DNA from: Coriobacteriia bacterium
GTDB taxonomy: Bacteria; Actinomycetota; Coriobacteriia; WRKU01; WQUG01
Direction: 5' to 3'
Length of the DNA: 36,961 nt
Assembly (NCBI GenBank): GCA_009781115.1
Contig: WQYT01000011.1
Span: 1 to 36,961 of the forward strand
A program made the position numbers and the translations under genes. Positions within the stretch are counted from its first letter, which is position 1. Each line of letters starts with the position of its first letter. The notes under the pieces are model-generated. The model had not been told where the DNA came from. It saw only the letters and a program-made list of their open reading frames with translations, and searched no databases. Shown here in pieces: positions 1 through 36,961 of this stretch.

Positions 1-107
1 AAACCACAACTGTAAATGCCGTCAAGCGGGCACAATGCCACTGTTGACTCTGTAGCGGAGCAATGGGAAGGCGCCCGCCGCGGGCATGAGCCAGGAGACT
101 TACCTTC
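1..107 (+). promoter_or_regulatory. Cobalamin riboswitch, 3' portion (cut by window edge)
   Basis: The sequence carries the ordered 3' landmarks of the B12-sensing riboswitch family: CAACTGTAAATGCC at about 8-20, GCCACTG at about 38-44, GGGAAGGCG at 65-73, and the B12 box AGCCAGGAGACTTACC at 89-104. The B12 box differs from the usual AGCCAGGAGACCTGCC at only two positions. The 5' half lies outside the window. It is 50 bases upstream of the first gene of a five-gene transport operon, so it should repress that operon when cobalamin is abundant. I see no clear terminator hairpin between it and the start codon, so control of translation initiation is the simpler guess. Confidence 0.9.
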
Positions 108-155
108 CGCCTATCACACGCAATGTTCTTGGGTTAAAGAAGAAAGGAAGCGACT

Positions 156-1508
156 ATGAACAGTTCAAAAACATCCAACAAAACAAAAAGCAGGAGGTCG
201 CGCCCCGCGCTCATCCTGGCGTTTCTGCTGGCGATCTGCCTGCCGGCAACGGCGTTCGCGTCGCCTGCACCCAGCGCAACTCGGGTGAAAACCACCATCT
301 CTCAGGTGTCAGCCTACGAGGTCGCTTGCCTGAAAGCTCAGAAAACCGGCGCCACTTATGGCAACGAGTGGGCCCTTATGGCGCTTGCGCGCGCAGGCAA
401 GTTGCCCAGCACGCTGAAGCAGCAGTACCTCGCCAATCTGAGCACGTACCTCAAAGACAACAAGAACTCCCTGGGCAGCACGGTAACCGATTATGACCGC
501 GTTATCCTCGCGCTGACCGCGCTGGGCGTTGACGCAACCAGTTTCAATGGCGTCAATTTGACGGCCCCTCTCGCAAACCTCGACGACGTTACCGCTCCGG
601 GAGTCAGCGGGAGCATCAACGCATTGCTCGCGCTTGACAGCCACCCCTACGCAATGCCGAAGCTCAAAGCGGGAGCAGCAGGCGTCCAGACCACGCGCGC
701 CAAACTTGTCAGCGACCTCTTGAGCCAGCAACTCCCCGGCACAGGCGGCTGGAACTGGGGCTGGGGAGCGACCGACCCGGATCCTGATGTGACCAGCATG
801 GCGCTTCAGGCGCTTGCCCCCTATCAGGGCAAGGGCGATGCGCAAGTTGACGGGGCGATTGACACCGCTCTGACCGCGCTGGGGCAGATCCAGGACGGCG
901 CCACGGCGGGGTTTATCCCCTTCCCACTCTGGACGCCTGACCCCAACTCGGAAAGCGCCGCGCAGGCCTTGACCGCCCTGAGCGCGCTGGGCATCCCGGT
1001 CGATGACGCCCGCTTTGTAAAGACCGGCAGCACCATCTATGACTCACTTACGAGCTTCCTGGTCGAGGGCGGCTCCGGCAGCAAAGCCTTTGCTAACGCT
1101 AAGAGCGACGCCACCTATCCCGCGCCTGACGCCATGGCCACCGAGCAAGGGCTGTATGCGCTTGCCGCTTACTGGCGCGCGCTGACGGGCGCTAACCGGC
1201 TCTATGACATGAGCGATGTTGCGCTGAAGCCCTACACGAACGCGCCGGCAAATAAGGGCGGGACAAGCGGCGGAAAAACGGGCGGCGCCAGCAAGCAGAA
1301 GAAGCTGGGTGCTGGCAAAACGGGCTCCGGGACGGCGGCGCCATCGACCCCGCTGTCGACCGCCTCCACCGCAACCGCAGCCACCCTGGCCAATACCGGG
1401 GACACCACGGGGCAGTCACAGCTGGGCGCAACCGCCCTCCTGTTGCTGGGCGCGACCGCTGCGCTCTGTGTTTTGCGCAAGCGCTCCGGGCAGCGGAGGC
1501 TCTCATGA
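156..1508 (+). CDS. Surface-anchored alpha/alpha-barrel (prenyltransferase-repeat) protein, transcobalamin alpha-domain-like
   Basis: A 450-residue exported protein. Residues 1-36 form a signal peptide with a basic start, a hydrophobic core and a cut near AFAS. Residues 45-355 carry repeated helical motifs of the prenyltransferase/squalene-cyclase toroid family, such as NEWALMALARAG, DYDRVILALTALG, DVTSMALQALAPY, ESAAQALTALSALG and ATEQGLYALAAYWRAL. This fold is also that of the N-terminal cobalamin-binding domain of human intrinsic factor and transcobalamin. After a Gly/Ala/Ser/Thr-rich stretch, LANTG at 411-415 is followed by a hydrophobic segment and a basic tail, a sorting signal of the LAxTG type used by class E sortases. 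It starts at the ATG after AAAGGAAG. It follows a B12 riboswitch and overlaps the DUF4430 gene by 4 bases, so I infer that it is one half of a surface corrinoid binder. No terpene cyclase role is suggested. Confidence 0.8.
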   Translation: MNSSKTSNKTKSRRSRPALILAFLLAICLPATAFASPAPSATRVKTTISQVSAYEVACLKAQKTGATYGNEWALMALARAGKLPSTLKQQYLANLSTYLKDNKNSLGSTVTDYDRVILALTALGVDATSFNGVNLTAPLANLDDVTAPGVSGSINALLALDSHPYAMPKLKAGAAGVQTTRAKLVSDLLSQQLPGTGGWNWGWGATDPDPDVTSMALQALAPYQGKGDAQVDGAIDTALTALGQIQDGATAGFIPFPLWTPDPNSESAAQALTALSALGIPVDDARFVKTGSTIYDSLTSFLVEGGSGSKAFANAKSDATYPAPDAMATEQGLYALAAYWRALTGANRLYDMSDVALKPYTNAPANKGGTSGGKTGGASKQKKLGAGKTGSGTAAPSTPLSTASTATAATLANTGDTTGQSQLGATALLLLGATAALCVLRKRSGQRRLS

Positions 1509-2347
1509 AGCAGCACGCCAAACTCATACTCATCCTGGGTTGTGTGGCAGTGGTCCTGTGCGGGGCCACTGCCGTTGGCCTGGCACTGGCGCACCAGAGC
1601 AAGGTTGCAGCCACGGCGCAGAGCGCAGACGCGGGCAACGCCGGCGTGACTGTCGGAGGCGGCGAGTCAGGCACGTCCCTGCCTTCTGCGTCATCGGGAA
1701 GGATCAGTGCTGACTCCGGCGCCACGTCCTCCTCTACAAAGACAGACGGCGCCTCATCGGGCAACAGATCAGGCGGCGCTGCTGGCAGTCCTGCTGACGC
1801 CTCGGGCAAAGCTGGCGCTGGAGGCGCCGGAGGCTCTGCCGCGTCGGGTTCCAACGGCAAGGGCGGCGGCGCAGCAGGGTCCTCGACCCCTGCTCCTGCT
1901 CCTGCTCCTGCTCCCGCACCTGCGCCAAAGCCAAAGCCAAAACCCGCGACCGTCACGATCTCGGTCAGCTGCCGTACGGTACTCTCAAATAGGGATAAGC
2001 TTAAGGCCAGCAAGAAGTCGGTCGTCCCCTCAAGCGGCGTCATCCTTGGCAGCCGAAGCGTGACCCTGCAAAGCGGCGACACGGTCTTTTCTGTGCTGAA
2101 GCGCGCCTGTCAGGCCGCCGGGGTCTCACTGGATTATTCGCAGATGCCCGGTTACAGCGCTTACATCAAAGGCATCGGTAACCTGGAAGAGTTCGACTGC
2201 GGGCCGCAATCGGGCTGGGTCTATAGCGTCAATGGCGCCTATTCAAGCACGGGATGCAGCACCTACGTCCTGAAGGCCGGTGATGTGGTCGCCTTCCGCT
2301 ACACCTGCAACGGCGGCGCAGACGTAGGAGCAAGCGGTGCCCGCTGA
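1505..2347 (+). CDS. DUF4430 protein, transcobalamin beta-domain-like, membrane-tethered
   Basis: A 280-residue protein starting in an ATGA overlap with the gene before. Residues 7-30 are hydrophobic: a signal anchor, or a weak lipoprotein signal with Cys at 13, though the lipobox is poor. A long Gly/Ser/Ala-rich linker with Pro-Ala and Lys-Pro repeats spans about 35-145. The C-terminal domain is a clear DUF4430: a TVTISVSC strand, VTLQSGDTVFSVLKRAC, SGWVYSVNG and LKAGDVVAFRYTC. DUF4430 is the family related to the C-terminal domain of eukaryotic transcobalamin and intrinsic factor, which closes over bound cobalamin. With the barrel protein encoded just upstream it would give both halves of such a binder on separate chains. 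The linker would let the domain reach across the cell wall. Cobalamin binding is inferred and not visible directly. Confidence 0.82.
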   Translation: MKQHAKLILILGCVAVVLCGATAVGLALAHQSKVAATAQSADAGNAGVTVGGGESGTSLPSASSGRISADSGATSSSTKTDGASSGNRSGGAAGSPADASGKAGAGGAGGSAASGSNGKGGGAAGSSTPAPAPAPAPAPAPKPKPKPATVTISVSCRTVLSNRDKLKASKKSVVPSSGVILGSRSVTLQSGDTVFSVLKRACQAAGVSLDYSQMPGYSAYIKGIGNLEEFDCGPQSGWVYSVNGAYSSTGCSTYVLKAGDVVAFRYTCNGGADVGASGAR

Positions 2348-3374
2348 TAGCAGCCGTGCAAACGCCTTTGCCACGCTGCATCCGGCGCTCAGCATCGGCT
2401 ACTTCGTGTTCGTCATTGGTGTGACGGTCTTCACGGCGCATCCGGTGCTGCTGGCCTGCTCGGTCCTCGGCGCGCTGCTGCTGTCCCTGCAGCTCCGCGG
2501 CCTGCGCGCCACCGCAAAGCTCCTTGTGGGACTTGCGGGGCTGGCGCTGTTTGCCGCTGCGATCAACCCGCTGTTCAACCATCAGGGCGTCACCATCCTG
2601 GGCTATATCGACGGCAACCCGCTGACCCGCGAAGCCCTGCTCTACGGCGTAGCGCTGGCGGCCATGCTGGTCGCGGTCCTGCTGTGGTTTTCCTGCTACA
2701 ACCAGGTTGTAACCCATGAGAAATTCCTGGCCGTCTTTGGGAGGGTCGCGCCAGCGCTTGCGCTGACCACCTCGATGGCATTGCGCTTTGCAGGCCGCTA
2801 TCTGCGCCAGCTCAAGACGATCACCGCCGCCCAGCGCGGGCTGGGACGGGTGAGACAGGGGGACGGGTACACTGTGAGACAGGGGGACGGTTCTTCTGTC
2901 TTATCCGAGATAAGACAGAAGAACCGTCCCCCTGTCTCACAGTGTACCCGTCCCCCTGTCTCAGACCGTCCCCCTGTCTCATTGCGTCTGCGCAGTGGCT
3001 TCGCCGTCCTGTCGATACTGACCAGCTGGGCGCTGGAGTCCGCGCTTGACACCGCAGACTCGATGCATGCCCGTGGCTATGGCCTGCCCGGGCGCAGCGC
3101 GTATCAGCCCTTCCGGTTCAGCGCGCGTGACGCCGGGGCGCTGGCGCTGATGCTTGCCTGCGCGGCAGTGGTCATCGTCGCGCTGACTTCGACTGTCGTG
3201 TCGGCACAGTACCTGCCAGCCTTCCTGCTGAACCAGGGCGCCGGCCTGCCCGGCGCCGTCCGCGGCGCGATCACTGCTGGCGCTTACGGCGCGTTCGGGC
3301 TGCTCTGCCTGGCGCCCACTCTCTTTAATCTGCAGGAGGAGGTCGCATGGCGTATCTCGCGCTCGACCATTTAG
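2337..3374 (+). CDS. ecfT: ECF transporter transmembrane component EcfT (with in-frame palindromic insertion)
   Basis: A 345-residue membrane protein of the EcfT/CbiQ family, which couples the ATPases to the substrate-binding S component. It starts at a GTG overlapping the DUF4430 gene by 11 bases. Hydrophobic segments lie at about 15-75, 95-125 and 260-330. The two cytoplasmic coupling motifs are AAQRG (about 162-166) and MHARGYG (about 241-247). Between them, residues about 172-217 are hydrophilic and low in complexity, with repeated RQGDG and RPPVS. They are encoded by a perfect 55-bp inverted repeat plus one further half-copy. That segment is foreign to the family and appears to be a palindromic element that kept the reading frame. 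Whether the product still works is unknown, but the rest of the gene is intact and its overlaps with neighbours are kept. Confidence 0.85.
   Translation: MPADSSRANAFATLHPALSIGYFVFVIGVTVFTAHPVLLACSVLGALLLSLQLRGLRATAKLLVGLAGLALFAAAINPLFNHQGVTILGYIDGNPLTREALLYGVALAAMLVAVLLWFSCYNQVVTHEKFLAVFGRVAPALALTTSMALRFAGRYLRQLKTITAAQRGLGRVRQGDGYTVRQGDGSSVLSEIRQKNRPPVSQCTRPPVSDRPPVSLRLRSGFAVLSILTSWALESALDTADSMHARGYGLPGRSAYQPFRFSARDAGALALMLACAAVVIVALTSTVVSAQYLPAFLLNQGAGLPGAVRGAITAGAYGAFGLLCLAPTLFNLQEEVAWRISRSTI
2851..2963. repeat. Perfect 55-bp inverted repeat inside ecfT
   Basis: Bases 2851-2905 are the exact reverse complement of 2909-2963, with a 3-base loop (CGA). Each arm contains the core GAGACAGGGGGACGG twice, and a further half-copy of the core (CCGTCCCCCTGTCTCA) follows at 2966-2981. 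Cores of this kind recall the dispersed palindromes associated with REP-type tyrosine transposases; that link is from memory and is not shown here. The element is read through in frame by ecfT. In mRNA it would form a very stable hairpin just upstream of the ATPase gene. Confidence 0.95.
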
Positions 3375-5161
3375 GCTTCCGCTATCCCGACGCGACGGTC
3401 CCGGCCTTAGATGACCTCACGCTGGATATCGACGCCGGCGCCTTCGTGGTGCTCTGCGGCACATCGGGCTGTGGCAAGACGACCCTGCTGCGCCAGCTCA
3501 AGCCATCACTGACCCCGGCGGGCGACCACCGCGCAGGACAAATCCGGCTTGCCAGCAGGCCACTCACGGAGCTTTCCGCCCGTGAAGACGCCAGCCAGAT
3601 CGGATTTATCGCGCAGGACCCCGACAGCCAGATCGTCACCGACCAGGTCTACCATGAGCTCGCGTTCGGGCTGGAAAACCTCGGCGTTCCTTCCGATGAA
3701 ATCCGCCTGCGCGTGGCGGAGATGGCCAGCTTCTTTGGCATCCAGGAGTGGTTTGACCAACCATGCAACGCGCTTTCCGGCGGCCAGAAGCAGCTTTTGA
3801 ACCTCGCCGCCATCATGACCGGCAGCCCCGCGCTGCTGCTGTGCGACGAGCCCACCTCGCAGCTCGACCCCATCGCCGCCGCTCACTTTCTGGCTGCCCT
3901 GAAAAAGATCAACGACGAGATCGGCACGACCGTCATCGTCTCCGAGCAACGCCTGGAAGAAGTCGTGCCGTGCGCCGACCGCGTACTGGTGCTGGAGAAC
4001 GGGCGCCTCGTCGCCGACGCCGCGCCAGAGTGCATTGGCGCCAAGCTGCTTGCGGCAGGCAGCCCGATGTTTGCGGCGCTGCCCACCCCCATCCGCCTGT
4101 TCTACAGGCTGGAGAGCGAGCAGGCAGGCGTCGGCGCGCCAGCGCCCACCACCGTTCGCGCCGCTCGCACGTATTTGCAGGAGAAGCTGCAAACCAGCAA
4201 CAACAGACAGCAGCCCGGTCATCCTACGCATCAGTCGCAGGATCCAGTTGCTACAGGCCAGACTGGATTCTGCGACGGAGCCTGCGCTGCGCGCAGTCGC
4301 AGTGCGCAGAATGACAAAAAGGGTAGTCTCGCGTCGCTACACTACGCGCAGAATGACAGGAAGAGTAGCCTCACTCCCCTCCTCTCGCTTCATGAAGTCT
4401 GGTTTCGCTATGAGCGCAACTCTCCTGATGTGCTGCGCGGCCTTGCCCTTGATGTTTACCCGGGCGAGCTTACGGCGATCGTCGGCGGCAACGCCACGGG
4501 CAAGACTACCACGCTGAACGTGATCGCCGGCCTGCTCAAGCCCTACCGCGGTCGCGTCAAGCGTGACCCGCGCGCGCTTCCCGCTGGCACGGGCGCCGGC
4601 GCCACCGTGCTGCTCCCGCAGGATCCGCGCCTGCTGTTTACTCACAAGACGGTGCGCGAGGAGCTTGAGGCGACCCTTCCGCTTGCCGGCGCCAGCAAGC
4701 AGGAGCGCGCCGGGCGCCTGGCAGAGGTCACCCGCCGCTGCGAGATCGCAGGGCTGCTCGACCGCCACCCCTTCGACGTGAGCGGCGGCGAGGCACAGCG
4801 CATCGCCCTGGCTGACGTCTTGCTCGCGCGCCCCCGGCTGCTGCTGCTTGACGAGCCAACCAAAGGCATGGACGCCGCTTTTAAGCGGCGCTTTGCGGAG
4901 CTGCTCCGCACGCTGATCGCCACAGAAGGGCTGACGGTGGTCATGGTCTCGCACGACATCGAGTTCTGCGCGCGCCACGCCGATCGCTGCGTCTTGTGTT
5001 TCAACGGAGAGATCACCGCCAGCGCACCGCCGCGCCCGTTCTTTGCGAACCTGTGCTACTACACTACCGCAGCCCGCCGCATCAGCCGCGGCCTGCTGCC
5101 CGGCGCCATCACCACCGGCGACATCGTTGCGGGCGCGCAAAAAGAGAGCCGCCCTGCATGA
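3347..5161 (+). CDS. ecfA: Fused energy-coupling ATPase EcfA-EcfA' of the ECF transporter
   Basis: A 604-residue protein with two ABC ATPase domains in one chain, providing both nucleotide-binding subunits of the ECF module. Domain 1 has Walker A GTSGCGKTT at 38-46, signature LSGGQKQ and Walker B LLLCDEPTSQLD. Domain 2 has Walker A GGNATGKTT near 380, signature VSGGEAQRIALADVLL and Walker B LLLLDEPTKGMD. It starts at the ATG after AGGAGGAGG and overlaps ecfT by 28 bases. The linker at about 295-345 is hydrophilic (SQDPVATGQTG, ARSRSAQNDKKG, HYAQNDRKS). It is encoded by a dispersed palindromic repeat whose ATTCTGCG/CGCAGAAT arms recur at 11959-11980 outside any gene. Domain-fused EcfAs are known in other bacteria; the repeat-derived linker is the odd part. 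Confidence 0.9.
   Translation: MAYLALDHLGFRYPDATVPALDDLTLDIDAGAFVVLCGTSGCGKTTLLRQLKPSLTPAGDHRAGQIRLASRPLTELSAREDASQIGFIAQDPDSQIVTDQVYHELAFGLENLGVPSDEIRLRVAEMASFFGIQEWFDQPCNALSGGQKQLLNLAAIMTGSPALLLCDEPTSQLDPIAAAHFLAALKKINDEIGTTVIVSEQRLEEVVPCADRVLVLENGRLVADAAPECIGAKLLAAGSPMFAALPTPIRLFYRLESEQAGVGAPAPTTVRAARTYLQEKLQTSNNRQQPGHPTHQSQDPVATGQTGFCDGACAARSRSAQNDKKGSLASLHYAQNDRKSSLTPLLSLHEVWFRYERNSPDVLRGLALDVYPGELTAIVGGNATGKTTTLNVIAGLLKPYRGRVKRDPRALPAGTGAGATVLLPQDPRLLFTHKTVREELEATLPLAGASKQERAGRLAEVTRRCEIAGLLDRHPFDVSGGEAQRIALADVLLARPRLLLLDEPTKGMDAAFKRRFAELLRTLIATEGLTVVMVSHDIEFCARHADRCVLCFNGEITASAPPRPFFANLCYYTTAARRISRGLLPGAITTGDIVAGAQKESRPA
4260..4360. repeat. Dispersed ATTCTGCG palindromic repeat forming the EcfA linker
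   Basis: ATTCTGCG at 4267-4274 pairs with CGCAGAAT at 4305-4312, and a second CGCAGAAT lies at 4347-4354, each followed by GACA. The same pattern, GGATTCTGCGAC...GCGCAGAATGACA, occurs in the intergenic stretch at 11957-11984. It resembles the widely spread bacterial repeat read as TGTCATTCTG...CAGAATC. The element is translated in frame, between the two ATPase domains. Confidence 0.75.
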
Positions 5162-5781
5162 CGGCCTTTTTCACCCGCCACTACTATGCCGTCAGCCTGA
5201 TACTGGTGACCCTCGCCCTGGGGCTGTTCGCGCTGAACTTCGAGCGGCGGCGTCCCCGCACGCGGGAGCTCGTGCTGATCGCGGTGCTTGTTGCGCTTGC
5301 GGTGGTCAGCCGCGCGGTGTTCTACTTCCTGCCACAGGTCAAACCCGTCATGGCCGTCATCATCATCGCGTCCGTCGCGCTGGGCGCACGCAACGGTTTT
5401 GCTATCGGAGCGCTGACGGGCTTTGTCTCGAACTTCATCTTTGGCCAGGGGCCCTGGACACCCTGGCAGATGCTTGCCTTTGGCCTGGTTGGCTGCCTGG
5501 CCGGCGCAGCCTTCGCGCCCGCGCGCCTGCCCCGTGGCCGCTGGCTGATCGCAGCGTTCGGCGGCCTGGCGACCCTCGCCCTCTACGGGCCGATCGTTGA
5601 CACCGCCTCGGTGCTGCTCTTCACGCAGAACCTCAGCTGGCAGACCGCCTGGCCCATCTATGCGGCGGGCGTTTCCTTCAACGCAATCTTTGCCGCCTCG
5701 ACCTTTGTCTTCCTTGCCCTGTTTGGCCCTGCGCTTGAAGGCGCCCTGACCCGCGTCCGCAAAAAATACGGCCTGCGCTGA
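5158..5781 (+). CDS. ECF transporter S component, probably cobalamin-specific (CbrT-like)
   Basis: A 207-residue integral membrane protein with about six hydrophobic segments, the size and layout of ECF substrate-binding (S) components. I chose the ATG at 5158 because it overlaps the ATPase stop codon as ATGA; the reading frame is open further upstream, but that part lies inside the ATPase gene. The stretch ARNGFAIGALTGFVSN followed by GQGPWTPWQM is typical of S components in the group that includes predicted cobalamin transporters. The riboswitch and the DUF4430 neighbour give the substrate. It ends the five-gene operon; 65 bases without a clear terminator follow. Confidence 0.8.
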   Translation: MTAFFTRHYYAVSLILVTLALGLFALNFERRRPRTRELVLIAVLVALAVVSRAVFYFLPQVKPVMAVIIIASVALGARNGFAIGALTGFVSNFIFGQGPWTPWQMLAFGLVGCLAGAAFAPARLPRGRWLIAAFGGLATLALYGPIVDTASVLLFTQNLSWQTAWPIYAAGVSFNAIFAASTFVFLALFGPALEGALTRVRKKYGLR

Positions 5782-5846
5782 TAGCCCTCGCTGATATACG
5801 TGATAATAGAACGTCCGACACAACCACTCGCAACCAGAAAGACTTC

Positions 5847-6806
5847 GTGAAACCAACCACCCGGAAAACTACCTACCTCTGCATCCTGACCACGTTGCTG
5901 TTCTGGGGATCGTCGTTTGCGGTCATCCGCTACGGGCTTGCCTCGCCCGCCAACCCGGGCGGATTTCACCCCGGCGCGCTGGCGCTCTTCCGTTTTGGGA
6001 CCGCAGCAGTTGTGGCCCTCGGCTACCTGATCATCACACGCCAGGGTCTGCCGCGCGCCCGTGACCTGTGGCGCATCGCGCTGGCGGGCCTGCTCGGCAT
6101 CTCGGTCTATCACTTTTGCCTGAATTTTGGCGAGCAGGTCGTACCGGCTGGCGCTGCCTCAATCATCATCGCCTTTGCGCCCATCTTTGTCGCGCTGATA
6201 TCTGCGCGCTTCCTCAAAGAGCGCCTCGGAGGGTGGGGTTGGCTGGGAGTAGTCTGCTCGTTTGCCGGCGTCTGCCTGGTTGGCTTTACGGGAGCTGCGG
6301 GGTTTCGTATCAACATCCATGCGCTTGCCGTCATGGGCTCTGCGCTTGCCACCGCGATCTACTTTGTGCTATCCAAAGAGCTGCTCAAGCGCTACTCCGG
6401 CATCCAGCTCACCAGCTACGCCATCATCGCGGGCGCGCTGTTTCTGCTGATCTTTGCGCCGCAGCTGATAGGCGACGCGCGCCACGCCTCAACCGGCGCG
6501 ACGATGGCGGCGCTCTACATCGGCGTTTTTCCCGGGTTTATTGCCTACGCGCTCTGGGGCGTGGCGCTCTCGCGCCTGCCCGCCACCCAGGTCACGGTCT
6601 TTTTGAATGCCGAGCCCCTGTTTGCCGCAGCCATCGCCTGGATCTGGCTGGGCGAAGTCCCCAGCCACCTGGTCGCCATCGGCGCCATCCTGGCCATCGC
6701 CGGCGTCCTGATGGTCCAGCTCATGGATAACAAGAGCCACGCTGAGACGTCTGCCGAGGAGCCTGCCAAGCCTGCCACCGAGCCTGCCAGACATACGCCT
6801 CAATAG
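5847..6806 (+). CDS. EamA-family (DMT superfamily) transporter
   Basis: A 319-residue protein with about ten hydrophobic segments arranged as two EamA repeats (about 8-145 and 155-290), typical of drug/metabolite transporters of the inner membrane. The opening TTLLFWGSSFAVIRYGL and the repeat ends ERLGGWGWLGVVCSFAGVCL and GEVPSHLVAIGAILAIAGV are characteristic. The start is taken as GTG at 5847, with a modest AGAAAG ribosome site upstream. The C-terminus is a short Glu/Pro/Thr-rich tail. Substrate cannot be told from sequence; the family exports amino acids and other metabolites. It follows the B12 operon on the same strand by 65 bases and could be read from the same transcript. Confidence 0.85.
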   Translation: MKPTTRKTTYLCILTTLLFWGSSFAVIRYGLASPANPGGFHPGALALFRFGTAAVVALGYLIITRQGLPRARDLWRIALAGLLGISVYHFCLNFGEQVVPAGAASIIIAFAPIFVALISARFLKERLGGWGWLGVVCSFAGVCLVGFTGAAGFRINIHALAVMGSALATAIYFVLSKELLKRYSGIQLTSYAIIAGALFLLIFAPQLIGDARHASTGATMAALYIGVFPGFIAYALWGVALSRLPATQVTVFLNAEPLFAAAIAWIWLGEVPSHLVAIGAILAIAGVLMVQLMDNKSHAETSAEEPAKPATEPARHTPQ

Positions 6807-6876
6807 CGTCAAAAGCCCGCACCACCCAGCATAAGTCATGTCGATCAGTGTTACTTCCGGCAAAAAAGTCGTGCGC

Positions 6877-6933
6877 TATAATGTGAATTTCAACCAAAAA
6901 TCAATTGATATTCACACCACTTTGCTCTATACT
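6877..6933 (+). promoter_or_regulatory. Promoter and operator-like inverted repeat before the AAA/DUF4143 gene
   Basis: A good vegetative promoter is visible: TTGATA at 6905-6910, a 17-base spacer, and TATACT at 6928-6933. An inverted repeat overlaps the -35 box: TGTGAATTTCAA at 6882-6893 and TTGATATTCACA at 6905-6916, matching at 11 of 12 positions around an 11-base gap. A separate TATAAT lies at 6877-6882 without a convincing -35. A dimeric repressor bound here would block the promoter. The ribosome site AAGGGAG follows at about 6950. Confidence 0.7.
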
Positions 6934-6963
6934 CCTCTTATGTAACAGTAAGGGAGTCCGCTC

Positions 6964-8259
6964 ATGTATCGGAAAATCAACCAGTTCCTGGAAGACTGGA
7001 AGCAAAGCAGGTATCGGAAGCCGCTCATCCTCCAGGGGGCGCGACAGGTGGGCAAAACCTACTCTATCCTTGAGTTTGGGCGGACCCACTATGAGAATGT
7101 CGCGTACTTCAATTTTGAACGGAACGCAAAGCTCGCACAGACCTTCGACGAAGACATCAGTCCCGCGTACCTCATCCCGCTCCTCTCGCATATCTCTGGG
7201 CAAACCATTGTCAAAGAGAAAACCTTGATCGTGTTCGATGAGATCCAGGCTTGCGAACGAGCTCTGACTTCCCTCAAGTACTTTTGCGAAGAGGCCCCCG
7301 ATTATCACCTTATTGCGGCGGGAAGCTTGCTTGGTGTTGCTGTCAATCGCAAGCAATTCTCCTACCCAGTGGGCAAAGTTGACCTGAAGACTCTCTACCC
7401 TCTTGATATGGAAGAGTTTCTTATTGCGCTGGGCGAACGTGAGCTAACAAAAAAAATCAGAACCTGTTTTAACAACGATTCGCCCCTGCCTGCCGCTCTT
7501 CATGACAGCGCTCTGAACTATTACCGTCAATACCTGGTGATAGGCGGCATGCCCGAATGTGTCACACAGTTTGCTGAGACCGGCGACTATCTGCTTGTCC
7601 GCACCCTGCAATCGACTATCCTGACCAACTATCTGGATGACATGAGTAAGTATAATCAGGAAAATGAGATACAGAAGACACGACTCACCTACAACAATAT
7701 CACGGTCCAGCTCTCCAAAAAGAACACGCGATTTCAGTATAAGTTGATTAAGAAAGGCGGACGGGCCGCAGAGTTTGAGAACGCTATTGAGTGGCTCCGC
7801 CTGGCGGGAATTATCTCCCAGGTTTGCCGGGTCGAGCACCCGCATAAACCCCTTGACGACAGCAAAGACATCGATGCTTTCAAGATCTATATCTCAGACC
7901 TGGGCCTGCTCTGCGCCAAGAAGGATCTGCCAGCCGCCGACGTACTGTTCATGTCAGACGATCTTCAGTACTTCAAAGGTGGCATGGTAGAAAACTATGT
8001 CAACGTCCATCTGATAATGAACGGGTATGCCACCTACTACTGGGAGTCTGCCCGTGGGGCAGAAGTAGACTTCATCATCCAGCGCGAGGACGCGATCATC
8101 CCTGTCGAAGTGAAGAGCGCCGATAACACCCAGGCAAAAAGCCTGAACGTCTACCGAGATATCTTTAAGCCACCTTATGCCCTTAAGCTTTCCACCAGAA
8201 ACTTCGGCTTTGCAGATGGCAAAAAGACCGTTCCTCTCTACGCCGCCTTCTGTCTCTGA
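6964..8259 (+). CDS. AAA_14 / DUF4143 ATPase
   Basis: A 431-residue protein of the common but poorly understood AAA_14-DUF4143 family. Walker A is QGARQVGKTYS near residues 24-34, and Walker B is LIVFDEIQAC near 88-97. The C-terminal DUF4143 part carries the nuclease-like pattern YYWESARGAEVDFII followed by IPVEVKS. This is the E-D...ExK arrangement of PD-(D/E)xK folds, though activity in this family is not established. The ATG follows AAGGGAG and a clear promoter. Codon and base use are more AT-rich than in the transporter genes before it, which suggests a separately acquired gene. It stands alone with its own operator. Members are often patchily distributed and may act in defence or DNA transactions, but I assign no function. 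Confidence 0.85.
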   Translation: MYRKINQFLEDWKQSRYRKPLILQGARQVGKTYSILEFGRTHYENVAYFNFERNAKLAQTFDEDISPAYLIPLLSHISGQTIVKEKTLIVFDEIQACERALTSLKYFCEEAPDYHLIAAGSLLGVAVNRKQFSYPVGKVDLKTLYPLDMEEFLIALGERELTKKIRTCFNNDSPLPAALHDSALNYYRQYLVIGGMPECVTQFAETGDYLLVRTLQSTILTNYLDDMSKYNQENEIQKTRLTYNNITVQLSKKNTRFQYKLIKKGGRAAEFENAIEWLRLAGIISQVCRVEHPHKPLDDSKDIDAFKIYISDLGLLCAKKDLPAADVLFMSDDLQYFKGGMVENYVNVHLIMNGYATYYWESARGAEVDFIIQREDAIIPVEVKSADNTQAKSLNVYRDIFKPPYALKLSTRNFGFADGKKTVPLYAAFCL

Positions 8260-8332
8260 CAAGGCGGTCCTCCCGCGGTGTGGCAAGTAACCCCTGCTGC
8301 TAAAAACGGGAGCGAGTTTTGCTCAGTAAATT

Positions 8333-8896
8333 TTACGCACGTAGCCAGGGGGCAAGATCGGCCAGGGTTTTTGCTTCTGCCCAGCTGGTCATCTGCGGCT
8401 TCCATATCCAGGTCCCGGACACAATCTGGCCTGAGACTGCCATCTGCTGAAGCTCGCTGAGATAATACGGCCCTGTGCTTGTTCCCTCACTGCCACAATA
8501 CCACTCACGCACAGCAGGAGCAGCAGGCGCCGCACCCGGGACCTGCAGCGCACCCGACGTGCCCGGGACCTGCGCCGCGCCCGGGGCAGACACCCCGCCC
8601 GGCGCCTGGGGCCAACCCGAGGCCTGCGGGCCAAAAGCAGCCGCTTGTTTGGGACCCGACCGCATAACAAGGCCGATAATCAGCACTGCCAAACCTGCAA
8701 GAAAAAGAAGCGCCGACACTATCACAAGCACAATCATCGTGATCTCATGCACCGTTAAGGGGGCCGTATAGGTATAGCCTCCCCAGTCGTAGCCGCGGAT
8801 ATCCAAAGCTATCGTAAGAGCCGAACCTACTGCTCCCGTCAAACCAATAAATAAAGCTACCGACCCACCAATGATCGCAATGAGCTTACCTTTCAC
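8333..8896 (-). CDS. Membrane protein with C-terminal GYF_2 domain
   Basis: A 187-residue protein. Two hydrophobic segments (about 5-32 and 50-78) are followed by a Gly/Pro/Ala-rich linker (about 80-130), and then a GYF_2 (DUF4339) domain. That domain begins WYCGSEGTSTGPYYLSEL and continues to SWAEAKTLADLAPWL. GYF_2 domains are small predicted protein-interaction modules, usually cytoplasmic and tethered to a membrane. The start ATG at 8896 is the first in the frame that includes the whole first segment. It is transcribed toward the AAA/DUF4143 gene. No function can be given beyond a membrane-tethered binding module. Confidence 0.75.
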   Translation of the reverse strand: MKGKLIAIIGGSVALFIGLTGAVGSALTIALDIRGYDWGGYTYTAPLTVHEITMIVLVIVSALLFLAGLAVLIIGLVMRSGPKQAAAFGPQASGWPQAPGGVSAPGAAQVPGTSGALQVPGAAPAAPAVREWYCGSEGTSTGPYYLSELQQMAVSGQIVSGTWIWKPQMTSWAEAKTLADLAPWLRA

Positions 8897-9251
8897 GATT
8901 CATACCACCTTGCTGTTTCGTTATGCGTATACTGAGCCCGACTGCCTCTTCGCAGCCGCCCGGCGTGGAAACTTTGCCCCGCCGCTTCTCAATTCTAACG
9001 CCAAAGCGCTCCCCCTCCCCCGTTTCTCCTCAGATACCAACCAGTGCAACCCACGCATCCCACACATTAAGGGGAATCATTGCCACTCCGAACAAGGCAC
9101 GCCGGGTCGTTGCGCCCTACGAGATCTTGCCAACTACAGCATTCACCAGCTAGCGCCAGACGTTTATTCTGGCATCAGTAGTATAAGTGATAATTGGTAA
9201 AAGCTGTGTAGGGCGCGACGACCTCGGCGCGCCTTGTTCGGGGTGGTAACA
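8897..9251. other. Intergenic stretch with an inverted pair of GC-rich repeats
   Basis: No convincing gene. A repeat at 9083-9120 and its inverted copy at 9208-9246 flank about 87 bases. Read on the same strand, both give GTAGGGCGC-ACGACC-CGGCG-GCCTTGTTCGG-GTGG, with a few substitutions and one extra base in the second. A third copy lies at 33999-34031. The short reading frames here are not supported by any motif. Confidence 0.7.
9083..9246. repeat. Inverted repeat pair, GTAGGGCGCGACGACC family
   Basis: The two 38-39 base arms (9083-9120 and 9208-9246) are near-identical inverted copies, with AT-rich sequence between them. The pair could be a small non-autonomous mobile element, or two independent insertions. 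The second arm ends 5 bases from the stop codon of the Elp3 gene, so it may also serve as its transcript end. Confidence 0.7.
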
Positions 9252-11069
9252 TCACTGCAGCGGCAGCTGTTGGTACAGGTCCTGGTCGCGAAAACCGAGG
9301 TTGCGGTAGTACTCGCGGGTCCCTACTGAGCTGATCACGTTGAGCGCCGTGTAGCCACGGTCGCGCGCGATCTGGCAGGCAGCCTCGATCAGCCGCCGGC
9401 CCAGCCCCAGGTGCTGGGCATTGCCGCCCGCCTCATCCAGCGCGGCGACCTTGCCGTAGACATGGACCTCGCGGATCATCGCCTCGCCGGGGCCGACCGG
9501 CAGCCCTGACTGGCGCGAGCTGACATACACCGCTTCAGGCAGCGACAGCCGCAGGAAGCCCGCGATCCGGTCCTCCGGCGTGACCCACTGCAGGAAGTAC
9601 TCGTCAGTTACCGTGGTCGCGTACGGGACCGACTCAAGCCGCAGACTCTCAAGATCGACTGCATCTGCCGCGATCTCGCGGGAGCGGATCTCTGCGATGC
9701 TGGCGCCTGTCTGCTCAATGCGACGTTCGACCAGTTGCCGCAGGTTGGCCTTCTTGTTGCCCGCCACAATGTCATGGGCGGAGATATCGCGGATCATCCG
9801 CGAGATACGCGCATAGGGCGGTGTGGCCAGCGTATCGGCTGCCAGTACTTCAAGCAGCTCCTCTTCGCTGTAGGGGCGCCAGGTCCCCTCGCCATAGCAA
9901 GCGCACAGTCCCGTGCCCGCCACCAGAGAGCAGGGATAGAGCTTCACCTCATCGGGCAAAAACGCCGGGTCCGTGCACAGGCGCGCATAGTCGCGCTTGT
10001 CTGCTGCGGGCGTAGCGCCCAAAAGATTCAACATGAAATGCACATGCGTCTTGAAACCAAAGACCCGCAGCAGCTCAAAGGCCTCGCGAATCTTGTCGAC
10101 GGTCACGGCGCGCTCGTTTTGCCGCAGCACCACAGGGTCCAGGCTCTGGATGCCCATCTGGACCTTGGTGCAGCCCAGACGGCGCAGCATCGTCAGGCTG
10201 GTCACGGTGATGGCGTCAGGGCGCGTCTCGACCACCAGCCCCACCACCCGACGGGCGGCGGTCTCGTTGCGGACCTGCTGTCGGACAAGCCCGTCGATCG
10301 TGGCCGTCTGCTCCGCAGAAATGCCCCGCCAGATCGCATCATTCAGATAGAGCTGCTCGATCGCCTGATTATAGGTGAGCGCGCCGCGGTCGATCTCTGC
10401 CTGCCGCGCGCTCACACGCGCCGCCAGCTCCTCGCGATTGTTGCTGAGCCCCGCGTCCTTATAGCGCTGCCGACGCTTCTGCACGCCTGCCGCTACCGCC
10501 GCGGCGCCGTCACTCAGCGCCCGGAAGAGTTCGGTCGCAAACCAGATCTGGTAGGCGCGCGGATAGTCGCTCCAGGTGCCGCCCAGGACAATCAGCTCGA
10601 CCTTGTCCGTAACATGGCCCATCTGCGTGAGCGCCCGCAGGCGGGAGGCCACCTGTAAGTAAGGGTCGAAGTAATTGCGCTCCGCCCGCTGGCAGGCTGG
10701 CTCATCGCTTAAGTAGCTCTTGGGCATCCTCACGTCGTTGGGGCAGTAGAGACAGGCGCTTGAGCACTTCCAGGGCTTCGTGATCACCGTGATCGTCGCC
10801 ACGCCCGATGCAGTGCGGCGGCGCTTGACCTGCAGCGCCTGCAGCAGGCGCTTCTCGGTCTCCGAATCGATGCCCCAACTGGCCCAGCGCTGCGGGTCAG
10901 ACTCGCGCACGTGCAGGTAGTACGCAAGCACCTTGCGCTTTGCCGGTGGCTGCGCGCTCAGTTCAGAGCGCCTGCGCGGGTTACCAATGACGCACGAGAA
11001 CAGCTCCTCGTCATCAGACCGCTCGCCCCGCCGCAACGCGTCCAGTATGTCCAGCAGTATCTCTTCCAC
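9252..11069 (-). CDS. elp3: Elp3-family radical SAM / GNAT tRNA wobble-uridine modifying enzyme
   Basis: A 605-residue protein matching Elp3, which uses S-adenosylmethionine and acetyl-CoA to build the 5-carboxymethyl group on wobble uridine 34 of tRNA. The radical SAM cluster motif is Cys102-x3-Cys106-x2-Cys109 (KCSSACLYCPND). Family-typical blocks follow: DKVELIVLGGTWSDYP, VGLVVETRPDAIT, LGCTKVQMGIQSLDP and FKTHVHFMLNLLG. The C-terminal acetyltransferase domain covers about 500-605, with HLGLGRRLIEAACQIARDRGY as the acetyl-CoA site and YYRNLGF near the end. The start is GTG at 11069. Other Elongator subunits are absent from the window, as expected for bacterial Elp3, which acts alone. It is divergent from a Trm9-like methyltransferase that could carry out the next step on the same base. 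Confidence 0.92.
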   Translation of the reverse strand: MEEILLDILDALRRGERSDDEELFSCVIGNPRRRSELSAQPPAKRKVLAYYLHVRESDPQRWASWGIDSETEKRLLQALQVKRRRTASGVATITVITKPWKCSSACLYCPNDVRMPKSYLSDEPACQRAERNYFDPYLQVASRLRALTQMGHVTDKVELIVLGGTWSDYPRAYQIWFATELFRALSDGAAAVAAGVQKRRQRYKDAGLSNNREELAARVSARQAEIDRGALTYNQAIEQLYLNDAIWRGISAEQTATIDGLVRQQVRNETAARRVVGLVVETRPDAITVTSLTMLRRLGCTKVQMGIQSLDPVVLRQNERAVTVDKIREAFELLRVFGFKTHVHFMLNLLGATPAADKRDYARLCTDPAFLPDEVKLYPCSLVAGTGLCACYGEGTWRPYSEEELLEVLAADTLATPPYARISRMIRDISAHDIVAGNKKANLRQLVERRIEQTGASIAEIRSREIAADAVDLESLRLESVPYATTVTDEYFLQWVTPEDRIAGFLRLSLPEAVYVSSRQSGLPVGPGEAMIREVHVYGKVAALDEAGGNAQHLGLGRRLIEAACQIARDRGYTALNVISSVGTREYYRNLGFRDQDLYQQLPLQ

Positions 11070-11089
11070 GATAACAACTACTATACTCC

Positions 11090-11126
11090 AGCTGACAAAA
11101 TTACCCCTGGGGTAATTTTGTCAGCT
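11090..11126. repeat. 37-base palindrome between elp3 and the methyltransferase (TGACAAA...ACCCCTGGGGT family)
   Basis: Two 18-base arms match perfectly around a single central T (11108); the core reads ATTACCCCTGGGGTAAT. It lies in the 60-base divergent gap, directly after TATACT at 11082-11087 and 3 bases before the methyltransferase start codon. Related palindromes lie at 35170-35200 and, more degenerate, at 33936-33954. It could be a shared operator, or a hairpin in the 5' leader that hides the start site. Confidence 0.85.
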
Positions 11127-11129
11127 ACA

Positions 11130-11915
11130 ATGGTCGCTATGGATAGCGACACGGCTGACAGACTGCGCGAACTCAATGCTGACTTCTACCGGAGGCAGTG
11201 CGCTTCGTTCGCGGAAACGCGTCAAACGCCTTGGCCCGGCTGGCAGAAGTGCCTGGCCCTCCTGCGGGAGAATCGCAACGGAAACACTTCGCAGGAACTT
11301 TCGGTCTTTGACCTGGCATCCGGCAACTTAAGGTTTGAGGCCTTCCTGGCCTCAGCGCTGCCTGAAGCCGCCTTCACGTTCTTCGCTGCGGATAACTGCG
11401 ATGAGCTCCTCCCTTCGGCGCCCGAAGCACACTATCAGCACCTCGATATCCTGGCTGCGCTCGACCAGAACCAGAGCTCGCCGCTGTCCACCCGCTTTGC
11501 CGCGCCTGCCTGCGACCTGTCAGTCTGTTTCGGCTTTCTGCACCATGTCCCGCTCCCGCAGCAGCGCGCGCAGATACTTGACGTCCTGATCGAGCAAACC
11601 AAGCCCGGCGGCTACCTCATCGTGTCCCTCTGGCAGTTCCTGAACGATCCCACTCGCCATAAGAAGGCGCAGGCCACCCACACGCGTGCCAGAGAAGAAC
11701 TTGGCCTCCCGGAGCTGGGCGACGGCGACTACCTGCTCGGCTGGAAAGATATCGCGCACACCTATCGCTACTGCCACAGCTTCTCGGATGCAGAGATCGA
11801 CCAGCTCATCGCCAGCGCCACCGACCGCACCACGCTCATCGCACGCTTCACCTCAGATGGTCGCACGGGCAACCTTAATACGTACCTGATCTTTAAAGTT
11901 GCGCAAATGAGCTAG
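11130..11915 (+). CDS. Trm9/ABH8-like SAM methyltransferase (putative tRNA mcm5U34 methyltransferase)
   Basis: A 261-residue class I methyltransferase. FYRRQCASFAETRQTPWPGW (residues 19-38) closely follows the Trm9 signature of an aromatic helix, F-x2-TR and a WP pair. The SAM site is VFDLASGNLRF (59-69), a degenerate form of DxGCGxG. Later come FGFLHHVP, KPGGYLIVSLWQFL, and GDGDYLLGWK with YRYCHSFSDAEIDQLI. These fit the Trm9 blocks GD-x-PW and RYYHxF-x-ExEL. Trm9 methylates cm5U34, the Elp3 product, to mcm5U34. Divergence from elp3 across 60 bases supports that role. The frame is open from 10911, but that would run through elp3, so I take ATG 11130 (or 11139). No ribosome site is seen and the start follows the palindrome closely. 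Function is inferred from motifs and context. Confidence 0.75.
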   Translation: MVAMDSDTADRLRELNADFYRRQCASFAETRQTPWPGWQKCLALLRENRNGNTSQELSVFDLASGNLRFEAFLASALPEAAFTFFAADNCDELLPSAPEAHYQHLDILAALDQNQSSPLSTRFAAPACDLSVCFGFLHHVPLPQQRAQILDVLIEQTKPGGYLIVSLWQFLNDPTRHKKAQATHTRAREELGLPELGDGDYLLGWKDIAHTYRYCHSFSDAEIDQLIASATDRTTLIARFTSDGRTGNLNTYLIFKVAQMS

Positions 11916-11952
11916 CCCGCAACAGAGACTGCAGAGTATCAACTCAGACAGA

Positions 11953-11985
11953 GCCTGGATTCTGCGACTGCGCGCAGAATGACAA
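11953..11985. repeat. Short palindromic repeat, ATTCTGCG family
   Basis: ATTCTGCG at 11959-11966 pairs with CGCAGAAT at 11973-11980, followed by GACA. It shares the pattern and flanking bases (CTGGATTCTGCGAC, GCGCAGAATGACA) with the segment inside the fused EcfA gene at 4264-4316. As it sits just after the methyltransferase stop it might help end that transcript. Confidence 0.7.
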
Positions 11986-12182
11986 GTGAAGCGTTCCCCG
12001 CAGCAACCACACATCATGAACACAAACGCAGAATTATTCCCCCTGAATATTTCACCACGATATATCAACCACAGCCACGGAGTCGCGTTTATCCTTGCGT
12101 AGTTAATGCTAATTTCTAATAACATATCAATGCTTACTATAAAATATACTTTCGAAATAGTAAACAGTTTTATAGAAAAGTA

Positions 12183-12211
12183 TTGACAGCGCCCTCTCAA
12201 TTCTATTAAAT
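12183..12211 (+). promoter_or_regulatory. Candidate promoter of the pilus operon
   Basis: A consensus -35 box TTGACA (12183-12188) is followed after 17 bases by TTAAAT (12206-12211), a weaker -10. It lies in the AT-rich stretch upstream of the adhesin gene, leaving a leader of about 150 bases. Imperfect palindromic AT-rich sequence, TACTTTCGAAATAGTA, lies upstream at about 12145-12160 and could be an operator. Confidence 0.5.
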
Positions 12212-12364
12212 ATAGGTAGGGGCATACTGTGTGTCTCCACTCGCAATTGGAGAACTGAAACTGGAAACTGTTTTACAAATACTAAAGTTTCATTTCATAC
12301 TACCTGGTGGACGAGAGAACATTTAAGCGTTCAGCAGATAGAGGGAGGGAAAACAACGAGCGTT

Positions 12365-15145
12365 ATGAAACATGGAATAGCAAACAAAATTCAGAAGGAG
12401 AATCGTCTGGGGTTCTTACGCCTGATGTTGATTTCGGTTGTGCTGCTTGGCGTACTGTTCAGCGCTTTTGGCTCAAGCCCCAGCGCTCTGGCACAAGATC
12501 CCAAGCTGTCAATAAACGACACGGGCATTGCCAGCGTTGAAACCAGCGGTTCAGCTGGCGTCACAGACGGCGCGGACACCACAAATACTACTGACACCCC
12601 GACGCCTCCTGTCAACACCGATAAACCCAGCAAGGCGCCTGGCCCGGGGGTCAAGCCCACAAATACGCGCTCCTTTGATGGCACGATCGACCTGTCTCAG
12701 ACCATCAGCTCAGATAATCCCGGCTATCTGGTAAGCGGCAACGCGCTTCCCAATCTTACCGGTGGCGCCATAAGCAACCCTGATCGCGTCCTGTCGTTTA
12801 CGCAGGCAGCCGATAACAAGACCTACAACATCATCCAGACGGGACTCAGGAGCCCCGCAACCAATCCTCCCAAACAGGGCACATCCTTATATATGGGTAT
12901 TGAGGTCCCCGCCGGAGTAAACATCACGTTGGTACTCAGCGAGATCGACCTGACAGGCAAAATCTTCCTGACAGACACAAGCCAGACAACGATGCTGATC
13001 GATGGAGCGAACTATATCAGGAACGGTTATATCGCGGTGCCTCCGGCCGCTGCGATCACGTTTGATAGCTATAGTGGGCGCGACGCAGATGACTCGCTCA
13101 ACATGCCCTTAACCGTAGGCGCCACCAGCAACTTTGCCAGTATTGGCGGCCTTTCGGGCACAACCACAACCAGCGGCGGCGACGCGGGCCCGATCACAAT
13201 CAACGGCGCAACGATTACTATAGCCGCCGCCTCTTCCGGGGCGGGTATCGGCGGAGGCGGCTCGAGTGTTGACACCGGTCTTGCTGCTATCTATGGCGGA
13301 AGCGGCGGTGCGATTACGATCAATGGCGGAATCGTATCGGTAACGCAGTACGGCAAGGGGGCCAGTAACGGATCGGGCATTGGCGGCGCCTGTATTGGCG
13401 GCGGCGGCGGCGGTAGTGGTAACAGTGGCGGCGGCGGGGGCAAAATCAACATCACCGGCGGGACCGTGTCGGTCACCCAGTATACGCGCGGCGCGGGTAT
13501 CGGCGGCGGTACCTTTGGACCTTCTGGTGACATCACCATAGATGGCGGAACCATCACCGCACAGGCACTGGACTATACCCCAGGCGCCAATCAGGGTACC
13601 TGCGGCATTGGGACGGGCGCGGGGTCTACCACACCGGGGCCAGGCAGCATTACGATCAATGACGGAACGGTAAACGTAACCAGCGACTGGACGGGGATCG
13701 GCAGACAGCAATACTCTTCCCTCGTAGGGGGCGCCCCCTCTCCCCTCGACATCACCATTACGGGCGGTACCGTGACCTCAAAAGCAGGAAAAGGCGTGGG
13801 CGTCGGCTACCTCTATGATCCCCTGGGGGGCGTGCTTACCATTACGGGCGGAACCGTGGTTGCCTCAAGCGATACGCGCTCCGGCATTGGGGGACCCGGC
13901 ATGGGAGGAGGATTTACTCCCGTGCAACTCTATCTTGACGCAAAGGCGGATGTGACCGCGTATTCAGGCGCCAGCAGTACGCTTTACGCGGCCATTACCG
14001 CTTCTGACAATACCGGCAACGGTTCCTATGTCAACACGCGGTATTACACAGGCGCCAACACCACGCCGCTTTCTGCAAGCGCAGACACAACCCTGAAGGT
14101 ATATGCCCCTGGGGGAAGCGCGCTGCGCAGAACCTTGACGCTGCCCAAAAACTATTATTGTGTTGGTTACAGTACCGGCACTACGACGTCGCGGACCGAC
14201 AATATCTATGCGTACAATGCTACAACTTCAACATTTTTGGGAAGCATTGTACGCAATACCGACGCCAGTCCGGATATTTATTCGATCTCCAAACTTGCTG
14301 ACTACAATGCCCACAACAGCAATGCGAATAACGGAGTACTACCCGTCACGCTCATTACTCAATATGCCGTCACCGAGAAATACGTTGACGTCAACGGCAA
14401 AACCCTCTCTGGCGACACGGTAACGGTCCTCCCTACAACAAATCCTGGCTATTTAAAAGTCATCCCTGCTCTTACTGACTACAAGGTAGTGGGCTTTGCG
14501 GTCGGCGCCTATACGCCGCCCAACTATACCCCTGGCACTACCGCTACAGCCAGCGTGAAGAGCTCTCTGACCGTGTATTTTGTCTACGAAAAGATCGCCA
14601 CCGCGCTGACCATTTCCAAGGCGGTAACAGGCGACTACGGCAATCAGCTCAGGGACTTCAGCTTTACGCTTTATGGTGCTGACAGCACGGGCAAGGCCTT
14701 GCCTGCCGACACACGCTTCGACTATACCGGCGGCGTTGTTGCCGGCTCAAGCGTCGCGCCTCCCCCTGACGATACACTCATACTTGACGACGAGGGCAAG
14801 GCGACCTTTGTGCTCAGGAGCCACCAGTCCATCACCATAGCGCAGATTCTGGGAAACACCCAGGTGCGCATTGTCGAAAGCCCTGACCCCTTGTATACGG
14901 TGTCTTTTAAGGACAGCGCTGACACTTACACAACCTCTAACAGCAACACCGGGTGGCGTCTTCTGACCGGAGGCGCCCGGGTCTTCGATTTCTTCAACAA
15001 GCGTACCGAGGCGCCAGAATCCGGCCTGACCGTAGCCCGGACAGAAGTCCCCTATGCCCTGCTGGCGGGCCTGTTAACGCTGCCCCTGCTCCTCCTGGCC
15101 TGGCTCAAACGCCAACGACAGAAGAGAGGGAGTGAGCCAAGATGA
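12365..15145 (+). CDS. Large pilus-associated adhesin with Gly-rich beta-repeats, MucBP-like and Cna-B/FctA-like domains
   Basis: A 926-residue surface protein, first gene of the pilus operon. The signal peptide ends near ALAQD (about 45). Residues about 270-515 hold imperfect repeats of the form ITINGGTVTV followed by GxGIGGG, which suggests a right-handed beta-helix. A MucBP-like part lies at about 669-745 (TEKYVDVNGKTLSGDTV...LTVYFVYEK). A pilin-type domain at about 748-885 starts LTISKAVTGDYGNQLRDFSF and ends RVFDFFNKRT; LTISKAV supplies a Lys of the kind used in intramolecular isopeptide bonds. The end is a hydrophobic segment (about 897-916) and a basic tail. There is no LPxTG; only the stretch VARTEVPY precedes the segment. 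By position it is the likely tip adhesin, as in Streptococcus pyogenes pilus loci. Its ligand is unknown. It overlaps the next gene by 4 bases. Confidence 0.8.
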   Translation: MKHGIANKIQKENRLGFLRLMLISVVLLGVLFSAFGSSPSALAQDPKLSINDTGIASVETSGSAGVTDGADTTNTTDTPTPPVNTDKPSKAPGPGVKPTNTRSFDGTIDLSQTISSDNPGYLVSGNALPNLTGGAISNPDRVLSFTQAADNKTYNIIQTGLRSPATNPPKQGTSLYMGIEVPAGVNITLVLSEIDLTGKIFLTDTSQTTMLIDGANYIRNGYIAVPPAAAITFDSYSGRDADDSLNMPLTVGATSNFASIGGLSGTTTTSGGDAGPITINGATITIAAASSGAGIGGGGSSVDTGLAAIYGGSGGAITINGGIVSVTQYGKGASNGSGIGGACIGGGGGGSGNSGGGGGKINITGGTVSVTQYTRGAGIGGGTFGPSGDITIDGGTITAQALDYTPGANQGTCGIGTGAGSTTPGPGSITINDGTVNVTSDWTGIGRQQYSSLVGGAPSPLDITITGGTVTSKAGKGVGVGYLYDPLGGVLTITGGTVVASSDTRSGIGGPGMGGGFTPVQLYLDAKADVTAYSGASSTLYAAITASDNTGNGSYVNTRYYTGANTTPLSASADTTLKVYAPGGSALRRTLTLPKNYYCVGYSTGTTTSRTDNIYAYNATTSTFLGSIVRNTDASPDIYSISKLADYNAHNSNANNGVLPVTLITQYAVTEKYVDVNGKTLSGDTVTVLPTTNPGYLKVIPALTDYKVVGFAVGAYTPPNYTPGTTATASVKSSLTVYFVYEKIATALTISKAVTGDYGNQLRDFSFTLYGADSTGKALPADTRFDYTGGVVAGSSVAPPPDDTLILDDEGKATFVLRSHQSITIAQILGNTQVRIVESPDPLYTVSFKDSADTYTTSNSNTGWRLLTGGARVFDFFNKRTEAPESGLTVARTEVPYALLAGLLTLPLLLLAWLKRQRQKRGSEPR

Positions 15146-15726
15146 ACGCACGGCAAACGCTGACACAAGCACAAGCACAAGCGCCCGCGCAAACCCCCGC
15201 GCCCGCGCCCGCGCCAGCAAGCCCCGCCAAAGCGCCTTCGCTGTGGCGTGAGGCCATCGCACTGCTCATCAAAATCGCGGTGATCGTTCTTACCTTCGCG
15301 CTGCTCTTCACCTTTGCCTATGGCATTCATCGCAGCATGGAGCCCGGCATGAATCCGGCAGTCAAAGACGGCGACCTGGTCATAACCTATCGCCTCGACA
15401 AAAAATACGCCATTGGCGACTTGCTTTTGCTTGAGTTTAAAGGAGAGACACAGGTACGCCGGGTTGTTGCCGGGGCAGGAGACGTCGTCGATATCACGGA
15501 GAGCGGTCTGGTCATCAACGGCGCCCTGCAGCAAGAACCAAACATCTACCAAAAGACCCAACCCTATGACGGAGGGATCTCGTTTCCCGTCACGGTGGGC
15601 CCGGGGCAGGTGTTTGTCTTAGGCGACGCCCGCGAAAACGCAACGGACAGCCGCGTCTATGGGCCGGTAAACACCAAAGACACCCAGGGTACCGCTATCT
15701 CGCTTATAAGGAGACGACACCTGTAA
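15142..15726 (+). CDS. Pilus-locus signal peptidase I homologue with degenerate catalytic dyad (SipA-like)
   Basis: A 194-residue S26-family protein with a Gln/Ala/Pro-rich N-terminus (about 7-30), one membrane segment (about 38-62) and the family blocks MNPAVKDGDLVITYRLDKKY, RRVVAGAGDVVDI and FVLGDARENATDSRVYG. In pilus-type members the nucleophile position just before M-x-P is Ser, or Asp in the Streptococcus pyogenes SipA type; here it is Gly69 (PGMNPAV). The catalytic Lys of the VKRVV block appears as Arg106 (VRRVV). A nearby Ser65-Met-Glu-Pro exists but is shifted by four residues relative to the DGD block. I therefore read it as a non-proteolytic assembly factor or chaperone for the pilins. 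It overlaps the adhesin gene by 4 bases. Confidence 0.8.
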   Translation: MNARQTLTQAQAQAPAQTPAPAPAPASPAKAPSLWREAIALLIKIAVIVLTFALLFTFAYGIHRSMEPGMNPAVKDGDLVITYRLDKKYAIGDLLLLEFKGETQVRRVVAGAGDVVDITESGLVINGALQQEPNIYQKTQPYDGGISFPVTVGPGQVFVLGDARENATDSRVYGPVNTKDTQGTAISLIRRRHL

Positions 15727-15857
15727 TGCAGACAACACTGAACATAAATCACCATGAACAAGGGCGAAGACACTCCGTCAATATGCCCGTAACCTCATGT
15801 TCATGTTTATATAGCAAGAAAGCAATAACGAGCAAAACATTAAGGAGAGAGAGAACT

Positions 15858-17147
15858 ATGTTGAACAAATTTAAATTAGTACTAATCTTTGCACTTGCGC
15901 TCACTCTGTGCTTTGCAAGCATGCCATCCGCATTTGCAGAGGAGGGTGATTCGGGCGCCATCATTGGCTCAGAAGCCTATCCGGCGCAGGCTGGCATCAC
16001 CAAGGTCCTGCAAATGCCTATCGGTACAAAGACTCCGGGAACCACCTTTAAGTTCCTGGCAGAAAAGATATCTGTGGATAACGAGACTGACCCCGGGATT
16101 GTTGCCGGTATGCCCGACCTCAAAAACCTGAGCATTCCTTTTAGCACCAGCAGCCTGGCAACATCAAACGGCGATGTTAAAACCGTTCTGTTGCAGACCG
16201 AAAACATTTTTGAGGGCGTTGACTGGCCGCATGCTGGCGTCTACGTGTATGAGATCACAGAAGATGACCAGACCTTTTCCGACAAGAACGTCTTTCCCGG
16301 ACCTGACTCTGAAATGATGCTCTTTTCTGGCGCCAAGTACACGCTTAACGTCTATGTAAAGGCGGCTAAAAATGGCGAGCTGTATGTCTATGCGGTCGGC
16401 TCGCTCGTTACCGTCATTGACAACGATGGCCAGACGCAAGACACCAAGGTCGATCCAACCCCGGGCATCGATGGCGCCTACTCAAAGATGATGTTTACCA
16501 ATACCTACCTCAAGGTCAACGGCGGGGATAACCCTCTGACCGATGGCACGCTGTCTGTCAGCAAAACCGTGAGCGGCGACTTTGCCGACGACACCTGGTA
16601 CTTCGACTTCACCATCAAGCTTACTCCAAATTCTCTTACGCCTACCGATGTAATTCCGGTTTTCAAGCGCGCGTATGTGGTGGAGAACGGGGCCATCATC
16701 GATCCTGTTGATAACCAGGGCACAGACGCCGTCATTGACGAGGACAGCATTGGCAAATATATTGAGATAAACATCAACGCCGATACCAAGTTCAAGCTTA
16801 AGGACGGTCAGAAACTGGTGTTTATCGACACGCCGGTCGGTATGACCTATGAAGTGACCGAGAAAGCCGTCACCGATTACACCACATCTGCCAACGTGGT
16901 AACCGGCGGCAACGCGGTAAACGCACCCGCCCCCGGTGACCCAAATAGCGACTTCAAGATCGTCAGCCAGCATGTTGGCGACGGCGCCAACAGCGCGGAC
17001 TACAACAACCACCGCAACGATGTTTCGTTTACCGGCATCAGCATGGCAAACCTGCCCTTTGTTGGCATGATTGCTCTGGCCGTCGCAGCTCTTGTTGCCT
17101 TTGTGGTAGCCAAATCCCGCAAGCGGAACTCTGGAGCGCAGGCATAG
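15858..17147 (+). CDS. Major pilin, FctA-type, with isopeptide-domain motifs
   Basis: A 429-residue pilus subunit. ATG 15858 is chosen over the longer frame from 15726 because it follows AAGGAGAG and gives a clean signal peptide ending AFAEEG (about 28). Two pilin domains are visible. The first has ITKVLQMPIGTKTPGTTF with Lys49, and the E-box VYEITEDD. The second begins LSVSKTVSGDFADDTWYFDF and has the E-box TYEVTEKAV. Lys plus E-box is the pattern for intramolecular isopeptide bonds in Spy0128-type pilins. The sorting signal is VSFTG (389-393), then a hydrophobic segment and KSRKRNSGAQA. It is close to the (Q/E)VPTG signals of FctA pilins polymerised by class B sortases rather than LPxTG. 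The sortase B gene follows by 56 bases. Confidence 0.88.
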   Translation: MLNKFKLVLIFALALTLCFASMPSAFAEEGDSGAIIGSEAYPAQAGITKVLQMPIGTKTPGTTFKFLAEKISVDNETDPGIVAGMPDLKNLSIPFSTSSLATSNGDVKTVLLQTENIFEGVDWPHAGVYVYEITEDDQTFSDKNVFPGPDSEMMLFSGAKYTLNVYVKAAKNGELYVYAVGSLVTVIDNDGQTQDTKVDPTPGIDGAYSKMMFTNTYLKVNGGDNPLTDGTLSVSKTVSGDFADDTWYFDFTIKLTPNSLTPTDVIPVFKRAYVVENGAIIDPVDNQGTDAVIDEDSIGKYIEININADTKFKLKDGQKLVFIDTPVGMTYEVTEKAVTDYTTSANVVTGGNAVNAPAPGDPNSDFKIVSQHVGDGANSADYNNHRNDVSFTGISMANLPFVGMIALAVAALVAFVVAKSRKRNSGAQA

Positions 17148-17203
17148 TTAAGCTTCTGTTCTTATATAAGAGCAGGGCCTGAAGCCTGAATGGATGAATC
17201 CTT

Positions 17204-18172
17204 ATGAGCGTAGCAGTAAAAATCGGAAGAGCAACCGTACGGACAGCAAACGGTGCGATCAACCTGATCGTGCTGACAGCCATCCTGCTTCTTCTGGCGT
17301 TTAGCTGCTACGCTCTGTGGGACTCCAAACAGGTCTATTCGCAAGCTGACGCAAAACAGTACGCGAAATACAAACCCACTACTGAAGCTGGCAAGCTCTC
17401 CTTCCAGGAACTCCAGTCAATGAATAAGGATGTGTGTGCCTGGCTTGAGGTTTATGGCACACACATCGACTATCCGGTAGTGCAGGGCACAGACAATTTC
17501 AAGTACACCAACACAAACGCCGAGGGTCGCTACTCGCTTTCCGGCGCTCTCTTTCTTGATTACAACAATAAAAGGGACTTCAGCGACTTTGCCTCCATCA
17601 TCTACGGACATCACATGGAAGAAGAGGCGATGTTTGGAGACATCGGGCTGTTTGTGCACAAGAGCTACTTTGACGAACGCACCTACGGCTCGCTTTATTA
17701 CGGGGACAAAAAGTACGGCCTTGAGTTTTTTGCCTTCATGCACGCAGACGCCTATGACAGCACGGTGTATCGCACCCAATTCGGGGACGACGCGCAAGAT
17801 CGTCAGGCCTACCTGGACCTCCTGCTCAGTCGCGCGGTGAACGTGCGCAGCACCGTCAAGGTGACTTCTGCTGACCGGCTGGTGCTGCTCTCTACGTGTT
17901 CTGGGAGCTCGACCAACGGACGCGACATCTTAGTAGGCAGGATCACCGATGCGACCTATAGTGATCCGTTTGCAGGAGAGCTGAGCAAAGCCCGAAACCC
18001 CGTTATTGATCGCCTGATAAACTTCTGGGCCAGCGCCCCTGTGTGGGTAAAGATACTGTTGGGCTTTTTGCCCCTGTTGCTGATCCTGATAGTGATCGTG
18101 ATCGCCGTTATGCGCAAGAAGAAGATATCCGCACGCCAAAAAGACGATGCGGTAATGATTGGGAGAGAATAA
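17204..18172 (+). CDS. srtB: Class B sortase, probable pilus polymerase
   Basis: A 322-residue transpeptidase that would join pilin subunits through the VSFTG-type signal. An N-terminal membrane segment lies at 18-38. The sortase B core includes DVCAWLEVYGTHIDYPVVQG, SGALFLDYNN and SIIYGHHM (His136 or His137). Then come LLSTCSGSSTNGRDILVGRI with catalytic Cys232 and Arg240. A second strong hydrophobic segment (about 280-305) and a basic tail lie at the C-terminus, so both ends are probably in the membrane; this is unusual for standard sortase B but is seen in pilus-associated ones. The stop overlaps the next start as TAATG, so the minor pilin is translationally coupled. Confidence 0.92.
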   Translation: MSVAVKIGRATVRTANGAINLIVLTAILLLLAFSCYALWDSKQVYSQADAKQYAKYKPTTEAGKLSFQELQSMNKDVCAWLEVYGTHIDYPVVQGTDNFKYTNTNAEGRYSLSGALFLDYNNKRDFSDFASIIYGHHMEEEAMFGDIGLFVHKSYFDERTYGSLYYGDKKYGLEFFAFMHADAYDSTVYRTQFGDDAQDRQAYLDLLLSRAVNVRSTVKVTSADRLVLLSTCSGSSTNGRDILVGRITDATYSDPFAGELSKARNPVIDRLINFWASAPVWVKILLGFLPLLLILIVIVIAVMRKKKISARQKDDAVMIGRE

Positions 18173-19269
18173 TGAACACCGGCCAGATACTGATCCATCG
18201 CAACGTGACACGCAAGACGCATCGCAGCAAGCGCCTGTTCGCGCTTACGCTTGCGTCTGGCCTGGCCTTGCTCTGCGCGCTCTGCCTCTGTCTGCTGCTG
18301 AGCTCTGTGGCCTATGGAGCAGGCCCGGCGCAGGTCACCCTGCCCGTAAAGCAGACCTTTACCTCGCACGGCTCTTCCAACCCGGCAAGCGACGTCTTCA
18401 GCTACCGCCTGGTCGCCCAGGGCGCCGCCCCCCTGCCTGATGGCAGCGCCACAGGAAGCTGGAGCTTTACCCTGCAGGGAACAAGAGAGGTCCAGGTCGG
18501 CCCACTCACCTTTAATTCGACCGGAATCTATTCCTATGAGTTAAGCTGCACGGACGATTCTGACGTAAATATCACCGGGGACACGGAGGTCTATCGCCTC
18601 ACGGTCTATGTCAAAAGCGACCTCACCACGCTTATTATTATCCGGAACAACGCAGGCGAGAAAGTCTCCCAGATGAGCTTTGATCAGAGCTATCGGGTAC
18701 TGCCCAGCGACAGCCGGGTCATGGTAGACCCCCCCGTGGTAAAGACCGTAACGGGCAATCCCACCCAAAAGGGCCGCTTTGGGTTCATCCTGAAGGCAGA
18801 AGATCCCTCTTATCCGATGCCTGCGGGCAGCGACGGTGGCGCCAAAACCATCTGGATCATGGGCGCCGGCCAGAAAGACTTTGGGGTCTGGAGCTACAGC
18901 AGCGACGGGACCTATCACTACACAATCGCCGAGCTTGACACCTCGCTGAAAAACTACACCTACGACACGGAGGTCTACACCATCACCGATGTGGTAACCG
19001 ACCGCGCGGGGCGCCTGGTGGTCGATCGCAGGGTCACTGACCGCAGCGGCAAGCAGGTCTCCCTGCCTTATTCGCTGTCATTTGTCAATCGCTACGAGGG
19101 CGCCCGGAAGACCATCCTCGGGGGCACCAAGGATTCAAGCCATCTGCCAAAAACCGGGGACCTTGTTCATCCGGCCTTCTGGCTGGCGGCGCTGCTGCTC
19201 ATCAGCAGCGTGTTTATCGCGCTCTGGCGCTATCGCACTTCTGCCAAAGCGCAGCAAGCAACGCAGTAA
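18172..19269 (+). CDS. Minor pilin / pilus base subunit with LPKTG anchor
   Basis: A 365-residue surface protein. ATG 18172 overlaps the sortase stop. The signal peptide is at about 1-48 (LLLSSVAYGAG). Two FctA-like isopeptide-type pilin domains follow. The first runs QVTLPVKQTFTSHGSS to GIYSYELSC with YRLTVYVKSD. The second runs PPVVKTVTGNPTQKGRFGFILKAED to GTYHYTIAELD. It ends with a canonical LPKTG (325-329), a hydrophobic segment and a short basic tail. The canonical signal, unlike the pilin's VSFTG, suggests that this subunit is handed to a housekeeping sortase and fixes the fibre to the wall. It is the last gene of the operon and is followed by a terminator hairpin. Confidence 0.87.
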   Translation: MNTGQILIHRNVTRKTHRSKRLFALTLASGLALLCALCLCLLLSSVAYGAGPAQVTLPVKQTFTSHGSSNPASDVFSYRLVAQGAAPLPDGSATGSWSFTLQGTREVQVGPLTFNSTGIYSYELSCTDDSDVNITGDTEVYRLTVYVKSDLTTLIIIRNNAGEKVSQMSFDQSYRVLPSDSRVMVDPPVVKTVTGNPTQKGRFGFILKAEDPSYPMPAGSDGGAKTIWIMGAGQKDFGVWSYSSDGTYHYTIAELDTSLKNYTYDTEVYTITDVVTDRAGRLVVDRRVTDRSGKQVSLPYSLSFVNRYEGARKTILGGTKDSSHLPKTGDLVHPAFWLAALLLISSVFIALWRYRTSAKAQQATQ

Positions 19270-19273
19270 GTAA

Positions 19274-19312
19274 AGCAGCCGCCAGAAAAATCCAGCGGCT
19301 GCTCTTCATTCT
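19274..19312. terminator. Likely bidirectional terminator between pilus operon and metQ
   Basis: A 9-bp stem, AGCAGCCGC (19274-19282) with GCGGCTGCT (19295-19303), encloses a 12-base loop and is followed by TCTTCATT. On the opposite strand the hairpin is followed by TTTACTTAC. It lies in the 54-base gap between convergent genes and so could end both transcripts. Confidence 0.75.
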
Positions 19313-19323
19313 GCACACATCCC

Positions 19324-20184
19324 CTAGAAAGCCGGAACAACGGCCCCCTTGTAGGTGTCTTCAATAAAGGTCTTGACCTTCTCAGACTTCAGGGCCTTCA
19401 TCAGAGCCAGAATCTCCGGCTTATTCTCATCGCCCTTCTTTACCGCGACGATGTTTGCGTAAGTCGTTGCAGCCAGGGAGTCCTTTTTCTCGGTCGCCAG
19501 CGCGTCTTTTTCTACACTGAATCCGGCTTCGATCGCATAGTTGCCGTTGATGATCGCATAGTCCACGTCTTTGACCGAGCGCGGAAGCTGGGCCGCCTCC
19601 ACCTCGACGATCTTGAGGTTATGAGGGTTTTCTGTGATGTCTTGCTTGGTCGCGTTGATCCCCGCGCCATCCTTCAGTTTGACCCAGCCAATATCTTGCA
19701 GCAACAGCAACGCGCGCGCCTCGTTGGTCGTGTCATTGGGCACGGCGACCTGCGCGCCATTACCCACCTCAGCAAGCGCCTTCTTCTTGCCCGGATACAA
19801 GCCAAAGGGCTCATAGTGGACTGCGCCAACAGAGACGAGGTCCGTGTTGTTCTGCTTGTTGAAGTCATCCAGGTAGGGCTGATGCTGGAAGTAGTTAGCC
19901 TCGATGTCCCCGTTTTGCACGGCGAGGTTTGGCTGGACGTAGTCGGTGTATTCTTTGATCTGCAAATCAATACCCTGCGCCTTCAGGTCGCCTACCACCT
20001 GCCGCAGGATCTCTGCATGCGGCGTAGGCGAAGCCCCCACCACCAGGGTTACTTCCTTTTTGCTGCTGTCTGCCGAGCCGGAGCCGGAATTCTTGCTGCC
20101 GCAGCCGGCAAGCGAGAGCCCCAGTACCAGCAGAACCAGCACAAAAGCTACTCCGATCCTTCTCGTTTTCCGTAATGCTTTCAT
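19324..20184 (-). CDS. metQ: Methionine ABC transporter substrate-binding lipoprotein MetQ
   Basis: A 286-residue NlpA/MetQ-family lipoprotein that captures methionine (often D-methionine too) outside the membrane for MetNI. The signal peptide ends in the lipobox LSLAGC. Family blocks include VTLVVGASPTPHAEILRQV, KEYTDYVQPNLAVQNGDIEANYFQHQPYLD, HYEPFGLYPGK, VAVPNDTTNEARALLLLQ and VDYAIINGNYAIEAG. I use the ATG at 20184 because it follows AAGGAGAACGCA; the frame stays open to 20523, but that extension overlaps metI and adds no signal. It is the last gene of metN-metI-metQ, separated from metI by 76 bases. Confidence 0.95.
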   Translation of the reverse strand: MKALRKTRRIGVAFVLVLLVLGLSLAGCGSKNSGSGSADSSKKEVTLVVGASPTPHAEILRQVVGDLKAQGIDLQIKEYTDYVQPNLAVQNGDIEANYFQHQPYLDDFNKQNNTDLVSVGAVHYEPFGLYPGKKKALAEVGNGAQVAVPNDTTNEARALLLLQDIGWVKLKDGAGINATKQDITENPHNLKIVEVEAAQLPRSVKDVDYAIINGNYAIEAGFSVEKDALATEKKDSLAATTYANIVAVKKGDENKPEILALMKALKSEKVKTFIEDTYKGAVVPAF

Positions 20185-20260
20185 TGCGTTCTCCTTGATC
20201 TCTCTCTCGTACGGATCTGTCCTTACCAGTAGTATCCGGGGGCGCCGCCGGTCTGTTGCG

Positions 20261-21049
20261 CTACGTTGCGGCGTCCTCGTCTTTGTTTTCAGCGGGCACT
20301 GCGCTCTGCCCGATTTTCTCCGCTTTTCTGCCCCCAAGGGGCATGCCGGAACCAAAAAGCCCAAACGCCATACCGCTGGGCGCTGACGCCTTTTTATCGA
20401 TACTGCGGGCCCAGCGGTTACCCAGCGCCTGCAGCACCATGACGATGACCACCAGCAGAGCAACCGACACAAACATGACGCTGGTCTCGTAGCGATAATA
20501 GCCATAGCGGATGGCGATGTCACCCAGCCCGCCGCCGCCTACAATACCAGACATGGCCGAGTAGCCCAAAATGGTGATGGCGGCAATCGTTGCGCCCAGC
20601 AGCAAAGATGAGCGCGCCTCAGGCAGCAGCACCTTCATGATGATCTTAAACGGGGACGCGCCCATCGACCAGGCTGCCTCGACCACGCCCTGATCGACCT
20701 CGGCAAGCGAGGCCTCGACCAGGCGCGCCACAAAGGGCGCTGCGGCAACCGTTAAGGGCACGACTGTGGCAGAAGGCCCCAGCGAAGTCCCCATGATCGC
20801 GCGGGTCAGCGGGATCACCAAGATGAGCAGGATCAGAAACGGCACGGACCTGAGCACGTTGACAACAAATCCCAGGACGGTATTGAGCATGCGCAGAGGC
20901 CGGATCCCTTCCGGCGCTGTGACCGCCAGCAGCACGCCCAGCGGCAACCCGATGAGGTAGGCCAGCAAAGCTGAGGCCAGGGTCATGTAGAGCGTCTGGC
21001 CAATGCCTGCCAAAAGCATGCCGCCATCGACAGAAAAGCTACTGAGCAT
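20261..21049 (-). CDS. metI: Methionine ABC transporter permease MetI
   Basis: A 262-residue membrane permease of the MetI family with about five to six hydrophobic segments. The cytoplasmic coupling loop reads EAAWSMGASPFKIIMKVLLPEA, matching the EAA motif. The C-terminus (about 225-262) is a hydrophilic Gly/Lys/Glu-rich tail beyond the usual end of the family, of unknown use. The gene overlaps the 3' end of metN by 11 bases, so it is translated in coupling with it. Confidence 0.95.
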   Translation of the reverse strand: MLSSFSVDGGMLLAGIGQTLYMTLASALLAYLIGLPLGVLLAVTAPEGIRPLRMLNTVLGFVVNVLRSVPFLILLILVIPLTRAIMGTSLGPSATVVPLTVAAAPFVARLVEASLAEVDQGVVEAAWSMGASPFKIIMKVLLPEARSSLLLGATIAAITILGYSAMSGIVGGGGLGDIAIRYGYYRYETSVMFVSVALLVVIVMVLQALGNRWARSIDKKASAPSGMAFGLFGSGMPLGGRKAEKIGQSAVPAENKDEDAAT

Positions 21050-21881
21050 AATCCCTGATCACCTCCTCCAGCGCCATCCCCTGGCTTTCGAAGTAGCGCC
21101 GCGCCGCCGCCGCAATCAAGCCGTCCTCGTGCTGCGGGCGGACCAGCATCCGGCGTGCCGCCTCGCTTTGTGGGGCCGCAAACACCTCTGAGGTGCGCCC
21201 CGCCTCGACAATGCGGCCTTCGTCTAAGACCGCCAGGCGGGTTGCAATCTGCTCGATAACCGGCATTTCATGCGTGATAACGATGATCGTGATGCCATAG
21301 CGGGCGTTGATATCTTTAAGCAGCGCCAGAATGCTGTGCGTCGTCTCTGGGTCAAGCGCGCTGGTCGCCTCGTCGCAGAGCAGGATGCGCGGGTTTGCGG
21401 CAATGGCGCGCGCAATCGCGACGCGCTGACGCTGCCCGCCAGAAAGCTGCGCGGGATACGCGCCGGCCTTGTCGCTCATGCCCACCAGCTCAAGCAGCTC
21501 GCTTGCGCGCTGGCGCGCTTTTTGCCGGTCCCAGCCAGCGACCTCAAGCGGAAAACAGATATTACGCAAGGCGTTGCGCTGCGCAAGCAGGTTGAACTGC
21601 TGAAATATCATCCCCATCGACTGACGAGTATGATACAGCTCCGCCTTTGAGAGTGAGGACAAGCACACCCCATTAAAGACGATCTCCCCCGAGGTTGGTC
21701 GCTCCAGAAAGTTAATGCAGCGGACCAGCGTACTCTTACCCGCGCCACTCTTGCCGATGATGCCAAAGATCTCGCCCTCCTCGATGAAAAGGTCGATATC
21801 GCTGAGCGCCCGCACGTCATCGCCGGCACGCACAGCCGGAAACGACTTCGAAAGCTTCTCTATAGCAAGGATAGGCGGCAC
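21039..21881 (-). CDS. metN: Methionine ABC transporter ATPase MetN, short form lacking most of the NIL domain
   Basis: A 280-residue ABC ATPase that powers methionine import. Walker A is GKSGAGKSTL, Q-loop MGMIFQQFNLL, signature LSGGQRQRVAIARAI, Walker B ILLCDEATSALD and switch His in VITHEM. Typical MetN proteins are about 340 residues, with a C-terminal NIL (ACT-like) domain that binds methionine and shuts transport down. Here only about 40 residues follow the ATPase core, so that feedback domain is missing or vestigial. The start is read as GTG at 21881 with only a weak purine-rich site upstream. It leads the metNIQ operon. Confidence 0.93.
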   Translation of the reverse strand: MPPILAIEKLSKSFPAVRAGDDVRALSDIDLFIEEGEIFGIIGKSGAGKSTLVRCINFLERPTSGEIVFNGVCLSSLSKAELYHTRQSMGMIFQQFNLLAQRNALRNICFPLEVAGWDRQKARQRASELLELVGMSDKAGAYPAQLSGGQRQRVAIARAIAANPRILLCDEATSALDPETTHSILALLKDINARYGITIIVITHEMPVIEQIATRLAVLDEGRIVEAGRTSEVFAAPQSEAARRMLVRPQHEDGLIAAAARRYFESQGMALEEVIRDYAQ

Positions 21882-22094
21882 CGTATTCTGCTCTTCTCTC
21901 TTACGCGAACGTATTCTTTACCAGAAATACGATTATACCGAAAGAGCGCCAATGCCGGATAACTCGCGCCCAAATAGAGCAAACGCACAATCAGCGGCCT
22001 CGCGACCCGCAGCGCTTCTCAGTTCAATGGCTGCGGAGTATTGTCCACCTTTCAGAATTGTGGAGCCACAAGTTCATTCTCATTTTCCCTCTGT

Positions 22095-22465
22095 CTTGCC
22101 TGACTGTTCTAGCGTGTTGAGGAAATCAAGTAGCAACCAAGAGAACTGATAGTATGACCAGAACTAATAATTTTCTTCGCTGTCCGACCACCATAATCAA
22201 CCCCTTGCTCGTGTGATGCTCCTCGGTTGCCACCAGGAGATTGCTACTGCTCACTCTAAATACCCTTTACCCTTCTCTGAATATTTACTTTCACAGGGTA
22301 ATCCGCTAATAGTTATACGCCCACCTTGTGTCCGCATGCAAGTGACGATTTTCAATTATTTTTCTACTGGAAGCGAAAACTTGAACTAACGCGCATGATA
22401 TTCATTGGTCTAAAATTCAACGTTTGGCGCAGCACGCCACTCATCCTTACTAAGCAATCCGTCCT
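22095..22465 (-). pseudogene. Decayed copy of the small-ORF/lipoprotein locus
   Basis: On the minus strand, KDEWRAAPNVEF plus stop (about 22420-22455) mirrors the end of the intact lipoprotein (GEWRAAPGIEFLDQ). Next comes the small ORF at 22337-22251, nearly identical to the one before the intact lipoprotein. About 130 bases later GTCAGGCAAGACAGAGGGAAAA and ATGAACTTGTGG resemble the intact gene's leader and start, but the frame closes after 17 codons. So the end of one copy and the start of another survive without the body of a gene. Confidence 0.65.
22251..22337 (-). CDS. Conserved 28-codon ORF (copy 1)
   Basis: The predicted peptide begins MRTQGGRITISGLPCESKY and ends SEKGKGYLE. The first 26 residues match the 40-codon ORF at 24757-24879 except for two Ser substitutions (Asn11 and Ala20 in the other copy). 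The frame is kept although the surrounding copy is decayed, but nucleotide identity alone could explain that. No ribosome site is visible. I do not recognise the peptide; whether it is made is uncertain. Confidence 0.35.
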   Translation of the reverse strand: MRTQGGRITISGLPCESKYSEKGKGYLE

Positions 22466-22502
22466 GTACCAAGCGGGATGCATGCCTTAAAAAATTGATC
22501 GT

Positions 22503-22638
22503 GAGGCAAGTAACGGGCAAGTAAAACTACAGCATACTTACTCCTGCGGAATTGCATTTCCGCAGGTAAAACGGCTACAGTCCATGTAAACAATATCTTC
22601 TTAGCGCCAAGAGGCAAGTAACGGGCAAGTAAAATTAC
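22503..22638. repeat. 28-base direct repeat pair flanking a hairpin
   Basis: GAGGCAAGTAACGGGCAAGT continues to AAAACTAC at 22503-22530 and recurs at 22611-22638 with one difference. Each copy contains GGCAAGTAA twice. Between them CCTGCGGAA (22543-22551) pairs with TTCCGCAGG (22558-22566) around a 6-base loop. The second copy overlaps the stop codon of the AlbA_2 gene. The pair may mark an insertion or a transcription end; no transposase is present. Confidence 0.7.
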
Positions 22639-24083
22639 ATCCAATATGGCACGTAGCTTTTAGTCTTCGCACTGGCTTCTGGATCGAAAGGTTTGATGAG
22701 TCCCTTATCAACAGCTTTCTTGATCAATCGCGACGTCATTGCCTGGCTACTTTCCGGCAAATCAAGTCTGTTGCGAAGTGACGCATTGGTAAGATGCTTA
22801 CTTTCGGTCTGCTGGTAGCAGGCATGGATATAGCAAGTCCAGAGCCGCTCTTCAATAGTCATATCCTTGTACGCTTTATGCGCCACCATTATCACTCGTG
22901 TTGCAGCTGGGTATTCAGTTATCTTTGGTGCGGGAAGATAATAGTCGCCACAAGCCAGCTCAATCTTATCCCAGCCGCTGCCACGTTCTTCACTTAGTTC
23001 AGCCCTGCGAAACAATGCAGCCATCTTCTCGTTGCGGGATTTGGGCGGACTATCAATAAACCTATTGATATCAACAAGCGGAGCACCGGGATTAGTGAAC
23101 TCAATGCGCCCATCAAAGATTTCTACCATTGGTCCTGAGCCTGTTTCGGCTAGATCCTGATGAATAAGTTGATTTGCAACCAACTCCCTGATTCCAGTAT
23201 CTGGATAGGCAGTTATGGTCTCGCGCGTAATGCCGCCGATTAACTCTTCGCGGGATGGCAGGATGCTTTCTATCAAACGAATCATCTCTTCGAAGCCAGA
23301 AATATAGCCACGATCCAGAATTTCCTCTCGTACTCCTTCAATACGGTTCACACCTTTGTACTGGATGATTCTTAATGCCTTGCGCCAGACGCGATCAAAA
23401 CTGCTTAACTTTTTGCCAAAGAGCAAAGCTCCTGTATTGGTTATTGTATACAGCCCGTTATCCTGCTTGCGAATTACCTCATCTTCTTTCAAATAATGAA
23501 GCATCTGTGATTGACTTTCTGGCTGCTCTATTCCCAGCAAGTCAAAGTAGGAGACATAGTCCAACAGCTTAAACGCGTCTCGCATGGTTAAATCAGTTTT
23601 AGCGGGCTGTTCTTCAAATTTGGCCGAGTTGAGCTTCTTCCAAAGCTCAGCTTCTAACGCAGGAAAGTCTTTGAGCTTTTTCTTGTAGCTTCCCACCCTG
23701 ATCCAAGAGTTGGATTCGAACTGAATGGTAGTTACTTGTGCAGGGTCGATCTCCAGCAAGACAATGGACCTGTTATTGATCTCTTCAATATAAAACCAAA
23801 AGTTTGCATAGTCACTGAGCCGTTTACGCAACCAAGTTTCCAGCTCGGTGTTATTGGACTTTGCTTTATGGGGATTAAATGTTGTACCGAGTATCTCATG
23901 CGTCTTATCGTCAATTCCCCAGACAACATACGCCTTGTTCTTATCGTGTAAGGTTGCCGAGTTAGCAAGCGCGCTAATGTATTCTCCAATCCCTGTGGGA
24001 TCGGCGTTGTCGTGCTTGAACTCAACCCACTCAGTCTCGGCTGGCAAGTTTAGTAGCTCGCGTACCAGCGGCTCAATGCTCAC
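22635..24083 (-). CDS. ATP-binding protein with Schlafen AlbA_2 domain
   Basis: A protein of 482 residues from the GTG at 24083, which follows AGAAGAGG; the frame extends to a GTG at 24119 without a ribosome site. The N-terminal AlbA_2 domain shows LLNLPAETEWVEFKHDNAD, IGEYISALANSATL, AYVVWGIDDKTHEILGTTF and SWIRVGSYKKKL. The C-terminal part has the GHKL-like pattern VANQLIHQDL...MVEIFDGRIEFTNPGAP and RRAELSEERGSGWDKI, then a winged-helix-like tail. Proteins of this type are annotated as transcriptional regulators or ATP-dependent helicase-like and are often linked to mobile or defence-rich regions. The role here is unknown. It is more AT-rich than the metNIQ genes nearby, which fits acquisition. 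Confidence 0.82.
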   Translation of the reverse strand: MSIEPLVRELLNLPAETEWVEFKHDNADPTGIGEYISALANSATLHDKNKAYVVWGIDDKTHEILGTTFNPHKAKSNNTELETWLRKRLSDYANFWFYIEEINNRSIVLLEIDPAQVTTIQFESNSWIRVGSYKKKLKDFPALEAELWKKLNSAKFEEQPAKTDLTMRDAFKLLDYVSYFDLLGIEQPESQSQMLHYLKEDEVIRKQDNGLYTITNTGALLFGKKLSSFDRVWRKALRIIQYKGVNRIEGVREEILDRGYISGFEEMIRLIESILPSREELIGGITRETITAYPDTGIRELVANQLIHQDLAETGSGPMVEIFDGRIEFTNPGAPLVDINRFIDSPPKSRNEKMAALFRRAELSEERGSGWDKIELACGDYYLPAPKITEYPAATRVIMVAHKAYKDMTIEERLWTCYIHACYQQTESKHLTNASLRNRLDLPESSQAMTSRLIKKAVDKGLIKPFDPEASAKTKSYVPYWM

Positions 24084-24208
24084 AGATGCACCTCTTCTGA
24101 TTCCTTTCAATGCGACCACTCAATTGTAGCGGATTGTACCGTCTGTTCAGCAACGCTTCGTGTTCAAAATACATGCCTCAGGCACACGCAAACTAACGCA
24201 TACGGCAT

Positions 24209-24760
24209 CTATTGGTCCAAAAATTCAATGCCGGGTGCAGCACGCCACTCACCCTTACCGTCATCTAACACGGTAACGTAAGCTTTGTTCTTCTTTTCTG
24301 AGTTATTTATTTCATGAGTTGTCACTACAAGAAATTCCGCCTGTTTTGCACTAAATTTTTTCATTGCCTGATCTTGCATTTTTACAAACGCCTGAGACGA
24401 ACCAAGCATAAGGAAACTGGGGCGCGCTTCGTTGAGCGCATCAAGATATTCTTGTGATGTCGATAAAATCTTGATGCTGTCAACTGAAACCTCCCCAGGA
24501 AATGTTGCACTATCGGTCATCGGAAGATTGAAGGCCTTCTGAATCTGCTCCGAAAGAGAAACATGATAATCCGGAAAGTTCAGCTGACGAACCTTTCCCT
24601 CGTCGCCAGTAGAAAGAGCAATCACATAGCGCTGGGCTACATCGAGAGCAGACTGCTGATCCAGAGGCTTCCGCCCACACCCAGCAAGCAGCAACGCCAG
24701 AACAAGGGCACATAAAAAGACTGGGGAGCGTGAAGCCCAGACATTTTTCCGCAAGTTCAT
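24209..24760 (-). CDS. Predicted lipoprotein of unknown function
   Basis: A 183-residue protein whose signal peptide ends in the lipobox LLAGC (Cys28). The mature part starts GRKPLDQQSALDVAQRYVIALSTGDEGKVRQL, which suggests a small alpha-beta domain such as those of the NTF2-like or DUF4878 type, seen in many lipoproteins with a growing-region helix and a final beta-sheet. The end GEWRAAPGIEFLDQ fits a final strand. I cannot name the family with certainty. Its ATG overlaps the stop of a 40-codon ORF (ATGA). A decayed copy lies about 2 kb downstream, beyond the AlbA_2 gene. Confidence 0.7.
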   Translation of the reverse strand: MNLRKNVWASRSPVFLCALVLALLLAGCGRKPLDQQSALDVAQRYVIALSTGDEGKVRQLNFPDYHVSLSEQIQKAFNLPMTDSATFPGEVSVDSIKILSTSQEYLDALNEARPSFLMLGSSQAFVKMQDQAMKKFSAKQAEFLVVTTHEINNSEKKNKAYVTVLDDGKGEWRAAPGIEFLDQ

Positions 24761-24879
24761 TTTTGCTTTCCTTCCGTCTTGTTTGCCTGCTCCAACGGTT
24801 GATACCCTTTGCCCTTCTCCGCATATTTACTTTCACAGGGTAATCCATTAATAGTTATACGCCCACCTTGTGTCCGCAT
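24757..24879 (-). CDS. 40-codon ORF coupled to the lipoprotein gene (copy 2)
   Basis: The peptide begins MRTQGGRITINGLPCESKYA and ends LEQANKTEGKQK. Its stop overlaps the lipoprotein start (ATGA), the arrangement of a coupled upstream ORF. A 28-codon homologue at 22251-22337 keeps the same first 26 residues apart from two substitutions. The flanking sequence, including GCGCATGATAT and TTTTTCTACTGGAAGCGAAAAC, is duplicated with it. There is one Cys and no membrane segment. I see no ribosome site. It may be a leader peptide, a small protein, or a non-coding duplicated segment. Confidence 0.4.
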   Translation of the reverse strand: MRTQGGRITINGLPCESKYAEKGKGYQPLEQANKTEGKQK

Positions 24880-25287
24880 GCAAGCAACGATTTGCAATTA
24901 TTTTTCTACTGGAAGCGAAAACTGGAACTAACGCGCATGATATCCATTAACGCAGGAGGATAACACAGGGAAACAGGTACATTATGTTCACCTTACTCTA
25001 CCATTTTTACAATAGATACTTTACTATTTTATGAACATGTTGCTTGTCACTTCCGCAAATCCGAATAGTTGACTTCCGGTTTTCCGAATATGTCACTTCC
25101 GCAAATCCGAATAGTTGACTTCCGCAAATCCGAATACGATGGCGCCGGGCAAATTGCCGATCTTATGGTATGACGTCGTGTTGTCGCAGTACTGTGCTAC
25201 TCTTTTTTAGAGATACACGCATCGGCAGCTGAGAGAGTCAGGATACAGGAAGGGTCTTGCCAATCACCATGAAAAGGAGCGGACGCT
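24880..25287. other. Intergenic region before recQ with a 23-bp tandem repeat
   Basis: No gene seen. The first 85 bases are duplicated in the stretch near 22340-22410. A four-copy 23-base tandem repeat occupies 25047-25138. The last 150 bases lead into recQ with a good ribosome site but no convincing promoter that I can identify. Confidence 0.7.
25047..25138. repeat. Four tandem copies of a 23-base repeat
   Basis: Copies start at 25047, 25070, 25093 and 25116, an exact 23-base period. The unit reads T(C/G)ACTTCCGCAAATCCGAAT plus three bases; copy 2 has GGTTTT in place of GCAAAT. The array may be a set of protein binding sites, or a leftover end of an IS21-like element, whose ends carry multiple short repeats. 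No transposase is nearby. Confidence 0.85.
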
Positions 25288-27180
25288 TTGACGCCTTCTA
25301 AACAGGACATACTTTCTACCTATTTTGGGTATGACTCCTTCCGGCCCGGACAGGAAGAGCTGATAGATTTCGTCCTGGGCGGCGACGATGTGGTGGGCAT
25401 CATGCCTACCGGCGCGGGGAAATCTTTGTGCTACCAGGTGCCTGCGCTGATGATGGACGGCATCACGCTGGTCATCTCTCCTTTGATCGCGCTCATGAAA
25501 GACCAGGTGGGCGCGCTTACGCAGGCAGGCGTTGCGGCGGCGGCCATCAACAGCTCTCTGCTCCCGTGGGAGGCAGACGAAATTATTAGCAGCGTGCGGC
25601 AAGGGAAGTACCAGATTCTCTACGTGGCGCCTGAGCGGCTCTTGAACCCGGGGTTTCAGCAGCTTTGCGCCTCGGTAAAGATTGCCATGGTCACCGTGGA
25701 TGAGGCGCACTGCGTCTCTCAGTGGGGACATGACTTTCGCCCCAGCTACCGGGAGATCGCGCCTTTTATTGCGGCGCTGCCCAGCCGCCCGGTGGTCTCC
25801 GCCTGGACGGCGACGGCAACGGCCGAGGTCAAGGCAGACATCATTGAGCTGTTGGCGCTGCACGACGCCCAGGTGAGGGTCTCTGGCTTTGATCGCGCAA
25901 ACCTCTACTTTGGCGTGAAGCACACACACGACAAGATGGCCTCGCTGCGCGGCTTCCTGAAGGAGCGCAAAGACAAGGACGCCTGCGGGATCATCTACTG
26001 CGCCACGCGGGCCAGCGTCGAGGAGGTCTGCGCCGAGCTGAAGGACCGCGGGTATTCTGCGACCCGTTATCATGCGGGCCTGAGCGACGAGGAGCGCCGC
26101 CGCAACCAGGATGATTTTGTCTACGAGCGCAGCCGGATCATGGTCGCAACCAACGCCTTTGGGATGGGCATCGACAAAAGCAACGTCGCCTTCGTCGTGC
26201 ACTACAACATGCCACGCAACATCGAGAGCTACTATCAGGAGGCCGGGCGCGCCGGGCGTGATGGCGAGCCGGCCATCTGCCTGTTGCTGTACAGCGGCGG
26301 AGACGTCGAGACCGGGAAGTTCCTGATCTCTAAAAGCTATCAGAGCGAGGACTACGATTGGGAGACGCGCCAGGCCCTGCAGGAAAAGGACCTTGAGCTG
26401 CTCAAGAAGATGACGTGGTACTGCACGACCACCGATTGCCTGCGCGGCTATATCCTGAAATACTTTGGCCAGACCGCTCCCGTATTTTGCGGCCACTGCT
26501 CTAATTGCGATACGACCTTTGAGTCGGTGGATGTGACTATCGATGCACAAAAGATCGTCTCCTGCATCATCCGCCTGGCGCGCCAGAACCGGGCCTTTGG
26601 CAAGGTCATGATCGCAAAATCGCTGCAGGGAAGCACGGACAAACAGATCGCGGCGCGTGGCTTAGATAAGCTGAGCACCTACGGGATCATGTCTGAGCTC
26701 TCTTTGCGACGGATCATCGACATCATCAACTTCCTGGTAGAAAAGAACTGGATCACCCAGAGCAATACAGAGTACCCGACCCTGGGGCTGACTAACGCCT
26801 CGGCCGAGGTCATCCGGGGCGACGCGCGTATCATCATGCAGCTGCCCCGTGAAGTCGAGCACGACAAGAAGGAGCAGAAGAAGACCGCGAAAGCGGCGGC
26901 GCAGGCGGGAGCAGGGGCGCAGGAGCATCCGGCGCTCTATAAGCGCCTGACCGCGTTGCGCCGCCAGCTTGCTGATGAGGCCGACGTACCCGCCTACATC
27001 GTGTTCAGCAACGCCACGCTCAGCGATCTGTGCGCCAAGCTGCCACGGACCCTCGAAGACTTCGCGCAGGTAAACGGCGTCGGCCAGACCAAACTGGAAG
27101 CCTACGGCGAGGTCTTCACCGGAGTTATCCGTGAGTATTGCGAGGAGGAGGCGAAGGAGTCAAGCCAGACTCACGATTGA
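25288..27180 (+). CDS. recQ: ATP-dependent DNA helicase RecQ
   Basis: A 630-residue 3'-5' DNA helicase for recombination and fork repair. The start is TTG at 25288, preceded by AAAAGGAGC; a nearby ATG at 25269 is out of frame. The helicase core has FRPGQEELIDFVL (motif 0), MPTGAGKSLCYQVPAL (Walker A), VDEAHCVSQWGHDFRPSY (DEAH and the RecQ aromatic loop), SAWTATAT and QEAGRAGRDGEPA (motif VI). The RecQ C-terminal zinc site includes CGHCSNC, with an upstream Cys in TTDCLRGYILKYFG. An HRDC domain covers about 545-625 (LYKRLTALRRQLADEADVPAYIVFSNATL). All expected domains are present. It converges with the ABC permease gene 42 bases downstream. Confidence 0.96.
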   Translation: MTPSKQDILSTYFGYDSFRPGQEELIDFVLGGDDVVGIMPTGAGKSLCYQVPALMMDGITLVISPLIALMKDQVGALTQAGVAAAAINSSLLPWEADEIISSVRQGKYQILYVAPERLLNPGFQQLCASVKIAMVTVDEAHCVSQWGHDFRPSYREIAPFIAALPSRPVVSAWTATATAEVKADIIELLALHDAQVRVSGFDRANLYFGVKHTHDKMASLRGFLKERKDKDACGIIYCATRASVEEVCAELKDRGYSATRYHAGLSDEERRRNQDDFVYERSRIMVATNAFGMGIDKSNVAFVVHYNMPRNIESYYQEAGRAGRDGEPAICLLLYSGGDVETGKFLISKSYQSEDYDWETRQALQEKDLELLKKMTWYCTTTDCLRGYILKYFGQTAPVFCGHCSNCDTTFESVDVTIDAQKIVSCIIRLARQNRAFGKVMIAKSLQGSTDKQIAARGLDKLSTYGIMSELSLRRIIDIINFLVEKNWITQSNTEYPTLGLTNASAEVIRGDARIIMQLPREVEHDKKEQKKTAKAAAQAGAGAQEHPALYKRLTALRRQLADEADVPAYIVFSNATLSDLCAKLPRTLEDFAQVNGVGQTKLEAYGEVFTGVIREYCEEEAKESSQTHD

Positions 27181-27222
27181 GCAGCGCGCAAAGACGCTTC
27201 CGGTCTGCAGACCACAGAACTA

Positions 27223-28557
27223 TTACTTTGCACTCACCTCAATAAATCCATTACTGAATGGCATTTGCTTTGTACCCAGTTCTTTCCCGATGTTCTCGTA
27301 GTCATATTTCGTAAACTCGTTCAATACCACCCAAGTGCTCGGATATATCACATTGACCTTATGCGCATAGCGATAATCGATGTTGAGCACAGTGCCGTTT
27401 AGCTGGGCAGCCAATTCAGGCCGAGCATATTCCATAAGCTTTGGATTATTAGTTAAATAAGTAGGAAGCTGATAGGTGACAACCACCTTCTGACCGGTGA
27501 AAACATCACCTTCCCCCGGTGACTCACCCTCAAAGAAGAGACCTTGATCGCCATGCAGGCAAATACCACCTGGGACACCTAAGTCAGAAGGATTAGATGC
27601 GTCCCCTTGAAAAACCCGTTGCCTTATTTCAATCGCGGAGCTCCCGGAGGCCCGTGACGCATCAAGCGTGATGGTTTTCATACCGGGAGTAGTATAGTTG
27701 GAAAGCCCAAGTGGGAAAAATCTACCGCCCAAAGCAGTACCACTGGCGGAAAGAACAAAAGCGCCTGTCACAACAATAAGCGGAACATATATGAGCCAAG
27801 ATGACCAAGAGGCAGAACCAAGAACTCTCAAATGACCAGCAGGCTTATTGAGAACAAAAGCTATTCCGAAAAGAACGAGCCATATGATGAAGCCTCTCAG
27901 GAAAAAAATTCCAAGGGTTCGTGGAACCAGCAAGACGAGTCGCTCTGACAAGACAGACAGAAAACTTTGATTTTGGAGAAGAATCGCACTTGCAACAACA
28001 AGCGGTATAAAGGCAATGAGCTTAAATACCCTGACACACACGTCCAAAACTGACAGAAGCGCTACAAAAAGCGCGAGCCAGACAAAAAGCACAAGCGAAC
28101 CGATAACAAGATATTTTGCCCCCAAGCTGAACGCAAGAGTAACATCCGGCTTCCGGACGCTCACAAGAACAAAAAGAAAGTACTGCACAAAATAGAAGAA
28201 TACTGCTGCAACGATCCCTAACGCAATCAAAAAGTAACAGAGGAGCTGTGTAGAAAGAAACCTGCTCATATTCGTCAGCGGGTAGACGGCGTAGCGTTTA
28301 CGTGAATTTTTATCCCTGCTCATCAATATCACCAGGGCCAGAGACATAACCGCAATCAAAAACCAAGAGAAATCTGATAGTGTATATATGTTGATCGGAT
28401 CGGTGCTTCCCAGAGTGTTGATCAAAATCTGCACGCTCGTCCACACACAGACAAATGCCATAACCGCCAGCACTATCCAAATGCCAATACGCGCATCGCG
28501 CAAGCGAAGTTTAAAGAACTTCCAGGTGTTAACTAGCTCGCTTTTTGCCACAAACAT
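27223..28557 (-). CDS. ABC-2 type transporter permease of the YtrA-like operon
   Basis: A 444-residue membrane protein starting at ATG 28557, after GGAGAG. About seven to eight hydrophobic segments lie between 25 and 280, followed by a large hydrophilic C-terminal domain (about 285-444) probably outside the cell. The order GntR regulator, ATPase, permease and the 25-base overlap with the ATPase gene mark it as that transporter's membrane subunit. The segment MSRDKNSRKRYAVYPLTNMSRFL resembles a cytoplasmic loop common in such permeases. The substrate is unknown; operons of this kind in Firmicutes respond to cell-envelope antibiotics. Confidence 0.75.
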   Translation of the reverse strand: MFVAKSELVNTWKFFKLRLRDARIGIWIVLAVMAFVCVWTSVQILINTLGSTDPINIYTLSDFSWFLIAVMSLALVILMSRDKNSRKRYAVYPLTNMSRFLSTQLLCYFLIALGIVAAVFFYFVQYFLFVLVSVRKPDVTLAFSLGAKYLVIGSLVLFVWLALFVALLSVLDVCVRVFKLIAFIPLVVASAILLQNQSFLSVLSERLVLLVPRTLGIFFLRGFIIWLVLFGIAFVLNKPAGHLRVLGSASWSSWLIYVPLIVVTGAFVLSASGTALGGRFFPLGLSNYTTPGMKTITLDASRASGSSAIEIRQRVFQGDASNPSDLGVPGGICLHGDQGLFFEGESPGEGDVFTGQKVVVTYQLPTYLTNNPKLMEYARPELAAQLNGTVLNIDYRYAHKVNVIYPSTWVVLNEFTKYDYENIGKELGTKQMPFSNGFIEVSAK

Positions 28558-29447
28558 TCGAGCTCTCCTTCCTTGTTCTCGCGTGTCAGGTAGACACAGA
28601 GGTCCTCGGGGCGTACGGCGGAGAGCTTCAGCCCACGGGCGCCCGCCTCCTGGACGCAGCCCTCGCCTGCCTCCTCAAATATGACGGCTGCGGCGCCGGT
28701 TTCGCCCTGCTTGCGGTAGATGACGTTCTTGCCCTGGCAGAACCTGTCAAGCGCCTCACTGTCGCCCTCCAGGAGATAGGAACTCTGGCGCAGATGATCT
28801 ATCGTGTCATGCAACACAAGCTTGCCCTCGTCGATCAGCAGGACGTCAGTCAAGATCCCTTCGAGCTCTGACATGAGGTGGCTCGACACGATGAAGGTGC
28901 GCGGATATTCGTTGTATTCACGCAGCAGGATCTCATAGACCGCCCGGCGCACGGTCACATCCATGCCCAGCGTTGGCTCGTCAAACAGAGTCAGGGGCGT
29001 GCGGCAGGCAAGGGCGCAAATGAAGTTGAAAGTGCTTGCCATGCCCTGCGACAGCGCCTTGTATCGTTGCTTCGCGTTCAAGTCAAAGTAGGATATCAGC
29101 CCCTGCGCAAACTCACGGTCGAAGGCCGGGAAAAGAGTCGCGTAGTCGTGCAGGATGTCGCGCAGCTTCAGGACCTGACCATACTTCAGGTTGGGATAGC
29201 TGTAGACCAGCCGGGAGAGCACCGACAGGTTGTCCCGGGGATCCTCACCCCATACTTCCAGCTGGCCTGCGGTAGCGTCAAGCAGGCCCGCGCAGAGCTT
29301 CAGCAGCGTCGTTTTGCCAGCGCCGTTTCTGCCTACCAGGCCCGTAATGCCCGTGCCTTCGACCGTAAAGCCGATGTCTTCGAGCGCAGGTTTATTCCAG
29401 CTATACGCCTTTGTCAGGCCGGTCGCTTTTATGGCAACGTCATTCAT
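28533..29447 (-). CDS. ABC transporter ATP-binding protein of the YtrA-like operon
   Basis: A 304-residue ATPase. ATG 29447 is chosen because it follows AAGGAGG and overlaps the regulator's 3' end by 8 bases; the longer open frame to 29702 runs through the regulator gene. Walker A is GLVGRNGAGKTTLLKL, Walker B LTLFDEPTLGMD and the switch His is in VSSHLMSELE. The signature is divergent: ALSQGMASTFNFICALA instead of LSGGQ, which is common in YtrB-like ATPases. The C-terminal 90 residues form the small domain seen in ABC-2 exporters of this kind. Confidence 0.88.
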   Translation of the reverse strand: MNDVAIKATGLTKAYSWNKPALEDIGFTVEGTGITGLVGRNGAGKTTLLKLCAGLLDATAGQLEVWGEDPRDNLSVLSRLVYSYPNLKYGQVLKLRDILHDYATLFPAFDREFAQGLISYFDLNAKQRYKALSQGMASTFNFICALACRTPLTLFDEPTLGMDVTVRRAVYEILLREYNEYPRTFIVSSHLMSELEGILTDVLLIDEGKLVLHDTIDHLRQSSYLLEGDSEALDRFCQGKNVIYRKQGETGAAAVIFEEAGEGCVQEAGARGLKLSAVRPEDLCVYLTRENKEGELECLWQKAS

Positions 29448-29832
29448 GCGCGGCGCCTCCTTCCTGTGCGGCAAAGCCGTCCTGAAGCATCTTGACCACA
29501 TCCTCTTCTGAAAGCTCGATCTTTCGTGCCTCTGCAACCAGATCGCGCACGAGCGGTTGAAGGCTGTTTTTCTGCTTGCTTGAAATGAGCTTTGCGCGGG
29601 CGCCTGTGGCCACCGCCATCGACAGGCCGCGCTTCTTTTCGAGTATGCCTGCCTGCACCAGCACAGTGATGCCCTTGGCCGCCGTAGCCGGATTAACGCC
29701 AAGCTCGTTAGAAAGGATAAGTTGCGAATAAGCAGGCCCGCCTTCCTGGAGGCGTCCTGTCAGAATGTCATCTTCAATCGCTTCTGCGATCTGCAGATAA
29801 AGAGGCTTGATGCTCTCAAAATCAATCCGCAC
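29440..29832 (-). CDS. GntR-family regulator, YtrA subfamily
   Basis: A 130-residue repressor-type protein. The N-terminal winged helix includes PLYLQIAEAIEDDILTGRLQEG and YSQLILSNELGVNPATAAKGITVLVQAGILEKKRG, with the usual recognition helix in VNPATAAKGI. The C-terminal part is a short helical dimerisation segment of about 55 residues, as in the YtrA group. It leads an operon with an ABC ATPase and permease, the classic YtrA layout, so it probably represses its own operon through the inverted repeat just upstream. Confidence 0.9.
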   Translation of the reverse strand: MRIDFESIKPLYLQIAEAIEDDILTGRLQEGGPAYSQLILSNELGVNPATAAKGITVLVQAGILEKKRGLSMAVATGARAKLISSKQKNSLQPLVRDLVAEARKIELSEEDVVKMLQDGFAAQEGGAAHE

Positions 29833-29847
29833 GCCTTCACCTCCACA

Positions 29848-29898
29848 ACTACCTTACTCATGTAATGTAGTATAGTTGATGAAGACCGGGAACGTCAA
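29848..29898 (-). promoter_or_regulatory. Promoter and inverted-repeat operator of the GntR/ABC operon
   Basis: On the minus strand TTGACG (29898-29893) and TATACT (29874-29869) are separated by 18 bases. An inverted repeat, ACTACATTAC-ATGA-GTAAGGTAGT (29871-29848), with 9 of 10 positions matched, overlaps the -10 and start region. This is where a YtrA-type repressor would bind. Confidence 0.75.
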
Positions 29899-30001
29899 GC
29901 ACTCAAGATCGCGTGCAAGCCACATCTACACGATCTGACTCCTCGCTATGCTCTGCTATTGTGCTGCGCTTTTCTTATTGCCCCTGCCCAGCCAGGCCAT
30001 T

Positions 30002-30787
30002 TTACCTGAGATTATACTTGCTTAGATCATGGCGAGGACCCATGACGATGTTCTCAAAGAACATACTCAGGTAAGATTTATTGCCTGCCCAGTTTAGGAC
30101 AAGCGCGTCACGGAACCATTGCGAATAGCTCTCAAAGGGCGTGTTATCAACATCGACCCCAAGACGCCGCAGGTACTTGATGGCAAACACTGCCACTGTT
30201 CGGGTATTGCCCTCCCTGAAGGGATGTATCTCCCAAAGAGCGCTGATGAATCGGACAAACGAGTCAAGACTGATACGGGTAAAAGGAGTGCTATATGATT
30301 TCTTCTTCTCCTCCGCAAACTCGTGATTAAGCGCCTCGTCAACAAACTGCCAATGCCCGTAAGCAACTGATTTGCCCTCAAGCACCGGCTCCGCTTTTCC
30401 AAAATCACGTGAGCGGGTCACGCCGACCCAACTCTCATCAAAAACACCCTGAAAAAGCGTCCGGTGGATCCCAATAAGCATTATCGGTGACAAGAGGAAA
30501 TCTTCAATCTCAAGATAGGCCGTGATGCGCGCGGCAACGATGTCGGCTTCACGGGTAGCCTCATCAGCATCCTTGTTATCCGCATAATAGCGCGCGACCT
30601 TTTCTGCCGCAGTGGCAGTATCATACTTATTTTCAAGCGTATCCTGAATGACAGTTTCAAGATAGTGTGAGGTGTGGAGGCCATCGACCTTTTGCAGACC
30701 TTTAGCAACATCCCAATACTCTTGCCGCTTCTGCGGATCAGTATTTGGCTCCAGCTCCTTATATCCGCTCTCGTTGCTCACTGTCAT
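30002..30787 (-). CDS. Fic-domain protein (probable AMP transferase)
   Basis: A 261-residue protein with the Fic core. The active motif is HPFREGNTRT (188-197), matching HPFx(D/E)GN-x-R with Thr in place of the usual Gly before Arg; this is common in one branch of the family. Enzymes with this motif transfer AMP from ATP to protein hydroxyls. The N-terminal helices (about 40-95: LETVIQDTLENKYDTATAAEKV...EADIVAARI) look like the fused antitoxin-type region of some Fic proteins, but a clear inhibitory (S/T)xxxE(G/N) motif is not present. The start follows AGTAAGGGAC, with TATAAT at 30825-30820 upstream. It stands alone, without a separate antitoxin gene. Confidence 0.88.
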   Translation of the reverse strand: MTVSNESGYKELEPNTDPQKRQEYWDVAKGLQKVDGLHTSHYLETVIQDTLENKYDTATAAEKVARYYADNKDADEATREADIVAARITAYLEIEDFLLSPIMLIGIHRTLFQGVFDESWVGVTRSRDFGKAEPVLEGKSVAYGHWQFVDEALNHEFAEEKKKSYSTPFTRISLDSFVRFISALWEIHPFREGNTRTVAVFAIKYLRRLGVDVDNTPFESYSQWFRDALVLNWAGNKSYLSMFFENIVMGPRHDLSKYNLR

Positions 30788-30964
30788 GTCCCTTACTCTG
30801 AGTACCTTTCACCTCTGTCATTATATCGTCTTCCCTGTAGATACAACTATTCCTCAGGGCTCCCGAGCCTTCTTGCCTGATCTCTCCGTGGCAGGGCGCT
30901 TTATTGTCATGTTAGTGTGCTACGCTTTCCTTTGGGGTAGCAAAAGTACCTGGCCTGGCTTTTG

Positions 30965-31858
30965 TTACTGGTTCATGCTGCCGGTGCGGTAGAGAGTAGC
31001 TTCAGGCTCTACGGCGGCAAATCCCAGGTCCAGCAGGTGGGCGACGGCGCGCTGCCACAGTTCTGGCGAGTCCATCAGCAGGGCGCGGCCTTCCTCGTCA
31101 GCCTCGATGCGGGCCGCCTCGCCCGCCGCCGGCAGCGGCGGGGCCTCTGCCGCGCCCGCCGCCGGCGGCGGCGGCAGCTCGCCACCCGGCAGCACGCGCA
31201 CGCGCACCTGGCGCAGGCCCTGCTCGCGCAGGTACTGCTCCGCTGCATCGATGCGCGCCAGGCGCTGCGGCGTGATGCGCTCCCCGGTAGCGATCCGCGA
31301 CGCCAGACACGCCGCCGAGGGCTTATCCCAGGCCTTCAGCCCCAAGGCGTGGGCGCAGGCGCGGATGTCGTCTTTGCTGAAGCCGCATTCAATCAGCGGG
31401 CTTTTTACCCCCAGCTCGCGCACGGCGCGCAGGCCCGGGCGGAAGTCACCGGTGTCGTCAAGGTTGCTCCCATCAAACACCTGCGTGATCCCGCGGGCGC
31501 GCGCCACCTCGACAAACGTCGTCAGCAGCGCCCGCTTACACAGATAGCAGCGCTCGGGAGAGTTCGCGGCAAAGCCGGCGACCGCAAGCGGCGCCGTGTC
31601 GCAGATGACCAGCTCCACACCTTCCTGCTCGCAGAACTCCCGCGCGTCGTCCAGCTCGCGCGCCGGCGCCAGCAGCGAGGCCGAGGTCACTGCCAACGCG
31701 CCCGCGCCCAGCTCATCGTGGGCGATCTTAAGCAGATAGGTCGAGTCAACTCCGCCGGAAAACGCCACCAGGACGCTGCCCGCCTCGCGCATAAAGGCGC
31801 GCAGGCGCCGCTCTTTTTCTGTTTGCTGCGGGGTGAGGGTGATCACCATGATCATCAA
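30965..31858 (-). CDS. larE: LarE-type sulfur transferase for nickel-pincer cofactor
   Basis: A 297-residue PP-loop ATPase. LarE adenylates pyridinium dicarboxylate mononucleotide and inserts sulfur during synthesis of the nickel-pincer cofactor of lactate racemase. SGGVDS is at 34-39. Cys residues at 104 and 107 (PERCYLCK) and at 184 (KPSAACLASR) match the three Cys found in cluster-binding LarE proteins. A Pro/Ala/Gly/Glu-rich segment at about 214-245 interrupts the C-terminal part. The start could be TTG 31858, ATG 31855 or ATG 31849; none has a strong ribosome site. It follows dedA by 7 bases. larB and larC are not in the window. Confidence 0.9.
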   Translation of the reverse strand: MMIMVITLTPQQTEKERRLRAFMREAGSVLVAFSGGVDSTYLLKIAHDELGAGALAVTSASLLAPARELDDAREFCEQEGVELVICDTAPLAVAGFAANSPERCYLCKRALLTTFVEVARARGITQVFDGSNLDDTGDFRPGLRAVRELGVKSPLIECGFSKDDIRACAHALGLKAWDKPSAACLASRIATGERITPQRLARIDAAEQYLREQGLRQVRVRVLPGGELPPPPAAGAAEAPPLPAAGEAARIEADEEGRALLMDSPELWQRAVAHLLDLGFAAVEPEATLYRTGSMNQ

Positions 31859-31865
31859 GGCGGGT

Positions 31866-32561
31866 TTACGCCGGCTCGTCTGTCTCCGGCTGATCTGGGT
31901 CTTCCGGACCTCCAGCGCCGCGCCGCGCCTTCAGCCTGCTCTGCGCAAACTTCACCAGCATGGGCGCCACCGAAATAATAACGATGCCGACGATGACGAT
32001 CTCGAAGTTGTTCTTTACGATCGGGAAGTTGCCAAAGAAGAAGCCCAGGAACAAAAAGCCCCAGGACCAGAGCAGTCCGCCTAAGATATTGAAGCGCGCA
32101 AAGCGCCCATAGTGCATCTCGCCAATGCCGGCCACAAAAGGCGCAAAGGTGCGCACAAAGGGCACAAAGCGCGCAAGCAGGATCGTTTTGCCCCCGTGGC
32201 GCTCGAAGAAGGCCTCGGTCTCTGCAATATGTTTGCGATTGATGAGCTTGCCTTCAAAACGGGCCAGAATCTTCTCCCCAAACTTCTTGCCTATCTCGAA
32301 GTTGATCGCATCGCCGCCAATGGCCGCGATGGGGACAATAATCACCAGCACCCAGATGTCCATGCGGCCCGCGGTGGAATGCAGGGTGGCCGCCGCCAAC
32401 GCGCCTGCGGCAAAGATCAGCGAGTCGCCCGGCAAAAACGGCGTGACCACCAGCCCCGTCTCGCAAAACAGAATCAGGAACATGAGCGCGTAAACCCATA
32501 TCCCATACGAACCCATCATGGCCGCGAGGTGGGCGTCAATATGCAAAATAAAATCTATCAT
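31866..32561 (-). CDS. DedA family membrane protein
   Basis: A 231-residue integral membrane protein of the DedA (VTT/SNARE-associated) family. It has the N-terminal re-entrant segment ETGLVVTPFLPGDSLIFAAG and the core motif FFERHGGKTILLARFVPFVRTFAPFVAG, containing the FxRxxPxxRT/xxG pattern. Some members are known to flip undecaprenyl phosphate or phosphatidylethanolamine across the membrane; which applies here is not told by sequence. The tail is acidic and Pro-rich. It is upstream of, and probably co-transcribed with, larE, although their functions have no obvious link. Confidence 0.92.
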   Translation of the reverse strand: MIDFILHIDAHLAAMMGSYGIWVYALMFLILFCETGLVVTPFLPGDSLIFAAGALAAATLHSTAGRMDIWVLVIIVPIAAIGGDAINFEIGKKFGEKILARFEGKLINRKHIAETEAFFERHGGKTILLARFVPFVRTFAPFVAGIGEMHYGRFARFNILGGLLWSWGFLFLGFFFGNFPIVKNNFEIVIVGIVIISVAPMLVKFAQSRLKARRGAGGPEDPDQPETDEPA

Positions 32562-32671
32562 AAGTACCCAGTTTAACAGGAGCGGGCGACGAAAAACTCG
32601 CCAATACGCTATACTGTAAACTTACCGGAAGTTGATCGCCCCCTCCTGCAAGCTCTTTTTAGATTATACCT

Positions 32672-33868
32672 ATGCCCAATCAGCAAAGACATACTTTTTA
32701 TCAGGCCAAAAGCATCCCGACGTCGCGCGTCGCGCGTCGCACGCGCCATGTGGTGCGCAGCCCGGCCCGGCGACGCGATGACAAGCAGCCGGTAACCATC
32801 AATTCGCGCAATATCCGCCTCGGGCAAGGTACGGGGGACTTGCTTGCAGGCAGGCCTGACGACGCCGCCATCGGCGGAGACCCGCTGCTTATCGAGGCAA
32901 GCGGCCAGGGGCAGGGGTACAGGCAGGGGTACGGGCAAGGGTCGGGGCAGGCCCTTGAGCGTACGCTCTGCGACGACATGCTGCTGGATGTGAGGTCGCG
33001 CCAGGACCGTCGGCGCAAGCGTCAGAGGCGGCGGCGGCAGGCCGTCACGATCCTGGTGGCCCTCTGCCTGGCTGCAATTTTTGGCGCCGGGCTTTTCTGG
33101 ATGCGCTACTCCAACAACCAGGCAAACATACTCACGCGACTTCTGGCCTCACAACAACCGGCGGCGAACTCCGCTGCTCCTACGGTCGCCGCCTCTGCCA
33201 GCACAGAGACCACCGGCCTGCCGACCCCGGTGGTCGCAAGCTTTAAGGGGACGCCGCTTCACCTCTCCGTGCGCTTGCGTGACCTGACCGAGGTCGGGTT
33301 TCACCCCGCAAGCAACGCCTACGCCATGGTGCTTGACACCACCCTGACGCCCGCCGACGCAGGCGCCGTCCGGGCCGCCGGAACCACCGGACGCGATAAA
33401 GCGCAGCAGCCCGCGGGCGCGGTCCCCCTGATCGGCAGCTACATCCAGATGTGGCGCACCGACACGGGGAGCATCCCGGTGCGCACCTCCATCGATGAGG
33501 GCGCGCCGGCGGGATCGGTGACCTACGCCCCCATCACGGGCGCCATCACCGCCGTGCGCGAGTATAACTACGAGAACGGCTGCAAGGACTACGAAGTGCA
33601 CATGAGTTTCGAGGCGACCGCGCTTGCGCGCTACGAGGTGGTCATGATCCATGAGGAAAACGTCCAGGTCAAGGTTGGCGAGCGAGTCGTTGGCGGCGTC
33701 ACGCCCATCGCCCAGGTGCGCGACCTCACGCCGTTTCTGGTAAACCAGCTGGCGCAATACACGGGAGAGGCAGGCAACCACGCCCACGTCCAGATCAACG
33801 ACCTCCAAGCGCCCAGCTACAGCGAGCGCCAGAAGTATCGCGAGCAACACAACTACTACATAGACTAA
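32672..33868 (+). CDS. Membrane-anchored protein with degenerate M23 peptidase-like domain
   Basis: A 398-residue protein. Residues 1-122 are cytoplasmic, hydrophilic and rich in Arg and Gln, with a GQGQGYRQGYGQG repeat near 78-90. A membrane segment spans 124-144, then a Ser/Ala/Thr linker, and an extracellular domain at about 190-380. The end of that domain follows the lysostaphin-like (M23) pattern: APITGAITAVREYNYENGC, VVMIHEENVQVKVGERVVGG, then GNHAHVQI (His370 and His372). The usual zinc HxxxD motif is not seen, so it may be a non-catalytic wall-binding or regulatory homologue. No ribosome site precedes ATG 32672, and the true start is uncertain. It is divergent from dedA. Confidence 0.55.
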   Translation: MPNQQRHTFYQAKSIPTSRVARRTRHVVRSPARRRDDKQPVTINSRNIRLGQGTGDLLAGRPDDAAIGGDPLLIEASGQGQGYRQGYGQGSGQALERTLCDDMLLDVRSRQDRRRKRQRRRRQAVTILVALCLAAIFGAGLFWMRYSNNQANILTRLLASQQPAANSAAPTVAASASTETTGLPTPVVASFKGTPLHLSVRLRDLTEVGFHPASNAYAMVLDTTLTPADAGAVRAAGTTGRDKAQQPAGAVPLIGSYIQMWRTDTGSIPVRTSIDEGAPAGSVTYAPITGAITAVREYNYENGCKDYEVHMSFEATALARYEVVMIHEENVQVKVGERVVGGVTPIAQVRDLTPFLVNQLAQYTGEAGNHAHVQINDLQAPSYSERQKYREQHNYYID

Positions 33869-33913
33869 AAGCCAGAAAATTAAACGCCTGTCGGCCTTCA
33901 ATTCTTGAGAACC

Positions 33914-33957
33914 ACGCCCCTCCGGCACTCGTGCCAAACACCCCAGGGGCGTTTGTC
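33914..33957 (+). terminator. Terminator-like hairpin after the M23-like gene
   Basis: ACGCCCCT (33914-33921) pairs with AGGGGCGT (33945-33952). An inner hairpin GGCAC-TC-GTGCC lies at 33924-33935. Only a short T-rich tail (TTTGTC) follows, so termination strength is uncertain. Confidence 0.5.
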
Positions 33958-33998
33958 ACTGGCGCCAGCCGGTGAACGTTTTAGCTGGCATCCGCCCT

Positions 33999-34031
33999 GT
34001 AGGGCGCGACGACCCGGCGCGCCTTGCCCGG
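33999..34031. repeat. Third copy of the GTAGGGCGCGACGACC repeat
   Basis: It reads GTAGGGCGCGACGACC, then CGGCGCGCCTTGCCCGG, close to both copies near 9083-9246. Its occurrence 25 kb away, between unrelated genes, shows that this is a dispersed family. Confidence 0.7.
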
Positions 34032-34161
34032 AGCAGCAACGCGATATGCGTTAAGCCCTGCCCGGGCCGGCAATAGGGCACCTTGTTCTCCCTGCCACCC
34101 CGAACAGGCGATGCGTCGAGCATAGCCCTGTGGCATCCACGCAGAATAGCATTGAGCTTGT

Positions 34162-34446
34162 TCAAAACAACTCAGCGTGTGAGCCGGTGCGCATAAGATA
34201 CAAGTACAGCATGTCATTATCGGTTTGGTAGATGAGCAGCCAATCTGGCTGTATGTGGCACTCTCGGCAGCCCTTATATTTGCCACTTAATCCATGATCG
34301 CGACAGGACTCCTCCAGCGGTATGTTATCAGCAAGCTTATCAAGGACCTCTTTCAAAAGACCAACATCACGACCCTGCCGGACCATCCGCTTCAGGTCCT
34401 TTTTAAAGACTGATGACGGTTTGATCGTATAGTAAGTTTCTGCCAC
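34162..34446 (-). CDS. yafQ: YafQ-family type II toxin (mRNA interferase)
   Basis: A 94-residue RelE-superfamily toxin. It cleaves mRNA on the ribosome. FKKDLKRMVRQGRD near the start and CRDHGLSGKYKGCRECHIQPDWLLIY with TGSHAELF at the end are the YafQ signature. They keep the residues implicated in catalysis in E. coli YafQ: two His in the DH and CHI positions, the Asp-Trp pair, the His of GSH and the final Phe. Length is normal. It lies 6 bases after the antitoxin gene and is co-transcribed with it. Confidence 0.95.
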   Translation of the reverse strand: MAETYYTIKPSSVFKKDLKRMVRQGRDVGLLKEVLDKLADNIPLEESCRDHGLSGKYKGCRECHIQPDWLLIYQTDNDMLYLYLMRTGSHAELF

Positions 34447-34452
34447 CTTGGA

Positions 34453-34731
34453 TCAATCCTCTTCGGCAAGAATATCATCGATCATGCCCGCTACGTCGTG
34501 ATAACCTTTATACTTCTCAGGATGTTTGCGCATGTCTTCGACTTCGCGCAAAGCGCTCAGGGTTTCTGGATTTGGACGCAAGTCAAAAGGTAGTCCCCTC
34601 ACATTAAGCGATTGATGAAAAAACACATTCACCGCCTCAGCAAGAGTCATTCCATAGCCCGAATAGAGACTTTCAACCTGCGATTTTACTTCCGGATCAA
34701 GCCTGATCGTCATAGTAGTTGTTTTTGGCAT
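34453..34731 (-). CDS. dinJ: DinJ/RelB-family antitoxin
   Basis: A 92-residue antitoxin from the ATG at 34731, which follows TTGAGGTGACGGTG; a GTG three codons upstream (34740) is less well placed. The N-terminal ribbon-helix-helix is TTTMTIRLDPEVKSQVESLYSGYGMTLAEAVNVFFHQ. It is followed by VRGLPFDLRPNPETLSAL and an acidic C-terminus that would cover the YafQ active site. With YafQ it would repress the operon at the inverted repeat upstream. Confidence 0.94.
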   Translation of the reverse strand: MPKTTTMTIRLDPEVKSQVESLYSGYGMTLAEAVNVFFHQSLNVRGLPFDLRPNPETLSALREVEDMRKHPEKYKGYHDVAGMIDDILAEED

Positions 34732-34755
34732 CACCGTCACCTCAATTCATATAAC

Positions 34756-34779
34756 AATGTAACACTATTGAAGTACATT
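34756..34779 (-). promoter_or_regulatory. Operator-like inverted repeat before dinJ-yafQ
   Basis: AATGTA (34756-34761) and TACATT (34774-34779) form an inverted repeat with a 12-base centre. It lies in a region where, on the minus strand, TTTACA and TTACAT spaced by 17 bases could be the promoter. This is the expected place for autoregulation by the ribbon-helix-helix antitoxin. Confidence 0.5.
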
Positions 34780-34890
34780 TGTAAATATTCATTGTCAGTA
34801 AAACCCAGCAGAAAGAACGACAAAGAGAGCAAGTCTATCTGTCACCAAACCGAGTGAAAGCAAGGTAACGCACCCCATCATTCCCCTCCC

Positions 34891-35026
34891 TGTCATTGCG
34901 AGGAGCGGCAAAGCCGCGACGCAGCAATCCGTTTCCCCCTCGTCCGCCACAAGAAGCGCAGCGACGCGGTAATCCGTTTCTCCCTCCGTCATTGCGAGGA
35001 GCGGCAAAGCCGCGTCGCAGCAATCC
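34891..35026. repeat. Three tandem-like units of the ATTGCGAGGAGCGG dispersed repeat
   Basis: Unit 1 (34891-34930) and unit 3 (34987-35026) share GTCATTGCGAGGAGCGGCAA with AGCCGCG-CGCAGCAATCC; unit 2 (34941-34975) is degenerate (AGCGCAGCGACGCGGTAATCC). Repeats with this wording are widely spread in unrelated bacteria. Each unit can fold into a short hairpin. Confidence 0.8.
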
Positions 35027-35169
35027 AGTAATTTGCGAGCGTCAGCGAGCACCCACGTCGCGGCGCCCTCATAGCTCGAAAGCATAAAGCAGGGTCCCTC
35101 GCCACTCTGGAACAGCCCGGCCAAGACAACGAACACGAGCTGCTCCGGGGTAGCGAGGGACCCCCGCCT

Positions 35170-35200
35170 GGTGACAAATACCCCTGGGGTATTTGTCACC
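35170..35200. repeat. 31-base palindrome, TGACAAA...ACCCCTGGGGT family
   Basis: Two perfect 15-base arms around a central T (35185), with core ATACCCCTGGGGTAT and ends GGTGACAAA / TTTGTCACC. Same design as the palindrome at 11090-11126, including the single central T, but with one A/T pair fewer in the core. Confidence 0.85.
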
Positions 35201-35305
35201 GGGGTGGCCCTGCCCACGAAGGGGGAGATTGCGAGCAGAGCCACGAGCGTGAGTGAAACACTCAGTAGCAACTACTGGGTGATTCCGGCATTACCAGTGC
35301 CGAAG

Positions 35306-36961
35306 TTACTCGGTAATCTTCGAGGTATCAACTCCTGATATTTCACCAGGCGCACCAGGCGCATTTACGCTGGGAGCTCCACCAAAGTTACCTCTAAGGT
35401 GATAGTAGGCATTGGCTGCATTGGTGGTATTTTGCCAATTGGCCAAAGTACCTGTTGGAACTTTCAGTGAGGTCAGGTTGTTGTTATAGAACCGAGCAGC
35501 AGAATTGTTATAGGTAAAGTTTAGTGCGCTTATATCAAGAGAGCTCAGGCTTTGGTTATACACTTGCAGTCCTGTCAGTGCTGTGCAATCTGTAAGACCG
35601 GTAATTGAAGTTAGCGACCCATTGCCTAAGTTACCGAAGGTAGAGTCATCGACAAAAGCGTTCATAGTTGTCAGCCCAGTACAACCGGTGAGGTTCAGCG
35701 AAGTCAGGCTTTGATTGTAAAGTTGCAGCGTTTGCAGATTAGTAAGTCCTGCTACGTTAAGCGATCTCAAAGGACCGAAAGAGTCTGAGCCTGCTACGGT
35801 CCAATAAGCTCTTATTTCTTTGACCGAGGTTAATCCACTAGCCACTGCATCAAAGCTTGTTATGCCGGAATTATACATAATAAGAGATTCCAATTTATCA
35901 AGCCCATTAACATTTATACTCGTCAACTGGGGGCACTGATTTACTCTAACTTCTACTACGTCTTTATTTGCACTAAAGTTAACTGATTTCAAATTGCTAC
36001 TATTGGCAACATTAATTGCTTTCAGCTTGGTGTTTTGTGAAAGATCAAAGTTAGTTATCTTACTGTCAATAACAGAGAGATACTCAAGTTCTGTATTATG
36101 CGTTAAATCAATACTGGTATCATCAACACAACTTACATCAAGATCTTTCAAGCTTAAGTTGTTCTGTGGATTAAAAGAGCCTATCTGATAAAACATCGCT
36201 TGGAGAGTTTCCAAATTAGGAAATAGCTCTAAGCCATCAAGGGAGGTAATATTAGTGGCGGGATAGTAATTTGTCACGTTGCTAAGACCGACAACCCGTA
36301 AATTATTTAAATAGAGCGAGGTAACAGCCTCAAGCTCAGATTGGCTGAGCTTGCCGGTACCTGGATCAATAGCAGGTTGGTCGTAATTGGCATAGCTCGC
36401 TGTGGAAATATCCGAAACTATAGTATAGGGACTAGTTGCACCTTGTGGATTATATATTGCTGTCGCGATTCCATTCTGCAACACACTCAAAAGCCCCGGA
36501 TCCGGGAAGTTCAGCGCACTAAGCAGAGTATCCCCCGTAGCCGCATCCGCTGCCTTAGCAAAGCCATTAGCGTCCACCGTAGCAACCGTACCAGTCGGAA
36601 GCTGCCCATCCGGCGGATACTGATCAGTCATACGATCCCCAAGCGCCTCAAGAGAAGAAGCCTCACGGGCAAGCTGTTCGATAAGCGCTGGATCAGGACT
36701 ACCTTTAGCAATCTCAGCGTTAAGCGCATCCTGTGCAAGCTGTGCTGCCTGATAGACCTGCTTGGCATTGTTAAGCCCTAAAGCGGTAATGTCATCAGTA
36801 GGTACAGGGGTTGTACTGAGCGCTGTCTTTAGCGCTGCAATCTGTGCGTCGGTAAGTCCATCGCCTGTGACCTTTACTTCTTTTTCAGGAAGCGTGGGGC
36901 CTTTTTTGGGAGGCTTAAGGGCATCTTGTGAAATCCAGCCCTCTGCTTCAGGAGAGATAGT
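35306..36961 (-). CDS. Leucine-rich-repeat surface protein, N-terminus beyond the window
   Basis: The minus-strand frame is open to the window edge, giving at least 551 residues; the Met at 36631 is internal. The first 110 visible residues are a Pro/Lys-containing linker and Ala-rich helices (GDGLTDAQIAALKTALS, LIEQLAREASSLEAL). From about residue 185 there are irregular internalin-like leucine-rich repeats: LDGLELFPNLETLQ, NLSLKDLDVSCVDDTSIDL, NTELEYLSVIDSKITNFDLS, LESLIMYNSGITSF, LQTLQLYNQSLTSLNLTGC and GLQVYNQSLSSLDIS. Such proteins bind host or microbial partners. The gene ends after GEISGVDTSKITE without any wall anchor or further domain, and repeats lie just downstream, so the C-terminus may be truncated. 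Base use is notably AT-rich. Confidence 0.8.
   Translation of the reverse strand, partial: TISPEAEGWISQDALKPPKKGPTLPEKEVKVTGDGLTDAQIAALKTALSTTPVPTDDITALGLNNAKQVYQAAQLAQDALNAEIAKGSPDPALIEQLAREASSLEALGDRMTDQYPPDGQLPTGTVATVDANGFAKAADAATGDTLLSALNFPDPGLLSVLQNGIATAIYNPQGATSPYTIVSDISTASYANYDQPAIDPGTGKLSQSELEAVTSLYLNNLRVVGLSNVTNYYPATNITSLDGLELFPNLETLQAMFYQIGSFNPQNNLSLKDLDVSCVDDTSIDLTHNTELEYLSVIDSKITNFDLSQNTKLKAINVANSSNLKSVNFSANKDVVEVRVNQCPQLTSINVNGLDKLESLIMYNSGITSFDAVASGLTSVKEIRAYWTVAGSDSFGPLRSLNVAGLTNLQTLQLYNQSLTSLNLTGCTGLTTMNAFVDDSTFGNLGNGSLTSITGLTDCTALTGLQVYNQSLSSLDISALNFTYNNSAARFYNNNLTSLKVPTGTLANWQNTTNAANAYYHLRGNFGGAPSVNAPGAPGEISGVDTSKITE

Follow-up and report, generated by a model that had tools for sequence, protein, structure and literature searches.

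Two adjacent, divergently transcribed genes of a gut bacterium of the class Coriobacteriia, encoding Elp3 and a Trm9-like methyltransferase, are best explained as a compact bacterial pathway for the tRNA wobble modification mcm5U34, a reading to which we assign a probability of about 0.84. The window, by which we mean the whole stretch of DNA analysed, comprises positions 1–36,961 of the forward strand of contig WQYT01000011.1 (assembly GCA_009781115.1), and the features of the gene pair are collected in Table 1. An earlier note made from this DNA alone had placed the two genes back to back at 9252–11915, and both were confirmed there, elp3 occupying 9252–11069 on the minus strand and the methyltransferase gene running to 11915 on the plus strand. 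It had also suggested that together they could form a two-gene bacterial mcm5U34 pathway; sequence comparisons support this idea and broaden it, since the pair is no single oddity and is spread across the Coriobacteriia and other Actinomycetota.

Table 1. Features of the elp3–methyltransferase pair (window positions; ScTrm9, yeast Trm9)
Feature	Position	Strand	Remarks
elp3 (radical SAM/GNAT tRNA U34 carboxymethyl transferase)	9252–11069	−	605 aa; TIGR01211, PDB match, motifs
Region between the divergent genes, two −10-like elements back to back	11070–11138		pattern in relatives
TATAGT, −10-like element of elp3	11080–11085	−	10 nt before its GTG
Perfect palindrome between the −10-like elements	11090–11126		18-base arms, 1-base centre
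TACAAT, −10-like element of the methyltransferase gene	11126–11131	+	7 nt before ATG 11139
Trm9-like class I methyltransferase	11139–11915	+	258 aa (ATG 11139) or 261 aa (ATG 11130); profile, hhalign, AlphaFold
N-terminal motif FYRRQCASFAETR	11184–11222	+	R31 aligned to ScTrm9 R29
SAM motif I, DLASGN	11310–11327	+	
FLHHVP	11535–11552	+	H139 aligned to ScTrm9 H115
GDYLLGW	11724–11744	+	D-x4-W part of Trm9 DVxVPW
YRYCHSF	11763–11783	+	R213 aligned to ScTrm9 R241, C215 to Y243
LNTYLIF	11874–11894	+	N250 aligned to ScTrm9 N271

The product of the minus-strand gene is Elp3. It scores 389.6 bits against TIGR01211 (curated cut-off 350), contains the Pfam domains PF16199, PF04055 and PF00583, and has an Elp3 structure, 5l7j, as its top PDB match (E = 3.7e-79). 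The CxxxCxxC motif at residues 102–109 is present with C102, C106 and C109, as are the GNAT/acetyl-CoA motif QHLGLGRR (552–559) and REYYRNLGF (585–593). The protein of known structure, from Dehalococcoides mccartyi, is likewise a bacterial stand-alone Elp3 with the CxxxCxxC cluster motif, but differs in having the linker cysteine cluster RCRCIRCRE where the window protein has EIRSREIA; this cluster is also missing from eukaryotic Elp3.

Elsewhere, the window holds a surface-protein/pilus cluster (12365–19269), with DUF7601 proteins at 12365–15145 and 15726–17147, a signal peptidase at 15142–15726 and an FctA/Spy0128-type pilin at 18043–19269, as well as a protein combining Schlafen AlbA_2 and RecG C-terminal-like ATP-binding domains (22635–24119).

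The survey of elp3 neighbours that the earlier note proposed found the linkage strongly conserved; a lack of such linkage had been named there as grounds for refutation. Among 60 relatives, the methyltransferase is encoded in 29 and Elp3 in the same 29, with the remaining 31 having neither (29/29 versus 0/31), and Elp3 adjoins the methyltransferase in 29 of the 30 loci. One of these genomes carries two methyltransferase copies: one adjoins Elp3, and the second (L030, G058:C4:255273–256094) lies in a 3.8 kb locus without Elp3. A search of GTDB genomes gave 428 stretches with relatives of the methyltransferase, and Elp3 is present in 77 of the best 80 of these. These best 80 loci come mostly from Coriobacteriia (Slackia, Gordonibacter, Olsenella and Lancefieldella), with a few termite-gut bins titled Propionibacteriaceae as the non-Coriobacteriia members. 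The genes are divergent, with starts within 300 bases of each other, in 56 of 61 measurable loci (median 43.5). Same-strand arrangements also occur, with the methyltransferase preceding elp3 in three loci (L086, L097 and L103) and elp3 preceding the methyltransferase in two (L023 and L026), where stop and start codons overlap (ATGA and GTGA).

Co-occurrence extends to the phylum. Elp3 is encoded in 33 of 397 Actinomycetota genomes, and the methyltransferase accompanies it in all 33, with 32 matches at E ≤ 1e-12 and the last (G040) interrupted by a run of N. In this genome only the final ∼55 methyltransferase residues and a partial Elp3 were found, which resembled a joint deletion; as the run of N between the fragments is a sequence gap, we do not read it as a natural loss. 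No comparable methyltransferase was found in the 364 Actinomycetota genomes that lack Elp3 (0/364), in which two weak matches (G092 and G381) cover the core methyltransferase fold only. Fisher's test on the phylum co-occurrence gives 6e-49, a value that, like the counts, ignores phylogeny. Within two families (f4 and f6) and one genus (g31), presence and absence alternate with both genes always together; the pair is found in three separate families besides (f33, f42 and f71), and two deeply separated groups have it. A comparison of G044, which has the pair, with G056 of the same genus, which lacks both genes, revealed no clean empty site, with synteny stopping ∼1.8 kb before elp3.

For the methyltransferase, database names leave the identity unsettled because the Pfam matches are generic and all sub-threshold. 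Of two possible start codons, ATG 11139 is likelier than ATG 11130, as relatives begin MDxxTAxxL and a −10-like TACAAT lies directly upstream; the 60-base gap to elp3 given in the earlier note holds for ATG 11130 and becomes 69 bases with the likelier start. Residue numbers here are counted from ATG 11130. The protein carries FYRRQCASFAETRQTPWPGW, DLASGN, FLHHVP, SLWQF and RYCHSFSDAEIDQL. DLASGN, remarked on at first reading as departing from DxGCGxG, is unusual only at its Ser, with this position occupied by Cys in 76, Ala in 3 and Ser in 2 of 81 aligned sequences.

A best match to an unrelated methyltransferase had been named as grounds for abandoning the pathway idea, and the best PDB match is Trm9. 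Searched singly against solved structures, the sequence gave two weak matches, the better of which was Yarrowia Trm9 (chain 5cm2). A profile of 26 relatives, with matches taken to E = 1, found 51 PDB sequences, of which 5cm2 came first (E = 2e-6) and the second had 1.4e-4, and alignment of the family with yeast Trm9 using hhalign gave P = 5.8e-17 with an overall identity of ∼19%. The yeast sequence used is presumably correct, with its five published residue numbers and its match to 5cm2 both fitting.

In Trm9, tRNA affinity and turnover are both reduced by five published substitutions, R29A, H115A, R241A, Y243A and N271A (PMC5372719). The hhalign alignment places these residues opposite R31, H139, R213, C215 and N250. 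R31 is kept in 78, R213 in 80 and N250 in 79 of 81 sequences, all three lying outside the pattern used for collecting the loci; H139 is kept in 81/81, a conservation that is partly selected because the H positions sit within that pattern. Y243 is not matched, with Cys (C215) at this position in 77/81 sequences.

Three distant homologues recovered by a profile search of 199 Actinomycetota genomes give a deeper view of the family. Elp3 is near all three: it is the divergent neighbour in G127 and G091, and in G115 it lies one gene away. Against the PDB, the G127 homologue matches Trm9 first (E = 9.8e-18) over residues 26–218, most of its length, in a match spanning TR..PW, DVxxPW and RYxH. When the deep group is aligned with the Coriobacteriia sequences, 17 columns are invariant, and features common to Trm9 are among them, namely both Arg, the C-terminal Asn and the D-x4-W. 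At the position equivalent to Y243 the deep group has C, Y or F. From these comparisons, we consider it very probable that the methyltransferase works like Trm9. Counted against the pathway reading are the Cys at Y243, a motif I that departs from GCGNG and the low overall identity to Trm9.

Linkage and co-occurrence show no more than a shared pathway, and this leaves a small chance that the methyltransferase follows Elp3 on the same wobble nucleoside and modifies another atom or another Elp3-derived side chain (for example by 2′-O methylation or to give a further derivative), with a product other than mcm5U. The replacement of Y243 by Cys favours such an enzyme, but the Trm9 residues that orient cm5U34 (R29, H115, R241 and N271) are retained, and Trm9 is the top solved relative. 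A less likely alternative, which we regard as improbable, is an anticodon-loop methyltransferase of another kind, producing m3C32 in the manner of METTL6/Trm140 and merely co-regulated with Elp3. The AlphaFold model of the methyltransferase is confident (pLDDT 93.4), and METTL6 is among its close fold matches (TM 0.65 by query). Foldseek ranks 5cm2 sixth (TM 0.71 by target), amid other class I enzymes that include METTL6, so that fold alone is non-discriminating. METTL6 is absent from the 51 solved sequences that the family profile matches at E up to 1, with Trm9 at their head, and strict co-loss with Elp3 would be unexpected for such an enzyme. A m3C methyltransferase of the METTL2/6/8 (Trm140) type was rejected on these grounds, the similarity being one of fold only. 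It is equally improbable that an unrelated methyltransferase (for example, for a small molecule or rRNA) lies beside elp3 by chance or shared gene-order ancestry, since despite the generic, sub-threshold Pfam matches the adjacency survives orientation changes and holds across distant families, and co-occurrence is 33/33. A generic enzyme was rejected on the profile ranking and the elp3 linkage.

The intergenic region suggests how the pair could be expressed. Among relatives, 33 short intergenic regions were compared, and 28 have −10-like hexamers on both sides (shuffled sequences, mean 0.8 and maximum 4). The −10s facing both ways in relatives often merge into a single palindrome (CATTGTACAATG, ATTCTATAGTATAGAAT) close to each start codon, and symmetric, overlapping −10s such as CATTGTACAATG are seen between elp3 and the methyltransferase gene in L042, L043, L057, L063 and L065. 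Because the paired −10s sit a few bases from both start codons, a bidirectional promoter between the genes is suggested and both window mRNAs are probably leaderless. In the window, a perfect 37-base palindrome, AGCTGACAAAATTACCCC-T-GGGGTAATTTTGTCAGCT, separates TATAGT from TACAAT; it is unique to the window among the loci compared. L031, a locus of the same genus, carries at this position another palindrome, longer and with REP-like sequence, that shares the TGACAAAA...TTTTGTCA ending. The palindrome looks like a mobile REP-type repeat and is probably an insertion; a conserved operator was considered and rejected, since other species lack it and L031 has a different one.

Without Trm112, eukaryotic Trm9 could not be purified alone, and Trm11 and HEMK2 fail to bind SAM (PMC5372719), a point against the pathway reading. 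No Trm112 (PF03966) was found in the window, in the genome it comes from or in the order to which that genome belongs, with positive controls detected. This confirms for the window what had been noted at first reading, and answers the genome search then suggested. Among the 60 relatives there are seven PF03966 matches, mostly in genomes without the methyltransferase, and in the deep group one of six exceeds the cut-off, leaving its status uncertain there. Since Trm112 was found in neither its own genome nor its order, the methyltransferase, if Trm9-like in function, probably works without this partner. On account of Trm112 and Y243, we use the label Trm9-like and do not claim strict Trm9 membership.

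None of the 60 relatives gave an MnmG match above the cut-off. Partial matches lie mostly in ORFs of roughly 440–530 residues, lengths that fit TrmFO. MnmA is encoded in 59/60, so thiolation of U34 is available and the usual C5 pathway seemingly is not. Thirty-one of the 60 relatives seem to be without both MnmG and Elp3.

Taken as a pathway, the pair would act in two steps, the substrate and product of which we infer from the sequence relationships. Elp3 alone, as in archaea, would use acetyl-CoA and radical SAM chemistry to form cm5U at tRNA position 34, and the Trm9-like enzyme would use SAM, without Trm112, to methylate the carboxylate of cm5U, giving mcm5U, its methyl ester. In the tRNAs that MnmA thiolates as well (those for Lys, Glu and Gln), the end product is probably mcm5s2U34. 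The pair would replace the MnmE/MnmG branch, with the short bidirectional promoter and leaderless transcripts allowing the two enzymes to be co-expressed. That Coriobacteriia and some deep Actinomycetota have a complete two-gene, Trm112-independent mcm5U34/mcm5s2U34 system of this kind, standing in for MnmE/MnmG and driven by a symmetric bidirectional promoter, is a fuller proposal that we consider likely, at somewhat lower confidence than the pathway itself.

Known systems share parts of this arrangement. The mcm5U34 enzymes Trm9–Trm112 of yeast and Yarrowia (5cm2) and the methyltransferase domain of ALKBH8 have the same class I fold, FxxTRxxxW N-terminus, HH motif, D-x4-W, RYxH, C-terminal N and partnership with Elp3. 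The window enzyme differs from yeast and Yarrowia Trm9 in its identity of only ∼19%, in having no Trm112 gene found and in its Cys for Y243; the bacterial family differs from Trm9 and ALKBH8 in a motif I that is mostly DxACGN (DLASGN in the window), in lacking AlkB or RRM domains and in its occurrence in bacteria. Archaea such as Haloferax and Sulfolobus likewise have an Elp3 that acts without other Elongator subunits and, in some species, a Trm9 homologue beside elp3, with the two genes clustered in Sulfolobus (PMC5372719). Trm112 is present in most archaea, although none has been identified in Thermococcales or Methanobacteriales, whereas none was found in the genome of the window, and the bacterial pair differs further in having MnmA available for thiolation and a seemingly shared bidirectional promoter. 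In most bacteria, tRNAs of this kind are likewise modified at C5 of U34 by MnmE/MnmG, with MnmC or MnmM, but with other enzymes and chemistry (cmnm5U/nm5U).

According to a 2020 review, mcm5U belongs to Archaea and Eukarya and not to bacteria (PMC7694415). The earlier description of mcm5U as eukaryotic leaves out archaea, in which it is also known (PMC7694415, PMC7663514). A further review names Dehalococcoides as the one clade of bacteria with Elp3, reporting neither direct evidence for xcm5U34 there nor a known modified product (PMC7663514), and a 2026 paper reports numerous bacteria with Elp3 alone (PMC13315578). Our literature search, covering mainly open-access papers, found no description of a bacterial Trm9 encoded next to Elp3 and none of Elp3 in Actinobacteria or Eggerthella. 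We know of no earlier bacterial mcm5U pathway, and this would be the first.

With two pathway steps linked in many bacterial genomes, including those of cultured gut and oral species (carriers include Slackia piriformis, Lancefieldella rimae, Olsenella intestinalis and Senegalimassilia anaerobia), the product of bacterial Elp3 becomes directly testable. If the pathway is as proposed, a single-chain Trm9-like enzyme free of Trm112 would offer a simple model for human ALKBH8, and the pattern of occurrence of Elp3 and the methyltransferase is relevant to how one wobble modification system comes to take over from another.
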